Origin: Paenibacillus taiwanensis DSM 18679
Lineage (GTDB): Bacteria; Bacillota; Bacilli; Paenibacillales; Paenibacillaceae
Length of the DNA stretch: 64,000 nucleotides
Direction: 5' to 3'
Assembly (NCBI RefSeq): GCF_000425125.1
Contig: NZ_AULE01000024.1
Coordinates: 124,001 to 188,000, forward strand
Both the position numbers and the translations under genes were made by a program. Numbering within the stretch: position 1 is the stretch's first letter; each line of letters opens with the position of its first letter. The notes under the pieces are model-generated. The model had not been told where the DNA came from, made no database searches, and saw nothing but the letters and a program-made list of their open reading frames with translations. Shown here in pieces: positions 1 to 64,000 of the stretch.

Positions 1-1
1 A

Positions 2-214
2 AAGCCGCCAACTTGTCGATTTTACCCGACCTGTTCTGCGTATGCGCTGGAAGCGATAGAGATTCACGGGGCGGCAAAGGGAACCTGGCTCGCCGTGAAG
101 CGGATTGCCAAGTGTCATCCGTTTCACGCCGGTGGCGTTGATTTGGTGCCGCCGCGCAAGGGGAGCTCACCAATCGCTGCTCCTAGAACGGACCACTCTG
201 ACGGGCGTCCTTGA
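2..214 (+). CDS. yidD: YidD, membrane protein insertion efficiency factor (5' truncated by window edge)
   Basis: This is the 3' part of a gene whose start lies before the window. The frame beginning at base 2 reads [20 protein letters not shown] and later [10 protein letters not shown], then stops at TGA 212-214. The three cysteines, the CRFYPTCS-type core and the CHPFH motif are hallmarks of the YidD family. YidD is a small amphipathic peripheral membrane protein that helps YidC/Oxa1-type insertases place proteins in the inner membrane. The family is usually about 70-85 residues, so only the first 10-20 residues are missing. The C-terminal tail is polar and probably disordered. The stop codon overlaps the -35 box of the downstream metG promoter, so the two units are packed tightly. 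Confidence 0.9.
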
Positions 215-240
215 CATCATTATAAGAAGTGAGCTATATT
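211..240 (+). promoter_or_regulatory. Sigma-A promoter for the metG T-box leader
   Basis: TTGACA at 211-216 and TATATT at 235-240 are separated by 18 bases. The -35 box overlaps the yidD stop codon at 212-214. It sits just before the first recognisable T-box leader elements, so it probably drives the metG transcript. Confidence 0.65.
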
Positions 241-246
241 GAGCAT

Positions 247-566
247 ATATGTATATGTTTGGCCAATGATGGGATGAGTACAAAGATGAACCATTGCAGA
301 GAGCCGGGTGGGCTGCGAGCCGGTATGGTGACGCTTTGGAAGATGGTCCTGGAGGTACTGGATGCAAGCGCCCTTTCAGGTGACTTCATAGTTGCTTGGA
401 ATAAGGTTGTAAGCATACGGCGGTTCATTCCCGTTAACGAATTTAGACGGCAAACCATATGCCGGCATAATGAAGCCATTTTTGATGGAAGCACATGAAG
501 AATGGAAATTTGGGTGGTACCACGTGAGTTCAAGCTCTCGTCCCAAGCGGATGAGGGTTTTTTTGC
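247..566 (+). promoter_or_regulatory. T-box riboswitch (methionine type) upstream of metG
   Basis: A tRNA-sensing leader lies between the promoter and metG. Stem I elements are visible: GAGTA near 275, AGAGAG near 298, and a GCCGGG/GCGAGCCGG stem near 303-322. The T-box sequence TGGGTGGTACCACG is at 511-524 and pairs with the free acceptor end of uncharged tRNA. A plausible specifier codon is ATG at 343-345, following GGAAG on the 3' side of stem I, which matches the methionyl-tRNA synthetase gene downstream. By the known mechanism, uncharged tRNA-Met would stabilise the antiterminator and allow read-through into metG. The exact 5' end and the specifier position are inferred by eye, not folded. 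Confidence 0.85.
535..566 (+). terminator. T-box leader terminator (attenuator)
   Basis: CTCTCGTCC (535-543) can pair with GGATGAGGG (548-556), with two G-U pairs, and is followed by a run of T at 557-564. It lies directly after the T-box sequence, as expected for the terminator that competes with the antiterminator. Confidence 0.85.
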
Positions 567-617
567 GTCTTTATTTCGTTATATACAGACAAGAAATAAA
601 GGGCTGCTACATGATAA

Positions 618-2642
<2,025 letters not shown>

Positions 2643-2658
2643 TTATAGAGACTTAAAT

Positions 2659-2706
2659 AACCTGTAGTCGGCACTCGATTGAAGAGTGGCGACTACAGGT
2701 TTTGTT
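2659..2706 (+). terminator. Rho-independent terminator after metG
   Basis: AACCTGTAGTCG pairs with CGACTACAGGTT around an inner CACTC/GAGTG stem, and a T-rich tract follows. It lies 17 bases past the metG stop. Confidence 0.9.
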
Positions 2707-2882
2707 GTTATGCGTGAGCGAATTTTACATAGGGAGACCTTTTGTCCTGTCTGTGATGTCATATTTGACGTCGACTAGATTAGTAGCTAATGCAAAAACG
2801 GGTCAGAATAAGGTGAACATGGAGTAAGCAGCTCATGAGGGGTGAATTTTTCATAATAAATACGCTCCTATAGGATTAGGCG

Positions 2883-2911
2883 TTGACAGAACGAAATAAG
2901 GTGCCTATAAT
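2883..2911 (+). promoter_or_regulatory. Sigma-A promoter of the znu operon
   Basis: A near-consensus promoter: TTGACA at 2883-2888 and TATAAT at 2906-2911 with exactly 17 bases between them. The Zur-type operator lies immediately downstream. The rest of the 342-base interval between metG and znuA shows no further gene. Confidence 0.85.
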
Positions 2912-2916
2912 CTTAA

Positions 2917-2931
2917 TAGTAATGATTACGA
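2917..2931 (+). promoter_or_regulatory. Zur box (zinc-dependent repressor operator)
   Basis: The palindrome GTAAT-G-ATTAC at 2919-2929 matches the core of the Bacillus Zur box (CGTAAT-N-ATTACG), with a GA following on the right side. It begins 6 bases after the -10 box, over the likely transcription start, so bound Zur would block initiation when zinc is plentiful. The zinc-uptake genes downstream fit this reading. No zur gene is in the window. Confidence 0.8.
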
Positions 2932-2984
2932 ATTAATTACTTTTATACAAAATAGAAGTCGGGATTGGAAAGGGAGAGATAAGA

Positions 2985-4001
2985 TTGAAAGCTGCATGGA
3001 TTGGAAAACAAAGGGGTATGCGAATAGTTCTGATGATGATTTTGAGTATGGCGCTGCTGGCTGCTGGATGCGGCAATACAAACAATAAGGGCATTGTGGA
3101 AGGCAAAGTGAACGTTGTTACTAGTTTTTATCCGCTTTACTTTTTGGTGAATGAAATAGGCGGAGATACTGTAAATACGATCAATCTGATTCCTGCTGGC
3201 GTTGAGCCCCATGACTGGACACCTAAAAGTCAAGATATTCAAAATGCATCACAGGCTCAATTGTTGATTGTTCAAGGTGCTGGCTTCGAGGGGTGGCTGG
3301 ATGATTTCAAGAAAGGTTTGGATGCACAATCAACTGTGCAGATTACTGAAGCGAGCAAGGGGATAGCGTTGATTACCGCAACAGGGGATGAGCATGAGGG
3401 GGAGGCTCACCAGCATGAAGAAGCGGAGGCAGGCCATGAGAATCATGAAGGTCACGAAGGTCATGATCACGATCATGGTGGCATAGATCCGCATACTTGG
3501 GTAAGTCCAAAATCCGCGCTCATTATGGCGCAAAACGTGAAGGATGCGCTAATTCAAGCTAATGTATCCCATAAGGCGGAGTATGATCAAAGGTATGAAA
3601 CACTTCATAAGAAATTAGTCGCGCTAGACCAGGAATATGTAGATTCTTTACAAAGTTTGAAAAAGCGTGAAATGGTCGTATCTCATCAAGCGTTTGGATA
3701 TTTATGTCGTGACTATAACCTTGCACAACATGCGATTATGGGTGTTTCTCCTGATGCTGAGCCACGCGCACAAGATTTAGTAAAGCTGTCGAAGCTGGTA
3801 AAAGAAGAAGGCATCAAATATATTTTCTTTGAAGAGCTAGTGTCTGATCAACTTGCCAAGACGTTGGCTGATGAAACGGGAGTCGAAACACTTGTGTTGA
3901 GTCCATTAGAAGGCTTGACCCAAGAGCAGGAGAAGGCAGGCGATAATTACATCACATTGATGGAACGTAATTTGCAAAATTTACTCCAAGCGCTACAATA
4001 G
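2985..4001 (+). CDS. znuA: Zinc ABC transporter, substrate-binding lipoprotein ZnuA/AdcA type
   Basis: Extracellular zinc-capturing lipoprotein of the cluster A-I (ZnuA/TroA) family, 338 residues. The N-terminus has a hydrophobic signal ending in the lipobox LAAGC (cysteine at about residue 29), so it should be lipid-anchored outside the membrane. A histidine- and acid-rich loop (about residues 129-167, containing HEGHEGHDHDHG) is typical of zinc rather than manganese binders. Other metal-site histidines are in GVEPHDWTP and DPHTWVSP. The start is a TTG at 2985 preceded by GGGAGAG; an internal ATG (residue 12) is a weaker alternative. It is the first gene of a znuA-znuC-znuB operon under a Zur-type operator. 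Confidence 0.93.
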   Translation: MKAAWIGKQRGMRIVLMMILSMALLAAGCGNTNNKGIVEGKVNVVTSFYPLYFLVNEIGGDTVNTINLIPAGVEPHDWTPKSQDIQNASQAQLLIVQGAGFEGWLDDFKKGLDAQSTVQITEASKGIALITATGDEHEGEAHQHEEAEAGHENHEGHEGHDHDHGGIDPHTWVSPKSALIMAQNVKDALIQANVSHKAEYDQRYETLHKKLVALDQEYVDSLQSLKKREMVVSHQAFGYLCRDYNLAQHAIMGVSPDAEPRAQDLVKLSKLVKEEGIKYIFFEELVSDQLAKTLADETGVETLVLSPLEGLTQEQEKAGDNYITLMERNLQNLLQALQ

Positions 4002-4038
4002 GAAAGATGGTAGTGAGGAGTAAGGAAGTGAGAGGACT

Positions 4039-4788
4039 ATGACAGACACAATTAACGCCTGCCACCAGCAGGTGATCACATTAGATCAAGTTGCTTATCA
4101 ATATGAAGACCAGAAAGTTTTTGAAGATATTAGCTTTGAAGTTAGAGAACGTGACTTTGTTGGTGTTATCGGTTCAAATGGAGCCGGAAAAACGACGCTG
4201 CTTCGTTTGATGGTTGGCTTGCTAAAACCAACAGCAGGCGAGGTTCGATTGTTCGGAACACCCATTCAACAGTTCAAAGACTGGGAGCGGATCGGTTATG
4301 TGCCGCAAAAGAACAGCTTTAACCCTTTATTTCCGGCAACGGTAATGGAAGTGGTGCAATCCGGCATGTATAACCGCCGCAACTTATTCCGGCGATTGTC
4401 TCGTGCCGACAAAGACAAATGTTTGGACGCGCTTGAAGTGATGCGTGTTACAGATTTGGCCGATAAGCGGATTGGAGCGTTATCGGGTGGACAGCAGCAG
4501 CGCGTATTTCTAGCTCGAGCTATGGTAAATAAGCCCGAGCTGCTTATTCTTGATGAGCCGACAGTGGGCATTGACACGGATACGCAAAAGGACTTCTTTA
4601 AGCTGCTTCAGCATTTGCATGAGCATCATCGCATGACATTTGTGATGGTGTCTCATGATTTGGATATGGTGAATGCATGGCTGGGCAAGGAGCCTGTGCA
4701 ATGCTGCGGCAAGTTTAACTTCTATCGTAAACATTCACACGAGAGGGAATGTGCACTGCCGAACTTGACGCACAGCGTCATGAGCTGA
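4039..4788 (+). CDS. znuC: Zinc ABC transporter, ATP-binding protein
   Basis: Cytoplasmic ATPase of the zinc importer, 249 residues. Walker A is GSNGAGKT (about residues 47-54), the signature is LSGGQQQR, Walker B is LLILDEP, and the switch histidine lies in VSHDLDM. The C-terminus carries cysteines and histidines (QCCG, KHSHERE), an extension common in Bacillales ZnuC/AdcC and possibly metal-responsive. It starts 37 bases after znuA and precedes the permease by 48 bases, so all three genes are probably co-transcribed. Manganese or iron use cannot be excluded from the ATPase alone; the Zur box and the histidine-rich binding protein favour zinc. Confidence 0.93.
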   Translation: MTDTINACHQQVITLDQVAYQYEDQKVFEDISFEVRERDFVGVIGSNGAGKTTLLRLMVGLLKPTAGEVRLFGTPIQQFKDWERIGYVPQKNSFNPLFPATVMEVVQSGMYNRRNLFRRLSRADKDKCLDALEVMRVTDLADKRIGALSGGQQQRVFLARAMVNKPELLILDEPTVGIDTDTQKDFFKLLQHLHEHHRMTFVMVSHDLDMVNAWLGKEPVQCCGKFNFYRKHSHERECALPNLTHSVMS

Positions 4789-4836
4789 GGTCAGTATCCC
4801 TAGAATAACGATAGAAGAGAGATAAGAGGAGATTAT

Positions 4837-5646
4837 ATGCTTATTGACATTATAACGTCACAATTTTTTCAAAAGGCACTTATAGGCGGGCTGCTTATCG
4901 GTATTACTGCACCCTTGATGGGTATCTTTCTAGTATTACGGCGTCTTTCCATGATAGGCGACACGTTGGCTCATGTGACGATAGCCGGAGTTGCGCTTGG
5001 ATTTCTAATCGGTATTTATCCGTTAGCAGGTGGACTTATATTTGCGCTGCTTGGTTCGATTGCAATTGAGAAGCTAAGAAAAGCTTATAAAACATATGCG
5101 GAGTTGTCTATTGCCGTCATTATGTCAGGCGGAGTCGCGCTTGCTTCTTTGTTTTTTACGCTTGGCAAGAGCTTTAACGCCAATGTCACAAACTATTTTT
5201 TTGGAAGCATATATACGTTAAATTGGATGGACATCTCGGTCGTTGGTGGTGTAACGCTGATCGTAATCGGGTTTATGGTCATCTTTTGGAAGGAAATGTT
5301 TCTATTAACGTTTGATGAGGATGCCGCCGCGGTAAATGGATTGCCTGTACGTTGGTTTAATCTTGCCTTGACGGTGCTTACCGCACTAGTTATAAGTGCC
5401 GCAATCAAAATCGTAGGTGCTTTACTTGTATCGGCATTGCTAACGATTCCCGTTGCTACGAGCCTGCTCGTGGCCCGCAGCTTTAAGAAAGCGATTATCG
5501 CATCTGTGTTTGTATCTGAATTTGCAGTGGTAGCTGGACTTATTACGGCCGGTGTATGGAATTTGGCTCCAGGTGCTACTATTGTGTTGATCCTAATTGC
5601 CGTTCTTATTTTTACTCTGCTTGTGCGTCGTGGAGTAAAGGTATAA
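4837..5646 (+). CDS. znuB: Zinc ABC transporter, permease
   Basis: Integral membrane subunit of the ABC-3 (ZnuB/AdcB) family, 269 residues with about eight predicted hydrophobic segments. The conserved family stretch RRLSMIGDTLAHVTIAGVA near residues 35-55 is the coupling and transport region. It pairs with the ATPase just upstream and receives zinc from the lipoprotein. The start ATG at 4837 follows AGAGGAG at good spacing. There is no strong terminator before the next gene, 74 bases on, so some read-through into the CcdA-like gene is possible. Confidence 0.93.
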   Translation: MLIDIITSQFFQKALIGGLLIGITAPLMGIFLVLRRLSMIGDTLAHVTIAGVALGFLIGIYPLAGGLIFALLGSIAIEKLRKAYKTYAELSIAVIMSGGVALASLFFTLGKSFNANVTNYFFGSIYTLNWMDISVVGGVTLIVIGFMVIFWKEMFLLTFDEDAAAVNGLPVRWFNLALTVLTALVISAAIKIVGALLVSALLTIPVATSLLVARSFKKAIIASVFVSEFAVVAGLITAGVWNLAPGATIVLILIAVLIFTLLVRRGVKV

Positions 5647-5720
5647 ACTAGTGATAAGTGCACATTACCGTATTTTACAAGTTAACGGCGTGCAATGACT
5701 AGAAGGTGGAGGCAGACTTC

Positions 5721-6437
5721 ATGACTGTAACGATATGGGTTGCGTTTTGGGCGGGGATGGTGTCCTTTATTTCACCATGTTGCCTGCCGCTATATCCTTC
5801 CTATATTTCCGTCATAACGGGAATGTCGGTTAATCAACTGAAAAACGAACGCTCCAAGCGCGAAGTAAGATGGAAAACAATGACGCATACGTTGTTTTTT
5901 ATTTTGGGATTTAGTGCGGTGTTTTACACGCTTGGACTTAGTGCGGGTGTTTTTGGTTCTTTGCTTGTACAGTATCGTGATCTTGTAAGGCAGATTGCTG
6001 GAATTATCATTATTGTGATGGGTCTGTTTTTAGTAGGCGTGTTTAAGCCTCATATGCTAATGAAAGAGCGAAAGTGGGAGATTGCAGGTAAAAGAGGCAG
6101 CTACTTCGGCTCCTTTTTATTTGGGATTGGATTTTCTGCGGGCTGGTCTCCTTGTGTAGGACCTATACTAGGTGCGATTTTATCTTTAGCGACACAAGAG
6201 CCGGATTCTTGGTTTTGGCTCTCTACCGCGTATGCGTTAGGATTTGCGATTCCGTTCTTTGTACTTGCCTTTTTTATCGGGTCCACTCGCTGGCTGACGA
6301 AATACTCCGCGCCTTTAATGAAGGTCGGAGGCGTCCTCATGATTATAATGGGTGTACTGCTGTTTACGGATCAACTAACAGATATTAATATTTGGTTGCT
6401 GAAACTGTCTCCTCAATGGCTGATTGACCTTACATAA
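5721..6437 (+). CDS. CcdA/DsbD-type thiol-disulfide transmembrane protein
   Basis: A membrane protein of the CcdA family that passes reducing equivalents from cytoplasmic thioredoxin to extracytoplasmic thiol proteins, used in cytochrome c maturation and spore cortex or disulfide management. The expected paired-cysteine sites are FISPCCLPLYPSY in the first hydrophobic segment and GWSPCVGPILG in the fourth; about six membrane segments are visible. The start was moved to the ATG at 5721, which has AAGGTGGAGG 9 bases upstream; a GTG at 5706 lies inside that binding site. The 238-residue length is normal. It follows the zinc operon by 74 bases, though a functional link to zinc is not evident. Confidence 0.85.
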   Translation: MTVTIWVAFWAGMVSFISPCCLPLYPSYISVITGMSVNQLKNERSKREVRWKTMTHTLFFILGFSAVFYTLGLSAGVFGSLLVQYRDLVRQIAGIIIIVMGLFLVGVFKPHMLMKERKWEIAGKRGSYFGSFLFGIGFSAGWSPCVGPILGAILSLATQEPDSWFWLSTAYALGFAIPFFVLAFFIGSTRWLTKYSAPLMKVGGVLMIIMGVLLFTDQLTDINIWLLKLSPQWLIDLT

Positions 6438-6466
6438 GGCAACTTATAGTCTCTATATGCGATAGA

Positions 6467-6520
6467 ATAGCCATTTAGGCGCTGTGCTTGTTTACTTTGG
6501 CACCGCACTTTATGGCTATT
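6467..6520. terminator. Convergent terminator between the CcdA-like gene and splB
   Basis: AATAGCCAT (6467-6475) and ATGGCTATT (6512-6520) form an inverted repeat between two convergent genes, with T-rich sequence on the plus side. It probably serves both strands, though the loop is long. Confidence 0.6.
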
Positions 6521-6548
6521 GTTGTATTATAATCAGTTATCTCCCAAT

Positions 6549-7634
6549 CTAAGTAAAATACAATATACGTGCAGTCGGAAAATGATGATAGATTCGTTCA
6601 GAAATAAAGGATTTCAGCAGCGTAGCTTGTTCATCAGGGTATACATATTTCCCTTGCCCCCAGCGGCCCCATTTGTATTTGCGTTCTTCCTCGTTCATGA
6701 TCAGCTTAGAGTTCGGATAACGTTTTTTGATAACAGACTTGGCTGTTTTCGTAAAACGGTGCTGAATTAACTCAAACGATAAATCCCACGTCGCTTCTTC
6801 AGGTAATGCTTCTGCCAGCCTTTCTAACAGCTGTGCGTATCCCGCTTCCCAGCCGTCATACCAATAAATAGGTGCGATTATAAATCCAAGCGGATATCCG
6901 GCGCGCGCAATTTTACCGGCTGCTTGAATACGTTCTTCAAAGCGGGAAGTTCCAGGTTCAAAGTGTTTGATTACATAATCTGCATTGATGCTGAATCGGA
7001 CATCTGTTCTTTTTTGATGCGCTAATTGCAGCAATGGCTCTACATGATGGTACTTTGTCACAAATCTTAGTTTACCGAATTCCTCAGCTGCCATACGTAC
7101 AATGAGGTCTGATAAATTTCCTGTAATATGCTCCAAGCTTAGCGGATCGGATGTGCAGGATGCCTCAAAGCGGGTTAGGTCAGGCTTACGTTCTTCGATA
7201 TAGTGCTTTGCTGCGTTCCAAATATCGTCTGTATTTACATACACACGAATGTAAGGTTTGCTGCCTAACGTCGTTTGCAAATAACAATAATGACAATGTC
7301 CGATACAGCCCGTTCCAATCGGAATGGCATACTCGGCCGATGGCTTAGATTGGTCAAACGTTAACGTTTTACGGATTCCTACTACAAGCGTACGTTTTGC
7401 CATCCGATACTTTTCCAGTTCACCCTCGCCAGGCAGGTTCGTAATTCGATTGTGAGAAGTCGTCATCAAATATTCAATCCCCTGCTCTTTCACCCATGCC
7501 ATAATATGCTGGCCTTTCGGATATTGAAGGGCATCGGGTTCAAAGTACACAAGATCGGGCACAAATGCGGGTGTTTCTTTTCGTATTCGTTTGGTTCGCT
7601 GCTTATTAATTGAGGATGTGTTGGGCATAGACAT
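6549..7634 (-). CDS. splB: Spore photoproduct lyase
   Basis: Radical SAM enzyme that directly reverses the thymine dimer 'spore photoproduct' in DNA during germination. The 361-residue product has the CX3CX2C iron-sulfur motif (C110, C114, C117 in GCIGHCHYC), and the cysteine in FEASCTSD corresponds in context to the family's conserved hydrogen-donor cysteine. The start was chosen at the ATG at 7634, which has GGAGG 7 bases upstream; a longer frame from 7661 has no such site. It is transcribed convergently with the CcdA-like gene and divergently from mntR. It is normally a forespore (sigma-G) gene, but I could not recognise a sigma-G promoter with confidence. Confidence 0.95.
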   Translation of the reverse strand: MSMPNTSSINKQRTKRIRKETPAFVPDLVYFEPDALQYPKGQHIMAWVKEQGIEYLMTTSHNRITNLPGEGELEKYRMAKRTLVVGIRKTLTFDQSKPSAEYAIPIGTGCIGHCHYCYLQTTLGSKPYIRVYVNTDDIWNAAKHYIEERKPDLTRFEASCTSDPLSLEHITGNLSDLIVRMAAEEFGKLRFVTKYHHVEPLLQLAHQKRTDVRFSINADYVIKHFEPGTSRFEERIQAAGKIARAGYPLGFIIAPIYWYDGWEAGYAQLLERLAEALPEEATWDLSFELIQHRFTKTAKSVIKKRYPNSKLIMNEEERKYKWGRWGQGKYVYPDEQATLLKSFISERIYHHFPTARILYFT

Positions 7635-7742
7635 ACGTAAACCTCCAATAGGTTGAGTCATAGCAGGATATCATTAGCTGCTGTTAGCTTGCACTAAAGC
7701 GAGTGAAATATTGTCTGGTAAATGTCGAAATAGGTATCAAGG

Positions 7743-7771
7743 TTGAACTTGGGCAAAGAACCATGTAAAAT
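7743..7771 (+). promoter_or_regulatory. Probable sigma-A promoter of mntR
   Basis: TTGAAC at 7743-7748 and TAAAAT at 7766-7771 with a 17-base spacer, 58 bases before the mntR start. Confidence 0.55.
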
Positions 7772-7829
7772 AAAAGAGGTCGTTTTATTAAGACTGTGTT
7801 GAAATGGATGTAAGAAATGAGGGAATAAG

Positions 7830-8255
7830 TTGCCTACACCAAGCATGGAAGATTATTTAGAGCGCATCTACAAATTAATCGATGAAAAAGGATACGCACG
7901 TGTGTCTGATATCGCGGAGGGACTCGAGGTTCATCCATCATCGGTTACAAAGATGATCCAGAAGTTGGACAAGGATCAGTATCTGATCTATGAGAAGTAT
8001 CGTGGATTGGTACTTACAAGCAAGGGCAAGAAGATCGGAAAGCGCTTGGTTGATCGGCATGAGTTGTTGGAGCAATTTCTTTCCATTATAGGTGTGCAAG
8101 AGGAGCACATTTATACAGACGTCGAAGGTATCGAACACCATTTAAGTTCGGATTCCATAAATTGTATTGCGTCACTGGTTGAATATTTTAATCGTGAGCC
8201 AGAGCGGCTGCAAGTATTACGCGGCATCCGCAGCGAATTGGACAACGAATCGTAA
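7830..8255 (+). CDS. mntR: Manganese-responsive transcriptional regulator MntR
   Basis: DtxR-family winged-helix repressor that shuts off manganese uptake genes when Mn(II) is abundant. The 141-residue sequence is close to B. subtilis MntR throughout, and the metal ligands known from that protein are kept at the same positions: D8, E11, H77, E99, E102 and H103. The start is the TTG at 7830, since the protein then begins [14 protein letters not shown], as the family does; the ribosome site (GAGGG) is modest. It is followed by a strong terminator and sits upstream of the yqhO-like patatin, as in B. subtilis, with a secreted glycosidase gene inserted between. Confidence 0.96.
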
Positions 8256-8291
8256 AAGATCTGTTTCTTGCGAAACAGATCTTTTATTTTT
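8254..8291 (+). terminator. Rho-independent terminator after mntR
   Basis: AAAAGATCTGTTTC (8254-8267) pairs perfectly with GAAACAGATCTTTT (8272-8285) around a 4-base loop, followed by T-rich sequence. Confidence 0.93.
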
Positions 8292-8392
8292 TGCGTCTAT
8301 ATATAAGAGCCTATTTAATCATTATTTGGTTGTGATTCATAGACTCTGTGAAACTAGCATTAGCAATACATACAGAATGGGAGAATTGCATA

Positions 8393-9973
8393 ATGAACAA
8401 ATGGAAACACAAACTGGTGGCGATACTCGCAGCGGTGACGATATGCACAGCAATGATGCCGACTCCTAATGTGCAGGCGAAAGAAGAGATTAAGATCTTT
8501 GTCGATAGCAAGCGACTGGTATCTGATGTTGCACCCTATCTTGTGCCTGGCAAAAATGTTACGATGCTGCCCTTTCGCGCAATTGGAGAAGGGCTAGGTG
8601 CTGACGTTACTTGGAGTCCTAGTACACGTGGGGTAGAGTTTAGAAAAGGTGACAAGACCATTACACTGACATTAGGTGAGAAAAGGGCACTCGTCAATGG
8701 TACGCATGTGGCATTGGAAGTCGGAGCCGAAATGAAATCGGGGCGGACGATGGTGCCGCTGCGTTTTATTGGGGAAAGTCTTGGCGTGCAAGTCAATTGG
8801 GACCCGCTGCTTCAATCGGTGAGCTTGGTAACTGGCGAAGGGATGGAGCAGTCTGCTGCCGGTTTGCGTGCAACATGGATTTCATCGGTATACAATATCG
8901 ATTGGCCGAGTGATCCACGCAAAGGATTTGACAAGTTGAAGCAACAGCAAGACTTCACGACGATGTTAGATCAGCTGCAGCAGATGGGGCTAAACGCTAT
9001 TTTCGTCCAAGTACGGCCGACAGCGGACTCTTTTTATCCTTCCAAGCTGCTTCCTTGGTCTGAATGGTTGACAGGTAAGCAGGGGCAAGATCCCGGATAT
9101 GACCCGCTTGCGTTTATGATAGAGGAAACGCATAAGCGTGGGATGAAGTTCCATGCATGGTTTAATCCGTATCGTATTAGCGTTCAAACGGACCTGAACA
9201 AGCTTGTAAGTGATCATCCCGCACGTCAACATCCAGATTGGGTCGTTAAGCACAAAAATACACTTTTATTTGATCCAGGAGTTCCGGCAGTACGCAACTT
9301 TATTATGGATTCTGTTATGGAGGTAGTGAACAACTACGACGTAGATGGGGTTCATTTTGATGATTACTTCTATCCTTATGGTCAAGAAGCCGAGCCGTTT
9401 AAGGATGACGCATCTTATCGCACTTATAACAAAGTATATAACAGCAAAGAAGAATGGCGTCGTAACAACGTCAATCAATTCGTACAAGCAATGGATAGTA
9501 AAATTCATCGCGCAAAGCCTAACGTTTCGTTTGGAATCAGTCCGTTTGGTGTATGGCGTAATGCGTCTGTAGACCCAACTGGATCAAATACGAATGCTGG
9601 TGTTACGAGTTATGACTCTTTGAGCGCAGATGTACGACACTGGATTCAAAATGGCTGGATTGATTATGTTGCACCACAAATCTACTGGCATATCGGCCAT
9701 AAAGCTGCTTCTTACGATACGCTAGTTCAGTGGTGGGTGAAGGAAACCGAAGGAACGGGTGTTGATCTTTATATTGGTCATGCTGCTTACAAACTGGCGG
9801 ATGCAAATGAGAAGGATTGGGCGTCAGCGGACGTATTAATCAAACAGTTAAAGTACAATGAACAGTTCAGTTCGGTTAATGGTGACATTTATTTTAGTGC
9901 TAAAGATTTGATCCGTAACACGAAACAAGTGGGAGATTCGTTACAGCAATATTATGAGAATCAGGAAAAGTAA
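8393..9973 (+). CDS. Secreted glycoside hydrolase-like protein (GHL10/DUF187) with copper-amine-oxidase-like N-terminal domain
   Basis: Predicted exported 526-residue protein. Residues 1-30 form a signal peptide (basic MNKWKHK, hydrophobic core, cleavage near VQA-KE). Residues of about 35-150 form a copper amine oxidase N-terminal-like repeat pair (two copies of a pattern with MLPFRAIGEGLG and MVPLRFIGESLG), a wall-associated domain frequent in Paenibacillus. From about residue 160 it is a GHL10/YngK-type TIM barrel (FVQVRPTADSFYPS, WFNPYRIS, VDGVHFDDYFYP). The family is assumed to act on cell-wall or surface glycans, but its substrate is not established. The ATG at 8393 was preferred to an upstream in-frame GTG because the signal peptide then begins properly. 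The gene is monocistronic by context. Confidence 0.88.
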   Translation: MNKWKHKLVAILAAVTICTAMMPTPNVQAKEEIKIFVDSKRLVSDVAPYLVPGKNVTMLPFRAIGEGLGADVTWSPSTRGVEFRKGDKTITLTLGEKRALVNGTHVALEVGAEMKSGRTMVPLRFIGESLGVQVNWDPLLQSVSLVTGEGMEQSAAGLRATWISSVYNIDWPSDPRKGFDKLKQQQDFTTMLDQLQQMGLNAIFVQVRPTADSFYPSKLLPWSEWLTGKQGQDPGYDPLAFMIEETHKRGMKFHAWFNPYRISVQTDLNKLVSDHPARQHPDWVVKHKNTLLFDPGVPAVRNFIMDSVMEVVNNYDVDGVHFDDYFYPYGQEAEPFKDDASYRTYNKVYNSKEEWRRNNVNQFVQAMDSKIHRAKPNVSFGISPFGVWRNASVDPTGSNTNAGVTSYDSLSADVRHWIQNGWIDYVAPQIYWHIGHKAASYDTLVQWWVKETEGTGVDLYIGHAAYKLADANEKDWASADVLIKQLKYNEQFSSVNGDIYFSAKDLIRNTKQVGDSLQQYYENQEK

Positions 9974-10018
9974 CGTCTCACCAGTCAGGATAACGTTTTA
10001 GCCAGGCCAACAATGTAT

Positions 10019-10113
10019 ACGAGTCATATAGATGATGGGTGTATGACTTCGTATCATAACCTTTCCCGAGCAGGCATACATAACAATATGTAGCACTCAA
10101 AGTCCGCTCGGGA
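10019..10113 (+). other. Tandem hairpins in the leader of the patatin gene
   Basis: Two inverted repeats occupy the 152-base gap. ACGAGTCATA (10019-10028) pairs with TATGACTTCGT (10042-10052), and TCCCGAGC (10064-10071) pairs with GCTCGGGA (10106-10113). The right arm of the second stem overlaps the start of the GGGAGGG ribosome-binding site, so the stem could limit translation of the next gene. Neither has a clear T run, so terminator function is doubtful. Confidence 0.4.
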
Positions 10114-10125
10114 GGGCATACCGAT

Positions 10126-11103
10126 ATGAGCGTAGAAATTAACGCCGTCTTTGAAGGCGGGGGAGTAAGAGGGATTTCGTTGGCCGGTGCCGTTAGGGCT
10201 GCTGAGCTTGCCGGTATATCTTTTCGCCGTGTTGCTGGCACCTCTTCTGGTTCGATTGTTGCTTCTTTAATTGCGGCTGGGTATACAGCTGAGGAGATGA
10301 GAGAAGTTATTATTCGAACGCCATTTTCTTCATTTCTTAAAAGAGCGCCTATTTTTGAAGTGAAATGGATAGGGCCGATCCTGCGTTTGTTCCTTAAAAA
10401 AGGACTGTACTCGGGGGAAGCTTTGGAGCATTGGATTTATGAGCTGCTGCTAGCAAAAGGAGTACGTCATTTCGGAGATCTTGCACCAGGCCAGCTTCGT
10501 ATTATTGCATCAGACATTACAAATGGTCGGTTGTTGGTGCTGCCCGACGATATGAAACAGTATGGCATTAAACCGGAGGCATTCTCGGTCAGTAAGGCAG
10601 TTCGGATGAGCACTTGCATTCCTTATTTTTTTGATCCCGTCATGATTAGAGAAACGTTAATTAATGAGAGGGGCAAGGCAAAAGCGTTCAGAAAGCAATT
10701 TACTTACGTTGTGGACGGTGGTATGCTAAGCAATTTCCCTTTATGGTTGTTTGATCAGGAGCGGGACCCGCGCACGATGCGTGTAATACCTACAATTGGC
10801 TTTCAGATGGTAGGAAATCAGGAAGTGAAGGCCAATTCGATTACAGGGCTTATTTCGATGCTGCAAGCAATGGTCGAGACGATGATAGGTGCACATGATC
10901 AACGTTATATCGAACAACATAATCGGTACCGGACCATTAAGATTCCGACGCTTGGAGTTGGACTGACCGAATTTAGTATTACAAAGGAACAAAGTCTTGC
11001 TTTGTATGACTCCGGACTGACAGCAGGTCTAAATTATTTTGACGATTGGAGTTATACGCAATATGAGCAATTTTATGAAGTGTTTATGGCCAAGTTTAAA
11101 TAA
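10126..11103 (+). CDS. yqhO: Patatin-like phospholipase (YqhO-like)
   Basis: Predicted acyl hydrolase of the patatin family, 325 residues. The oxyanion-hole motif EGGGVRG is at residues 10-16, the nucleophile is S40 within G38-T-S-S-G42, and the catalytic aspartate is in VVDGGMLSNFP near residue 205. No signal peptide is visible, so it should act in the cytoplasm or at the inner face of the membrane, hydrolysing acyl esters of phospholipids or similar lipids; the true substrate is unknown. Its place between mntR and yqhQ matches B. subtilis yqhO (synteny from memory). A GGGAGGG site precedes the ATG, partly buried in a hairpin. Confidence 0.88.
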   Translation: MSVEINAVFEGGGVRGISLAGAVRAAELAGISFRRVAGTSSGSIVASLIAAGYTAEEMREVIIRTPFSSFLKRAPIFEVKWIGPILRLFLKKGLYSGEALEHWIYELLLAKGVRHFGDLAPGQLRIIASDITNGRLLVLPDDMKQYGIKPEAFSVSKAVRMSTCIPYFFDPVMIRETLINERGKAKAFRKQFTYVVDGGMLSNFPLWLFDQERDPRTMRVIPTIGFQMVGNQEVKANSITGLISMLQAMVETMIGAHDQRYIEQHNRYRTIKIPTLGVGLTEFSITKEQSLALYDSGLTAGLNYFDDWSYTQYEQFYEVFMAKFK

Positions 11104-11280
11104 ATGATTACGTTATAGTAAGCTTATTTGTAGAAGTTCCTATAGCCATTAAAGCTACTTCAGTTGTTTCACTTTCGACCATATTTATATATGGTAACGT
11201 AAAAAAATAATGACTCGCAAAACGTTAAATTCTAAACTTAAAAACGGTAATTGTCACGGTAATTCAACTATTAATATAAA

Positions 11281-11320
11281 GAAATAGCCAGTCGTCGAGA
11301 TTCCGATGACTGGCTATTTC
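11281..11320. terminator. Strong bidirectional terminator between the patatin gene and yqhP
   Basis: GAAATAGCCAGTCGTCG (11281-11297) pairs over 17 bases, with one G-U pair, with CGATGACTGGCTATTTC (11304-11320) around a 6-base loop. It lies between convergent genes and carries A/T-rich arms on both sides. The rest of the 288-base gap holds no gene that I can see. Confidence 0.85.
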
Positions 11321-11391
11321 ACATGTACTTGAGTCAATTTCTGTCTCACAATTAGTGAGGCGTAGCACCGAGTCGCCCCGCTTCCAACTGG

Positions 11392-11712
11392 TTACGAGTT
11401 GGTCTTTGATTTAGGTTTAGACTTATTGCCGTCAATTACAGTTAGAGAGGCTGTTGAGCGCCGACGTTCAGCTTTAGGCTTGACAGGCGGCTTCTGCATT
11501 CTCTTCACTTTGGCTTCTGTTCGCGCTGATTTTTTAATTCGTGGCTTTGCAGTCGTACGCTTTGGGCCCCATTTGTAAAGCGCAAATATAATAACGGCTA
11601 GCACAAGCGGGATCAGGAAGTACGTCGGGTTGCTAATGATCGTTCCGATTAGGCCGATGGCTGCAAGTGCGATCAGCGTAATCATGAACCATGATGGAAA
11701 TCGTCTCATCAA
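11392..11712 (-). CDS. Small membrane protein with basic tail (positional counterpart of YqhP)
   Basis: A 106-residue protein with two closely spaced hydrophobic segments (about residues 8-27 and 31-47), followed by a strongly basic tail of about 55 residues rich in K, R and P. The tail should lie in the cytoplasm and might contact nucleic acid or membrane surfaces. AAAGGATGG precedes the ATG. It is downstream of yqhQ on the same strand (34-base gap), so the two are probably co-transcribed. The position matches B. subtilis yqhP, but I cannot confirm sequence homology and no function is known to me. Confidence 0.75.
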   Translation of the reverse strand: MMRRFPSWFMITLIALAAIGLIGTIISNPTYFLIPLVLAVIIFALYKWGPKRTTAKPRIKKSARTEAKVKRMQKPPVKPKAERRRSTASLTVIDGNKSKPKSKTNS

Positions 11713-11746
11713 CTATCCATCCTTTCGACATGGTCTGTTCCTGTCT

Positions 11747-12694
11747 TCAAGAAGCTTTGGTAGCTCCATTGGGTTGAAGCTGTTTATCCAGTTCAAGCAT
11801 ACGGTTAAAGGATGCGATGGATACTTCGACTTGGTCGTCGGATGGCTCTTTAGTCGTTAACAATTGCAGCCACAATCCAGGGTACCCAAGAAAGCGTAGT
11901 ACAGGTACATCTCGCAGTGCGTTCGTGAATCTTAAAAATTCATAGGAAACCCCGATCACAAGCGGTAGCAGCGCAAGCCGCCATAATACACGTTCAAGCA
12001 AAGAATCGTATGATACAAAGGAATAAATAATGACGCCAACAATAACTGTTAACACAATAAAGCTGCTGCCGCACCGATAGTGAAGCGTGTTAAATTTCTG
12101 AACATTTTTAACAGTCAGTTCTAGTCCTGCTTCATAAGCGGTAATGACCTTGTGTTCAGCACCGTGGTACTGGAACAATCGTTTGATGATAGGTGTCATT
12201 GAAATGACCCACAAATAGACGATCAATATAACGATCTTAATAATACCTTCAATAATCGTATGAACAACTTGGTTCTCAAATGCTTTGCCAAACAAAAGTT
12301 GTTCAATTACAGCTGGTGCGGCTGTAAAAATGACTTTCCCGAATATAAAGGAAAGCACGCCGACAACGGCTACACCCAAGATCATACTTAGACTCCACCC
12401 AGACTTTTTGTCTGATTCCTGGATGGGCCCTTCCTCGTCCTCTGCATACTTCTCAGCAGCATAATTAAGGTGCTGTGCGCCTCGTGCACTCGCTTCAATG
12501 ATGCCGACCAAGCCACGCAAAAGCGGGATCTTCTTGAGGGCATTTAGCCACTTCTTTTCTTCACGTGGAACTTCATAATAGGAAATCTCGTTATTTTTAC
12601 GACGCACTGCTGTCACGTTCACGTGGCGTCCTTGAAACATGACTCCTTCGATAACCGCTTGTCCACCGTAAATTGCTTTGGATTGCTCTGACAA
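11747..12694 (-). CDS. yqhQ: DUF1385 family membrane protein YqhQ
   Basis: Conserved membrane protein of unknown biochemical role, 315 residues from the chosen start. The diagnostic YGGQAVIEGVMFQG lies near the N-terminus and the histidine pair of QYHGAEHKVI near the middle; both are family signatures and suggest a metal or catalytic site. Four to five hydrophobic segments follow. The TTG at 12694 was chosen because AAGGAAGGTG lies just upstream and the protein then begins MSEQSKAIYGGQAV, as in relatives; an upstream GTG at 12787 would add an unsupported extension. It is divergent from yqhR and precedes the small basic membrane gene on its own strand. Confidence 0.9.
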   Translation of the reverse strand: MSEQSKAIYGGQAVIEGVMFQGRHVNVTAVRRKNNEISYYEVPREEKKWLNALKKIPLLRGLVGIIEASARGAQHLNYAAEKYAEDEEGPIQESDKKSGWSLSMILGVAVVGVLSFIFGKVIFTAAPAVIEQLLFGKAFENQVVHTIIEGIIKIVILIVYLWVISMTPIIKRLFQYHGAEHKVITAYEAGLELTVKNVQKFNTLHYRCGSSFIVLTVIVGVIIYSFVSYDSLLERVLWRLALLPLVIGVSYEFLRFTNALRDVPVLRFLGYPGLWLQLLTTKEPSDDQVEVSIASFNRMLELDKQLQPNGATKAS

Positions 12695-12911
12695 TCGCTT
12701 CACCTTCCTTGAATGAGATCCAGCCACAACAACTGTGATGGACGATATAGTCATATTGTATCGAATTTGAAGTCTTATTGCTACCACAACACAGAAGCCG
12801 AATATAGCGGAACAACGTTAAGATACACGCAATTCGCACATACTACCTTTGCGAGCGTAACTGAAAAATAGCTTATAAGGACGATGAGCGGTATGAAGGG
12901 GGCACACAGTT

Positions 12912-13565
12912 ATGAATGAACAGCAATATCGACAACAGCATCGGAGTAAAACAGAAAGCAATAAAAAGAAAACGAATCCATTTTGGTTTGCGATGCAGCT
13001 CGGCATGTTTGCCGGACTCATCTGGGGGGGGCTGCGCTGGTTAGCATATGCGTTTCATTTTACTATCGTAGTTCCAGGTTTTCTAATGGAGCCGTTCTAT
13101 AACCACACCTACTTGGTGACGGCACGCGGCGGAGCAGCCGGATATGTCGTCTTTATTGGCTTCTCTATGCTTGCAAGTGTGATTTATACGATGTTTTTGA
13201 AGAAAGTTCCCGGGCCTTGGGCTGGCATCGTATACGGTATTTTATGGTGGGTTATTTTGTTTGTTGCTGTAGGGCCTTTAGTCAAAATGATGCCGCCAGT
13301 AACGAAAACAACTTGGAATTCCATTTACACTGATTTTTGTCTGTTTTTGTTGTGGGGACTGTTTATCGGCTATACGGTTGCGATGGAATTTAATGATGAG
13401 CGTCTTCGTGAGCCGGGGGCATCAGGGGGACGACACGATCAACATTCAAGCGGGCCAAAAGGTACAAGCCAGTCAGATCATCAAGCGGCGGGCAAAGAGC
13501 AGGGTCACAAGGAGGAGCAAACAGGGGGAGGGGGCTCAAACAAGCAGCCGGAGCCGGTTATGTAA
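12912..13565 (+). CDS. yqhR: YqhR family membrane protein
   Basis: A 217-residue membrane protein with four hydrophobic segments between about residues 22 and 160 (including FAMQLGMFAGLIWGGLRWL), a short basic N-terminus, and a long Gly/Gln/His/Lys-rich disordered C-terminal tail of about 55 residues. The order yqhQ (divergent), yqhR, aroQ, yqhT, efp is that of Bacillales genomes, which supports the name. The tail is longer than I expect for the family. The function is unknown; a membrane role in sporulating bacteria is often assumed but not demonstrated here. The ATG at 12912 follows AAGGGGG 9 bases upstream. Confidence 0.82.
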   Translation: MNEQQYRQQHRSKTESNKKKTNPFWFAMQLGMFAGLIWGGLRWLAYAFHFTIVVPGFLMEPFYNHTYLVTARGGAAGYVVFIGFSMLASVIYTMFLKKVPGPWAGIVYGILWWVILFVAVGPLVKMMPPVTKTTWNSIYTDFCLFLLWGLFIGYTVAMEFNDERLREPGASGGRHDQHSSGPKGTSQSDHQAAGKEQGHKEEQTGGGGSNKQPEPVM

Positions 13566-13683
13566 GATCACGCCAAAAGGGTCATGGATCGAAATCGTTA
13601 TGGTTTAGCTAGGTACATGCTTCTCAAGCGGCTGTTCGTATGATAAAATACGTGAGTATTCGTCTGCATAAGGTGGGATAGGC

Positions 13684-14148
13684 GTGGCTTGTTACTTAGT
13701 ATTAAATGGACCAAACCTGAATATGTTGGGAATTCGGGAACCTGGTGTTTACGGCAAGGAATCGCTTGCCGACATCGAGGCTCGTCTTCTTGGAATCGCC
13801 AATAAGCTAGGTGTCGAGCTTGAATGCATGCAAAGCAACCACGAGGGAGTGGTTATTGACCGTATTCATGCGGCATATGGAACGTGCGACGGCATCTTAA
13901 TCAATCCTGGGGCTTGGACGCACTACAGCTATGCGATTCGTGACGCGCTAGCCACCGTCAGCATTCCTACGGTTGAAGTTCATATGTCCAATATTCACAA
14001 GCGCGAAGCTTTCAGACATCATTCTGTGACCGCACCAGTAGTCGTAGGTCAAATCGCGGGATTTGGCTCGCACAGCTATGAACTTGGATTATATGCGCTT
14101 CATCAAGCAGTGCAGCAGAACGGCAAAGGACTATCTACGCATACATAA
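13684..14148 (+). CDS. aroQ: 3-dehydroquinate dehydratase, type II
   Basis: Cytoplasmic enzyme converting 3-dehydroquinate to 3-dehydroshikimate in the shikimate pathway for aromatic amino acids. The 154-residue length and the motifs are those of the dodecameric type II enzyme: [18 protein letters not shown] with the catalytic tyrosine, SNHEG with the substrate-binding Asn, [17 protein letters not shown] and REAFRHHS with the catalytic His. The start is a GTG at 13684 with AAGGTGGGA upstream; the protein then begins directly at the first beta strand. It leads an apparent aroQ-yqhT-efp operon. Confidence 0.95.
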
Positions 14149-14179
14149 CGATGAACACCATTGACAGGAGATGATTCGG

Positions 14180-15253
14180 ATGAGTAACGCTCGCGTTTTG
14201 CGATTGCGCAAGGAAATGGAGCAACGAGGGTTAGAAGCGATCTGGGTTGCAAGTGATATTAACCGTCGATACTTGACTGGTTTTACGGGCTCTTCAGGTT
14301 ATGTGTTGATTACACATGACCGTGCAATTTTGCTGACAGATTTCCGCTATATGACGCAGGCACCTGAGCAATCGCCTGACTTCGAAGTCATTGAGCATGC
14401 CAAAGTAACGGATACGTTGAAGACGCTGCTACAGGAGCTACGTATTTCGCGCCTTGCATTTGAACAGGACCATGTTACTTTTGCTGCTTATTCCAATTAT
14501 GCCGAAGAGTTGGCTCCAATTGAATTGATTCCGACCAGTGGATTAATAGAAGACTTGCGAATGATCAAGGACGAGGATGAACTGCGTATTATGCGTGATG
14601 CTGCATCGCTGGCAGATCGTACGTTCAGTCATATCTTGAATTATTTGAAGCCGGGTGTGTCCGAGAAGGACATTGCACTTGAGATGGAATACTTTATGCG
14701 TAAGCATGGGGCAACTTCCAGCTCTTTTGATACGATTGTTGCTTCCGGTGAACGTTCTGCACTGCCGCATGGTGTAGCAAGTGAGCGCATCATTCAAGGA
14801 AATGAGTTTATTAAACTCGACTTTGGTGCTTACTTCCAAGGGTATTGTTCTGACATTACACGTACAGTCGTGCTCGGTACACCAACAGACAAGCATAAAG
14901 AAATCTATAACATCGTGTTGGAATCCCAATTGTACGCCTTGGAGCATATTCGTCCAGGTATGACTGGACGTGAGGCAGATGCGTTGGCGCGCGATATCAT
15001 TACTCGTTATGGCTATGGTCCGAATTTTGGGCACAGCTTGGGACATGGCTTGGGCATGGAAGTACATGAACGTCCAGGCTTGTCGAAGGCAAGCGATACG
15101 GTGTTAACTCCCGGTATGACCGTAACAGTGGAGCCGGGCATTTACGTGCCTGGATTCGGCGGTGTACGTATTGAAGACGATATCGTCATTACGGAGAACG
15201 GGATTGAAATAATAACACAATCTACGAAAGACTTGCTCGTGCTTGAGATGTAA
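14180..15253 (+). CDS. yqhT: Xaa-Pro aminopeptidase/dipeptidase (M24B), YqhT-like
   Basis: Cytoplasmic metallopeptidase that releases residues next to proline, 357 residues. It has the creatinase-like N-terminal domain (residues 1-125) and the pita-bread C-terminal domain. The five metal ligands are visible in LDFGAYFQGYCSDITR (two Asp), GHSLGHGLG (His), TVEPGIY (Glu) and VRIEDDI (Glu). The ATG at 14180 was chosen because AGGAG is 8 bases upstream; the ATG at 14171 sits directly on that site. It lies 31 bases after aroQ and 33 before efp, the usual Bacillales order. Efficient cleavage of proline-containing peptides beside EF-P, which eases proline translation, is only a contextual association. 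Confidence 0.93.
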   Translation: MSNARVLRLRKEMEQRGLEAIWVASDINRRYLTGFTGSSGYVLITHDRAILLTDFRYMTQAPEQSPDFEVIEHAKVTDTLKTLLQELRISRLAFEQDHVTFAAYSNYAEELAPIELIPTSGLIEDLRMIKDEDELRIMRDAASLADRTFSHILNYLKPGVSEKDIALEMEYFMRKHGATSSSFDTIVASGERSALPHGVASERIIQGNEFIKLDFGAYFQGYCSDITRTVVLGTPTDKHKEIYNIVLESQLYALEHIRPGMTGREADALARDIITRYGYGPNFGHSLGHGLGMEVHERPGLSKASDTVLTPGMTVTVEPGIYVPGFGGVRIEDDIVITENGIEIITQSTKDLLVLEM

Positions 15254-15286
15254 TTTTGCACGAATAGATTTAGGAGGGTATTCACA

Positions 15287-15844
15287 GTGATTTCAGTGAA
15301 CGATTTTAAGACAGGATTAACGGTAGAAGTAGAAAATGACATCTTCTCCGTAGTTGAATTCCAACACGTTAAACCAGGCAAAGGCGCGGCATTTGTTCGC
15401 TCCAAGCTTAGAAACTTGCGCAACGGTAACGTTGTCGAGAAGACGTTCCGTGCAGGCGAGACGATCGGCCGTGCACAGATCGATAACCGTGAAGTACAAT
15501 ACTTGTACAACAGTGGCGAAGAGTACACATTTATGGACAACGAGTCTTACGATCAATTTGCATTAAGCAAAGATCAATTGGAATGGGAAATTAACTTCCT
15601 GAAAGACAATATGATGGTTAACATCATTAGCTACAAAGGCGAAATTTTAGGTATTAACATGCCAAACAGCGTAGAGCTTAAAGTTATTGAGACGGAGCCA
15701 GGCGTTAAAGGTAACACGGCTCAAGGTGCAACAAAGAACGCGAAAGTCGAAACGGGCTTGAACGTTCAAGTACCTCTTTTCATTAATGAAGATGATGTAT
15801 TGCTGATCGATACGCGTGAAGGTAAATATATTTCCCGCGCCTAA
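15287..15844 (+). CDS. efp: Translation elongation factor P
   Basis: tRNA-shaped factor that enters the E site and relieves ribosomes stalled at consecutive prolines. It has 185 residues and three OB-like domains. The tip of domain I reads [10 protein letters not shown], which places lysine at position 32, the residue modified in B. subtilis (5-aminopentanolylation). The start is GTG at 15287 after TAGGAGGG, beginning MISVNDF as in relatives. It is the last gene of the aroQ-yqhT-efp unit and is followed by a strong terminator. Confidence 0.97.
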
Positions 15845-15893
15845 TCAAATGTCGGTTGTAAGTTGTGTACAACGTATATACTGACATTGAAAT

Positions 15894-15940
15894 AAAAAAA
15901 GTGATTGAACAGGAACGTTTTCTGTTTAATCACTTTTTTT
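15894..15940 (+). terminator. Rho-independent terminator after efp
   Basis: AAAAAAAGTGATT and AACAG pair with CTGTT and AATCACTTTTTTT around an 8-base loop, giving a stem with A and T tails on both sides. Confidence 0.92.
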
Positions 15941-16113
15941 AGTTTATAGGGGAAGATAAACAGTAGAATATGGAGATTGCAGGAAAATATATGGAACGCA
16001 TATCCAATGTACACTATAGGAAGGCATTCAAATGTGTTTGTATTCGAGGGGGAAACGTACTCATACAAGTTTAGTCAGACGTACAATTTTTACGACTATT
16101 CTGGCAAACGTTA

Positions 16114-16122
16114 TGCTATAAT
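16114..16122 (+). promoter_or_regulatory. Extended -10 promoter for the aspartokinase gene
   Basis: TG at 16114-16115 followed by one base and TATAAT at 16117-16122 makes an extended -10 element. No good -35 box lies at 17 bases. It is only 50 bases before the start codon, so there is no room for a lysine riboswitch between them, and none was seen in the 230-base gap. Confidence 0.55.
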
Positions 16123-16171
16123 ATGCAATTAAAAGAAATTATACATTCCTACGGGATTGGAGTGAGTCAGC

Positions 16172-17425
16172 GTGGCTTTATTCGTCATGAAATTCGGGGG
16201 AAGTTCTGTCGGTGACACCGAACGTATGAAGCGGGTTGCTAAGCGTATTATTGAAAAGAAAGAGCAGGGTCATCAATGTGTCGTTGTTGTATCTGCAATG
16301 GGAGATACGACAGACGATCTGATCGATAAATCCAGATTGCTAAACGACAATCCACCTGCTCGAGAGATGGATATGCTATTAACGACAGGCGAACAGATAA
16401 GCGTTGCGCTTTTGTCGATGGCCATTCATTCATTTGGTCATCAAGCAAAGTCATTTACGGGTTGGCAAGCTGGATTTCGCACGGACGATACGCACAGCAA
16501 GGCACGAATCGCTGATATCGATCCCTTTCGGGTCATGGATGCACTTGCGACGGGCAACATCGTAATTGTTGCCGGCTTTCAGGGTATGTCTGAGTCTGGA
16601 GAGATTACGACGCTTGGACGCGGCGGATCTGACACAACAGCAGTAGCATTAGCTGCGGCTATACAGGCGGACGTATGCGAGATTTACACTGATGTTGACG
16701 GTATATATTCTACCGATCCACGTATTGTGCGATGTGCTCGCAAGCTACAAGAGATTTCTTACGACGAAATGTTGGAACTGGCTCACTTAGGGGCGGCGGT
16801 GCTGCATCCACGGGCTGTTGAGTATGCGAAGCATAACAATGTATGTTTAGTGGTGCGATCGAGCTTTAATCATAACGAGGGAACTTACGTGAAGGAGGAA
16901 GCGGTCATGGAGCAGGGAGTGGTCGTCAGCGGAATTGCGTACGATAAAAATGTAGCACGTATTAGCATATTAGGTGTTGCTGATCTGCCTGGAATATTGG
17001 CTAAGGTGTTTGGCTCGCTTGCTGAAGCCGAGATCGATGTTGATATTATCGTGCAAAGCGGTGTACTAAATGGAGAGGCAGACTTCTCCTTTACAACTGC
17101 GCTGCATGATCGTGATCGCGCTATTCACGTTTTGGAGCAGCTGAAATCGGAGCTGCCCTACCGTGAAGTGACTTCGGAGACGGATTTGGTTAAAATATCT
17201 ATAGTTGGTGCTGGGATGGTCAGCCATCCAGGTGTTGCGGCTAAAATGTTTGAAGTGATATCTGCGCTTGGCATCAGCATTAAGATGGTTAGTACGTCTG
17301 AGATCAAAGTATCTTGTGTCATCGCCAACCAACAGCTTCATGATGTTGTGAAGGCGCTGCACACGGCTTATGGCTTGGATACCGTGGAACAAGTATTTGT
17401 AGGTGGTCCACAGGATCGTCGTTAG
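16172..17425 (+). CDS. lysC: Aspartokinase, lysine-type alpha/beta enzyme
   Basis: Phosphorylates aspartate, the first step towards lysine, diaminopimelate (cortex peptidoglycan), dipicolinate, threonine and methionine. The 417-residue protein has the kinase domain (MKFGGSSVGD near the N-terminus, TTLGRGGSDTTA, YTDVDGIYSTDPR) and two C-terminal ACT domains from about residue 260 that bind the feedback effector. The GTG start at 16172 gives the expected MALFVMKFGGSS. A strong internal ribosome site and ATG at codon 246 would yield a separate ACT-only subunit, as in B. subtilis aspartokinase II. That architecture favours the lysine-sensitive isozyme over dapG. Confidence 0.92.
   Translation: MALFVMKFGGSSVGDTERMKRVAKRIIEKKEQGHQCVVVVSAMGDTTDDLIDKSRLLNDNPPAREMDMLLTTGEQISVALLSMAIHSFGHQAKSFTGWQAGFRTDDTHSKARIADIDPFRVMDALATGNIVIVAGFQGMSESGEITTLGRGGSDTTAVALAAAIQADVCEIYTDVDGIYSTDPRIVRCARKLQEISYDEMLELAHLGAAVLHPRAVEYAKHNNVCLVVRSSFNHNEGTYVKEEAVMEQGVVVSGIAYDKNVARISILGVADLPGILAKVFGSLAEAEIDVDIIVQSGVLNGEADFSFTTALHDRDRAIHVLEQLKSELPYREVTSETDLVKISIVGAGMVSHPGVAAKMFEVISALGISIKMVSTSEIKVSCVIANQQLHDVVKALHTAYGLDTVEQVFVGGPQDRR
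16892..16909 (+). promoter_or_regulatory. Internal ribosome-binding site and start for the aspartokinase beta subunit
   Basis: AAGGAGG at 16892-16898 lies 8 bases before an in-frame ATG at 16907-16909, which is codon 246 of the aspartokinase frame. Translation from here would give a 172-residue protein made only of the two ACT domains. B. subtilis aspartokinase II is known to make its beta subunit from an in-frame internal start at the equivalent place. Confidence 0.75.
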
Positions 17426-17442
17426 TTGTTCACAGACCGTAA

Positions 17443-17901
17443 TTATTTTTGAAATATCCACCTTGCAAGTTGTAATAGAAAAGCGGTTATACCAGCGGCC
17501 ATAAGAGGGCCGACTGGAATGCCGCGCAGAAAGACGATCCCGATGATCGATCCGGCGACAAGCCCAACGATCATTTGCGGATCGTTTTTTAATAGGTCGA
17601 GTCCTTTACTGTTCATAAAGGTAGCTAGCGCACCGCCTGTCAGCGCAAGGATGCCTGTCCATGAAGTAAGTGTATTTAGGATGTCTTTTGTTTCAATGCG
17701 TTCAGTTGCAAAAGGAACTAGCACACCAATCGTTAAAAATAACAGGCCGAGCTCCAAACCTCGACGTTCCAGCATAGGCAGAAATCGATCAAGCTGGACA
17801 AGCTTCATGATGAGCAAAAAGCAGGCCGCCGTCGTAATGATCGGAGAGCGGCTAATAAGTCCCACTATTATTAATGTGACGAGCACAACTTCGCCGTTCA
17901 T
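17443..17901 (-). CDS. ytwI: UPF0756/DUF441 family membrane protein YtwI
   Basis: A 152-residue integral membrane protein with four or five hydrophobic segments, including the family-typical [18 protein letters not shown] and the glycine-rich C-terminal [13 protein letters not shown]. No catalytic motif is apparent and the role is unknown. AAGGAG precedes the ATG at 17901. It is read towards lysC and lies downstream of comB on the same strand, but a hairpin at 17932-17979 separates them, so it may have its own promoter. Confidence 0.88.
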
Positions 17902-17931
17902 ATATAAGGTAGCTCCTTCATGTCATGGATA

Positions 17932-17979
17932 ATAAGAGCTTGCCTATCAATTGATGTATAAAGCTTGACAAGCTCTTAT
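17932..17979 (-). terminator. Possible terminator after comB (minus strand)
   Basis: ATAAGAGCTTG (17932-17942) and CAAGCTCTTAT (17969-17979) form a perfect 11-base stem with a long loop. It lies between comB and ytwI. The T tract on the minus strand is weak, so termination is likely only partial. Confidence 0.55.
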
Positions 17980-18052
17980 CTCACGATATGAACACATAGC
18001 GTTCTTTTAGAACGAAAAGTCGATGCAGCTACCGAAGCAGCGCATCAGACTG

Positions 18053-18790
18053 TTATGATGAAATGACACCAGTAAACGGAATCATCATCTGATGAACCAT
18101 ACGAGGGACTACGGGAATGGTGTTTACGGCGGAGCAAAATGCTACATCTTGATGATATCCAAGCTTAGCTAGTCGCTTGGCACTTGCACATTGCTGTATC
18201 GCGCCTAACAAATTGTCCGCATGGTGAAGATACGCACTCATGACCATCGAGCCCAGATCATTCATGAAGATCGTATCGTGTGTCGCCTCTTTTATATTAC
18301 TAATTTCGTGAAGCAACAGTCCTGCACACAAGCCGTCTTCAAATGCAAACGTATCCTGAGAGCCAGCGCACAACAAAGCTACGTCCCGCTTCAGTTTCAC
18401 TGCGACTTGGGCACATAGCTGTGCATTCAGAAAAGCCCCCGCAATAATATGCTCTGCTCGCACTGCTTTTTGAATAGCCCGTGTCCCATTTGTTGTGGTC
18501 AGTACGATGCGACGTCCGCGAAAATCGTCATTCGTATATTCCAAAGGAGAGTTGCCTGCATCGAAGCCCACTATTTTTTTGCAGTAGCGTTCGCCTCCCA
18601 GAATATCCCCTGGCACAAAGCAATGCTTGGCTTGACCGACAGTTTCAACCGGAATAACACCGGCTGCACCATAAGCTAGCGCTGTTACAATTGTACTCGT
18701 AGCCCGCAGTACATCAATAACAATGACTGTACGGTGGGACAAGTCAATAGCGCGTGCTTCACTAATACTTGATATCGCATCGACTTGCAT
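18053..18790 (-). CDS. comB: 2-phosphosulfolactate phosphatase (ComB/YitC family)
   Basis: Magnesium-dependent phosphatase that converts 2-phospho-3-sulfolactate to 3-sulfolactate. The 245-residue product shows the family motifs VIVIDVLRATSTIVTAL, FDAGNSPLEY and TTTNGTRA. In archaea this is a coenzyme M step; in Bacillus it is linked to the 3-sulfolactate stored in spores, which fits the sporulation genes nearby. The start was placed at the second ATG (18790) because GGAGG is 9 bases upstream; the first ATG (18796) is only 3 bases from it. It lies 48 bases after comA on the same strand, so the two form an operon that runs against the surrounding genes. Confidence 0.9.
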   Translation of the reverse strand: MQVDAISSISEARAIDLSHRTVIVIDVLRATSTIVTALAYGAAGVIPVETVGQAKHCFVPGDILGGERYCKKIVGFDAGNSPLEYTNDDFRGRRIVLTTTNGTRAIQKAVRAEHIIAGAFLNAQLCAQVAVKLKRDVALLCAGSQDTFAFEDGLCAGLLLHEISNIKEATHDTIFMNDLGSMVMSAYLHHADNLLGAIQQCASAKRLAKLGYHQDVAFCSAVNTIPVVPRMVHQMMIPFTGVISS

Positions 18791-18838
18791 CTGCATGCAC
18801 CTCCTTTCTTATGCAAGCACAGGACATTGAGAGCTGCA

Positions 18839-19657
18839 CTAGATTTCATAATAGAAGGCTAGATGGTCAAGAAATGTATCTGCTCTTAAACCGCGTCTCA
18901 AAGCTTCAAGCGCAATTGCATCCCCATACGCTACATTCCCGATATTGGCATTTACACCCGCGTTTTGTAATATAAACAACTGTTGGTTTTTGTGAGGTGC
19001 CTCCCACATCAACTTCTCAGGATAAGGGACAGCAGCTAAAATGTTACCGATTAATTCCCCATTACAATGGCCGTTGGAATCAAACACCCCAACGTTGATA
19101 CCTGACTCGCGGCCTTCGAGAGTCATCCATTGTGCGCCATGTGCCAGATCATCCAGCAGCGTTTCCGTAATGTCATCTATTTGAAACGGGTAATGTGCTA
19201 TCTTTTTTCCGTATTCGGTGCATACGGTATAACCTTCTTCCACAGCACGACAAATAAGCGACCTTCGTTCTGAACGAGAGAGCGTGATCGACCCGTCGGA
19301 AACCTCAATGACTGTGAAGCCTGTTTCTTTCATCATATGAAAAAAATCATCAACCATACCTTTTGCAACCGCAATTTCCAACAAGGTTCCGCCTGGCATA
19401 ATTTCCAATCCATACGATTTGGCCAGCATCGTCTTTGCACGTATGAAAGAGGGCGGCAGCAGGGCGGAAGTGCCAAATCCGAGTTTTAATATGTCAATAT
19501 GCTCATGTACACAAGCTAAATAATCTTCAAACGCCTGCAAGCCTAAGCCTTTGTCCATGACCATCGTATAACCGAATGTTCTGGGTCGAAGCAATCGTTC
19601 TCCGCTTGGGTCCGAAAGACCATTTGGCCATTTTGAGGTAGTTATTAATCGGTTCAT
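18839..19657 (-). CDS. comA: Phosphosulfolactate synthase (ComA/YitD family)
   Basis: Adds sulfite to phosphoenolpyruvate to make (R)-2-phospho-3-sulfolactate. The 272-residue TIM-barrel protein shows ComA features: TMVMDKGLG near the N-terminus, DILKLGFGTSAL, EIMPGGTLLE, VIEVSDGSI and ESGINVGVFD. The ATG at 19657 was chosen because AAAGGAG is 9 bases upstream; the longer frame from 19729 has no such site. Together with comB it makes sulfolactate, and no comC-like dehydrogenase is nearby, which supports sulfolactate as the end product rather than coenzyme M. A sigma-E or sigma-G promoter was looked for but not convincingly seen. Confidence 0.9.
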   Translation of the reverse strand: MNRLITTSKWPNGLSDPSGERLLRPRTFGYTMVMDKGLGLQAFEDYLACVHEHIDILKLGFGTSALLPPSFIRAKTMLAKSYGLEIMPGGTLLEIAVAKGMVDDFFHMMKETGFTVIEVSDGSITLSRSERRSLICRAVEEGYTVCTEYGKKIAHYPFQIDDITETLLDDLAHGAQWMTLEGRESGINVGVFDSNGHCNGELIGNILAAVPYPEKLMWEAPHKNQQLFILQNAGVNANIGNVAYGDAIALEALRRGLRADTFLDHLAFYYEI

Positions 19658-19852
19658 ATGCCGATTCTCCTTTGGATATGCTGCTTGACATAACATCTTG
19701 AAGCAATATATGCGTTTTATCCCTGACACGTGCCTAGTGGATGGACTTGCTGCTCTATTTTGAAGAGAGACGGCATATACATAAACCGAAGACTATGAAG
19801 CTGGTTAAGGTTGTTGACGAGTAGCTCCAGATTAAAGAAAGGAGGCGGCGGG

Positions 19853-20122
19853 GTGTCTTTTGACAAAATAGTGCTTAGTATGGCGGGCCTGCGATTCCTC
19901 TCTGGAAGTTTGGAACTGCTTGCTGCCGTTATTATGTTAAGGCTGAATGAACCGCACAAAGCACTGGCTGTTAATTCGATGTTGGCGTTAGTTGGGCCTA
20001 TCGTGTTAATTGCAACAACAACGATTGGCTTGATTGGAATTGCGGACAAGCTTTCTTGGGGCAAATTCGTGTGGATTACGATCGGTGTCACTTGTTTATT
20101 AGTTGGTGTTTTAAAAAAATAA
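19853..20122 (+). CDS. yqhV: YqhV family small membrane protein
   Basis: An 89-residue protein with three hydrophobic segments: one of about residues 5-27, then GPIVLIATTTIGLIGIA, then a C-terminal one ending VLKK. Its position just before spoIIIAA matches B. subtilis yqhV. The GTG at 19853 is supported by AAAGGAGG 7 bases upstream and gives MSFDKIVLSMAGLR; the upstream ATG at 19811 would run through that site. The function is unknown; the location suggests a sporulation context. Confidence 0.85.
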   Translation: MSFDKIVLSMAGLRFLSGSLELLAAVIMLRLNEPHKALAVNSMLALVGPIVLIATTTIGLIGIADKLSWGKFVWITIGVTCLLVGVLKK

Positions 20123-20181
20123 CTCTGCTAAGTAACGTGGAATTCACCAATAGGTTGCGAATGAAATGGTGACTCGTTGTC

Positions 20182-20208
20182 ATAATTGCACAATGTACTC
20201 CATACACA
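20182..20208 (+). promoter_or_regulatory. Sigma-E-type promoter of the spoIIIA operon
   Basis: ATA (20182-20184, within CATAATT) is followed by 16 bases and CATACACA at 20201-20208. This matches the mother-cell sigma-E pattern ATA-N16-CATACA well. It lies 67 bases before spoIIIAA, whose operon is a known sigma-E target in B. subtilis. Confidence 0.75.
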
Positions 20209-20274
20209 TCAGTGTAGATGGGCAAGCATTGGTCCGATGTGACGGAATGAATCAAGTGAGCGAGGAGGGATAAC

Positions 20275-21291
20275 ATGACTGCGCAAGATCGGACTAGCTG
20301 GTCTCTCGTACTGCCCCCAGAGCTTCGTTCGCTCATCATGCAGTTGCCCTCGCGGCTATTAAACGTAATGGAAGAAATCCGTATTCGTGAAGGCAGGCCG
20401 CTTGAGGTCAGTACGTGTGGAGAGTGCCACTTTGTGACGAATGTTGGGACGATAACGGAGCAGCCAATAGAAGCATATGCCCCGTCGAAGGAAGACTGCC
20501 ACCGTCTTCTGGATCTGTTAACTAATCATTCGTTATATACGATGGAGGAGCAGCTTAGGAGAGGGTATGTCACGATTGCGGGAGGGCATCGTGTCGGACT
20601 TTCAGGGCGAACGGTATTACATCAAGGAAAGGTAAGCCATCTGCGCGATATTTCGGGATTTAATGTAAGAATCGCTAGAGAAGTTAAAGGAACAGCGGCT
20701 TCGGTGATGCCATATGTACTCGATTTTAGAGCACAGTCTGTTTATCACACCCTGATTGTTTCGCCGCCACAGCATGGAAAGACTACGTTGCTGCGGGATG
20801 TAGCACGTTCAATTGCTTCTGGCATTTGGAACCACCCGGATGCTCGCTGGCAATCGCTAAAAGTTGGCATTGTGGACGAGCGGTCTGAAATTGCGGGATG
20901 TATCAAAGGAGTGCCAAGCTTTGATCTAGGTTTTCGCTGTGACGTATTAGATGGCTGTCCTAAAGCTGAGGGAATGATGATGTTGATCAGGTCTATGTCA
21001 CCGGATGTCATTGTCGTGGATGAATTCGGCCGTGAAGAGGACGTGTTTGCGATGCGAGAAGCGATCCATGCAGGTGTACGTGTTATTGCTTCTGCTCACG
21101 GGAGTGATGTAGAAGAATTGATACGCAGGCCAGGCATAGGAGAGCTGTTGGCAGAAGGGGTATTTTCACGAATTATACTGCTCAAGAGAAACAAGAAGGA
21201 GTGGACTAGGAAAATATACGATGACAAACGAAGAGCGTTGCTCATGCCTGAGTTGACCGCAATGGTGAAAGGCGGGGGTGGGCGTGTATAA
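20275..21291 (+). CDS. spoIIIAA: Stage III sporulation protein AA, secretion-type ATPase
   Basis: ATPase of the type II/IV secretion superfamily that powers the SpoIIIA-SpoIIQ channel between mother cell and forespore. The 338-residue protein has a Walker A-like PPQHGKTTLLRD near residue 163 and Walker B DVIVVDEFGRE near residue 245. It is cytoplasmic in the mother cell. The ATG at 20275 follows GAGGAGGG. It is the first gene of the eight-gene operon behind a sigma-E-like promoter and overlaps the start of spoIIIAB. Confidence 0.95.
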   Translation: MTAQDRTSWSLVLPPELRSLIMQLPSRLLNVMEEIRIREGRPLEVSTCGECHFVTNVGTITEQPIEAYAPSKEDCHRLLDLLTNHSLYTMEEQLRRGYVTIAGGHRVGLSGRTVLHQGKVSHLRDISGFNVRIAREVKGTAASVMPYVLDFRAQSVYHTLIVSPPQHGKTTLLRDVARSIASGIWNHPDARWQSLKVGIVDERSEIAGCIKGVPSFDLGFRCDVLDGCPKAEGMMMLIRSMSPDVIVVDEFGREEDVFAMREAIHAGVRVIASAHGSDVEELIRRPGIGELLAEGVFSRIILLKRNKKEWTRKIYDDKRRALLMPELTAMVKGGGGRV

Positions 21292-21808
21292 GCTTATTGG
21301 AACAGCAATCGTTATTGCGGCAGCCAGTGCCATCGGCTGGGTGCAGTCCGCTTCCTACGCGGCTAGACCAAGGCAGCTTAGACAATTAATTGTTGCATTG
21401 CAGCGGCTAGAGACGTCCATAGTATATGGTCATACTCCGCTAGATGATGCGTTTGAAGAACTGGGAACACAGTTGTCCATGCCGCTAAACAGCTTATTTG
21501 CTGTAGCTGCCTCTAACATGAAGCAGCGAGAGGCTCTTGTTTTAACTTCAAAAGAAGCATGGCATCAGGCATTAAAACGTGTAACACCTGAAACTGCACT
21601 GAAACATGCGGAAATTCGTGTGTTACATGATTTGGGAATGAGTCTTGGCATAAGTGATCGCGAGGATCAGCGGAACCATATCCGACATGCGATCAAAAGG
21701 CTGGAGCAGGAGGAAATAAACGCGCGGGAAGATTATATGCGGTATGGGACATTAAGTCGCAGTTTAGGCTTGTTAAGCGGGGTGTTAGTAGTCATTTTAA
21801 TATATTGA
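21284..21808 (+). CDS. spoIIIAB: Stage III sporulation protein AB
   Basis: A 174-residue mother-cell membrane protein with a hydrophobic segment at each end (N-terminal LIGTAIVIAAASAIGW, C-terminal LGLLSGVLVVILIY) and a helical cytoplasmic middle. This layout resembles GspF-like platform proteins, the role proposed for SpoIIIAB. The GTG at 21284 gives MYKLIG, as in relatives, and lies about 8 bases after AAAGGCGG; a GTG two codons earlier is possible. It overlaps the spoIIIAA stop, which suggests translational coupling. Confidence 0.93.
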   Translation: MYKLIGTAIVIAAASAIGWVQSASYAARPRQLRQLIVALQRLETSIVYGHTPLDDAFEELGTQLSMPLNSLFAVAASNMKQREALVLTSKEAWHQALKRVTPETALKHAEIRVLHDLGMSLGISDREDQRNHIRHAIKRLEQEEINAREDYMRYGTLSRSLGLLSGVLVVILIY

Positions 21809-21819
21809 GGTGCCTTCGG

Positions 21820-22023
21820 ATGAATGTGGATGTGAGCGCGATATTTCAGATTGCCGGGATCGGCATAATCATTGCCATGATTCATACCGTACTGAAGCAG
21901 ATGGGCAAAGAGGACATGGCTCACTGGGTAACTGTGATCGGGTTTGTAGTTGTATTATTTATGGTCGTGCGGCTGCTGGACAATTTGTTTCAAGAGATTA
22001 AGACCATTTTCTTGTTTCAGTAG
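21820..22023 (+). CDS. spoIIIAC: Stage III sporulation protein AC
   Basis: A 67-residue protein with two membrane segments (IAGIGIIIAMIHTVL and WVTVIGFVVVLFMVV), the usual size of SpoIIIAC. It is a small membrane component of the channel complex, related to the C-terminal part of SpoIIIAD. The ATG at 21820 has GAGGTG 7 bases upstream, while a longer frame from 21805 overlaps the spoIIIAB end without a site of its own. Confidence 0.93.
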   Translation: MNVDVSAIFQIAGIGIIIAMIHTVLKQMGKEDMAHWVTVIGFVVVLFMVVRLLDNLFQEIKTIFLFQ

Positions 22024-22034
22024 GTGACGCTTGT

Positions 22035-22424
22035 ATGGAAATTATTCAAATCGTCGGACTTGGTCTAATCGCAGCCATCCTTGTGCTTGTTGTGAAGGAG
22101 CAGAAGCCGATGTTTGCGTTTCTTATATCCGCATTTGCAGGCATTGTCATCTTCCTGTTCTTAATCGGCAAGATTGAGGCTGTTATTAAAGTGTTGGAGG
22201 ATCTTGCTAATCGTTCAGGTATTCAACCCGTATACTTAAAAACCATTTTAAAAATTATCGGGATTGCCTATATTGCAGAGTTTGGCGCACAAGTCGTTCG
22301 TGATGCTGGACAAGACGGTATTGCTGCTAAGATTGAGCTGGCAGGCAAGGTTCTCATTATGGTGATGGCCATCCCGATAATTAGTGTCATCATTGAGACT
22401 GTCATGAAGCTGCTTCCAGCATAA
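22035..22424 (+). CDS. spoIIIAD: Stage III sporulation protein AD
   Basis: A 129-residue membrane protein with four hydrophobic segments. The paired motif ILKIIGIAYIAEFGAQVVRDAG, centred near residue 80, is typical of SpoIIIAD. It is a membrane component of the mother-cell side of the feeding channel. It lies 11 bases after spoIIIAC. Confidence 0.93.
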   Translation: MEIIQIVGLGLIAAILVLVVKEQKPMFAFLISAFAGIVIFLFLIGKIEAVIKVLEDLANRSGIQPVYLKTILKIIGIAYIAEFGAQVVRDAGQDGIAAKIELAGKVLIMVMAIPIISVIIETVMKLLPA

Positions 22425-22444
22425 TTCAACACGTCAGGGGAGAG

Positions 22445-23701
22445 GTGAAGACCATCGGAAAAAGTCTATTTCATGCGAGTCGGGCGCGTGTCTTCATCGT
22501 ACTTCTTTTGAGTATGTGGCTTGCAGGTGTTAGCGTTGTATTAGCAGGTTCTGATGCTGCAAATGAACAGCTTTCAAATGAACAGCAGACGTCCGTTTCT
22601 TCTGCCCCTGCCGAAGCGTGGGTGAAGCAGCAAAGCAAGGAGCTCGGCACAGGTGAAGTAGAGGTGTATTGGAACACCTTGTTGGACAAGTATGGAGGTT
22701 TTTTTCCAAAAGAGTCTGTGCCTGATTTTGCTGATCTCATTTTGCCAGGGGGCGAGCAGCTTACGATTGGCAATACGTTTAAAGCACTAGGCAAATTTAT
22801 GCTGCAAGAAGTCGTTATGAACGGGAAATTGATTGTTACGATAGTTATTTTAGCTGTGTTCAGTATGGTGCTTGAGACGCTGCAAACCGCATTTGAACGA
22901 AATACAGTTAGTAAAATCGCCTACTCTATTTCCTATATGGTCATTATTATTTTAGCGATCAACAGTTTTCATGTAGCGATCGGATATGCAAAAGAGGCTA
23001 TATCAGGGATGATCGATTTTATGATGGCAATGGTTCCGTTGCTATTTACATTATTGGCATCGCTTGGAAATGTGGTTACGGTATCTGTACTTCATCCGCT
23101 AATTGTATTTATGATTCATTTGGTCGGAACGCTGATTTATGCGGTTGTATTTCCACTGTTGTTTTTCTCAGCCGTGCTGCACATTGTAAGCACGATGTCG
23201 GACAAGTATAAAGTAACACAACTGGCAAATTTGCTGCGGAACATTAGCGTTGGTTTGTTGGGCATTTTGTTAACTGTATTTTTAGGCGTCATTTCCGTAC
23301 AAGGGGTGACAAGTTCGGTGACAGATGGCGTAGCCTTACGCACAGCTAAATATATAACGGGCAACTTTGTTCCGGTTGTAGGGCGTGTATTCTCGGATGC
23401 AACAGATACGGTTATAACGGCCTCGCTGCTCGTCAAAAATGCGGTCGGTCTAACGGGTGTCATTATTCTTTTGTTTTTGTGCGCGTTTCCCGCATTAAAA
23501 ATATTAACGCTGGCACTCATTTATAATGTCTCAGCCGCTATTATGCAGCCATTAGGAGATAGCCCAGTCGTAGGCTGCTTAAAGACGGTTGGCAAAAGTA
23601 TGATCTATGTGTTTGCTGCTCTTGCAGCAGTCAGCTTAATGTTTTTTCTGGCAATTACGATCTTGTTAACAGCTGGAAATGTAACGGTCATGATGCGTTA
23701 G
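22445..23701 (+). CDS. spoIIIAE: Stage III sporulation protein AE
   Basis: A large polytopic protein (418 residues) with an N-terminal signal-like segment (about residues 14-35), an extracytoplasmic region, then about seven membrane segments to the C-terminus. SpoIIIAE is thought to form or organise the membrane part of the channel. The start is a GTG at 22445 right after GGGGAG; spacing is tight, but no better in-frame start precedes the signal sequence. It lies 20 bases after spoIIIAD. Confidence 0.93.
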   Translation: MKTIGKSLFHASRARVFIVLLLSMWLAGVSVVLAGSDAANEQLSNEQQTSVSSAPAEAWVKQQSKELGTGEVEVYWNTLLDKYGGFFPKESVPDFADLILPGGEQLTIGNTFKALGKFMLQEVVMNGKLIVTIVILAVFSMVLETLQTAFERNTVSKIAYSISYMVIIILAINSFHVAIGYAKEAISGMIDFMMAMVPLLFTLLASLGNVVTVSVLHPLIVFMIHLVGTLIYAVVFPLLFFSAVLHIVSTMSDKYKVTQLANLLRNISVGLLGILLTVFLGVISVQGVTSSVTDGVALRTAKYITGNFVPVVGRVFSDATDTVITASLLVKNAVGLTGVIILLFLCAFPALKILTLALIYNVSAAIMQPLGDSPVVGCLKTVGKSMIYVFAALAAVSLMFFLAITILLTAGNVTVMMR

Positions 23702-23712
23702 GAGGGATAGTC

Positions 23713-24510
23713 ATGACGTGGCTTAGCCAATGGCTAAAGGAAATCATTATGGTCATCCTGCTAGCGACCTTTATCGATTTGCTGCTGCCTAATCGGACGA
23801 TGCAGCGTTATGTCAAATTGATGATGAGTCTCATCATCTTACTCATCCTGCTCTCTCCGATTATGAAGCTTTTTGATGCGAACATTACGGATGAATTGGC
23901 ACAGCAATGGGATCGTGCATCTGCGGCAACGCCAGGCACTTACGCCTCATTGACGTCTATTCAGCGCGAAGCGAACCGGATTAAAGCGAGGCGTGACGAA
24001 CAGGTGATGTCCTATGCGGCTGCACAGTTGGAGACAAATATGAAGAAACAGTTAAACGATACTTTAGCCATATCGACTAATGGTCATTTAAGCGGGGGCG
24101 CTCAGTTGGAAGGGGCGGCTGCTGTTATCTCGCAGTCAAAACTATTATTCCAAGTTATTGCTGTGCAGGTGAAATTAACGAGTCGCCTAAATCAGGAGCA
24201 GCCAACAATCGACAGGATACACATTCAGATGAAGCCCGTGCGGAAATCAGAAATGGAACAACCAGCATTGCCAGTTATGGCCTCGACACAGGGGACAGTT
24301 CACGAGATTGAACCTGTCGAGTCTGTGTCGAAAATTGGCATACCACCCATTCATGCTCCTAGTAATACCCCGTTAGGGCAATTGGACAAAACTGCTGAAC
24401 CACTTCATATCAGTGAGGAACGCCAGGCGGTGGAAGCGTTCGTTAAACAACAAATGTCGCAGCAATGGGTCGTCAAGCCAGAACAAATCGAGGTCGAGTG
24501 GCAAGCGTAG
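23713..24510 (+). CDS. spoIIIAF: Stage III sporulation protein AF
   Basis: A 265-residue protein with two N-terminal membrane segments (about residues 9-27 and 37-55) and a long soluble region with a ring-building-motif-like fold in known homologues. It is longer than the B. subtilis protein because of a proline- and glutamate-rich insert in the C-terminal half. The final part (RQAVEAFVKQQMSQQWVVKPEQIEVEW) resembles the family end. GGAGGGA lies upstream of the ATG at 23713. Confidence 0.92.
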   Translation: MTWLSQWLKEIIMVILLATFIDLLLPNRTMQRYVKLMMSLIILLILLSPIMKLFDANITDELAQQWDRASAATPGTYASLTSIQREANRIKARRDEQVMSYAAAQLETNMKKQLNDTLAISTNGHLSGGAQLEGAAAVISQSKLLFQVIAVQVKLTSRLNQEQPTIDRIHIQMKPVRKSEMEQPALPVMASTQGTVHEIEPVESVSKIGIPPIHAPSNTPLGQLDKTAEPLHISEERQAVEAFVKQQMSQQWVVKPEQIEVEWQA

Positions 24511-24606
24511 TGATCTAAAAAGAGGAGCGAGTTTGCAATTTGCAGTCATAAATTTGAACAAGCAGCGTATAGGTGAAATGAGGACAAGTAAACGAAAGTC
24601 CATCAC

Positions 24607-25290
24607 GTGAAAGGGCGGTTGAGTGCATTGGCGAAATGGCTACAGAAAATAGAATCCTTACTTGGCAGTGGATCGAACGGGTCCAAAAAGGTGCATACGT
24701 TTCGCTTGCTGTTGCTGTTTGGTCTAATTGGCGCCGCGCTTGTCTTGTTCAGCTCGTTTCGCTCTTTCGAAGGGGCAGGCAGTTGGCTCAAGGGTAATGT
24801 TGGCAGGGAACCGCCGACGGCGGGAGCCTTTCAAGCTGCTGACGATCAGTCAAGTGAGTTGACGCCTACACCCGGCAACGTCTTTGATTCGATCGAGAAG
24901 TCCTTCGAAACTAAAATCCGATCTATTCTGGAGGAGATTGTTGGGGTGGGGCAGGTTGAAGTGTTGGTGACGATCGATTCAACAGAAGAGATGGTTATCC
25001 AGCGCAACAATAAAGATAGCCAGCAGATAACGGAGGAGACCGATGCGAACGGGGGCAAGCGTCACACGACTCAATATTCGCGTGATGGAGAAATTGTAAT
25101 GACGGAGCAGTCGAACAGCCATAGTCCAATCGTAACAAAACGGATCAAGCCCAAGGTGAGAGGAGTCGTCGTTGTTGCGAAAGGCGCAGAAAATGCAGTC
25201 GTCAAACAATTAATAGTGGATGCGGTGGAAAAAGGATTAAATGTCCCGTCTTATCGAATCTCGGTTGTGCCGCGAAAAGTGGCGGAATAA
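24607..25290 (+). CDS. spoIIIAG: Stage III sporulation protein AG
   Basis: A bitopic protein (227 residues) with one membrane segment at about residues 36-54 and an extracytoplasmic domain that in B. subtilis forms a large ring in the intermembrane space. The motif VGQVEVLVTIDSTEEMVIQ and the C-terminal VSYRISVVP-type strand are typical. The start is uncertain: GTG 24607 has no good ribosome site, whereas TTG 24628 lies 9 bases after AAGGGCGG. A 97-base gap before it holds a short open frame whose TGA overlaps the GTG. Confidence 0.92.
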   Translation: MKGRLSALAKWLQKIESLLGSGSNGSKKVHTFRLLLLFGLIGAALVLFSSFRSFEGAGSWLKGNVGREPPTAGAFQAADDQSSELTPTPGNVFDSIEKSFETKIRSILEEIVGVGQVEVLVTIDSTEEMVIQRNNKDSQQITEETDANGGKRHTTQYSRDGEIVMTEQSNSHSPIVTKRIKPKVRGVVVVAKGAENAVVKQLIVDAVEKGLNVPSYRISVVPRKVAE

Positions 25291-25320
25291 AGCAGTGAAT
25301 TGCAAAGGAGGCCTTTTCTA

Positions 25321-26070
25321 ATGAATACGAAGAGACAAACAATTTGGTTAGTATCCATGCTAAGTTTGATGGTTGTGTTATCCGCCTATTACTTGTTTAC
25401 AGAGGATACAACGAGTAAACAAGCGGCAACTGGCACACAAGGCGAGCAAGTGATTAAAGGAAACGCTACTGAAGTGGGTCAGCTGCCAACCGTACAAATT
25501 ACGGAAGTATCAGCTGGCGATAGCGGCGCAGTGGGCAAGGAGCAGGCAAATGCAGACGAAAAGAAAAGTCCAGAGCCTGTTGCAAATAATAATACGGGTC
25601 AACAACCACAAGGAAACACAGCTGCACCAACGGAGTCAAGTAAGTCAGTAGCAGGCAAGGAACAAGCCAAAACAGATGAAGATGTGCTCAATGAAGCAGT
25701 TGCGGGCGGTGTAACGAAACGAAGCCTGATCGAAGAGAAGCAAATGGAAAGAAATGAGCAATATCAACAAAATATAGAGCGTTTGCTCGGCATTATTAAC
25801 GATACAACTAATATTTCTGGAGATAAACTAACAAAAGCGTATGATGAAATGCATCAGCTTGATGAGCGTGAGCAAAAAATTACAAACCTGGAAACTGAGC
25901 TACAAAAAGAATATGACAACGCCGTCATTACTCAGGATAATGATCGCTACAAAGTGGTTGTACAGAGCGCCAAGCTGGAAGTGAAGCAGGCCGTTGATAT
26001 TATGGATAAATTAATTAAGGAATTAAATGTAACTCAAGACAAAATAAGTGTTCAGTATGTGTCTGAATAA
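25321..26070 (+). CDS. spoIIIAH: Stage III sporulation protein AH
   Basis: A 249-residue bitopic protein with one N-terminal membrane segment (IWLVSMLSLMVVLSAYYLF), a low-complexity linker rich in A, T, E and Q, and a C-terminal YscJ/FliF-like domain from about residue 130 that binds forespore SpoIIQ across the septum. The linker is longer than in B. subtilis. The ATG at 25321 was chosen because AAAGGAGG is 9 bases upstream; a TTG at 25300 precedes that site. It is the last gene of the operon and a terminator follows. Confidence 0.93.
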   Translation: MNTKRQTIWLVSMLSLMVVLSAYYLFTEDTTSKQAATGTQGEQVIKGNATEVGQLPTVQITEVSAGDSGAVGKEQANADEKKSPEPVANNNTGQQPQGNTAAPTESSKSVAGKEQAKTDEDVLNEAVAGGVTKRSLIEEKQMERNEQYQQNIERLLGIINDTTNISGDKLTKAYDEMHQLDEREQKITNLETELQKEYDNAVITQDNDRYKVVVQSAKLEVKQAVDIMDKLIKELNVTQDKISVQYVSE

Positions 26071-26106
26071 TGGGATAACATATACCTAATATACAAAGGT
26101 TGGCAA

Positions 26107-26134
26107 AGCCCAGTTCCAAACTGGGCTCTTTCTA
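26107..26134 (+). terminator. Rho-independent terminator after spoIIIAH
   Basis: AGCCCAGTT (26107-26115) pairs with AACTGGGCT (26119-26127) around a 3-base loop, followed by a T-rich tract. Confidence 0.9.
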
Positions 26135-26147
26135 TTTATTGAGGTTG

Positions 26148-26156
26148 TGATATAAT
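26148..26156 (+). promoter_or_regulatory. Extended -10 promoter for accBC
   Basis: TG (26148-26149), one base, then TATAAT (26151-26156) form an extended -10 element just after the spoIIIA terminator. No good -35 is visible. No FapR-like operator was recognised. Confidence 0.55.
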
Positions 26157-26226
26157 ACATACGTCTATGTAGATTGTCTATATGTAAAGTCCTTACGGAT
26201 ACATACTTTCACGAGGAGTGAATGAA

Positions 26227-26721
26227 TTGTTCAAAATTAGTGAGATTAAAGAGCTGATTAAATTGTTGGACCAAACTTCGGTCCATGAGCTCGAAGTAGA
26301 AAACGAAGGCTTTCGCCTATCCATTCGTAAGCCGGGCAAGACAGAGGTTGTAACTGTTCAAACGGCACCAACGACACATACATATACGCCAGTCCCAGCA
26401 AGTACTCCAGTAACTGCGGCAGCTGAGGCACCTGTAGTTGCTCCAGCAACAAGTACAGATGCTGCATCAGCTCATGCAGGACTCCACAAGATCGTATCCC
26501 CTATGGTAGGTACGTTTTATGCCTCGCCGTCTCCAGAAGCAAGTGCTTTTGTGAAGACGGGAGACCGGGTGAACGAGCGTTCCGTTGTTTGTATTCTTGA
26601 AGCGATGAAGTTGATGAACGAGCTTGAAGCGGAAGTATCGGGCGAGATCGTACAAATTCTGGTCGAGAACGGACAACTTGTAGAATACGGACAACCACTG
26701 TTCTTGGTAAAGCCTGAGTAA
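26227..26721 (+). CDS. accB: Biotin carboxyl carrier protein of acetyl-CoA carboxylase
   Basis: Carries biotin between the carboxylase and transcarboxylase halves of acetyl-CoA carboxylase, the first step of fatty acid synthesis. The 164-residue product has an N-terminal helical part, an Ala/Pro/Thr-rich flexible linker (about residues 45-85) and the biotinyl domain with EAMKLMNE, in which lysine 128 takes biotin. The TTG at 26227 gives [10 protein letters not shown], as in relatives, and lies 8 bases after GAGGAG; the GTG at 26218 overlaps that site. It is followed by accC 46 bases on. Confidence 0.95.
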
Positions 26722-26767
26722 ATAAGGCTGAGTAGTTAATTCGGATAAACCAAGAGGAGGTTGAACG

Positions 26768-28111
26768 ATGAAGTTTCAGAAAGTGCTCGTCGCGAACCGC
26801 GGAGAAATCGCCGTACGTATTATTCGCGCGTGCCGTGAACTAGGAATTGCAACTGTAGCTGTTTACTCGGAAGCGGACCGTGACGCCCTTCATGTTCGTC
26901 TGGCGGATGAAGCCTACTGTATTGGACCAACGGCGTCCAAGGACAGCTACTTGAATTTTACGAACTTGATGAGTGTGGCTACATTGACAGAGTGTGACGC
27001 CGTACATCCGGGTTATGGTTTTTTGGCGGAAAATGCTGACTTTGCCGAGATTTGCAGCTCATGCGGTATTACATTTATAGGCCCATCAGCTGATGCCATT
27101 GAGCGTATGGGTGACAAGGCCGTTGCCAAGCAGACGATGAAGGATGCGGGCGTACCGGTAATTCCGGGTTCTGACGGACTTGTTGAGGATATTGAAGATG
27201 CCCTTATGATTGCGCGTGATATCGGCTATCCGGTCATCATTAAAGCAACAGCAGGTGGTGGCGGCAAGGGCATTCGGATTGCCGAAGATGAATCATCACT
27301 GCTGAAACAGATGAAGACCGCTCAGCAAGAAGCGGAGAAAGCGTTTGGCAATGCGGGCGTCTATCTGGAGAAGTTCTTGACTGGTATGAAGCATGTCGAG
27401 ATCCAGATCATAGCTGACAAGCATGGAAATGTTGTTCATTTGGGAGAGCGGGATTGCTCGGTCCAACGCCGCAGACAGAAACTTGTGGAAGAGGCGCCAT
27501 GTCCTGTGCTGAGTGAGGAAACACGTAATCTTATGGGTGATGCTGCGGTTCGTGCTGCGCTAGCCGTTAATTACTCAGGAGCCGGTACACTTGAGTTTTT
27601 GCTTTCACCAGACGGTCATTTCTACTTTATGGAAATGAATACCCGTATACAAGTTGAACATCCGGTTACAGAGATGGTTACTGGTGTAGATATTATTAAA
27701 GAAATGATCATGGTCGCGCAAGGCGAACAGCTTTCAGTCAGACAGGATGAGATCACGATTAACGGGTGGGCGATCGAGTGCCGCATTAATGCGGAGGATC
27801 CGGATCGCAACTTTATGCCATCTCCAGGGCAGATTACGTTTTATTTGCCAGCCGGAGGCATCGGTGTTCGTGTGGATAGTGCTGCTTTCCAAGGATATAC
27901 AATCTCTCCGTTCTACGACTCTATGATTGCCAAGCTTATCGTGTGGGCGCCAACAAGGCAGGAAGCGATTGAGCGCATGAAACGAGCTCTGGCAGAATTT
28001 GCTATCGAAGGTATTTATACAACGATTCCATTCCATATGCGATTGTTGCAGCACCCGACTTTCATTCGTGGCGATTTTGACATCAAGTTTCTGGAGGAAA
28101 ATGAGGTATAA
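26768..28111 (+). CDS. accC: Biotin carboxylase subunit of acetyl-CoA carboxylase
   Basis: ATP-grasp enzyme that carboxylates the biotin on AccB with bicarbonate. It has 447 residues, the normal length. Visible features are the N-terminal [29 protein letters not shown], the glycine-rich ATP lid [12 protein letters not shown], the catalytic [14 protein letters not shown] and the C-terminal [10 protein letters not shown]-like strand (here [10 protein letters not shown]). AGAGGAGG precedes the ATG at 26768. It is co-transcribed with accB. Confidence 0.97.
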
Positions 28112-28132
28112 TGGTTTACACCGATAAGTTGT

Positions 28133-28161
28133 TTGTCATAAAATTGGACAAATGATATAGT
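28133..28161 (+). promoter_or_regulatory. Probable promoter of the asp23-amaP cluster
   Basis: TTGTCA (28133-28138) and TATAGT (28156-28161) with a 17-base spacer, in the 110-base gap after accC. TTGTC and GGACAA also form a small inverted repeat across the -35 region. Confidence 0.5.
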
Positions 28162-28221
28162 TATGAATAATAGGTGGACAGGATTATATCTCCATACATG
28201 AATAGTAAGGAGTGATAATGG

Positions 28222-28632
28222 ATGAATCAAACGATTATTCCGGATTTCGAACGTACAGACTTAGGTAATATTCAAATTGCACCTGAAGTTATTGAAGTTA
28301 TTGCAGGTCTTGCAACGATTGAGGTAGAGGGCGTAGCAGGCATGAGCGGAGGCTTTGCTGGTGGTATCGCTGAATTGCTTGGTCGTAAGAACTTGTCAAA
28401 AGGCGTTAAAGTGGAAGTTGGTCAACGTGAGGCGGCAGTTGATGTATCGATCATCGTCGAGTATGGCAACCGCATCCCTGAGGTGGCGTCTAACATTCAG
28501 AACAATGTAAAGCGTTCCATCGAAATGATGACTGGCCTTCATGTGGTAGAAGTGAATGTGCATGTGCACGATGTTCACTTTAAGTCGCAGGAGAAGCCGG
28601 AAGAGCCGGACAATTCTTCGCGCGTTAAATAG
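28222..28632 (+). CDS. yqhY: Asp23/Gls24 family envelope stress protein YqhY
   Basis: A 136-residue Asp23-family cytoplasmic protein. The core motifs IAPEVIEVIAGLATIEVEGVAGM and VDVSIIVEYGNRIPEVA are clear, followed by a charged tail. In B. subtilis yqhY also sits beside accBC, and its loss disturbs acetyl-CoA carboxylase balance; in Staphylococcus Asp23 coats the membrane through AmaP. Here an AmaP-like gene and a DUF2273 gene follow at once, so the protein is probably membrane-associated. AAGGAG precedes the ATG at 28222. Confidence 0.92.
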   Translation: MNQTIIPDFERTDLGNIQIAPEVIEVIAGLATIEVEGVAGMSGGFAGGIAELLGRKNLSKGVKVEVGQREAAVDVSIIVEYGNRIPEVASNIQNNVKRSIEMMTGLHVVEVNVHVHDVHFKSQEKPEEPDNSSRVK

Positions 28633-28645
28633 TGCTGGATGAGAG

Positions 28646-28670
28646 AACCCCCTCCATATGGCAGGGGGTT
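28646..28670 (+). other. Intercistronic hairpin between yqhY and amaP
   Basis: AACCCCCT (28646-28653) pairs with AGGGGGTT (28663-28670). No T run follows and the next gene's ribosome site is 15 bases on, so it may process or partly attenuate the transcript rather than end it. Confidence 0.5.
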
Positions 28671-28700
28671 ACCTGTAATTCAACAAGGAGGCGCGGCAAT

Positions 28701-29240
28701 ATGGGTAGAATCTTTGACAGACTGCTGTTATTTCTATACAGCATCGTAATCGGCACGTTGTCCGTCGCGGCTATAATTGTAGCAAGCGGCCTGCTACCTG
28801 AGCTTATCGTTTTGAACTTGCCTGATGGCATGTTAATTACGGTTATTACGGTAGCTGCGGTTCTGTTTTTGATAAGCATCCGCTTTTTCTATGTGTCGAT
28901 TCGACGTGAGCGCACTTCATTGCCATCGATCGATCAGCGTACAGAAATAGGAGATATTAAGATCTCGCTCGAAACGATTGAGAATGTAGCGTTAAAGGCG
29001 GCAGGACGGGTGCGTGGTGTTAAGGATCTTAAAGCGCGTATCCGTGCAAATGACGCAGGGTTGGATATTATGATCCGTGCCATCGTAGATGGGGAGAACG
29101 CTATTCCTGGCATTACGGAGGAAGTTCAGCGCAACGTTCGTGACTATGTACATGAGATTACTGGGATTCCTGTATCTTACGTGTCCGTTTACGTCGCGAA
29201 TGTGGTGCAGTCGCAGACGTTTAAGGCACGTGTTGAATAG
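28701..29240 (+). CDS. amaP: AmaP-like alkaline shock membrane anchor protein
   Basis: A 179-residue protein with two N-terminal membrane segments (about residues 6-30 and 42-64) and a C-terminal Asp23-like domain (ISLETIENVALKAAGRVRGV, IPGITEEVQRNVRDYV). This is the architecture of AmaP, which anchors Asp23 to the membrane in Staphylococcus. The ATG at 28701 lies after AAGGAGG; a GTG at 28632, which overlaps the end of yqhY, is unlikely. It forms a cluster with yqhY upstream and the DUF2273 gene 14 bases downstream. Confidence 0.88.
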   Translation: MGRIFDRLLLFLYSIVIGTLSVAAIIVASGLLPELIVLNLPDGMLITVITVAAVLFLISIRFFYVSIRRERTSLPSIDQRTEIGDIKISLETIENVALKAAGRVRGVKDLKARIRANDAGLDIMIRAIVDGENAIPGITEEVQRNVRDYVHEITGIPVSYVSVYVANVVQSQTFKARVE

Positions 29241-29254
29241 GTGGTGAACTTCCG

Positions 29255-29485
29255 ATGTGGAAACAATTGTGGGAGAGTCACAGTGGACGAATCATCGGTA
29301 TAGCAGCTGGAATCGGATTAGGTCTAGTGTATTTATTCGTTGGGTTTTGGGACATGCTCTTTGTTGCGCTGCTCGTATTTATCGGTTACACCGTTGGCAA
29401 GCATAAAGATATGGACTTAGGCCCCATGATCCCGTGGCAGCGAATGCGTGTGTGGCTGTCCGAGCGCTGGAGATGGTTGAAGTAG
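29255..29485 (+). CDS. DUF2273 family small membrane protein
   Basis: A 76-residue protein with two hydrophobic segments (RIIGIAAGIGLGLVYLFVGF and DMLFVALLVFIGYTVG) and a tryptophan- and arginine-rich tail. DUF2273 proteins accompany asp23 and amaP in many Firmicutes and are presumed partners in a membrane-associated envelope stress complex; the biochemical role is unknown. It ends at TAG 29483-29485. The same frame stays open for 48 more codons, to TGA 29630-29632, over a structured element. AGGTGGTG lies upstream of the ATG. Confidence 0.88.
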   Translation: MWKQLWESHSGRIIGIAAGIGLGLVYLFVGFWDMLFVALLVFIGYTVGKHKDMDLGPMIPWQRMRVWLSERWRWLK

Positions 29486-29486
29486 T

Positions 29487-29563
29487 CCTATGGACGCTCC
29501 GAACGACTGTGGCACCGCCGGTCAACCGACGGGGAGCTAATCGGGGCGGGCATAGGATTTTTT
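29487..29563 (+). terminator. Large branched hairpin with T run after the DUF2273 gene
   Basis: CCTATG, CGC and CCGA (29487-29502 region) pair with TCGG, GCG and CATAGG (29541-29556 region) to make an interrupted outer stem. An inner CCGCCGGT/ACCGACGG hairpin sits near 29516-29532, and the whole is followed by six T at 29558-29563. It could act as a terminator of unusual size or as a structured RNA element. The remainder of the 205-base gap before nusB shows no other signal that I recognise. Confidence 0.55.
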
Positions 29564-29690
29564 CTTGGTCGAGCCATTAGGATGTTCCCCGACATATCAA
29601 GTAATCATTTGGCAGCAGAAATAAAACATTGATGATATAGAGCATCGACTGCTGGGACATCATGTTGATAAGAGCGCAGGAGGAACAAAG

Positions 29691-30215
29691 ATGAAAAGAC
29701 GTATCGCGAGAGAAATGGCCATTCAAAGCTTGTACCAATTAGAAATGACAGGGATTACGCCTGAGCAAGCGGTCGAAATGGTCGTGGATGAAGCGAAGCA
29801 AGAGGATAACGAGACGGGTGTAGAGGCAAAGGATGCCTCCGCCATGCGTGAACATGTACTGACATGGGTAGGTGAAACTTGGGCGAAGCGCGAGGATATT
29901 GACTTTGTGCTGACAGGTTACTTGAAAGGTTGGCAAGTTGATCGACTTTCAAGAGTAGACCGTCAAATATTGCGCCTTGCAAGTTACGAATTGTTGTATC
30001 GTGATGATGTGCCGCCAAAAGTAATCGTAAACGAAGCGGTTGTATTGGCGAAGCATTTTGGTACAGATGAGTCAGGCAAGTTCGTAAACGGCGTATTAGG
30101 ACAAATGCTTCGTGATCGTAATCCTGCAGCAGTTATTTCAGATGTGGAAACGGACGAAGGAGCAGCTTCAAGTACTAACACAGATGTAGAAGCTGGTGCT
30201 GTAGAACAAGAGTAA
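29691..30215 (+). CDS. nusB: Transcription antitermination factor NusB
   Basis: All-helical protein that, with NusE (S10), binds boxA RNA and supports antitermination on rRNA operons. The core is clear: MKRRIAREMAIQSLYQLEM at the N-terminus, then VDRQILRLASYELLYRDDVPPKVIVNEAVVLAK and FGTDESGKFVNGVLG. At 174 residues it is longer than the usual 130-140 because of an acidic insert near residues 35-52 and an acidic C-terminal tail of about 30 residues (DVETDEG, EAGAVEQE). AGGAGGA precedes the ATG. Confidence 0.95.
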   Translation: MKRRIAREMAIQSLYQLEMTGITPEQAVEMVVDEAKQEDNETGVEAKDASAMREHVLTWVGETWAKREDIDFVLTGYLKGWQVDRLSRVDRQILRLASYELLYRDDVPPKVIVNEAVVLAKHFGTDESGKFVNGVLGQMLRDRNPAAVISDVETDEGAASSTNTDVEAGAVEQE

Positions 30216-30270
30216 GTTGATAAGATCGGTTGACAGAATAGGCTCGTATTAGGCAAGGAAAGTCATTTGG

Positions 30271-30294
30271 TGTTCTAAAGTTAGTGTTCTAAAG
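30271..30294 (+). repeat. Two direct copies of TGTTCTAAAG upstream of folD
   Basis: TGTTCTAAAG occurs at 30271-30280 and again at 30285-30294, 14 bases apart. An isolated TTGACA follows at 30299-30304 without a matching -10. The gap between nusB and folD is 158 bases. The repeat could be a regulator site or a chance duplication. Confidence 0.4.
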
Positions 30295-30373
30295 CGTGTT
30301 GACATGGATGTATTTCTATTGTTGATCGTGCTTCATGTTGTAATAGATAACGATTTGCATTGGGGGAGAGAAC

Positions 30374-31231
30374 ATGGCAGGTTCTTTGATGAATGGTAAA
30401 ACGGTATCAGCAGCTATGCGTGAAGAAATGAAACAAGAAGTGGACAGATTGACAGCAAAGGGTGTTCAGCCTGGACTTGCTGTTGTATTAGTCGGAGAAG
30501 ATGCAGCATCACAGGTGTATGTGAACAGCAAGCATAAAACATGTTTGGAGCTAGGTTATTACTCAGAAGTACACCGACTCCCAGCAGATACGACGGAATC
30601 TGATCTTCTGGCACTTATTGAGACACTGAATGGACAGTCTACGATTCATGGGATTCTGGTTCAGCTTCCTTTGCCTAAGCATATCAACGAGAAGGCTGTC
30701 ATCGATTCCATTGCAGTTGCCAAAGATGTGGATGGCTTCCATCCGGTAAGCGTTGGTAATTTGGTTATTGGAGACGAGTCTTTGTTGCCTTGTACACCTG
30801 CGGGTGTCATTGAATTGTTGAAGCGCCATGAAGTAGAGATAGCAGGCAAGCATGCGGTTGTTATAGGGCGCAGCAACATTGTTGGTAAACCTGTATCCTT
30901 GCTGTTGCAGCGCGAGAATGCAACCGTTACAATGTGTCATTCACGCACGGCTAACATGAAGGAATTGACGCGTCAAGCAGACATTCTTGTCGTTGCGATT
31001 GGTCGCGCCAATTTTGTAGACCGCTCCTTCCTGAAGCCAGGTGTTGTGGTAATTGACGTAGGCATGAACCGCCTTGATAACGGCAAGCTTGCGGGTGATG
31101 TTGATTTTGAAGATGTCAAAGACTTGTGTGCTTGGATAACACCTGTTCCAGGTGGTGTAGGTCCGATGACGATTACGATGCTTATGTACAATACACTTAA
31201 AGCAGCAAAGAGGATTCACCAAATAACGTAA
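30374..31231 (+). CDS. folD: Bifunctional methylene-THF dehydrogenase/methenyl-THF cyclohydrolase
   Basis: Interconverts 5,10-methylene- and 10-formyl-tetrahydrofolate for purine and formyl-methionine synthesis, using NADP. The 285-residue product has VYVNSKHKTC with the catalytic lysine, GILVQLPLPKHI, KDVDGFHPVSVGNL, the nucleotide-binding VIGRSNIVGKPVS and the C-terminal TPVPGGVGPMTITMLM. Length and motifs are complete. The ATG at 30374 follows GGGGGAGAG. It may be co-transcribed with xseA downstream, subject to the hairpin between them. Confidence 0.97.
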   Translation: MAGSLMNGKTVSAAMREEMKQEVDRLTAKGVQPGLAVVLVGEDAASQVYVNSKHKTCLELGYYSEVHRLPADTTESDLLALIETLNGQSTIHGILVQLPLPKHINEKAVIDSIAVAKDVDGFHPVSVGNLVIGDESLLPCTPAGVIELLKRHEVEIAGKHAVVIGRSNIVGKPVSLLLQRENATVTMCHSRTANMKELTRQADILVVAIGRANFVDRSFLKPGVVVIDVGMNRLDNGKLAGDVDFEDVKDLCAWITPVPGGVGPMTITMLMYNTLKAAKRIHQIT

Positions 31232-31257
31232 CGGATATATGAGGCTTACTGACATGC

Positions 31258-31294
31258 AGGGTGATAGCGGTGAAGGACTACCGGGTATCACCCT
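31258..31294 (+). terminator. Terminator-like hairpin between folD and xseA
   Basis: AGGGTGATA (31258-31266) pairs with TATCACCCT (31286-31294), with an inner CGGT/ACCG pairing, followed by a short T-rich stretch. The T run is broken, so it may be partial. Confidence 0.6.
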
Positions 31295-31323
31295 TGTCTT
31301 ACTTATAAGGCGGGAGGATGTTG

Positions 31324-32694
31324 ATGTCACGTACAGATGAACAGCGGATTATGTCCGTTAAAGATCTCAATCGATACATTCGTATGAAACTGGATGGCGA
31401 TGAACGCATGCAGGATATTTGGCTGCGTGGAGAGATATCTAATTTTACGCATCATTCGAGCGGCCATATGTACTTTACATTGAAGGATGCAGATAGTCGA
31501 ATTAAAGCGATTATGTTTGCTTCCAACAATCAAAAGCTTCCGTTCCGGCCAAAGGAAGGCACACGAGTCGTTGCTAATGGCTATGTGACCGTCTATGAGC
31601 GTGACGGTCAGTATCAGTTCTATGCACAGCAGATGCAGCCTGACGGTATTGGCAGCTTATATTTAGCCTATGAGCAGTTAAAGCAGAAGCTTCAGGGGGA
31701 AGGCTTGTTTGATGAGGGACGCAAAAAACCTTTGCCCACTTTTCCGAGAGCGATTGGTGTTGTAACGTCTCCTACTGGAGCGGCCATCCGTGATATTTTA
31801 ACGACACTTCATCGCAGACAACCTGGTATGACGGTACTGGTCTATCCCGTATTGGTGCAAGGCAAGCAAGCAGCCTCTTCAATCGCGCATGCTATACAAG
31901 CTCTAAACCGTCATGGTGAAGTAGATGTCATTATTGCAGGTAGAGGCGGCGGCTCATTAGAAGAACTATGGGCCTTTAACGAAGAAATTGTTGCCCGTGC
32001 AATTTCAGAATCACATCTGCCCGTTATTTCTGCGGTTGGACATGAGACTGATTTTACGATTGCGGATTTTGTGGCAGATTTACGAGCACCAACACCAACT
32101 GCGGCAGCAGAGCTGGCTGTACCTCATCAGGACGACCTCAAGCAGCACTTGCATCATCTGGATCGACGACTGAAGCAGGCGATACAGCGTAATGTTGCGA
32201 TACAACAGGAACGCTTGTTAAGAGTTCAGCAATCACCTGTCATTCGTAAGCCGAAGCAAAGCGTGCAGCAGTATCGGGAAAGGTTGGCACGCTGGAATGA
32301 ACGCTTGTTAAACAGAGGGAAGTTGACTGTCGTTGGTGCTGAACAACGTCTACATGCTGCAACTGCAAGGCTGCGTGAGCAGTCGCCGCTAAATCAGACG
32401 AAGATGGCTAGAACGCGTCTTGTTACAAATACGAAACAGCTGCGATCGCTGATCAACAGTATCGTCAGCAAACAGCAGATGCAGCTTCACGGGACTATGC
32501 GACAGCTTGATGCGTTAAGTCCACTTAAAGTAATGTCAAGAGGATACAGCCTCGTATATGATGAGCAGGAAAACAAACTCATTAAGCAAGTTGCAGACGT
32601 GCAGCTAGGTGATATCATAAAAGTGAACGTGTCGGACGGGCAGCTGAATTGCCAGGTATGGTCCATGAAAGGGAGAGAAGACGATGAATCATGA
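31324..32694 (+). CDS. xseA: Exodeoxyribonuclease VII large subunit
   Basis: Catalytic subunit of exonuclease VII, which degrades single-stranded DNA from both ends. The 456-residue protein has the N-terminal OB-fold (DIWLRGEISNFTHHSSGHMYFTLKD region), the catalytic core with GVVTSPTGAAIRDIL, IIAGRGGGSLEELWAFN and SAVGHETDFTIADFVAD, and a long coiled C-terminal part. The third codon ATG (31324) is favoured by GGGAGG 6 bases upstream; the ATG at 31318 overlaps that site. It overlaps xseB by 11 bases, which suggests coupled translation of the two subunits. Confidence 0.96.
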   Translation: MSRTDEQRIMSVKDLNRYIRMKLDGDERMQDIWLRGEISNFTHHSSGHMYFTLKDADSRIKAIMFASNNQKLPFRPKEGTRVVANGYVTVYERDGQYQFYAQQMQPDGIGSLYLAYEQLKQKLQGEGLFDEGRKKPLPTFPRAIGVVTSPTGAAIRDILTTLHRRQPGMTVLVYPVLVQGKQAASSIAHAIQALNRHGEVDVIIAGRGGGSLEELWAFNEEIVARAISESHLPVISAVGHETDFTIADFVADLRAPTPTAAAELAVPHQDDLKQHLHHLDRRLKQAIQRNVAIQQERLLRVQQSPVIRKPKQSVQQYRERLARWNERLLNRGKLTVVGAEQRLHAATARLREQSPLNQTKMARTRLVTNTKQLRSLINSIVSKQQMQLHGTMRQLDALSPLKVMSRGYSLVYDEQENKLIKQVADVQLGDIIKVNVSDGQLNCQVWSMKGREDDES

Positions 32695-32944
32695 TACGGA
32701 ACAAGTACAAGCCATGTCCTTTGAAGCTGCGATGGAACGCTTAGAGCACATCGTCAACCAACTGGAAAGTGGCGATGTTCCCTTAGAGCAGGCGATTGAG
32801 TTATTTCAAGAAGGAATGATGCTGTCGAAGAACTGCTCGTCCAAGCTTGAACAGGTGGAGCGCAAGATCGAAATGCTGACAGAGCAAGACGGAGAATGGC
32901 AGCGACAGGCGTTTCAACCGGAAGCAGGTGACCTGATTGAATAA
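32684..32944 (+). CDS. xseB: Exodeoxyribonuclease VII small subunit
   Basis: Small helical-hairpin subunit that coats the large subunit of exonuclease VII. The 86-residue product has the family pattern MSFEAAMERLEHIVNQLESG followed by PLEQAIELFQEGM. The start overlaps the xseA end and its own end overlaps ispA by 8 bases, so the three genes are tightly coupled. GGGAGAG precedes the ATG. Confidence 0.95.
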   Translation: MNHDTEQVQAMSFEAAMERLEHIVNQLESGDVPLEQAIELFQEGMMLSKNCSSKLEQVERKIEMLTEQDGEWQRQAFQPEAGDLIE

Positions 32945-33851
32945 CGCCGAAGCAAATCTGGCATTGGAACACTATCTAAAGTCGCGGGTAAGCGAGATTG
33001 AGGAAGCGCTTCCGAAGACACTTCCGGCAGATTGGGTATTTCCCAACAATCTAAAGGAATCGATGATGTATTCGTTAATGGCCGGAGGAAAGCGGCTGCG
33101 CCCTGTGTTTGTGCTAGTGGCATGTGAAAGCTTGGGGGGCAACGTGCAATCGGCAATGCCTGTAGCATGTGCGGTAGAAATGATTCACACCTATTCTTTA
33201 GTCCACGACGATCTGCCGGCAATGGACAATGATGATTATCGTCGAGGCAAGCTGACGAATCATAAAGTACATGGGGAAGCGATGGCCATTCTCGCCGGTG
33301 ACGGGCTGCTTACCCATGCATTTTATAGTGTGACACAGGCCACTCGTCAGTATGGTGTGCCAGCAGATATTATGTTAACGGTAGCTGAGGAGCTGTCTTA
33401 TTATTCAGGTGTGATAGGGATGGTCGGTGGACAAGCCGCTGATATGCTAGGCGAGCAAGGCGTGACTTCCATTCAGCAGCTAGAATACATACATTTGCAT
33501 AAGACAAGTGATTTGATCGTCTTTTCACTTCGTGCAGGTGCAAGAATCGGCGGCGCTAACGAGCAGCAAATTGCCGCACTGACCGAATTCGGCAGAAAGC
33601 TGGGGCTTGCCTTTCAAATTCAGGATGACATTCTGGATATTATCGGTGATGAAGCCTTACTCGGCAAACAAAAGGGCAGTGATGAGAAAAGCGGCAAGGT
33701 GACCTATCCTTACTTTATTGGTCTGGATGCATCCAAAGCGGAAGTGGCACGATTGACGCAGGAGGCGAAATCAGCTGTGCTGGAGGCCAATTTGCCGTAC
33801 CCAGACAGATTGCTGGAATTGGCTGACTATTTGATGAATCGAGTATATTAA
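32937..33851 (+). CDS. ispA: Farnesyl diphosphate synthase (short-chain prenyltransferase)
   Basis: Condenses isopentenyl diphosphate with dimethylallyl and geranyl diphosphates to make farnesyl diphosphate for undecaprenol, menaquinone and haem side chains. The 304-residue product has the first aspartate-rich motif VHDDLPAMDNDDYRRG near residues 87-102 and the second, FQIQDDILDIIGD, near residue 225, plus GGKRLRP near residue 50. The start is TTG 32937, inside the end of xseB, with GCAGGTG upstream. It feeds on the product of the pathway started by dxs just downstream. Confidence 0.95.
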   Translation: MNNAEANLALEHYLKSRVSEIEEALPKTLPADWVFPNNLKESMMYSLMAGGKRLRPVFVLVACESLGGNVQSAMPVACAVEMIHTYSLVHDDLPAMDNDDYRRGKLTNHKVHGEAMAILAGDGLLTHAFYSVTQATRQYGVPADIMLTVAEELSYYSGVIGMVGGQAADMLGEQGVTSIQQLEYIHLHKTSDLIVFSLRAGARIGGANEQQIAALTEFGRKLGLAFQIQDDILDIIGDEALLGKQKGSDEKSGKVTYPYFIGLDASKAEVARLTQEAKSAVLEANLPYPDRLLELADYLMNRVY

Positions 33852-33892
33852 TGTATACCTTGCGGATAAATTTCGAAGTGCAGCTGCTCATG

Positions 33893-33901
33893 TGTTATAA
33901 T
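33893..33901 (+). promoter_or_regulatory. Extended -10 promoter for dxs
   Basis: TG (33893-33894), one base, then TATAAT (33896-33901) in the 154-base gap before dxs. No strong -35 is seen at the right distance. Confidence 0.5.
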
Positions 33902-34005
33902 AAGCGGGTACCTTTTATGTGAGAACTTTTACATGAATTGGTGTATATATAGATAGGTTAACACGTATCATCACCAAATGAACCAACGAAAGCGAGGGAA
34001 AACCC

Positions 34006-35904
34006 GTGCTGCTCGAACAGATAAATCAACCTAGTGATCTGAAGCGGCTGACGGTGGATCAACTGCCAGCGCTCGCCGAAGAGATTCGCCAATTCCTCAT
34101 CGAGAAGCTGTCTGCCACTGGCGGGCATTTGGCACCTAATTTGGGCGTGGTAGAGCTAACGATCGTCCTTCATTATTTGTACAATAGTCCTATCGACAAG
34201 TTTTTATTTGATGTTGGACATCAATCGTATGTTCACAAAATATTGACGGGTCGTAAAGATAAATTTGATACGCTCAGGCAGTACAAAGGTTTGTGCGGAT
34301 TTGTTAAGCGTGCAGAAAGTGAACATGACGTATGGGAAGCAGGCCATAGCAGTACATCGTTATCAGCAGCAATGGGAATGGCGTTGTCACGTGATCTAAA
34401 GGGAGAGGACAACAAGGTTGTCGCCATAATCGGGGATGGCGCTCTAACCGGAGGCATGGCATTGGAAGCTCTAAATCATATCGGTCACGAAAAGCGGAAT
34501 TTAATGGTCGTGCTTAATGATAATGAAATGTCGATTGCGCCTAATGTAGGAGCTTTACACAATTACTTAGGCAAGATCCGTTCAGACCGTACGTATGTAA
34601 AAGCAAAGGAAGAAGTAGAACAGCTGCTGAAGAAAATACCGGCCATTGGCGGCAAGCTTGCCAAAACAGCTGAACGGATGAAGGACGGTTTCAAATACTT
34701 AGTAGTTTCAGGGATGCTATTTGAAGAGTTTGGCCTGACATACTTGGGGCCTGTTGATGGGCACGACATTAGGAAGCTTATAGATACATTTGATCAAGCT
34801 GATCGTGTTGAAGGTCCTGTACTCGTGCATGTCATTACACGCAAAGGCAAAGGGTATTCACCTGCGGAAGCGGATTCGCACAAGTGGCACGGCATCACAC
34901 CCTATAAGATTGAGTCCGGTCAAGTTGTAAAAGCAGTCGGTAATCCTATGTATACGGAAGTGTTTGGTAATGCACTAATTGAGCTTGCAGCGCAGGACGA
35001 TCGAATTGTTGCGGTAACACCTGCGATGCCTGGTGGTTCGGGGCTGTTACAGTTTGCAGAGAAGTTTCCTGGTCGGATGATAGACGTTGGGATCGCGGAA
35101 CAACATGCAGCAACGATGTGCGCTGCTCTTGCACTGGAAGGGATGAAGCCAGTTTACGCAGTGTATTCCACATTTTTGCAGCGGGCCTATGATCAAGTCG
35201 TTCATGATATTTGCCGTCAAGATGCAAATGTCATTTTTGCAATTGATCGTGCCGGATTTGTTGGACCGGACGGGGAAACCCATCAAGGCATTTACGATAT
35301 CGCGTATATGCGTCATATTCCGAATATCGTACTGATGATGCCTAAAGACGAGAACGAATTGCGGCATATGATGAAGACCGCTGTGGAATACAATGCAGGT
35401 CCAATTGCTGTGCGTTATCCACGCATTAACGGTGTCGGTGTAGCGTGTGACCCCGAACTTCATCCGATTCCAATCGGAAGTTGGGAAGTCGTTCGTCAGG
35501 GAGACAATGCAGTAGTGCTTGCTGTAGGACCGATGATCCAGATTGCAGAGGAAGCTGCCGAGCTGCTGCGCCGTGATGGTATTCAGCTGCGCGTCGTTAA
35601 CGCTCGTTTTATTAAGCCGCTGGATGAAACGATGTTGTTGCAGCTTGCCAAAGAACATTTGCCGATGATCGTATTGGAAGAAGCTTGTACGAGAGGCGGA
35701 CTTGGCAGCAGTGTGCTGGAATTTTATGCAGAGCGCCACATTTATAATCAAATGGTTACTCCGATTGGGGTTCCAGATTATTTTGTGGAACATGGAAGTA
35801 TTAAGCAGCAGCGTGAAGAAGTCGGCTTGACAGCGGATCGGGTTGCTAACGAGCTAAGAACGATGTTATTTTCGCGCGGCGACAATCGACTGACACGCGC
35901 ATAA
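34006..35904 (+). CDS. dxs: 1-deoxy-D-xylulose-5-phosphate synthase
   Basis: Thiamine-diphosphate enzyme joining pyruvate and glyceraldehyde 3-phosphate, the entry step of the MEP isoprenoid pathway. It has 632 residues. Visible features are [15 protein letters not shown] and [10 protein letters not shown] at the N-terminus, the ThDP motif [15 protein letters not shown] ending in NDNEMSI, and transketolase-like [36 protein letters not shown]-like and C-terminal [15 protein letters not shown]. The start is GTG 34006 after GAGGG. It is followed 29 bases on by yqxC, as in B. subtilis. Confidence 0.96.
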
Positions 35905-35933
35905 CGTAATCTTGACAAGACAGGAGCTAGGGC

Positions 35934-36770
35934 ATGTCGACACCGAAAGAACGCATAGATGTGCTGCTCGTTGAGCAGGCCTTCTATGAAAGCCGCGAAA
36001 AGGCTAAAGCAGCCATAATGGCGGGACTTGTCTATGCAGACGGAGAACGAATTGAGAAGGCAGGGATGAAAGTACCCCGTGCTGTTTCCATTCATGTGAA
36101 GGGCGCACCGCATCCTTATGTAGGACGCGGTGGTCTGAAGCTAGAAAAGGCGATCCAGCATTTTGAGCTATCACTGCAAGATGCGACGATGATTGATATT
36201 GGCTCGTCAACAGGAGGGTTCACCGATTGTGCTCTCCAAAACGGTGCAGCGAAAGTATATGCGGTAGATGTTGGCTACAATCAATTGGATTGGTCTTTAC
36301 GTAATGATGAACGGGTAAAGGTTATGGAACGTACCAATTTCCGTTACGTTGAGAGAGAACATCTTGAAGGCCCTCAGCCGGATTTTGCATCAATTGATGT
36401 ATCCTTTATCTCCTTGAAGCTTATTTTGCCGCCTTTGCGGGCATTAATTACACGTCCTGGACGTATTGTCGCTTTAATTAAGCCACAATTTGAAGCAGGC
36501 AGGGAAAAGGTCGGGAAGTCAGGAGTAGTGAAGGACCCGGCTACGCACGAAGCTGTACTGCGTGACATTCTTGACTTCGGAACCGAAATGGGCTTCGTTT
36601 TGCAGGGCTTAACGTATTCTCCTATTACTGGAGGCGAGGGCAATATCGAATTTCTGGCGTACTGGATCGTGCCGGATGAACTAAACGAGGGGTATGGGGT
36701 AACGACCTCCCGTGATTATATTGCACAAGTTGTCAAGGAGGCCAATCAGAAATTTCGGGCTTCTTCTTGA
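35934..36770 (+). CDS. yqxC: TlyA family rRNA 2'-O-methyltransferase (YqxC)
   Basis: A 278-residue protein with an N-terminal S4 RNA-binding domain (ERIDVLLVEQAFYESREKAKAAIMAG) and an FtsJ-like methyltransferase domain (MIDIGSSTGGFTDCALQNGA for SAM, VDVGYNQLDW, DFASIDVSFISLKLILP). Homologous TlyA proteins methylate 16S and 23S rRNA; the exact target here is inferred. AGGAGCTAGGG precedes the ATG at 35934. It follows dxs closely and ends in a strong terminator. Confidence 0.92.
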   Translation: MSTPKERIDVLLVEQAFYESREKAKAAIMAGLVYADGERIEKAGMKVPRAVSIHVKGAPHPYVGRGGLKLEKAIQHFELSLQDATMIDIGSSTGGFTDCALQNGAAKVYAVDVGYNQLDWSLRNDERVKVMERTNFRYVEREHLEGPQPDFASIDVSFISLKLILPPLRALITRPGRIVALIKPQFEAGREKVGKSGVVKDPATHEAVLRDILDFGTEMGFVLQGLTYSPITGGEGNIEFLAYWIVPDELNEGYGVTTSRDYIAQVVKEANQKFRASS

Positions 36771-36808
36771 CAACTAAGTAATCATTTTTATAAATATGTA
36801 TTAGATGA

Positions 36809-36854
36809 AACCTATCCGTAAAGGGACAAGCATCCAACGGATGGGTTTTCTTTT
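36809..36854 (+). terminator. Rho-independent terminator after yqxC
   Basis: AACCTATCCGT (36809-36819) pairs with ACGGATGGGTT (36837-36847), with one G-U pair, followed by TTCTTTT. Confidence 0.88.
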
Positions 36855-36961
36855 GCTGTTTACCCCCTTTTTCCTATACAATGTACATATACAGCAAATT
36901 GAAGCCTTTTCACATCACGATGAGCCATTATCATGTACCTCTAATTAAGGATGGTGTTGGC

Positions 36962-37429
36962 ATGAAGGGCGACTATGCCGTATTGTGGTTTATTTTGATC
37001 GGACTTGTTGTATGGGGCGTCTTCGTCAGCAGACGTGCATTGTATCGAACGGAGCCGATGGAGCAACTATTTTTGTCCGACCATTACGTTCATGACGATG
37101 AGACCGAACGATTGCTTGAGCAGGAAGGTTATGAGATTGTTGGCGGCAAGTTCTCGGTACCCATTCGAATCCGTGTGGATGAACAGGAAGAACAAAGTTC
37201 TCGATTGTGGGTAGACCTCATTGTAAAGCAAAAAGAAGATTGGTACATCGTACGGTGTGCAAGAGAACGAATGCAGTTGGATTGGACAGCGAGCGGTATT
37301 CGGAAGCTGTGGACGACGTATTTTCTTGCGTTTCCGGATTGTGCAGGGGTAGTCATTGTTGATATGGCGGATCGGAGCGTTAGAGTCATTCGTATGGATG
37401 TAGGAGAACCGAGTGGTTCCAGCGAATAA
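36962..37429 (+). CDS. Hypothetical single-pass membrane protein between yqxC and argR
   Basis: I do not recognise this 155-residue protein. It has one N-terminal membrane segment (YAVLWFILIGLVVWGVFVS), then a soluble domain of mixed alpha/beta character (GYEIVGGKFSVPIRIRVDE, RLWVDLIVKQKEDWYIVRCAR, VRVIRMDVG). The soluble part resembles a small restriction-endonuclease-like or DUF fold in its strand pattern, but I cannot assign it. The ATG at 36962 is preferred because AAGGATGG is 7 bases upstream; the longer frame from 36881 is unsupported. It is absent from the B. subtilis order at this point, as I recall. A TTGCTG-16-TATACA promoter-like pair lies near 36854-36881. Confidence 0.7.
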   Translation: MKGDYAVLWFILIGLVVWGVFVSRRALYRTEPMEQLFLSDHYVHDDETERLLEQEGYEIVGGKFSVPIRIRVDEQEEQSSRLWVDLIVKQKEDWYIVRCARERMQLDWTASGIRKLWTTYFLAFPDCAGVVIVDMADRSVRVIRMDVGEPSGSSE

Positions 37430-37473
37430 ATAGTCAAGAGTATAGAGCTTAATACTGGTTTTGGAGGGTCTTC

Positions 37474-37923
37474 ATGAAAGGTCAAAGGCATATTAAAATA
37501 AGAGAGATTGTCATGAATAACGATATTGAGACGCAGGATGAACTGGTGGATTCCTTGAGGAAGGCTGGTTTTCATGTCACGCAAGCGACAGTGTCAAGGG
37601 ATATGAAGGAACTTCATTTAATAAAAGTACCGATGGATAATGGCCGCTACAAATACTCTTTACCGATCGATCAGCGATTTAATCCGGCTCAGAAGTTGAA
37701 GCGGGCTTTGCTTGATAACTTTGTGAGTGTAGATCGGGCAGAAAATCTAGTCGTCATCAAATGCTTGCCGGGGACGGCTAATGCAATTGCAGTGCTGATG
37801 GATGCCATCGAATGGCCAGAAATTTTAGGAACGGTGTGCGGTGATGACACGATTTTAATCATCAGTCGGACGAAGGACACTGGGCAAGGTGTTGTTGATC
37901 AAGTGATGAGTTACATTTCATAA
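37474..37923 (+). CDS. argR: Arginine repressor ArgR/AhrC
   Basis: Hexameric regulator that, with arginine, represses arginine biosynthesis and activates its catabolism. The 149-residue product has an N-terminal winged helix ([37 protein letters not shown]) and a C-terminal oligomerisation and arginine-binding domain ([29 protein letters not shown]). In B. subtilis the same gene (ahrC) sits between yqxC and recN. GGAGGG precedes the ATG at 37474. Confidence 0.96.
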
Positions 37924-37959
37924 TCTTACGCAAAGATAGGCATAGGAGGGGATGCCGGG

Positions 37960-39681
37960 ATGTTAGTCGCATTGTCAATCCGTCACTTGGCGGTTATCGA
38001 AGCGGTGCAATTGCATTTTCATAAAGGATTTCATGTGCTTACGGGTGAGACGGGGGCAGGTAAATCCATCATTATTGATGCGCTGAGCCTCATAGCAGGC
38101 GCAAGGGGTTCTTCGGACTTTGTCAGATACGGGTGCGAGCGTGCAGAAGTGGAAGCCTCGTTTGAACTTGACGATGATCATCCCGTGTGGGATACAGTGG
38201 ACAGGCTTGGCATTAATGCGTCCCGAGATGAATTGCTGATCATAAGACGTGAATTGACCGCGCAAGGCAAGAGCTTCTGTAGGATGAATGGACAGATGGT
38301 GAATTTAACGATGCTGCGCGAGGTGGGTGAAATGCTCATCAATATTCACGGTCAGCATGAGCATCAATCACTCTTGAAGGTAGACAAGCATTTAGATTGG
38401 CTAGACGCATACGGTGGGGAATCATTAGCCGAGGTAAAACGACGATATACGATGCAGTACAATCGATATAAAGAAGTTCTGCGTGAGGTGGAACAGTTAA
38501 AGCAGACTAGCCAACAAACGTATCAAATGTTGGATTTATACCGTTTCCAAATTGAGGAACTGTCGTCCGCCCAGCTAAAATTAGGTGAGGATGAATGGTT
38601 AACGGAAGAAAAGCGCAAACTAACCAATGCTGAAAAGCTTATGGATAATGTGAATGGCGCATATGAAAAGTTGTATGGTCAAGGAGCGATGGATGCGGTA
38701 AGCTTGGCAGTTGACCGATTAGAGCAAATTGTTCCGGTAGACCCTGAACAGTTTCAGCCTCTAGTCGAGCAATTGCAAAACGCATTTTATCAGCTGGAGG
38801 ATGCTGCTTTTCAACTGCGTGATTATCGTGAACAAATCGAATTTAATCCTGCACGATTGGAGCAAATTGAAGATCGGTTAGATCACATTATCGGCTTGAA
38901 GCGGAAATATGGCTCAACCATTGAAGCGATGCTTGCTCACCTTGAGCACATTCAAGGTGAGGTGGACAAGCTGGAAAATAAAGATGAACGAATTGAGAAA
39001 TTAGAAAAAGAACAGGCTATTCAGCTTGAGGAAGCGATACTGTTAGCAAGTGAGCTTAGTGATTTACGGAAGAAGCTGGCTGCGGAGCTGACCATTCGGA
39101 TCGAGCGTGAGTTAAAGCATCTTCATATGGAAAGAACGCGGCTTGGGGTTCGGATTGATTTGCTTCAGGATCATCAGGGTGTAGATGTTGACGGTGTAGC
39201 TACTCGTCTGACGAGGAAGGGATGGGATGATGTTGAGTTCCTTATTTCGCCCAACCCAGGTGAACCGCTTCGTCCGTTACATAAGATTGCGTCGGGTGGT
39301 GAACTGTCGCGTATTATGCTGGCACTAAAGACGATATTTGCAGAAGTTGATCGTATTCCCGTTCTTATTTTTGATGAGGTAGATACAGGAGTTAGCGGTC
39401 GAGCTGCGCAAGCAATTGCAGAAAAGCTTGCAGAAGTGGCTGGCAGTGGTCAAGTATTCGCCATAACGCATTTGCCGCAAGTGGCTTGTATGGCCGATCA
39501 TCAGTATTACATTGAGAAACGGGTGCAAGACGAACGAACATCTACGTTTGTAACCGAATTGGACGAAGGTGGCAGGGTACAGGAGCTGGCACGTATGTTA
39601 GGCGGTGTGGAAGTTACGGAAAAAACCGTACATCATGCACAGGAAATGCTTAAATTGGCTGAAAGGCAAAAAGGTGCTTAA
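37960..39681 (+). CDS. recN: DNA repair protein RecN
   Basis: SMC-like ATPase that tethers DNA ends during double-strand break repair. The 573-residue product has Walker A LTGETGAGKSIIIDAL near the N-terminus, two long coiled-coil stretches (about residues 155-220 and 300-375) and the C-terminal signature and Walker B region KIASGGELSRIMLALK and PVLIFDEVDTGVSG. Length is normal. AGGAGGGG is upstream of the ATG at 37960. No LexA box was recognised ahead of it. Confidence 0.96.
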   Translation: MLVALSIRHLAVIEAVQLHFHKGFHVLTGETGAGKSIIIDALSLIAGARGSSDFVRYGCERAEVEASFELDDDHPVWDTVDRLGINASRDELLIIRRELTAQGKSFCRMNGQMVNLTMLREVGEMLINIHGQHEHQSLLKVDKHLDWLDAYGGESLAEVKRRYTMQYNRYKEVLREVEQLKQTSQQTYQMLDLYRFQIEELSSAQLKLGEDEWLTEEKRKLTNAEKLMDNVNGAYEKLYGQGAMDAVSLAVDRLEQIVPVDPEQFQPLVEQLQNAFYQLEDAAFQLRDYREQIEFNPARLEQIEDRLDHIIGLKRKYGSTIEAMLAHLEHIQGEVDKLENKDERIEKLEKEQAIQLEEAILLASELSDLRKKLAAELTIRIERELKHLHMERTRLGVRIDLLQDHQGVDVDGVATRLTRKGWDDVEFLISPNPGEPLRPLHKIASGGELSRIMLALKTIFAEVDRIPVLIFDEVDTGVSGRAAQAIAEKLAEVAGSGQVFAITHLPQVACMADHQYYIEKRVQDERTSTFVTELDEGGRVQELARMLGGVEVTEKTVHHAQEMLKLAERQKGA

Positions 39682-39803
39682 AATCAAGGTTTTGAGGAAT
39701 CATTTTCACTTATAAAAGGTTGGGGTCAAGGTTAACTTAATGTTACGATTAAGGGCCATTCCCTTAAACGTCAAAGCTTCGAAGCAAAGGAGTGTGGACA
39801 CCT

Positions 39804-41213
39804 TTGAACCCCAACATTAAACGGCTGCTAGGTCTTGTGCTTGTCCTGATCATTAGTATCGGCTGCACAACAACCCCTTTTCGCACTTATGCTGCTTTAC
39901 CAAGCGAATTACGTTTATTTGAAGGGCAACAAAAACAGCTACATCTGGTGATGCCAGTAATGGCAAATGCAACGGTTGATCGGCCTGACATCTTGCAGGT
40001 AAATGGCAAACGTACGGCAGCGTTAAGTGTATCTTCTCGTCAGCCGCTTTCGCTCTCGACTTCACAAGCTGGACAGGCAAAACTTAAGTTGAAGCTGTTT
40101 AACCGGATTCCAATTAAGACACTGAAAGTAAATGTCGTGCCTGATTTAAGAGTAATTCCAGGCGGGCAAACGATCGGTGTTAAAGTGAAATCTGACGGCA
40201 TCTTAGTAGTAGGTCATCATCTGGTTAAAGTAAGTGAAGAACGCAAATTATCACCTGGGGAAGATGCAGGCGTGCAGCTTGGTGATCTTATTGTGCGTAT
40301 GAATGGCACCCGTATTCAGGATGTGTCCAAAGTTGCGGACATCGTACGTCAAGCAGGAGAAGCAGATAAAGCCTTGGAGCTAGTAATCCGACGTGGAGCT
40401 AATGAAGTTCAGACCAAGCTTCAGCCTGCGTATGATGCTGAGGATAAGCTTTGGCGGCTTGGCCTCTATATTCGTGATTCAGCGGCAGGTGTAGGTACGT
40501 TAACGTTTTATGCACCGGATCAGGGAGTGTATGGGGCTCTCGGACATGTCATTACGGATATGGATACGCAAACACCAATTGTAGTCGGCAAAGGTGAAAT
40601 TGTGCAATCAAACGTTACTTCTATTTCCAAAAGTCAAAATGGTGAGCCAGGTGAAAAAAGAGCTCAGTTTGTAAAAGAGAGTCGGGTTCTCGGCAATGTG
40701 GAACGAAACACACCGTTTGGTATATTTGGGAAAATGACTGCAAATCCAGAACATAGTGTCTTTAAGGAGCCGATTCCGATTGGCTTTAATGAGGAAGTTC
40801 AGGAAGGGCCTGCTGAAATGCTCACGGTTGTTAATGGACAGCAGGTTGAACGTTTCAAAATTGAGATTGTACATGTGACACGACAATCGGGACCTGCCAC
40901 TAAGGGAATGGTCATACGAATTACGGACCCGCGCTTACTCCAAAAGACGGGTGGCATTGTACAAGGGATGTCAGGCAGTCCGATTATTCAAAATAATAAG
41001 CTTATTGGAGCGGTCACACACGTTTTTGTTAACAACCCAAGCTCAGGTTATGGTTGCTTTATTGAATGGATGTTGCAGGATGCAGGCGTAGTGTTGTCCA
41101 ACTCCCAATGGTCACAACAAGGAAAGGTTCACGGCAATCGCGTGGACCTTTCTTTCGTTGTCGAAACGTCACGAACAAGCATGAAGCCTGTTGAAAAACA
41201 AACGAAATTATAA
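39804..41213 (+). CDS. spoIVB: SpoIVB serine peptidase (S55), sigma-K checkpoint signal
   Basis: Forespore-secreted protease that crosses into the intermembrane space and triggers processing of pro-sigma-K in the mother cell. The protein has an N-terminal membrane or signal segment (RLLGLVLVLIISIGC), a PDZ domain (about residues 105-190, with GVQLGDLIVRMNGTRI) and the S55 peptidase domain with the serine in GIVQGMSGSPI and a histidine in LGHVITDMD. The TTG at 39804 is preferred (MNPNIKRLLG) because GGAG is 11 bases upstream; GTG 39792 lies almost on that site. A sigma-F/G promoter should lie in the 110-base gap, but I could not define one. Confidence 0.94.
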   Translation: MNPNIKRLLGLVLVLIISIGCTTTPFRTYAALPSELRLFEGQQKQLHLVMPVMANATVDRPDILQVNGKRTAALSVSSRQPLSLSTSQAGQAKLKLKLFNRIPIKTLKVNVVPDLRVIPGGQTIGVKVKSDGILVVGHHLVKVSEERKLSPGEDAGVQLGDLIVRMNGTRIQDVSKVADIVRQAGEADKALELVIRRGANEVQTKLQPAYDAEDKLWRLGLYIRDSAAGVGTLTFYAPDQGVYGALGHVITDMDTQTPIVVGKGEIVQSNVTSISKSQNGEPGEKRAQFVKESRVLGNVERNTPFGIFGKMTANPEHSVFKEPIPIGFNEEVQEGPAEMLTVVNGQQVERFKIEIVHVTRQSGPATKGMVIRITDPRLLQKTGGIVQGMSGSPIIQNNKLIGAVTHVFVNNPSSGYGCFIEWMLQDAGVVLSNSQWSQQGKVHGNRVDLSFVVETSRTSMKPVEKQTKL

Positions 41214-41252
41214 TTATAAATGTTTTATAGAGAAAAAGAAAGAAAAATTATA

Positions 41253-41286
41253 TTCGACAGAAGGTATTTCATTTTAGATGTCGAAT
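41253..41286 (+). promoter_or_regulatory. 0A boxes and sigma-H-like promoter upstream of spo0A
   Basis: Two Spo0A-binding boxes face each other: TTCGACA (41253-41259, reverse orientation) and TGTCGAA (41279-41285). Between and over them is a sigma-H-like promoter, AAGGTATT near 41261-41268 as -35 and CGAAT at 41282-41286 as -10 with a 13-14 base spacer. The second 0A box covers the -10. In B. subtilis spo0A is also expressed from a sigma-H promoter with 0A boxes, so autoregulation is likely. Confidence 0.75.
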
Positions 41287-41374
41287 ATCATAATCAAGAA
41301 AGAATAACGCCACGTCACTTCAATGCAAGATAAGACGCGACGATTGCGAAACTTGTTTAAGGGAGGATCCTCAG

Positions 41375-42199
41375 TTGCAAAAGATTGAAGTATTATTAGC
41401 GGATGACAACCGAGAATTTACGAATTTGTTAGCGGATTTCTTGTCGGAGCAGGAAGATATGGTCGTCACGGGTGTTGCCTATAATGGCGAAGAAGTGCTC
41501 CAATTTCTGGAGCAGTCTCGCTCCGTCCCTGACGTCCTTATTCTTGATATTATTATGCCTCACTTAGATGGTTTGGGTGTATTGGAACGATTGCGCCAGC
41601 TTAACTTATCTCCGCAGCCTAAGATCATTATGCTTACTGCATTTGGTCAGGAGAGCATTACACAGCGTGCGGTTCAACTGGGGGCATCTTACTACATATT
41701 AAAACCGTTTGATATGGATGTGTTAGCCAACCGAATTCGTCAGCTTTCTGGCTCTTCTGCGGCTCATATGATATCAAGCTCGAATGCAAGTTCATTTATT
41801 ACGAACTCTTCGTTAAAGTCAAACGTTGTGCCACTTTCGAAGAGCAAAAATTTAGATGCGAATATTACAACTATTATTCATGAAATTGGCGTACCTGCTC
41901 ACATTAAAGGATATCAATATTTGCGTGAAGCCATCACTATGGTGTACAACAATATTGAAATTCTTGGCTCTATTACGAAGACTCTGTACCCAGCCATTGC
42001 CGAGAAATACAAAACGACGCCATCTCGCGTCGAACGTGCAATTCGTCATGCGATTGAAGTCGCTTGGACACGCGGCAACATCGACAGTATTAGTCGATTA
42101 TTTGGTTATACCATTAACATTAGCAAGTCTAAGCCAACTAATAGCGAGTTTATCGCGATGGTAGCTGACAAGCTGAGAATTGAGCATAAAGTCTCGTAA
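41375..42199 (+). CDS. spo0A: Sporulation master response regulator Spo0A
   Basis: Phosphorelay output regulator that commits the cell to sporulation. The 274-residue product has a receiver domain with acidic pocket D10-D11, phosphoacceptor D58 in [12 protein letters not shown] and the conserved lysine in YYILKPFD. A serine-rich linker (about residues 128-150) and the Spo0A-specific DNA-binding domain follow ([36 protein letters not shown]). The start is TTG 41375, 8 bases after GGGAGG. It follows spoIVB, as in all Bacillales, but has its own 0A-box promoter. Confidence 0.97.
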
Positions 42200-42455
42200 A
42201 TGGCGTAGTGGTGCGAGTTTCGGGCGTTGGGGGAAACGTGATTTCCCGATAACTTATCCGCCATGCTAACGAACGTTCTGAAGAACTTTACGTGTAACAT
42301 TGCGATAAATTTTGTACAAATCACCCTCGCTCTCGCCGCTAACTTATTATATGCTATCCAGCGTCCGTGTACCGCGAATCGAAGCGGAGTCCAAGACGGA
42401 TTAACCTCACGATATGCACAGTACATCATTCCCGATGATTATATAGCTAATTAAT

Positions 42456-42500
42456 AACGCGCCCATTGTGCCGATACATTTTCGGAAGTGGGCGCGTTTC
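42456..42500 (+). terminator. Strong terminator 257 bases after spo0A
   Basis: AACGCGCCCA (42456-42465) pairs perfectly with TGGGCGCGTT (42489-42498), followed by TTCGG. The stretch 42200-42455 before it has no gene that I can support; it holds a small CCGC/GCGG hairpin near 42371-42386. The spo0A message may therefore carry a long 3' untranslated region. Confidence 0.75.
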
Positions 42501-42597
42501 GGAATTTTAAGTGAGTTTTACGGTCACAGAGGCACTATCACCCAGATATTCCGATCCGCAAACGTCCGAATGAAGTCAGATAGCAACAATGAGAGTT

Positions 42598-42994
42598 CAA
42601 TACCGTCGTACCCAGCAGAGGGAAGAGTGAGGTAAGATAGGAGTTGTTTCTCCTTTAGCAGATAAGTTTCTCGTATCAGCGGCGATGATTTTGTTAGTGC
42701 AAAATGGTGTTTTGTCTTCGGTATTTGTTATCTACTATTATTAGTAGAGAGGTTGTAATTACTGCGCTTCGAACGTATGCCGCTGCGCGAGGGATTGCAC
42801 TCCTTCAAGCAGACAGTGGGGCAAGATTAAACTAGTAATTCAAGTTGTTGCAATTGTGATGTGTTTATTGGGAAACTTTCCTTTTAGTCTCATTACATCA
42901 ATCCCAGTGCGCTTGATTTCGATATGGGCAGCTGTTCATATTGACGGTTTATTCAGGGGCAAATTATATTGTGAAAAATATAAAATATTTGTAA
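42598..42994 (+). pseudogene. PgsA-like CDP-alcohol phosphatidyltransferase pseudogene (5' truncated, frameshifted)
   Basis: No single open frame crosses this stretch, yet successive frames read as the C-terminal two thirds of PgsA, the enzyme that makes phosphatidylglycerol phosphate. The order is SRGKSEV (42614-42634), then GKIGVVSPLADKFLVSAAM from 42631, then ISREVVITALRTYAAARGI from 42740, then GKIKLVIQVVAIVMCLLGN from 42820, then ILTVYSGANYIVKNIKYL from 42938 to the stop TAA at 42992-42994. At least four frame changes are needed (near 42630, 42737, 42818 and 42935). The N-terminal part with the DG(x)2AR motif is missing or unrecognisable. The sequence between spo0A and GrpB therefore contains the relic of an extra pgsA paralogue; the active copy should lie elsewhere. 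Confidence 0.8.
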
Positions 42995-43071
42995 TAACAT
43001 ACGGCTTCTGTTAGATAAGCGAGAATCACCTTTAGGAGTGACCCAATTCCGTTTTATGTTGGAGGTTTATT

Positions 43072-43617
43072 ATGAGCAAAAATGATGATCAAACTAATTG
43101 GCCCGTCTGGGCAACCGAATTAATTGAAATCGCTGATCCAGACCCTGCATGGTTAGAAAAGGGTAAACAAGAGGAACAACAGCTTTATGAACTTCTTTCA
43201 CCATTTGGAACGAGGGAGGTTAAACATATAGGGAGTACCTCTGTCCCTAATCTCCCTGCAAAACCAATCATCGATATAATGGCTGATGTTGATTCATTTG
43301 AACGGATTACTGATGTTGCTGCGTTGTTATCTAGCTATGACTGGCATTATGTACCTCCTCATTTAGATAATAAAAACTGGAGAAGGTTTTTTGTAAAGGT
43401 CAAAAACGATAAACGTGTAGCTCATCTTCACTTCATGCTAAAGGGAGAACAACGATGGGAAAAACAGTTGCTTTTTCGTGATAAGTTAAGGGGAAATCCG
43501 CAGCTAGCAAATGAATATGCCAATCTCAAAAATAATCTAGCACAGAAATTTAATCTTGATCGTGAAGCCTACACGGAAGCGAAAACAAAATTTGTTGATC
43601 GTGTGCTTAGGTCGTGA
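43072..43617 (+). CDS. GrpB family protein (UPF0157, nucleotidyltransferase-like)
   Basis: A 181-residue soluble protein of the GrpB/UPF0157 family. The motifs EIADPDPAWLEKGKQEE, VKHIGSTSVPNLPAKPIIDI and HLHFMLKGEQRW are characteristic; the IGSTSVP-D pattern is that of the polymerase-beta-like nucleotidyltransferase fold. Substrate and pathway are unknown. The local composition is more AT-rich than the spo0A side, and the gene lies in the accessory stretch after spo0A, which suggests acquisition or relocation. GGAGG precedes the ATG at 43072. Confidence 0.9.
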   Translation: MSKNDDQTNWPVWATELIEIADPDPAWLEKGKQEEQQLYELLSPFGTREVKHIGSTSVPNLPAKPIIDIMADVDSFERITDVAALLSSYDWHYVPPHLDNKNWRRFFVKVKNDKRVAHLHFMLKGEQRWEKQLLFRDKLRGNPQLANEYANLKNNLAQKFNLDREAYTEAKTKFVDRVLRS

Positions 43618-43655
43618 GGCATAACAGTTTAATAGCTACTAGTTCGATGTAAGCA

Positions 43656-43704
43656 AAAAAGACAACTTTTAATCACCATAAATGAGATCATTGTCATCTT
43701 TTTT
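43656..43704 (+). terminator. Terminator after the GrpB-family gene
   Basis: AAAAAAGACAA near 43656-43666 pairs imperfectly with TTGTCATCTTTTTT near 43691-43704 (a two-base bulge). It could work for both convergent genes. Confidence 0.6.
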
Positions 43705-43750
43705 GAGTTTGACTTAAACATGAATACCAATCGATATAAGAAAGGTAGTT

Positions 43751-43963
43751 CTATTTCATTTTATAATTGTATGAAACCCTAGACCAAAAGTAGACGGCAC
43801 ATCCTATCAAAAGCAAGGTCATCTGCAAACCAGGCGTTCCCTTCGTAAAAAAGTCGTATAATGCCCATCCCAGCAAGGCTGCTGTATAAAATAAAAAACC
43901 ATTTTTGGTAGATTTCTCGTTATAAAACTGTTCCATTTCGTCTGCTTTACGTAATTTTATCAT
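43751..43963 (-). CDS. Small two-helix membrane protein, unknown family
   Basis: A 70-residue protein starting MIKLRKADEMEQFYNEKSTK, with two hydrophobic segments (NGFLFYTAALLGWALYDFF and MTLLLIGCAVYFW) joined by a short GTPG turn. I do not recognise the family. Similar small proteins in Bacilli sit beside MarR or XRE regulators, but no regulator gene lies here. The ATG at 43963 was chosen because GGTGGAG is 6 bases upstream; a GTG at 43975 falls in that site. A strong minus-strand promoter with a palindrome lies upstream. Confidence 0.7.
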   Translation of the reverse strand: MIKLRKADEMEQFYNEKSTKNGFLFYTAALLGWALYDFFTKGTPGLQMTLLLIGCAVYFWSRVSYNYKMK

Positions 43964-43991
43964 GGGCTTCTCCACCTATCTTATCTCAAAA

Positions 43992-44042
43992 GTAAAACAT
44001 CTTTTACATCAACAATTATACTATACCATTTCCATATGTCAA
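43992..44042 (-). promoter_or_regulatory. Minus-strand promoter with palindromic operator
   Basis: On the minus strand TTGACA (plus 44037-44042) and TATAAT (plus 44015-44020) are 16 bases apart. Just downstream, over the likely start site, is the near-palindrome GTAAAA-CATC-TTTTAC (43992-44007). A related TTTACATTTTAC lies at about 44050-44062, upstream of the -35. This looks like a repressor-controlled promoter for the small membrane protein gene. The remaining AT-rich part of the gap up to 44212 has no other signal. Confidence 0.65.
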
Positions 44043-44212
44043 ATATTCTTTACATTTTACTCGCTAATTATGTCTAATAATTTTTTTCATTATAATTAAA
44101 AATATGAATTTACTGGAATTTGTGTAATGTGATATACGTGCAGAAATTAACTATTTAATAAATGAGCTAATCACTGGAATCGGCAATATAACACACAACA
44201 GGTGGTGACACG

Positions 44213-44425
44213 ATGGATGACATCATAAATGTCCTCTTGAGAATTTTACTCTTGCTCATAAGTACGGCATTTTGGCTGTTTGTGAGTGTGCTTGCTTGGA
44301 TAGGGGTATTTGTTAACACAATCGGCCTACCGCTGTGGTTTGCATGTTTGAGCACGGGGTGGATGATTGTGACTATGTTTATTAAAAGGGATTTTAAAGA
44401 GGAACTGCTGCATTCTTTGGACTAA
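44213..44425 (+). CDS. Small hydrophobic membrane protein, unknown
   Basis: A 70-residue protein with two membrane segments (about residues 5-30 and 35-57) and a charged C-terminus (KRDFKEELLHSLD). I do not recognise it. AGGTGGTG lies 5 bases before the ATG at 44213, and a clear terminator follows, so it looks like a genuine single-gene unit. It is divergent from the small membrane gene at 43751. Confidence 0.65.
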   Translation: MDDIINVLLRILLLLISTAFWLFVSVLAWIGVFVNTIGLPLWFACLSTGWMIVTMFIKRDFKEELLHSLD

Positions 44426-44479
44426 ACTGATTCTACATCACACTATAAATGAAAACGACCGCCCCCGCAATGATAACCG

Positions 44480-44525
44480 AAATACCCTCAAATTCCACAA
44501 CAAAATGGGATATGAGGGTATTTTT
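44480..44525 (+). terminator. Rho-independent terminator after the small membrane gene
   Basis: AAATACCCTCA (44480-44490) pairs perfectly with TGAGGGTATTT (44513-44523), followed by TT. It could also serve the convergent oxidoreductase gene. Confidence 0.85.
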
Positions 44526-44603
44526 ATGCACACCATTCAGTGTCCAGTGAGGCGCAAAAGGTTATAACGGGCTTCGGGACAAGGCTCTTATATTTCTTGC
44601 ATT

Positions 44604-45614
44604 TTATTGTGGCTGCTCACGAAATACATCAGCAATCAGTTGATACGACTTTAGCTTGGCCTCGATATCATGGACCATCGTAACTATCATAATCTCGTCT
44701 GTTTGATATAGTTCACGTATATCAAGTAGCTGCTGCTTCACTTGTTCGGGGCTGCCCACGATCACCCGGTTCCGAATATCTTGCAGCCGCATCCGTTCAT
44801 ATGCGGTATAGGGATAGTCGATTGCCGTCTCTACAGACGGGAATCCATTTGTTTGCTTGCCTTGTTCGAGCAGCACAAAGGTTAACTGCATGCTCCGCGC
44901 AAGCAGCTCTGCTTCTTCCTGTGTATCCGCGCAAATGACAGATATCGTTAACAACGTGGTGAGCTCTTTTTGATACGATGATGGCTTAAAATGCTGCCGG
45001 TAATAACGCATCGTGTCTGCACCGCCATGTGGGTTAATAAAGTGCGCGTAGGCGTAAGCGGCTCCTTGCTCTGCTGCTACAATGGCACTGTCACCACTTG
45101 AGCCAAGCATCCACAACGTTGGTGCTGTCTCTACATAAGGTGCCGCACGCAGTCCAGCAAAGCGATGACTTTGCGGCAAAGAATCATGCAAATAGGCGGT
45201 TAGATCACGTATTTGCTCTGGAAAACGATCTACGGACCTAGGGATGTCATCTTGCAGCGCACGTGAGGCAAGAGGTGTTCCGCCTGGGGCCCTGCCGACA
45301 CCGACATCGATTCGGCCAGGATATAATGCTTCAAGCACCTTAAAGTTTTCAGCTACTTTATAAGCGCTATAATGAGGAAGCATTACTCCTCCTGAGCCGA
45401 GGCGAATGTGGCTAGTCTTTGCTCCAAGGTGAGAGAGCAGCACCTCAGGACTCGTTCCGGCAATGCCGCTGGAAGCATGATGCTCCGACACCCAGAATCG
45501 ATAATAGCCAAGCGCTTCGGCATGCTTAGCTAGTCTAACGGTATCCCTGAGCGCTTCAGTAGGGGATTTGCCTTCAGGGATGAGTGTTTGATCCAATACA
45601 CTTAACGTCAACAT
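44604..45614 (-). CDS. LLM-class flavin-dependent oxidoreductase (luciferase-like monooxygenase)
   Basis: A 336-residue TIM-barrel protein of the bacterial luciferase-like family. Family features are LSVLDQTLIPEG at the N-terminus, FWVSEHHASSGIAGTSPEVLLSHLGAKT, IRLGSGGVMLPHYSAYKVAENFKVLEALYPGRIDVGVGRAPGG and WMLGSSGDSA. These proteins use FMN or F420-like flavins to oxidise small molecules; the substrate is unknown. GAGGTG precedes the ATG at 45614. It is a single gene divergent from the ABC pair. Confidence 0.9.
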   Translation of the reverse strand: MLTLSVLDQTLIPEGKSPTEALRDTVRLAKHAEALGYYRFWVSEHHASSGIAGTSPEVLLSHLGAKTSHIRLGSGGVMLPHYSAYKVAENFKVLEALYPGRIDVGVGRAPGGTPLASRALQDDIPRSVDRFPEQIRDLTAYLHDSLPQSHRFAGLRAAPYVETAPTLWMLGSSGDSAIVAAEQGAAYAYAHFINPHGGADTMRYYRQHFKPSSYQKELTTLLTISVICADTQEEAELLARSMQLTFVLLEQGKQTNGFPSVETAIDYPYTAYERMRLQDIRNRVIVGSPEQVKQQLLDIRELYQTDEIMIVTMVHDIEAKLKSYQLIADVFREQPQ

Positions 45615-45797
45615 GGGACTTCACCTCTAGCATTATATTTAGAAACGAAAGCTCAACTTTTTAAAGCATACACTTTATTATATATAGTTAAAGAAAAAAT
45701 AACAGTCTTTATTCGAATAGTAACGATGTTGAACGTATTTATTATCCGTCTACAGGTGGAATTAAACCGTGGAGCGGCAGAAAGTTGTATCATTTAA

Positions 45798-45812
45798 TGA
45801 TAATCTTTCTCA
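45798..45812 (+). promoter_or_regulatory. Fur-like box upstream of the ABC pair
   Basis: TGATAAT-C-TTTCTCA matches the 7-1-7 Fur core TGATAAT-N-ATTATCA at 12 of 14 paired positions. It is 41 bases before the first ABC gene, whose family is typically iron-regulated. This was seen by eye only. Confidence 0.5.
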
Positions 45813-45852
45813 GGAGATAGTATAGCAGCTTATAGGGTTGGGAGATGAGATC

Positions 45853-47616
45853 GTGCAGTCGAAAGGTAGTTTACGTAAGCTTTTGGCATTAGCCGGCACG
45901 CACCGCGTGCAGTTGTTTTGGTCGTGCCTATTTTCCGTGCTGAGTGCAGCTCTAAGTCTGGTTCCTTATCTGATCGTGTATCAGATGACGGTGGCGCTGC
46001 TGAACCCACCTGTAGATACGAAGCAGGTATGGACGATGGTATGGATTGCGCTTGGAGCTGTCATATTACGATTTGGGTTGCTGGCCGCATCCACAATTAT
46101 TTCGCATACTGTAGCTTATCGGATTTTGTATTCCCTACGAATCGAACTGACCAATAAGCTCGCCAGCCTTTCATTGGGCTATTTTTCTGACCGTACTAGC
46201 GGGAAGCTAAAAAAGATTATTGCGGAGGACGTTGAACGAATCGAAAATTTTATTGCCCATCACCTTCCAGATTTTGCTTCTTCCTTGTTCACGCCCGTAT
46301 TTACGGTTATCGTGCTATTTGCGATGGATTGGCGGCTCGCTCTGGCGGCGCTTATTCCAATTCCACTCGCTTTTCTGATGCAATCTACTATGTTTCGTGG
46401 ACAAGGAGAACGAATGAAGGCGTATCATCAGACATTAGAAATGATGAACAGCACGATACTTGAATATGTCCGTGCTATGCCGGTTATAAAAGCGTATCGT
46501 ATGACTGTTAAGTCATTTGTTCGCTATCAAGATTCCGTTCACGCGTATACGGCCTTTTGGATTCAGACATCACGTCGGCTTGCCCCGGTATACGCACTGT
46601 TTATGGTTATGATAGAGACAGGACTTCTGTTTATTTTACCTGTTGGCATATGGCTCTACACGGCAGGTGAGGTGTCACTAGAAATATTACTGTTATTTCT
46701 TATTTTAGGAGTTGGTTTTACGGCACCAATTAAGCAAATTTCGGAGCTTGGCCACATGTTGAGAGCAAACTTGGAGGGAGTAAGTCGAATTGAAGACATC
46801 TTACAAGAGGATGAAATTGAGGAGCCTGCAAATGCGCTCATCCCGCAGCGCTACGATTTAGAATTTGCAAACGTGCACTTCAGTTATGGTAAACGCCAGG
46901 TGCTGCAAAATATAAGCTTTCGGGCTGAAGAGGGGACGATTACAGCTTTTGTTGGCCCGTCCGGAGCAGGCAAGACAACGGCAGCACAGCTGATTGCCCG
47001 TTTCTGGGACGTATCAGATGGGGCGATTAGCATTGGCGGTGTGAATTTGAAGGATATGAAGACCGAAACCGTAATGGACTGCATGGCTTTTGTATTCCAG
47101 GATGTATTTATGTTAAACGATTCTGTTATGGAAAATATTCGCCTTGGCCGCAAAGAGGCGACAGATAACGAAGTATACGCAGCCGCAACTGCTGCACAGG
47201 CACATACTTTTATAACGGAGCTACCTGCTGGTTATCAGACAGTAATCGGTGATGGTGGGATGCATCTAAGCGGAGGTGAACGTCAACGGATTTCGATAGC
47301 AAGGGCGATTTTAAAAAATGCACCGATCCTTATTTTAGATGAAGCCACTGCATTTGCAGATCCTGAGAATGAAGCCCATATTCAAGATGCTTTAAGTGAA
47401 TTGTTGCCAGGTAAAACAGCCATTGTGATCGCCCATCGTCTATCCACAATTACAGAAGTAGATTGTATCGTCGTATTTGAAGAGGGGAGAATTGCCGGTA
47501 TAGGGGAGCATGAGGAATTGCTAAAGCAGTGCCAACCGTATCGATCCTTATGGAAGGCGTATACCGAAGCAAGTGTTTGGGTAGTAGGCGGAGAGGAGGC
47601 AGCACAGCATGCTTAG
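45853..47616 (+). CDS. ABC transporter, fused membrane/ATPase subunit 1 (YbtP/IrtA-like)
   Basis: A 587-residue type IV ABC half-transporter. Residues of about 15-315 hold six membrane segments and the rest is the ATPase with Walker A GPSGAGKTT, signature LSGGERQR and Walker B ILILDEATAFADPENE. The AFADPENE variant after Walker B is frequent in the YbtPQ/IrtAB group, which imports iron-siderophores despite an exporter-like fold. That assignment is by motif and by the Fur-like box upstream; drug or peptide export is an alternative. The GTG at 45853 is preferred (MQSKGSLRKLL) because GGGAG is upstream, whereas TTG 45838 precedes that site. It overlaps the second subunit by 8 bases. Confidence 0.85.
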   Translation: MQSKGSLRKLLALAGTHRVQLFWSCLFSVLSAALSLVPYLIVYQMTVALLNPPVDTKQVWTMVWIALGAVILRFGLLAASTIISHTVAYRILYSLRIELTNKLASLSLGYFSDRTSGKLKKIIAEDVERIENFIAHHLPDFASSLFTPVFTVIVLFAMDWRLALAALIPIPLAFLMQSTMFRGQGERMKAYHQTLEMMNSTILEYVRAMPVIKAYRMTVKSFVRYQDSVHAYTAFWIQTSRRLAPVYALFMVMIETGLLFILPVGIWLYTAGEVSLEILLLFLILGVGFTAPIKQISELGHMLRANLEGVSRIEDILQEDEIEEPANALIPQRYDLEFANVHFSYGKRQVLQNISFRAEEGTITAFVGPSGAGKTTAAQLIARFWDVSDGAISIGGVNLKDMKTETVMDCMAFVFQDVFMLNDSVMENIRLGRKEATDNEVYAAATAAQAHTFITELPAGYQTVIGDGGMHLSGGERQRISIARAILKNAPILILDEATAFADPENEAHIQDALSELLPGKTAIVIAHRLSTITEVDCIVVFEEGRIAGIGEHEELLKQCQPYRSLWKAYTEASVWVVGGEEAAQHA

Positions 47617-49351
47617 TAGAGTAAGAGCCGTAACAGGAGGATCGCTTGGCAAGCTTCGCCGTGCAGCCATGTTTACAGTGTTGGAAATGATTTTTGCAAG
47701 TGTGCCTTATGGGATGCTAATTGTAGTCATCCATCAGCTGTTTCATCCGCCTCTCGATATGAAACAAATGTGGTTATGCATGAGCATTATGTTTGGTGCT
47801 TTCCTGCTCCAAGCTGTCTGTTCTGTTTTTGGCTATCTCGATGCGATGATAACAGGGGCAAGTCTAATGCGAGATACGAGGCTGCGCTTGGGTGAGCATC
47901 TGCGGAAGCTGCCAATGGGTTACTTTGCACGTACAGATAAGGGGGAGATAAGTCACACACTGCTTAACAATGTCGATGAAGTTGAAAAAATATTAACTCA
48001 TCTGTTTTCTAACATTGTCGGTGCCATTGCGATGCCTACGATTGTAGCGTTATGTCTACTTTGGTTAGATTGGCGGCTTGCCTTAGCGATGATCGTCTCA
48101 GTTCCATTGGCTCTGCCCCTGCTAATATGGTCACAGCGTACTATTAATGGAGCTAGCCGCCGTCGTCTGACAATGGCATCATATGCCAATTCAAGACTGC
48201 TGGAATACATTCACGGCATTAAATTGTTCAAAGCGTACAATCAGACAGGGGAGAAGTTTGCCCGGATGCAGCGGGCAATGAAGCAGCTTAGTGATGAGAG
48301 CATTAAGCTGGAGGCGACAGTTTCACCTATCATTTTGTCATACGCCATTGTGCTAGAAGTTGGATTTATCGGCTTACTATTATTGGGCAGTTATTTATTG
48401 TTTGGAGGCACTTTAGATGTGTCGGTATTTCTGATCTTTCTTATTATTAGCCTGCGCTTTTACAATCCACTACGTATGGTTGGTGCTCATTTAGCAGAAT
48501 TGCGTTATATGAACAACGCTGGTGAGCGTGTACAAGGTGTATTAGAGGAACCGATTTTACCAGAACCGATCACGCCTAAAATACCGCAACAATTTGGGAT
48601 TGAGTTTCAGAACGTTCATTTCCAATATGACGGCAGGCCTGTGTTGTCTGGAATCAGCTTTGCAGTAAAGCCGTGCAGCATGACGGCATTAGTTGGTGTA
48701 TCCGGCTCAGGTAAATCCACAATTGCACATTTGATTGCCCGCTTTTGGGATGTGTGGAGTGGCTCGATCCAGATTGGTGGTATTGATGTGCGCCAGATCG
48801 CTACGGATCACTTATATGACTCCATCAGTATGGTTTTTCAAGATGTTGTTTTATTTAATGATACCGTGCTGAACAACATTAAAATAGGCAATCCTACCGC
48901 AACGTTTGAGCAAGTTGTGCAGGCGGCCCAGTCTGCCAATTGTCATTCGTTTATTACGAGGCTGCCGCAAGGATATGATACGGTCATCAGTGAGGAAGGA
49001 TCGTCCTTATCAGGAGGCGAGAAACAAAGATTGTCCATCGCACGTGCTATTTTGAAAGATGCACCGATTGTATTGCTAGATGAAGCGACAGCTTCGCTTG
49101 ACGCGGAGAACGAGCTATATATTCAGCAAGCAATTCAAGCGCTTGTTCGCTCTAAGACGGTTGTGGTAATCGCCCATCGTCTGAAGACGATCCGAAACGC
49201 TGATCAGATTATCGTAATAGAGGACGGGCAAGTGGCGGAAGCGGGGACTCATTCTGAGCTGATAAATGGCGCAGGGATATACAATCGCCTTTGGCACGAA
49301 CAGCAAAAGGCGGGCGGCTGGAAAATGCGTAAAGTGGCTTGTAAAGGGTAG
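47609..49351 (+). CDS. ABC transporter, fused membrane/ATPase subunit 2 (YbtQ/IrtB-like)
   Basis: A 580-residue partner half-transporter with six membrane segments (residues of about 15-300) and an ATPase having Walker A GVSGSGKST, signature LSGGEKQR and a canonical Walker B IVLLDEATASLDAENE. The two subunits have different post-Walker-B sequences, so they should form a heterodimer. The ATG at 47609 lies inside the end of the first gene, next to GGAGAGGAGG, which indicates translational coupling. No siderophore-binding lipoprotein or synthetase gene is adjacent. A strong terminator follows. Confidence 0.87.
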   Translation: MLSRVRAVTGGSLGKLRRAAMFTVLEMIFASVPYGMLIVVIHQLFHPPLDMKQMWLCMSIMFGAFLLQAVCSVFGYLDAMITGASLMRDTRLRLGEHLRKLPMGYFARTDKGEISHTLLNNVDEVEKILTHLFSNIVGAIAMPTIVALCLLWLDWRLALAMIVSVPLALPLLIWSQRTINGASRRRLTMASYANSRLLEYIHGIKLFKAYNQTGEKFARMQRAMKQLSDESIKLEATVSPIILSYAIVLEVGFIGLLLLGSYLLFGGTLDVSVFLIFLIISLRFYNPLRMVGAHLAELRYMNNAGERVQGVLEEPILPEPITPKIPQQFGIEFQNVHFQYDGRPVLSGISFAVKPCSMTALVGVSGSGKSTIAHLIARFWDVWSGSIQIGGIDVRQIATDHLYDSISMVFQDVVLFNDTVLNNIKIGNPTATFEQVVQAAQSANCHSFITRLPQGYDTVISEEGSSLSGGEKQRLSIARAILKDAPIVLLDEATASLDAENELYIQQAIQALVRSKTVVVIAHRLKTIRNADQIIVIEDGQVAEAGTHSELINGAGIYNRLWHEQQKAGGWKMRKVACKG

Positions 49352-49381
49352 TCAAATCTAGGCTAGTGTAGAGTAATAGAT

Positions 49382-49420
49382 AGCCCGTAACCTCCAACTC
49401 GCTTGGATACGGGCTTTTTT
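49382..49420 (+). terminator. Rho-independent terminator after the ABC pair
   Basis: AGCCCGTA (49382-49389) pairs with TACGGGCT (49408-49415), followed by a T run. Confidence 0.92.
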
Positions 49421-49432
49421 GCTATAATCACC

Positions 49433-49460
49433 TTACACAATTCCTATTTAATGGTATGAT
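49433..49460 (+). promoter_or_regulatory. Probable promoter of the DUF6884-type gene
   Basis: TTACAC (49433-49438) and TATGAT (49455-49460) with a 16-base spacer; TG precedes the -10 as an extended element. Confidence 0.5.
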
Positions 49461-49510
49461 AAAAAAGAATAGGCTAAGGTTGATATGATGAAACGGAGTG
49501 TAGACGCATC

Positions 49511-50008
49511 TTGCGACGAAGACGATTGTGTATAATTCCTTGTGGCTCTCGTAAAATATGGGACAGTGATCGACAAGCTGTTGGTTCTTACGAAGCACAG
49601 TATGTATATACCGGGGCACTGCACCGGAAATGTCAAGCCTATGCCCGTGCTCACTTTGAGCATTGGTGCATCCTTTCGGCCAAGCATGGCTTTTTGTTTA
49701 AGCACGATATTGTGCCGGAGAACTATAACGTTCGATTTGGAACCAATCATCCACAGCTTGTAACAATATCCGAATTACGCCAGCAAGCGGTGGAGAAAAA
49801 GATAGATCAAGCTGCGGAAATTGTAATGTTGGGTGGAAAGAAGTTTCGCAAACTATTACCATTCATTTTCACATCTGAAGGCCAAGTCTTTAATTTTCCA
49901 TTAAGTGATTGCGCGGGTATAGGCTACATGCTGCAAAGGCTAGATGGTGTTATCGAAAACAATTCGGAAATGAAGCCGATTCTTCTCGATGGGGATAAAC
50001 TCGTTTGA
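49511..50008 (+). CDS. DUF6884-type protein of unknown function
   Basis: A 165-residue soluble protein. CIIPCGSRKIW at the N-terminus, VYTGALHRKCQAYARAH, WCILSAKHGFL and a C-terminal VMLGGKKFRKLLP recall the DUF6884 family, whose members are scattered in bacteria and phage and have no settled function; a distant similarity to YaaA or deazaguanine-related proteins has crossed my mind but I cannot support it. The start is TTG 49511, 10 bases after GGAGTG. It stands alone between two terminated units, with its own promoter-like sequence. Confidence 0.65.
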   Translation: MRRRRLCIIPCGSRKIWDSDRQAVGSYEAQYVYTGALHRKCQAYARAHFEHWCILSAKHGFLFKHDIVPENYNVRFGTNHPQLVTISELRQQAVEKKIDQAAEIVMLGGKKFRKLLPFIFTSEGQVFNFPLSDCAGIGYMLQRLDGVIENNSEMKPILLDGDKLV

Positions 50009-50086
50009 AGGGGAGTTATTTTTCGATAACGTCGTATCACTCGAAATAGTTCAACTTCATGAGAGTGATGATTAAGGTGAGGATAT

Positions 50087-51067
50087 ATGTTTAAGTCAAA
50101 AAAAGTTAGAGCAGGTTGCGTAATCCTTAGTGTAGGTTTGTTGGGTTGGCTATATCAGATGATCGGACTGTGGCTAGATTTCAGAAATGTCTCTCCGGCA
50201 GGCAAACTTATTTCCATTAATGGCCATCAGATGTTTGTTTCGGCAAGTGGTCAACCAAACGCAAAAGGAACGCTTGTGTTGTCAGCAGGAAATGGGACAT
50301 CTTCTCCTTATGCTGATTTTTATCCCCTAACAGAAGCGATGAAGCAATACACGCGTGTAGTTACATATGAAAGACCTGGATATGGTTGGAGCGAAGCCAC
50401 TGACGCATCCAGAGATATCGATACGATAACAAATGAATTGCGGCAGTTGCTTCAGCAATCTGGAGAGCGACCGCCTTACATTATATTGGGTCATTCTATG
50501 GGAGCGCTTGAAGGAATTCGATTTGCACAGCTGTATCCAGATGAAGTAAGTGGTCTCATTATGTTAGATGGCATCAGTCCTGAATACGCTCGAGATACTG
50601 ACATGGACTGGGGATATAAAATGGGCTGGTATATGATTGAAGGTGCTAAAAAGCTGGGTGTGCTGCGTGGTTTAAGTGATTTGGGCATGATGAACGATTC
50701 GTTTAAAGACATGAAGGATCTCCCCTTGTCTATTGAGAAGCTCAAAGTAAGTATGATTTTAAAAAACGCAAACAATCGGATGATGTTGGAAGAACGAAAA
50801 CAATTTCATAAGAACGGCCTCAAATTACTAGAACATGGTAAAGTTGGGGACATACCTGTACTCGTCCTGTCCGCTCCCAATAACGGCTATCCGAATTGGC
50901 GCGAGGTGCAGCGCGAACTTATGTCCATATCGTCCAAGGCGACCCAAAAATCATACATTAGAGCAGGGCATTATATTCATCATGATTACCCGCAGGACGT
51001 CAATAACCGAATTTTAAATTTTATTAGAAGTATTCCTCTACAGGCAAACGCCGTCAAAAATAGCTGA
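50087..51067 (+). CDS. Membrane-anchored alpha/beta hydrolase
   Basis: A 326-residue protein with an N-terminal membrane segment (CVILSVGLLGWLYQMIGLWL) and an alpha/beta hydrolase fold outside. The nucleophile serine is in LGHSMGALEG (about residue 146), and the likely catalytic histidine is in AGHYIHHDYP near the C-terminus; an aspartate in VLVLSAP-N context or IMLDG is possible. The substrate is unknown; esters or lactones are typical. GAGGATAT precedes the ATG at 50087. Confidence 0.85.
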   Translation: MFKSKKVRAGCVILSVGLLGWLYQMIGLWLDFRNVSPAGKLISINGHQMFVSASGQPNAKGTLVLSAGNGTSSPYADFYPLTEAMKQYTRVVTYERPGYGWSEATDASRDIDTITNELRQLLQQSGERPPYIILGHSMGALEGIRFAQLYPDEVSGLIMLDGISPEYARDTDMDWGYKMGWYMIEGAKKLGVLRGLSDLGMMNDSFKDMKDLPLSIEKLKVSMILKNANNRMMLEERKQFHKNGLKLLEHGKVGDIPVLVLSAPNNGYPNWREVQRELMSISSKATQKSYIRAGHYIHHDYPQDVNNRILNFIRSIPLQANAVKNS

Positions 51068-51130
51068 TGATAAGAGTCATACAGTGTACAAGATGTTTTC
51101 TCTCATTGACTTCATATGTTATGATGCAAA

Positions 51131-51157
51131 AGGCGCTCGGACTTGAGCGCTGTTTTT
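51131..51157 (+). terminator. Rho-independent terminator after the hydrolase gene
   Basis: GCGCTC (51133-51138) pairs with GAGCGC (51145-51150), then TGTTTTT. The remaining 97 bases to the next gene show only its ribosome site region. Confidence 0.75.
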
Positions 51158-51254
51158 CGTATCTTTTGTTGACCAGTGGAGCATCGTATATTCCAAAAAG
51201 TTTACAGGGGTCCGTTTGTTATTTTTACCGTAAGAAAGAGGGTCAGAACTACGC

Positions 51255-52772
51255 ATGAACGCTTACTTATTTCCGATTAAACAAGCGATAATCACATTCC
51301 CGTTTATCGCATTGGCACTCACAACTCCGTTTCTTATTGTTCAATACCGCAAATACGGGTATGTCAACAAGCTGCGGTCTGTCGTGCTCTATTCCTTGCT
51401 GCTTTATTTGCTTTCTGCTTATTATTTGGTCATTTTGCCTCTGCCGGCGGACTTCAGTAATTGTTTACGTGAGGGCTCATTATGGTCATACATGCAAACA
51501 AAGCCTTTTACCTTCATAAATGATATCCGGAAGGAAACTGTCATCAACTGGAGCAGTCCCGCTTCTTATATTTACTTGCTTAAAGAGCGTGCATTTTTGC
51601 AGGCGCTGTTTAATGTCGTGTTAACTGTGCCTCTAGGTGTTTACTTGCGCTATTATTTCCGCCGTGGCTGGATGAGCACCTTAATGTTAAGTTTAGTTGT
51701 GTCCCTCTTTTTTGAGACGACCCAACTGACAGGATTGTATGGTTTTTATGAATGTCCGTACCGCTTATTCGATGTAGATGATCTGCTGCTGAATACGTTG
51801 GGTGGTATGATCGGTTTTGTTGCTGCGCCTATTCTCACTTACTTTTTGCCGCGGGCAGACAAGTTGGATGAACATATAGATTTGGAAAAAATGACGGTCG
51901 GATTTATCCGACGTGGCATCTCCTTTGTGATTGATTCTACTGTGCTCGGAATGCTTGCAAGTATTGTCGGCCTTGTCTTGTATGGTGCAGATGCGATGAC
52001 TTGGGGATATATTGATCGTAACATGGATGCGACTTCATTCCGCCTAGTTGCACTTGCCATATCTGTATTTGTGTATTTTGTAGTCATTACATCTATTACC
52101 GGTGGGCGCACGATCGGAAAGTGGATTACCCGTATTCACGTCATCGAGGATAATCGCCGCGGCAATAAGCCTGAGATAACAGCATTTGCGTTGTTTAAAC
52201 GATACGGAATGCTGTATTATGGGGTGTTTGGGTTAAACAGCGTGTTGGCCATCATTTATACCTATGGGGAGCTACCTTATAGTGCGAGCTTGGGTCTTGT
52301 CATCGTACACCTGGTGTTGATCGGCGTTATGGCCATCCACGTCGTTTTAAATTTGTTCAGTCGGGACAAGCGGTTATTCTATGAACGGATAAGTGGTACA
52401 CGGAACGTCGTAACTCTGCATACCGATAAGGAGGATGAGGGGCACAGCGGTGAGAGTAATGGGGGCAGCGAAACGGAGCAAATAAGTGCTGATGAGCCGA
52501 TAGTTCATTCTGCATCAACACTTGAACCTGCTCATGTTCAAGTTCCTAAGCCTGAACGTACACTTATTGGCAGCAGAAGTGATTCGCATGCAATTCAGAT
52601 GACAGATCAGGGGAACGTTGGTCTTCACGAACGCGATACCGCATTTACCCAATCAGAGCAGATTACAAATGTGCCTGTTGTGGATCCAGTTGAGCTTGAG
52701 TTGGAACGATTACGAGCAAAGCTAAAACGTGAGCAATCCCATGCAAAGTTGCCTGCAGAACAGGACGAATAG
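51255..52772 (+). CDS. VanZ-RDD fusion membrane protein
   Basis: A 505-residue membrane protein. Residues 1-195 are a VanZ-like domain (five segments, with LYSLLLYLLSAYYLVILPLP, VVSLFFETTQLTGLYG and the acidic YRLFDVDDLLLNTLGG). Residues of about 215-370 are an RDD domain (RRGISFVIDSTVLGMLASI, GGRTIGKWITRIHV). The last 130 residues are hydrophilic, acidic and probably disordered, ending in a charged helix rich in L, E, R and K. VanZ relatives lower teicoplanin binding or act on envelope sugars; RDD function is unclear. No glycopeptide resistance genes are near, so resistance is not implied. Confidence 0.85.
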   Translation: MNAYLFPIKQAIITFPFIALALTTPFLIVQYRKYGYVNKLRSVVLYSLLLYLLSAYYLVILPLPADFSNCLREGSLWSYMQTKPFTFINDIRKETVINWSSPASYIYLLKERAFLQALFNVVLTVPLGVYLRYYFRRGWMSTLMLSLVVSLFFETTQLTGLYGFYECPYRLFDVDDLLLNTLGGMIGFVAAPILTYFLPRADKLDEHIDLEKMTVGFIRRGISFVIDSTVLGMLASIVGLVLYGADAMTWGYIDRNMDATSFRLVALAISVFVYFVVITSITGGRTIGKWITRIHVIEDNRRGNKPEITAFALFKRYGMLYYGVFGLNSVLAIIYTYGELPYSASLGLVIVHLVLIGVMAIHVVLNLFSRDKRLFYERISGTRNVVTLHTDKEDEGHSGESNGGSETEQISADEPIVHSASTLEPAHVQVPKPERTLIGSRSDSHAIQMTDQGNVGLHERDTAFTQSEQITNVPVVDPVELELERLRAKLKREQSHAKLPAEQDE

Positions 52773-52881
52773 GGCAGGACAATTTATGAATTATACTCAC
52801 CAATCTTTAGTCCAATGACTATACTAATAGCAGTTGATATTAAAGTATTGTCGTCAGACAAGAATGAAAGGTGGGCTTATT

Positions 52882-53466
52882 ATGGGTCCACGGCCAAATC
52901 AGCATCCTCGTAGTTCTGGATATGGCGAAATAAGGAACGACAGTAACGAGCAGTTCTCCGCATCATCCATGCCGCAAGGGGAACCTTCTCCTGCCGCGTA
53001 TGGTGAAGGTCCGTTTGTTCACGAAGGCGCAGAGCCGCGGCCGAAGGAAGGCGGCAAAAGACAGCCTCCGTTTCCCAGGCCGCCCAACTGCCCTTTAACG
53101 GTGCAGAAGGCTGCGCTTATTGCAGCGCTGCTATATGATTGGCTGCTCATAGAGTCTGTCATAATTAACCGGAACAAATCGGTACAGGTCATTTTGGCTG
53201 GAGATTTCGGCAAGATCGGATTTTCGCCGGATTTGTTTAATAGCGAGCAGCTTGCTGAAAATGTAGGTTTGTTCGAAGCGTTAGAAGATGCGCAAATATT
53301 CCCTAATGCTGGAGAAATTGCAGCGGAAGAGGCGTCTGTCGTCGAAAGGAATAAGAAAAGGAAGCCGCCGTTATCAAGGAACAAGCAGCGTCCGGGGAAT
53401 ACGCCTGTCCGTAAGCCGAGACGAAAGCGGTTGAGTCGAACTCCATTCTTTAATAAGAACATATAA
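52882..53466 (+). CDS. Hypothetical protein with proline-rich N-terminus and basic C-terminal tail
   Basis: A 194-residue protein I do not recognise. The first 75 residues are rich in P, G, S and E; the middle (NCPLTVQKAALIAALLYDWLL, VQVILAGDFGKIGF, LFEALEDAQIF) looks folded and helical; the last 40 are strongly basic with repeated R, K and P. This layout resembles some spore coat or DNA-associated proteins, but no family can be named. The ATG at 52882 follows AGGTGGG; an upstream ATG at 52834 lacks a site. A terminator follows. Confidence 0.65.
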   Translation: MGPRPNQHPRSSGYGEIRNDSNEQFSASSMPQGEPSPAAYGEGPFVHEGAEPRPKEGGKRQPPFPRPPNCPLTVQKAALIAALLYDWLLIESVIINRNKSVQVILAGDFGKIGFSPDLFNSEQLAENVGLFEALEDAQIFPNAGEIAAEEASVVERNKKRKPPLSRNKQRPGNTPVRKPRRKRLSRTPFFNKNI

Positions 53467-53497
53467 TATCTGGTAACCAAACTGCATTATGAATGAG

Positions 53498-53552
53498 CAC
53501 GGGGCTGTCCAACAAGTCAGTACAAATTGACTGCTGGATGCCTCGTTTTTGT
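53498..53552 (+). terminator. Rho-independent terminator after the basic-tailed gene
   Basis: CGGGGC and GTCCA pair with TGGATGCCTCG around an inner AGTCA/TGACT stem, followed by TTTTTG. It may also act for the convergent YbaK-domain gene. Confidence 0.8.
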
Positions 53553-53574
53553 TAATGTTAAAAGTAGGAACGAT

Positions 53575-54060
53575 TTAAATTTTAGCTACACGAACAGTGT
53601 TACCGTGCCTCTGTATAAGTCTTAGTAAATCCTCAATTGAAATCCAAATTGTTGCGGTATTTTCGTTTGGATGTATGCCAATGTTATTAAGTGGTAATAA
53701 ATCCTCATCGATCATAACTTCGACTTTACGTTCGGTATCGTTTAGTACGCCCAAGGGTGTCACTGCGCCTTTATGCAAGCCAAGATAGTTAAACAGATCC
53801 TCTTCAGAAGCAAAGCTGAGTGGTCTTGAATTCAGTAGCGCGCGCAATTCCTTTAAATTTACCGTTTTATCTTTTTGAATGGTTAGTAAATAATAACTTC
53901 TTTTTTTATCGTCCCGAACAAATAGATTTTTCGCAACTTGATTGGCATTAGGCATTGCAAAACGATCCATTTCTTCGATCGTATACGCAGCGGGATGCTC
54001 CACGATGTCATAGCTAATACTCAATTGCTTAAGCAACTCCAAGATTTCTGTTTTGTTCAT
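53575..54060 (-). CDS. YbaK/ProX-type prolyl-tRNA deacylase domain protein
   Basis: A 161-residue free-standing editing domain that probably hydrolyses mischarged aminoacyl-tRNA (such as Ala-tRNA-Pro) in trans. Family features are ISYDIVEHPAAYTIEEMDRF at the N-terminus, AKNLFVRDDKKRSYYLLTIQKDKTVNLKEL with the conserved lysine, LSFASEEDLFNYLGLHKGAVTPLGVLND and IGIHPNENTATIWIS. This pattern is the PrdX/ProXp-ala branch. The ATG at 54060 is supported by AGGTG 6 bases upstream; GTG 54069 lies in that site. Confidence 0.88.
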   Translation of the reverse strand: MNKTEILELLKQLSISYDIVEHPAAYTIEEMDRFAMPNANQVAKNLFVRDDKKRSYYLLTIQKDKTVNLKELRALLNSRPLSFASEEDLFNYLGLHKGAVTPLGVLNDTERKVEVMIDEDLLPLNNIGIHPNENTATIWISIEDLLRLIQRHGNTVRVAKI

Positions 54061-54131
54061 GTTGTTCACCTGTCTTTATGATTGTATATTCTCGAATAAG
54101 CTAATTACTTATTGGACAGCCATTGGTTATG

Positions 54132-54470
54132 TTATTCCTCTTGTGAAGCGGCGGCCCTGGATTGAGCAGCTGACGCCCGCCCAATCGGACGAGGCTTTTT
54201 GTCCCGAAAGCGAGGGGCGACATAATTATGTTTCTTGTCGCGAAAGAAAATCCAACCTCCGATAAACGAAACGCCGATTGCAAACAAGAGTAAGCCAAAT
54301 AAAAAGGAAAGCCACTCGAAAGTAGGAGACACGATTGTGCTGTTGCCATTATCCGCTATGTAATGGAAGATAGCGTTTTTCATTTGTAAAAAGCCGATAG
54401 TGGCCAGCACTCCAGGAACAACTAATAACAAGATGGCGATAAATCTGGAAATCGTAGTCCTTATGCTCAT
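54132..54470 (-). CDS. yqzF: DUF2627 family membrane protein (YqzF-like)
   Basis: A 112-residue protein with two membrane segments (FIAILLLVVPGVLATIGF and FLFGLLLFAIGVSFIGGWIFF) and a basic tail. The N-terminal LLLVVPGVLA stretch and its place next to the branched-chain keto acid dehydrogenase genes match B. subtilis yqzF (by memory). The function is unknown. It is divergent from lpdV. Confidence 0.75.
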   Translation of the reverse strand: MSIRTTISRFIAILLLVVPGVLATIGFLQMKNAIFHYIADNGNSTIVSPTFEWLSFLFGLLLFAIGVSFIGGWIFFRDKKHNYVAPRFRDKKPRPIGRASAAQSRAAASQEE

Positions 54471-54590
54471 GCGTTATTCCATCCTTCTGTCTGAATAGTC
54501 CAATTCTCTCCATATTTTACCTTGAAATAAGGACGTTGTCTAATCCCATTCATTCGGACGCGCCTGTTGTCGTTATAGGTGGTGGTTGGT

Positions 54591-54619
54591 TTGGCGAGAA
54601 ATAAAATAAGTTGTACAAT
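54591..54619 (+). promoter_or_regulatory. Sigma-A promoter ahead of lpdV
   Basis: TTGGCG (54591-54596) and TACAAT (54614-54619) with a 17-base spacer. No sigma-54 (-24/-12) element was seen, although the B. subtilis bkd operon uses sigma-L. Confidence 0.6.
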
Positions 54620-54667
54620 AGGGCTATATGCAGCATTATCGATCGTAACGGGGAGTGGATATGTCAA

Positions 54668-56089
54668 ATGACCAAACAAGTGGATGTCGCCATATTAGGT
54701 GGCGGTACAGGTGGTTACATTGCAGCAATTGCTGCTGCACAGGCTGGGCATCAAGTGGTTGTTGTGGAACGAGACCGTCTTGGAGGGACGTGCCTGCATC
54801 GAGGGTGCATACCAAGTAAGGCGCTGCTTCGTAGTGCAGAAGTATACGCGCAAGCACGTGAGAGTGAACGATTTGGTATACATATGGAAGGCATAACCTA
54901 TAACTTTGAGCGTGTACAATCACGCAAACAAGAAATCGTAGACCAGCTTCATCGTGGTGTTCAATACTTAATGAAGAAACATCATATTGAAGTGATTTAT
55001 GGAAATGGCCGTGTGATGGGCCCTTCTATTTTCTCACCGCAGAGCGGATCAGTAGCGGTTGAATTGGAAGAAGGCGAGTCGGTTACAATCGTTCCCAAAT
55101 ACCTCATCATTGCTACGGGTTCACGGCCGCGTATTTTGCCAGGATTGGAGCCTGACGGCAACGCTGTTGCAACGAGTGACGAAGCATTGGAATGGAGCAG
55201 CTTGCCTCAAAGCGTTGCGATCGTGGGCGGCGGCGTAATTGGCGTGGAATGGGCCTCTCTGCTAGTTGACTTTGGTGTGGACGTAACCGTAATTGAAGCA
55301 GGACCGCGTCTATTGCCAACAGAGGATAAGGAAGTATCCAAAGAGATGGAACGTTTGTTGAAGAAACGTGGGGTTCGTATTCATACTAACACTACTGTAG
55401 GTCATGACGGTGTTCTGAAAGCGGATGATTGCGTACAATTGTTGCTCAACAAAAAGGACGAGCCGATCTCCCTAACAGTGGAACGAGTGCTTGTATCGGT
55501 CGGGCGTCAAGCTAACGTTGAACATATAGGGTTAGAAAATACGAATGTTCGTATTGAGAATGGTTTTATTAAAGTGAATGAATGGATGCAGACACAGGAG
55601 CCTCACATTTATGCAATAGGTGACTGTATTGGCGGTTTGCAACTAGCACATGCTGCTTCTGCTGAAGGACTTGCAGCTGTGAAACATTTCAGCGGTGAAT
55701 TTCAATCGCCATTATCTGAACATACGATTCCCAAATGTATCTATTCGCGGCCGGAAGCCGCGTCGATCGGAATGACGGAAGAACAGGCGCGAGAAGCAGG
55801 GCTTGACGTTGTGACAGGGAAAATTCCTTTTAAAGCGATTGGCAAAGCTATCGTGCAGGGAGAAACTGATGGATTTGTAAAAGTTGTCATTAACAGCCTG
55901 ACGCAGGATCTGGTAGGCGTACATATTGTAGGGCCGCACGCGACAGAACTGATAGGTGAAGCTTCACTTGCACAATTGCTCGATGCCTCGCCTTGGGAGC
56001 TGGGACAAGTGATACATGCCCATCCATCGTTGTCCGAAATTATGAGCGAAGCCATGCTTGCTGCCGAAAATAAGTCTTTAGTGATGTAA
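54668..56089 (+). CDS. lpdV: Dihydrolipoyl dehydrogenase (E3), branched-chain 2-oxo acid dehydrogenase
   Basis: Flavoprotein that reoxidises the lipoyl group of the E2 subunit, passing electrons to NAD. The 473-residue product has the FAD motif AILGGGTGGYIAAIAAAQAG, the redox disulfide GGTCLHRGCIPSK, the NAD motif VAIVGGGVIGVEWASLL and the C-terminal active base in VIHAHPSLSE. The ATG at 54668 gives MTKQVDVAILGGG; the upstream frame from 54611 runs through the ribosome-site region. It begins the bkd gene set, 278 bases before bkdAA, a gap that carries a TATAAT at 56172-56177 and a long ATAAGCT/AGCTTAT inverted repeat. Confidence 0.93.
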   Translation: MTKQVDVAILGGGTGGYIAAIAAAQAGHQVVVVERDRLGGTCLHRGCIPSKALLRSAEVYAQARESERFGIHMEGITYNFERVQSRKQEIVDQLHRGVQYLMKKHHIEVIYGNGRVMGPSIFSPQSGSVAVELEEGESVTIVPKYLIIATGSRPRILPGLEPDGNAVATSDEALEWSSLPQSVAIVGGGVIGVEWASLLVDFGVDVTVIEAGPRLLPTEDKEVSKEMERLLKKRGVRIHTNTTVGHDGVLKADDCVQLLLNKKDEPISLTVERVLVSVGRQANVEHIGLENTNVRIENGFIKVNEWMQTQEPHIYAIGDCIGGLQLAHAASAEGLAAVKHFSGEFQSPLSEHTIPKCIYSRPEAASIGMTEEQAREAGLDVVTGKIPFKAIGKAIVQGETDGFVKVVINSLTQDLVGVHIVGPHATELIGEASLAQLLDASPWELGQVIHAHPSLSEIMSEAMLAAENKSLVM

Positions 56090-56367
56090 GGTAAAGGATA
56101 GTAACAGATCGGTGAAAACAGGCTTCGTTGGTTGTGTGAGGAATGAAGTTTTCTTTTTTAAAATGTCGGAGTATAATGGATTTAGGCTCAAGTCTTAGTA
56201 CCTGGTATTAGTTCCAGCCATAAGTACAACAAGATGCTGTATAAGCTGGGCTATTTTAGCTGTGGTTGCATGAGCTTATCATATCCAGAAAGAGAGCCCT
56301 GTTAATTCTAGTTTCGGCTAGCAAGGGAATAATAAAGCTACGGCTTGAATAAAGGGAGGAATACTCC

Positions 56368-57396
56368 ATGACACCAGAAACTTCGGTTCGTCAACAAACG
56401 AAGCATGAACAGGTTGGTCTAACGGATGCGCAGGCAGTTGAGATGTACAAGATGATGCTGCTTGCACGCAAATTTGATGAGCGTGGCATTTTGTTGCAGC
56501 GCTCGGGCAAGATTACGTTTCACATATCAGGTATAGGTCAAGAAACGGCTCAAGTCGCTTCCGCTTTTGCGCTTGATCGCGAGCGTGACTACTATTTGCC
56601 TTATTACAGAGATTATGGATTTGTGCTCTCCGTTGGTCTTACGGTTAAAGATTTGCTGCTGGCCTCTTTTGCGAAAGCAGAAGATATTAGCAGTGGTGGT
56701 CGCCAGATGCCAGCGCACTTTGGTGCGAAGCGTCACCGCATCGTCACGAGTTCAAGTCCCGTAACGACACAAGTGCCACACGCTGTAGGCATTGCACTGG
56801 CAGCTAAAATGCGCAAGCAGGATATCGTTTCGTTTGTTACTTTTGGAGAAGGCTCAAGCAATCAGGGTGATTTCCATGAAGGCTGTAACTTTGCAGGCGT
56901 GCATAAATTGCCTGTCATTATTATGTGTGAGAACAATCAATATGCCATATCTGTACCGTTCTCCAAACAATCGGCTGGACAGATTAGTGACCGCGCCATT
57001 GGTTACGGGTTCCCAGGGGTGCAAGTAGACGGAACGGACCCATTAGAAGTGTACCGTGTCGTCAAGGAAGCTCGTGCCCGAGCGGTACGTGGAGAAGGAC
57101 CTACATTAATTGAAGCAATGATGTATCGAATTGCTCCGCACTCTACATCAGACAATGACTTGGCTTACCGCTCAAAGGAAGAAGTGGATTTACATCGCGA
57201 GCGTGACGGCTTGCCTCGTTATCGTCAGTATTTGATCGAATGCGGCTTGTGGTCGGAAGAGCAGGATGCTGCACTCGTGAAGGAACTGCAAGCTCATATC
57301 AATGAGGCGACAAAATATGCCGAAGAAGCACCTTATCCGCAGCCGGAGGATACGTACACACATGTGTATGCACAGTCAGAGGAGGGTCGCAGCTAA
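56368..57396 (+). CDS. bkdAA: Branched-chain 2-oxo acid dehydrogenase E1 alpha
   Basis: Thiamine-diphosphate-binding alpha chain of the E1 decarboxylase that produces branched acyl-CoA primers from valine, leucine and isoleucine keto acids. The 342-residue product has GKITFHISGIGQETAQVASAFAL, YRDYGFVLSVG, the ThDP motif GEGSSNQGDFHEGCNFAGVHKLPVIIMCENN and RIAPHSTSDND with the phosphorylation-loop-like region. AAGGGAGGAA precedes the ATG. It shares its stop with the start of bkdAB (TAATG), so the two chains are coupled. Confidence 0.95.
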   Translation: MTPETSVRQQTKHEQVGLTDAQAVEMYKMMLLARKFDERGILLQRSGKITFHISGIGQETAQVASAFALDRERDYYLPYYRDYGFVLSVGLTVKDLLLASFAKAEDISSGGRQMPAHFGAKRHRIVTSSSPVTTQVPHAVGIALAAKMRKQDIVSFVTFGEGSSNQGDFHEGCNFAGVHKLPVIIMCENNQYAISVPFSKQSAGQISDRAIGYGFPGVQVDGTDPLEVYRVVKEARARAVRGEGPTLIEAMMYRIAPHSTSDNDLAYRSKEEVDLHRERDGLPRYRQYLIECGLWSEEQDAALVKELQAHINEATKYAEEAPYPQPEDTYTHVYAQSEEGRS

Positions 57397-58379
57397 TGGC
57401 AGTTATAGAATATATTGATGCCATTCGATTGGCAATGAAAGAAGAAATGGAACGCGACGAAGAAGTGTTTGTACTGGGTGAGGATGTGGGCCTGAAAGGC
57501 GGCGTGTTTACGACGACAAAAGGCTTGTATGAACAATTTGGCGAGCAGCGTGCTATCGATACGCCGCTCGCGGAGTCTGCCATTGCAGGCGTGGCGATAG
57601 GTGCAGCTATGGTAGGCATGAAGCCAATTGCCGAAATGCAATACTCAGACTTTATGTTCCCGGCTGCGAACCAGATTATAAGCGAAGCGGCCAAAATCCG
57701 TTACCGTTCAAATAACGATTGGAGCTGTCCGGTCGTAATTCGTGCGCCAATTGGTGGCGGTATATTTGGCGGTCTATATCATTCACAGTGTCCGGAGTCT
57801 GTATTTTTTGGTACGCCAGGTCTCAAAATTGTCGCGCCATTTACAGCTTATGATGCTAAAGGGCTGCTCAAGGCGGCGGTACGTGACCCTGACCCGGTCA
57901 TTTTCTTTGAACACAAGAAATGTTACCGTATGATTTCAGGCGAGGTACCAGAGACGGATTACGTCGTTCCAATCGGGAAAGCGAATGTGCTCCGAGAAGG
58001 AACGGATATTACAGTTATCGGATATAGTTTGCCGCTTCATTTTGCTTTAGAAGCAGCGGAGGAGCTGGCGAAGGAAGGCATTAGCGCTCATATTCTCGAT
58101 CTTCGTACCATTCAGCCGCTTGACCGCGAATCCATCTTAGAAGCTGTAGCCAAGACAGGAAAAGTTCTGATTATTCATGAAGATAACAAGACGGGCGGTG
58201 TAGGAGCAGAAGTAGCTGCCATTATCGCTGAGGAGCTCTTGTTTGAGCTTGATGCACCAATTATGCGCCTTTGTGGTCCTGACGTTCCTGCGATGCCGAT
58301 CAGTCCCCCGCTTGAGCGTACCTTTATGCTTAACAAAGATAAAGTGAAAGCAGCGATGCATCAGCTCGCGATATTCTAG
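57396..58379 (+). CDS. bkdAB: Branched-chain 2-oxo acid dehydrogenase E1 beta
   Basis: Beta chain of E1, 327 residues. Features are GEDVGLKGGVFTTTKGLYEQFGEQRAIDTPLAESAIAGVAIGAAM at the N-terminus, the active-site histidine region YHSQCPESVFFGTPGLKIVAP, and a transketolase C-terminal domain (VLIIHEDNKTGGVGAEVAA). It forms an alpha2-beta2 enzyme with the preceding gene and starts on the last base of that gene's stop codon. Confidence 0.95.
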   Translation: MAVIEYIDAIRLAMKEEMERDEEVFVLGEDVGLKGGVFTTTKGLYEQFGEQRAIDTPLAESAIAGVAIGAAMVGMKPIAEMQYSDFMFPAANQIISEAAKIRYRSNNDWSCPVVIRAPIGGGIFGGLYHSQCPESVFFGTPGLKIVAPFTAYDAKGLLKAAVRDPDPVIFFEHKKCYRMISGEVPETDYVVPIGKANVLREGTDITVIGYSLPLHFALEAAEELAKEGISAHILDLRTIQPLDRESILEAVAKTGKVLIIHEDNKTGGVGAEVAAIIAEELLFELDAPIMRLCGPDVPAMPISPPLERTFMLNKDKVKAAMHQLAIF

Positions 58380-58427
58380 TTCGGGTGTATGCTTGCCTGT
58401 ATAACACAGCAATAACGATGCGTAGCG

Positions 58428-58452
58428 GCGGTACGGGTAGTTCCCGTACCGC
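58428..58452 (+). other. Perfect GC-rich hairpin between bkdAB and bkdB
   Basis: GCGGTACGGG (58428-58437) pairs perfectly with CCCGTACCGC (58443-58452) around a 5-base loop, with no T run. It lies inside an operon, so it may protect or process the message rather than end it. Confidence 0.6.
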
Positions 58453-58477
58453 GCGTTAGCGATAGGAGTGAATGTGG

Positions 58478-59911
58478 ATGTCCGGAAACGGAATGGGGAA
58501 GGATGTAGTCATGCCGCAGCTTGCGGAATCGTTAGTATCGGCTACAATCGGCAAATGGTTAAAGCAGCCAGGAGAAGCAATCGAGGCCTACGAACCGATA
58601 TGTGAGGTTATTACGGACAAGGTGATGGCTGAAATTCCCGCTACTGAAGCGGGGATTATGCGGGAAATTATAGCTCAGGAAGGTGAGACCGTTCAAGTTG
58701 GAGCGGTTATTTGTCGTATGGATTACGGCGTAGATGAGGTCGTAAGTACAACCGCTGCTGTTCGTGATGAGCGACCAGCTTCTGGTGTGTCCGAGCCAGC
58801 AGTGCCTGCTCAAGGACAAGAGATGCGTAACCGGTACTCTCCGGCTGTGCAGCGCCTTGCTCAAGAACATGGCATTCAGTTAAACGATGTGCCTGGGACT
58901 GGACTTGGCGGGCGTATTACACGTAAAGATGTAATCCAGTTTGTTGAAAATCAGCAAGCGGTTGCGGTATCTGTGCCGGCTGTTTCAGCTGCTGCGTTCG
59001 CTCAGCCAAGCAACTTGGGGGCAGAGCAGGGCACGCGTGGGTCTACAGTCAATACGGACTCAGCACAGCAGCCACCAGTCGCTCAACCATCGGCAGCAGC
59101 ACAGGTGACTCCAAGCAGCAATGTGCATAATGGACCTGTTCGTACGACGGGAATACATCTTTCTGAAAATCCTCGTCTGCCAACGATTGAGATTGATAAT
59201 GGTCAATCAGGCCGCGGCGAGTATTTGATTGACGTCACACCGATTCGTAGTACGATTGCTCGTAATATGAGACAAAGCGTATCGGAGATACCTCATGCAT
59301 GGACGATGATTGAGGTCGATGTGACCAATCTGGTCCAGCTTCGAAATAAATTAAAAAATGAATTTATGCGTAATGAGGGCATTAACTTAACCTACTTGGC
59401 TTTTGTGCTTAAAGCTGTTGTGAATGCCATTAAGGATTATCCGATCATGAACTCGGTTTGGGCCGTAGATAAAATTATCGTGAAGCGGGACATTAATATT
59501 TCACTTGCGGTAGGTACGGAAGATTCCGTCATCACGCCGGTTATTAAGAAAGCTGATCAGAAAAATATTGCCGGCTTGGCACGTGAAGTGGAAGAGCTAG
59601 CCCGTAAGACGCGTGAAGGTAAGCTTAAGCTTGATGATTTGCAAGGAGGAACCTTTACGATTAACAATACGGGGTCGTTTGGTTCAATTTCTTCTTACCC
59701 GATTATCAACTACCCGCAGGCAGCGATTCTTACGTTTGAATCTATTGTCAAGAAACCGGTCGTTATTAATGATATGATTGCTGTTCGTTCGATGGCTAAC
59801 ATGTGTATGTCATTAGACCATCGTATTTTAGACGGTGTAATTTGCGGACGTTTCTTGCAGCGTGTGAAAGAAAACCTGGAAGGGTTTGATCTTGAAACGA
59901 AAGTTTATTAA
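58478..59911 (+). CDS. bkdB: Branched-chain 2-oxo acid dehydrogenase E2 (lipoamide acyltransferase)
   Basis: Core subunit of the complex, 477 residues. The lipoyl domain (residues 7-85) carries lysine 48 in EVITDKVMAEI. A peripheral subunit-binding domain (about residues 114-150, RYSPAVQRLAQEHG ending in GGRITRKDV) follows, then a long Ala/Pro/Gln/Ser linker and the acyltransferase domain with SLDHRILDG holding the catalytic histidine and aspartate. The second ATG (58478) is 9 bases after GGAG; the first (58472) is too close. lipB, which can supply octanoate for lipoylation, follows 61 bases on. Confidence 0.95.
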   Translation: MSGNGMGKDVVMPQLAESLVSATIGKWLKQPGEAIEAYEPICEVITDKVMAEIPATEAGIMREIIAQEGETVQVGAVICRMDYGVDEVVSTTAAVRDERPASGVSEPAVPAQGQEMRNRYSPAVQRLAQEHGIQLNDVPGTGLGGRITRKDVIQFVENQQAVAVSVPAVSAAAFAQPSNLGAEQGTRGSTVNTDSAQQPPVAQPSAAAQVTPSSNVHNGPVRTTGIHLSENPRLPTIEIDNGQSGRGEYLIDVTPIRSTIARNMRQSVSEIPHAWTMIEVDVTNLVQLRNKLKNEFMRNEGINLTYLAFVLKAVVNAIKDYPIMNSVWAVDKIIVKRDINISLAVGTEDSVITPVIKKADQKNIAGLAREVEELARKTREGKLKLDDLQGGTFTINNTGSFGSISSYPIINYPQAAILTFESIVKKPVVINDMIAVRSMANMCMSLDHRILDGVICGRFLQRVKENLEGFDLETKVY

Positions 59912-59972
59912 TGGCATGCTATACAGTGGAGCATGAGGATGTCAGATAGATAGAAAGAAAGTGTGAGCGGCT

Positions 59973-60719
59973 ATGGATGAACAGCAGGTACAATCAGTTG
60001 GAACTGATGGCAATGAACTAAAGCAGCTTGTCGTACATACGTTTGACAGGCTGGACTATAAGCAGGCTTGGGATATGCAGAAGCAAGTGGTGCGTGCGGT
60101 GGATGAGGGGACACGTTCAGATACATTGTTCCTGTTGGAGCATCCGCCTACCTATACGATTGGTTCACAGCGTCACCCTGAGCATCTGCTGCTGTCGCCT
60201 GAACAGTTAAAGCAGCGTGGCATTCAAGTGTATGAGATTGACCGCGGCGGTGATATTACTTATCACGGGCCTGGACAATTGGTAGGTTATCCGATACTGC
60301 TGTTGGATGGTCAGCGGCTTGACTTGCATGGCTACTTACGTAATCTGGAAGAAGTCATTATCCGCTACTTAGCGTCATTTGGTCTCTTGGGCAGTCGTAA
60401 GCCAGAGTTTACAGGTGTCTGGGTCGGAGAAACGAAGATCGCAGCTATTGGCGTTAAGTTTAACAAGTGCCGCCGTCATCGTGGTTTTGTAACGAGTCAT
60501 GGGTTTGCTTTTAATATTAAAAGTGGGATTCAGTATGAGGGATTTACCGGAATTGTACCTTGTGGCATTCAACAATATGGCGTTACCTCGCTGGAAGATG
60601 TAACCGGTCAGACGTTTACGGTGCAACAAGTGGGTGCGCAATTGTTGCCTTACTTCGTTGAAGTATTTGGGTATGATCAGGCCGTTAATGAGACTTGGTC
60701 TGAGTTAGCACTTAGTTAG
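59973..60719 (+). CDS. lipB: Octanoyl-[acyl carrier protein]:protein octanoyltransferase LipB
   Basis: Transfers octanoate from acyl carrier protein to lipoyl domains, the first step of lipoate assembly. The 248-residue product has LFLLEHPPTYTIGSQRHPEH, the diagnostic IDRGGDITYHGPGQLVGYPI, KIAAIGVKF with the conserved lysine, HGFAFNI and the cysteine of PCGIQQYGVTSL. B. subtilis lacks this LipB type and uses LipM and LipL, so its presence points away from Bacillus proper. Placement right behind bkdB makes sense because the E2 subunit needs lipoyl groups. The ribosome site is weak. Confidence 0.93.
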   Translation: MDEQQVQSVGTDGNELKQLVVHTFDRLDYKQAWDMQKQVVRAVDEGTRSDTLFLLEHPPTYTIGSQRHPEHLLLSPEQLKQRGIQVYEIDRGGDITYHGPGQLVGYPILLLDGQRLDLHGYLRNLEEVIIRYLASFGLLGSRKPEFTGVWVGETKIAAIGVKFNKCRRHRGFVTSHGFAFNIKSGIQYEGFTGIVPCGIQQYGVTSLEDVTGQTFTVQQVGAQLLPYFVEVFGYDQAVNETWSELALS

Positions 60720-60733
60720 CAGAACAGACGAAC

Positions 60734-60760
60734 ACGAGCCATGCTTTATGCATGGCTCGT
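60734..60760. terminator. Hairpin after lipB
   Basis: ACGAGCCATGC (60734-60744) pairs perfectly with GCATGGCTCGT (60750-60760) around a 5-base loop. No T run follows on the plus strand; it lies between convergent lipB and the small gene on the minus strand and may stop both. Confidence 0.65.
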
Positions 60761-60824
60761 CCGTCATTGTTGCGGTGGATATTCTATATCCGATACTTTA
60801 CTTGTAGTGGGGTTGACTGGCTGA

Positions 60825-60929
60825 TTAAAGTCCGTATAAGAAGGGTTCAACCAGTACGAACAAGGTAGAAGCTACCATGGCGATAAGCATAAGATAAACT
60901 ATGATGCGGAACCAGCGCTTTTTATTCAT
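60825..60929 (-). CDS. prli42: Prli42-like stressosome-associated mini-protein
   Basis: A 34-codon gene below most size cutoffs. It encodes MNKKRWFRIIVYLMLIAMVA followed by STLFVLVEPFLYGL, a short basic N-terminus and one membrane segment. This matches the pattern of Prli42, the Listeria/Bacillales membrane peptide that ties the stressosome to the membrane (basic KK motif followed by VYLMLIAMV-like helix). AAGGAGTG lies about 10 bases before the ATG. No stressosome gene is in the window, so the role is inferred from sequence only. Confidence 0.7.
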   Translation of the reverse strand: MNKKRWFRIIVYLMLIAMVASTLFVLVEPFLYGL

Positions 60930-61008
60930 GGATGTAAGGCACTCCTTTCTCGTACAGAACGTTCATTAATTCTATTCTAACGAAATTCAAGTCAGGAGGA
61001 AAGTCAAT

Positions 61009-62139
61009 ATGGTACAGCAGCAGCGTTTAATCCAACATTTTTTGCAATTGATTCAGGTAGACAGTGAGACGAAATACGAGCGGAACATTTGTGATCTATT
61101 AAAAAAGCAGTTCAGTGAGCTGGGCCTGGAAGTGGTGGAGGACGATACGACAGCAGCGACGGGGCACGGCGCTGGCAACTTGATTGTCACTTGGCCGGCA
61201 TCAACTGGACAAGAACAAACGAAGCGCTTATTTTTTACTTCTCATATGGACACTGTTACGCCAGGCAAAGGAATTAAGCCGATTGTAGATGAGGATGGCA
61301 TGATTCATAGCGATGGCACAACCATTTTGGGATCAGATGATAAGGCAGGGCTCGCAGCGATGTTTGAAGCGATTCGTGTCATTCAAGAAAATGACATCCC
61401 GCACGGGCAAATCCAATTCGTTATTACGGTTGGCGAGGAATCGGGACTTCAGGGTGCACGCGCGATGGATGCCAGCTATTTGCAAGCAGATCTTGGTTAT
61501 GCGCTTGATTCCAATGGAGAAGTTGGATCGATTGCCGTTGCGGCACCTGCCCAAGCGAAAATCCAGATGGAGATTTACGGCAAGTCCGCTCATGCAGGTG
61601 TAAATCCTGAAGACGGAATTAGTGCTATTCAAGTTGCTGGCAAAGCGATAGCTCGTATGTCGCTTGGCCGTATCGATCACGAAACGACAGCTAACATCGG
61701 TCGCTTTGAAGGTGGCGGTGCAACTAATATTGTGACAGATTATGTCAAGCTTGACGCGGAAGCACGCAGTATTGTGCAAGAAAAGGTGGAGCAACAGGTT
61801 GCTTCGATGAAAGAGGCGCTCGAATCGGCTGCTGCTGACTTTGGTGCACGAGCTGTTTTTGAGAGCAAGCTTATGTATCCTGGGTTTTACTTTGAAGAAG
61901 GGGATGAAGTGGTACAGCTTGCTGCACGTGCAATCGAAGGACTTGGTTTGAGCACACGAGTATTTCATTCCGGAGGCGGCAGTGATGCCAATATCTTTAA
62001 CGGTTTTGGCGTTCCGACGGTGAATTTGGCAGTTGGTTACTTGGATATTCATACGACCAAGGAAAGAATTCATAGTGATGATCTCGTGAAAACGGCTCAA
62101 TTGGTTGTGGCCATCATTAAAGAAGCAAGTAAATCGTAA
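61009..62139 (+). CDS. yqjE: M20-family peptidase, PepT/YqjE-like
   Basis: A 376-residue zinc peptidase of the M20 family, probably a tripeptidase or similar aminopeptidase in the cytoplasm. Metal and catalytic residues are seen in FFTSHMDTVTPG (His, Asp), ILGSDDKAGLAAM (bridging Asp), VGEESGLQGA (catalytic and metal Glu), YALDSNG and the C-terminal FHSGGGSDANIF (His-like region). The middle KSAHAGVNPEDGISAI is the dimerisation-domain signature. The neighbourhood (bkd genes, nudF) matches B. subtilis yqjE by memory. AGGAGGAAAG precedes the ATG. Confidence 0.9.
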   Translation: MVQQQRLIQHFLQLIQVDSETKYERNICDLLKKQFSELGLEVVEDDTTAATGHGAGNLIVTWPASTGQEQTKRLFFTSHMDTVTPGKGIKPIVDEDGMIHSDGTTILGSDDKAGLAAMFEAIRVIQENDIPHGQIQFVITVGEESGLQGARAMDASYLQADLGYALDSNGEVGSIAVAAPAQAKIQMEIYGKSAHAGVNPEDGISAIQVAGKAIARMSLGRIDHETTANIGRFEGGGATNIVTDYVKLDAEARSIVQEKVEQQVASMKEALESAAADFGARAVFESKLMYPGFYFEEGDEVVQLAARAIEGLGLSTRVFHSGGGSDANIFNGFGVPTVNLAVGYLDIHTTKERIHSDDLVKTAQLVVAIIKEASKS

Positions 62140-62208
62140 TCGTCCTTTATTTGACTTAACAAATATTTGACCTAACAAACACAAACTGTATTCGTTCGAA
62201 ATTAAAGA

Positions 62209-62243
62209 AAGCCGTCTGCTCTAATATGAAGAGGGGACGGCTT
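62209..62243. terminator. Terminator between yqjE and the MciZ-like gene
   Basis: AAGCCGTC (62209-62216) pairs with GACGGCTT (62236-62243), with A-rich and T-rich flanks, between convergent genes. It may act in both directions. Confidence 0.75.
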
Positions 62244-62284
62244 CTTAAACAACGATCTAGTTTTTACAATGGGAGCTGGCTTAT

Positions 62285-62485
62285 CTACACGGAACGTAGG
62301 CTAACCGGTGCTGATTGTGGTGCAGACGAACGAAGTTGATAATCGGTACAACTATATTGTAAGGCGTCCACCAGTCTGACATCTGTCCCCATCTTTAAGA
62401 GCAATCGTCGAAGTGCAGCTTGTATTTCAGTGCTTGTCCCGCTTAACCACAACTGCTGCTTATTATGACCCATTTTAATAGACAT
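62285..62485 (-). CDS. mciZ: MciZ-like inhibitor of FtsZ (mother cell), candidate
   Basis: A 66-residue protein whose core QLWLSGTSTEIQAALRRLLL resembles MciZ of B. subtilis (recalled core VVLVGKAWEIRAKLKEY), a small peptide that caps FtsZ filaments in the mother cell during sporulation. The matching pattern is a hydrophobic strand, a glycine turn, then a helix beginning E-I-x-A. The N-terminus is short and the C-terminal 25 residues are polar. The start at 62485 has GGAAG 8 bases upstream; the longer frame is an artefact. It is divergent from nudF, and in B. subtilis mciZ lies near nudF (memory). A weak sigma-E-like ATA-N16-CATA pair is visible on the minus strand at 62555-62585. Confidence 0.6.
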   Translation of the reverse strand: MSIKMGHNKQQLWLSGTSTEIQAALRRLLLKMGTDVRLVDALQYSCTDYQLRSSAPQSAPVSLRSV

Positions 62486-62660
62486 GTGAGGATCTTCCTT
62501 TCTGTAAAAGGCTGCTACAATGCTTGGTCGAGTCGGACAACTTTGCTTTGATATAATGAATATGTGCATCTCTTTACAGATATGCATGTAATAACAAAAA
62601 TGAACGTATGAAATAGAATGTTTCGTATACCTATGTGCAATTAAGAAGGGAGATAACAAG

Positions 62661-63242
62661 ATGAGCAAACATGATTCGAATTTTGCCGACAGCCCGTTGT
62701 TTGAGGAAGTGACGCTGGAGACCAAGTCAATATTTAAAGGTAACATCATTTCGTTGGAGGTAGATACCGTTACACTTCCAGACGGATCACAGGCAACCCG
62801 TGAAATTGTTAGGCATCCTGGTGCAGTCGCTGTGCTTGCAATTCAGGATGAGAAGATGGTTGTAGTGGAGCAATATCGGAAGCCGCTTGGCAAATCGCAA
62901 GTTGAAATTCCGGCTGGAAAGTTGGATGCAGGAGAGCGGCCAGAAGATGCGGCTAGACGTGAATTAGAAGAGGAAACAGGCTATAAGACGGAAACGCTTG
63001 TTCATTTAGGATCATTTTATACGTCACCAGGCTTTGCTGATGAGATTATTCATTTATATGCGGCTGAACAGTTGATTGCAGGTGAGATGCATACGGATGA
63101 GGATGAGTTTCTGGAAGTGAGTGCGCTAACACTAACGGAAGCTTATGACGCGATTAGAGCGGGACGGATTAGCGATGCCAAAACGATAAACGCAGTCTAC
63201 GCTTGGCAGCTCCGTCAATTGACAGGGAAATGGCCTGTTTAA
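62661..63242 (+). CDS. nudF: ADP-ribose pyrophosphatase (Nudix hydrolase) NudF
   Basis: Hydrolyses ADP-ribose to AMP and ribose 5-phosphate, limiting protein ADP-ribosylation. The 193-residue product has the Nudix box starting at GKLDAGERPEDAARREL and ending EEETGY, and the expected VVVEQYRKPLGKSQVEIPAG just before it. The start ATG at 62661 follows AAGGGAG. It is divergent from the MciZ-like gene. Confidence 0.95.
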   Translation: MSKHDSNFADSPLFEEVTLETKSIFKGNIISLEVDTVTLPDGSQATREIVRHPGAVAVLAIQDEKMVVVEQYRKPLGKSQVEIPAGKLDAGERPEDAARRELEEETGYKTETLVHLGSFYTSPGFADEIIHLYAAEQLIAGEMHTDEDEFLEVSALTLTEAYDAIRAGRISDAKTINAVYAWQLRQLTGKWPV

Positions 63243-63360
63243 TTGTGAATGTGAATTAACTAAGTGTATGAGTATATGAACGTATGAATTTGCTGGTACA
63301 TGAATGCGCAAATGCGCGGGTGTATGAATGAATAAACGAATAAATGCATAGATGAATATA
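63243..63360. repeat. Degenerate ATGAATG-rich low-complexity stretch
   Basis: The 153-base gap after nudF is filled with loose copies of TATGAATG, ATGAATA and AATGCGC (for example TGTATGAATGAATAAACGAA). A GCGCAAATGCGC palindrome lies near 63306. No gene or clean terminator is visible. Confidence 0.5.
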
Positions 63361-63395
63361 GGATTAAATTATAAAAATATTAGCAGGATGAGCAG

Positions 63396-64000
63396 ATGAC
63401 AGCGAACAAAACAGATTTAACAACGTATTATGGCGATTTTCATATCCATATTGGCGCGACATCTGATGGTGTGCCTGTCAAAATAAGTGGTAGCCGCAAC
63501 TTGACATTTGAAGCGATCGCTCGTGAGGCATCAGAACGCAAGGGGCTACAGCTCATCGGCATTATCGATTGTCATGCTCCTGGTGTGCTGGCTGATATAG
63601 AACGATTGCTGGACAGTGGTGAAATGCAAGAACACGCCGATGGTGGTATACGTTATGGTCAGACGACGATTATTTTAGGAACAGAAATTGAGTTCAAGGA
63701 ACATGGGCGTGGTGCCGCTCATGTTTTGTGTTACTTGCCGAGCTTTGATGCGATGAAGCACTTTTCGACGTGGATGTCACAATATGTTCGTAATATGAAT
63801 TTATCCACTCAAAGAAATTATGCGCGGATAACGGATATTCAGGAAGAAACGGCAGCGCATGGCGGCGTATTTATTCCTGCCCACGTGTTTACACCACATA
63901 AAAGCTTGTATGGAAGTTGCGCGGATCGTATGTGTGATGTGTTGGATATGTCGTTAATCGATGGCATTGAGGTGGGATTGAGTGCGGACAGTAAGATGGC
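63396..64000 (+). CDS. Endonuclease Q family / PHP-domain protein (3' end beyond window)
   Basis: An open frame begins at ATG 63396 after AGGATG and runs off the window after 201 codons. The start reads MTANKTDLTTYYGDFHIHIG, a PHP metal-site pattern (D-x-H-x-H), followed by LIGIIDCHAPGVL, ILGTEIEFKEHG, GAAHVLCYLP and FIPAHVFTPHKSLYGSC. This order is that of the bacterial endonuclease Q (EndoQ) family, which cuts DNA at deaminated bases such as hypoxanthine and uracil; many bacterial members are uncharacterised. The C-terminal zinc-binding part lies outside the window. Confidence 0.75.
   Translation, partial: MTANKTDLTTYYGDFHIHIGATSDGVPVKISGSRNLTFEAIAREASERKGLQLIGIIDCHAPGVLADIERLLDSGEMQEHADGGIRYGQTTIILGTEIEFKEHGRGAAHVLCYLPSFDAMKHFSTWMSQYVRNMNLSTQRNYARITDIQEETAAHGGVFIPAHVFTPHKSLYGSCADRMCDVLDMSLIDGIEVGLSADSKM

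Follow-up and report, generated by a model that had tools for sequence, protein, structure and literature searches.

Remains of a pgsA-type gene behind spo0A in Paenibacillus taiwanensis, probably of an accessory second type, and the spo0A 3' end as a putative attachment site of mobile elements in relatives

The window analysed here is the whole stretch of 64,000 nucleotides, which belongs to contig C5 in a draft genome of 5.25 Mb and 20 contigs. Behind its spo0A gene, the remains of a gene for a PgsA-type CDP-alcohol phosphatidyltransferase lie in the same slot as an intact gene of the GrpB family. The features of the locus are the following.

41375..42199, + strand: spo0A, intact, with a TTG start, 274 aa
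42456..42499, + strand: inverted repeat, probable terminator of spo0A, AACGCGCCCA..TGGGCGCGTT, recognised by eye
42500..43712, no strand: slot after spo0A, without counterpart in G014; similarity restarts at 43713
42604..42994, + strand: relic of a PgsA-type CDP-alcohol phosphatidyltransferase gene, about residues 66-191 of 195, natural TAA kept; three frame changes and one in-frame TAG close to the 5' edge
42643..42724, + strand: relic, piece 1, VVSPLADK..NGVLSS; the first aspartate of DPLAD is S
42725..42806, + strand: relic, piece 2, in the other frame, IISREVVITALRTYAAARGIAL
42807..42939, + strand: relic, piece 3, in the first frame again, WGKIKLVIQVVAIVMCLLGNFPF..WAAV
42940..42994, + strand: relic, piece 4, ILTVYSGANYIVKNIKYL, stop TAA
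43072..43617, + strand: GrpB-family (PF04229) gene, intact, in the same slot; missing here in the closest relative

The terminator scan did not report the inverted repeat. G003 and G016 share DNA similarity with the window up to 42499/42500, and this conserved repeat looks like a terminator, with the relic sitting beyond it. About 870 bases without an intact gene separate spo0A from the GrpB-family gene. In the closest relative, G014, the Spo0A protein is 99% identical, the similarity of the DNA breaks off where spo0A ends, the slot holds neither PgsA nor GrpB, and the flanking matches are 579 bases apart versus 1520 bases in the window. Close relatives of the GrpB-family gene occur within the genus only in G006 and G005 (62-63% identity), all others reaching at most 43%. 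Comparison of 17 genomes shows that the gene content behind spo0A varies by subclade. In the genomes G024, G054, G109, and G123 (genus g7), two Spo0A matches each were obtained with E values of 1e-100 or better, and these may possibly represent two spo0A genes.

The similarity of 42598-42994 to PgsA, which the initial annotation had pointed out, is borne out by profile searches and by a local DNA-to-protein aligner tolerating frame changes that was written for the analysis of the relic. They identify the relic as a PgsA gene of which two thirds, on the 3' side, are left. In the profile search of the own genome, PF01066 matches G000:C5:166646-166936, i.e., positions 42646-42936 of the window, over profile positions 62-147 with an E value of 1.9e-7, above the family cut-off, and the single frame that was read contains two TAG codons. 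The joined codons match TIGR00560 (E 9.3e-24, model positions 68-178) with 84.9 bits, which is below the cut-off of 109.1 that is curated for the whole protein. In the frameshift-aware alignment, positions 42643-42991 correspond to residues 77-191 of L024, an intact paralogue of 195 aa from G015, with a score of 256, while the controls reached at most 48 in 40 shuffles and at most 42 in 37 other stretches of the window.

This alignment covers 115 joined codons with three frame changes and zero stops. The changes lie at approximately 42724, 42807, and 42940, and the same three were obtained with L024 for all penalties from 8 to 25; with L087 as the reference, a fourth appears at low penalties. 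The broken frame described in the initial annotation is thus upheld, but the number of changes is three and not at least four. With L082 as the reference, the alignment reaches back to 42604 (residue 66) and includes a single TAG and an insert of two codons. Directly behind the last codon, a TAA at 42992-42994 marks the natural end of the gene. At the other end, the first 65-76 codons are missing, in agreement with the earlier statement that the 5' part is gone. Indeed, the alignment of 42200-42640 with residues 1-76 gives a score of 21, which is equalled or exceeded by 94 of 100 shuffles, and a genome-wide search for an orphan N-terminal part of pgsA returned none. A blastn search of 42480-43060 against the 19 genus genomes matched only the sequence itself.

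PF01066 members are found at four places in the genome, namely L001, L002, L003, and the relic. L001 is an intact housekeeping pgsA of 192 aa (TIGR00560, 184 bits) in the arrangement rimO-pgsA-cinA, where the flanking genes are presumed to be rimO and cinA from the look of the neighbouring proteins; an intact pgsA, which had been proposed as a point to check, is therefore present elsewhere in the genome. L002 is a PF01066 member of 179 aa on contig C4, and L003 is a pssA-like gene that scores above the cut-off of TIGR00473.

Every genome of the genus (19, the own genome included) has PF01066 members, and a second PgsA is present in seven of them. Intact copies occur in G007, G015, and G016, and the other four genomes have broken ones: the own genome (G000, the relic), G008 (a stop at codon 6 and a match that ends at residue 84), G018 (about 38 codons lost internally), and G017 (a remnant of 34 residues). 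The second copies of the genus at L056, L057, L058, L025, L026, and L024 point to repeated decay, at different places. Across the family, at least 62 of 245 genomes, about a quarter, carry a second copy, as counted by hand among the matches listed with at least 166 bits to the L024 protein. Carriers of the second type include Paenibacillus cellulosilyticus, P. methanolicus, P. pinihumi, and a Cohnella sp.

The surroundings of these copies are diverse. No rimO or cinA gene lies in the flanks of 35 of 80 PgsA loci, among them the thirty best matches (L128-L157), and the place of the relic, between spo0A and the GrpB-family gene, is also outside rimO-pgsA-cinA. Within the 1.5-kb flanks of 44 second-copy loci, some of which were fetched twice, neither spo0A nor spoIVB nor a GrpB gene was found, and at most five of the 44 loci share any one neighbour gene. 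The Spo0A matches in L144 and L147 (about 30% identity over 87 residues) are other response regulators by reading. Among the matches listed for the 245 genomes, no second copy that was checked adjoins spo0A, and those of G007, G016, and G018 lie some 305-310 kb away from it.

Several comparisons bear on which of the two types the relic descends from. In the frameshift-aware alignment, it scores 256, 250, 240, and 238 against second-type copies and 215 against the own pgsA; as counter-scores, the second-type copy of G007 gives 191, and two housekeeping copies of other species give 224 and 230. The mean identity is 48.0% to 29 second-type proteins and 45.4% to 19 housekeeping proteins. At the seven positions that separate the groups by an 80% rule, the relic has the second-type residue four times, the housekeeping residue zero times, and neither three times. 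Its best matches after itself in 394 family genomes are second-type copies with 50-54% identity. No close relative was found, the best being about 54% identical, and a contig scan with the joined piece gave 269 pattern matches with no relative among them. In a FastTree phylogeny, the relic stands on a long branch that lies between the group of housekeeping copies and that of the second type, and constraining it to the former costs only 5.3 log units, with an AU p value of 0.26 that comes from 2000 replicates (too few per program) and from trees constrained on 18 of 52 sequences. Taken as a whole, the relic is probably of the second, accessory PgsA type, and we infer that it would belong to the second clade.

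The relic is like the second PgsA type of Paenibacillaceae in its best matches and in its place outside the rimO-cinA neighbourhood, whereas the members of that type are intact, keep the motif residues, and occupy other chromosomal places. Likewise, it matches the profiles of PgsA (PF01066, TIGR00560) but has lost the first third, the integrity of the frame, and most of the motif. The motif of the CDP-alcohol phosphotransferases is DxxDGxxAR..GxxxDxxxD, and the residues that are invariant across ten aligned intact second-type copies, D58, D61, G62, A65, R66, G75, D79, and D83, fit this motif. The relic is without D58, D61, G62, A65, and R66 and has a serine in place of D79, and it offers no open reading frame of about 190 aa, given the three frame changes and the absent 5' end. 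Because the gene lacks its first 65-76 codons and retains little of the catalytic motif, no active enzyme could arise from the relic. Given that the frame is broken three times and the catalytic residues are lost, the relic is, to judge from its sequence, a pseudogene without present function. The earlier description of a relic of a pgsA paralogue agrees with the homology, with the intact pgsA elsewhere, and with the loss of the 5' third and of catalytic residues.

The reading that we prefer, with a probability of roughly 0.85, is that the relic is what decay has left, on the 3' side, of a second, accessory gene for phosphatidylglycerophosphate synthase, which came into the variable slot after spo0A in this lineage and subsequently broke down. 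A second pgsA would have been gained horizontally into the slot, and its intact product would have converted CDP-diacylglycerol and glycerol-3-phosphate to phosphatidylglycerophosphate, as any PgsA does. Decay would then have taken the 5' third, introduced three frame changes, and removed the catalytic residues. Redundancy with the housekeeping pgsA would be the likely reason for the loss of this second copy. In the available portions of the literature, no paper was found on a second pgsA in Paenibacillus or on a sporulation pgsA.

A duplicate of the own housekeeping pgsA, transferred to the place behind spo0A and degraded at that site, would come from the same family, it would explain a few common residues such as IISRE and TVYSG..VKN, and the AU test does not reject the housekeeping grouping. 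Nonetheless, the housekeeping copies within the genus hardly differ from one another, the identity of the relic to them is just 40-47%, and three frame changes with no stop in 115 codons would be too few lesions for a neutral divergence of this size. This mismatch between divergence and lesion count, together with the diagnostic positions at 4 to 0 for the second type, makes such a duplicate unlikely, and it was rejected as the first choice. Sequencing or assembly error in an intact gene can be conceived in a draft genome of 20 contigs, but the 5' third is missing both here and elsewhere in the genome, and the first aspartate of DPLAD has become serine. The loss of the 5' third and of catalytic residues means that sequencing error is no explanation. 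The neighbours spo0A, spoIVB, and the GrpB-family gene are whole, as the initial annotation had held in arguing against such an error, and this alternative, the least credible of those weighed here, was discarded.

The initial annotation had also imagined a stage-specific membrane role beside the sporulation master gene. A sporulation-stage PgsA that was once active at the spo0A locus and has since disappeared from this lineage draws on the adjacency of the two genes and on the presence of a second PgsA in about a quarter of the family genomes. Against it, no second copy checked among the matches listed adjoins spo0A, the second copies have no common neighbour genes (at most five of 44 loci), and 18 relatives of the genus have no trace of PgsA behind spo0A. 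An intact counterpart at the same locus in relatives, which had been suggested as a check, is thus lacking in these 18 genomes. In 16 of them, the 1.6 kb after spo0A gave no PgsA trace, with scores of 30-45 against 35-53 for the best of eight shuffles, and those of G018 and G005 top their own shuffles by 3 and 4 points; in two further relatives, 1.0-1.5 kb after spo0A gave none either. The region after spo0A in G010 contains a PgsA match of 13 residues at chance level (E 0.80). The adjacency is a local event and therefore lends no support to a sporulation-stage role. A former role of this kind is very improbable and was dropped.

The slot behind spo0A has a wider significance in relatives of the organism. 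The first sign was found in G009, where a copy of approximately the last 76 codons of spo0A, 85% identical, lies 6.5 kb downstream and a frame-broken tyrosine recombinase gene stands directly after spo0A. A search with this recombinase found it in 13 of 245 family genomes, and in all 13 carriers, it is on the spo0A strand, 152-199 bp after the spo0A match. Four of the 13 have a displaced 3' end of spo0A at the far side; for several of the remaining carriers, the sequence covered extends over a few kb only.

L218-L230 (G202, G201, G213, G217, G211, G059, G151, G027, G031, G104, G011, G117, G009): recombinase loci, after spo0A
G213: perfect 97-bp repeat of the spo0A end, about 15.7 kb apart
G211: displaced spo0A end, 126 of 144 bp
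G104: displaced spo0A end, 167 of 210 bp, then a second recombinase fragment
G009: displaced spo0A end, 215 of 254 bp

The interval in G213 encodes a terminase large subunit, a portal protein, and a major head protein, and is a phage as judged by these predicted genes. Broken recombinases persist in the genus members G009, G010, and G011. Class-wide, the recombinase has matches in 11 of 398 genomes, with spo0A directly upstream in eight, including G059 and G104 of the 13 carriers; the matches L237, L240, and L241 have no spo0A within 1.5 kb, the identity of two of these being only about 34%. The recombinase is also encoded on four IMG/VR contigs, with 68-77% identity, and in two of them (L242 2747-2806 and L245 2720-2821), it is preceded by no more of spo0A than the last 20 or 34 codons, as would be expected of an attP site or of a displaced end. 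On the other side of the spo0A tail in L242, a distant second recombinase (27% identity) lies back to back with the first (1630-2541, - strand). Five records of a phage collection match the recombinase at only 25-27% identity, so that no named phage there is a close carrier. In the same collection, 14 of 50,697 records (H6-H19, MT835504.1 etc., from human fecal samples) encode a C-terminal stretch of Spo0A with 40-73% identity; either attachment-site tails or host DNA that was mis-binned could account for them.

Very probably, a family of phages and integrative elements in Bacilli has its attachment site at the 3' end of spo0A, the last 30-75 codons of which would be replaced on entry. Such elements would restore the gene by carrying its last codons, and would integrate and excise at this point. 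Prophages that interrupt sporulation genes include skin in sigK and SPbeta in spsM. The yin element is a prophage reported to interrupt the sporulation gene yabG of Clostridium botulinum (PMC10747680). Like yin, the spo0A-bound recombinase family of the relatives would be a mobile element attached to a sporulation gene; unlike yin, skin, and SPbeta, the element of the relatives appears to supply the last codons of spo0A and to leave the gene whole. No description of spo0A as an attachment site was found in the accessible portions of the literature searched, and none is given in the available parts of PMC5749712, PMC5027557, and PMC6907783. The last of these reports an enrichment of Spo0A_C (PF08769) among the mobile elements of gut Firmicutes (PMC6907783), which may share its cause with the spo0A-attached elements.

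It may be asked whether such an element also explains the window. The relic and the GrpB-family gene could be leftover cargo of a mobile element using the 3' end of spo0A, which would be an addition to the best explanation. The regular position of the recombinase (152-199 bp after spo0A in all 13 carriers), its broken copies in three genus members (G009, G010, and G011), and the variation of the slot between subclades are in favour of this possibility. Conversely, the window has no trace of the recombinase behind spo0A (a score of 36, where shuffles attain up to 44), the 21.8 kb downstream of the gene contain no displaced spo0A end, and neither PgsA nor GrpB was seen by eye in the element interiors that were read. 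Among relatives, the recombinase score of G014 is 52 against at most 42 in six own shuffles, which is marginal, and those of G002, G005, and G016 lie 2 to 6 points above the six shuffles of their own sequences. Direct membership of the slot of the window in a spo0A-attached element was rejected, given that neither a recombinase trace behind spo0A nor a displaced end within 21.8 kb was detected. An origin of the relic and its neighbour as element cargo is therefore doubtful, and so is, to the same degree, the combined proposition that the spo0A 3' end is an attachment site in Bacilli and that the pgsA relic and its GrpB-family neighbour are what such an element left behind.

The relic is an ordinary pseudogene of little importance, one of four broken copies among the seven second pgsA genes of the genus, and its position next to spo0A says nothing about function. 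Of greater weight is the family of spo0A-attached phages in relatives. If spo0A is indeed their attachment site, the gene that decides on sporulation would receive its last codons from phages, and the effect of integration and excision on the level of Spo0A or on the timing of sporulation would be directly testable in laboratory strains.
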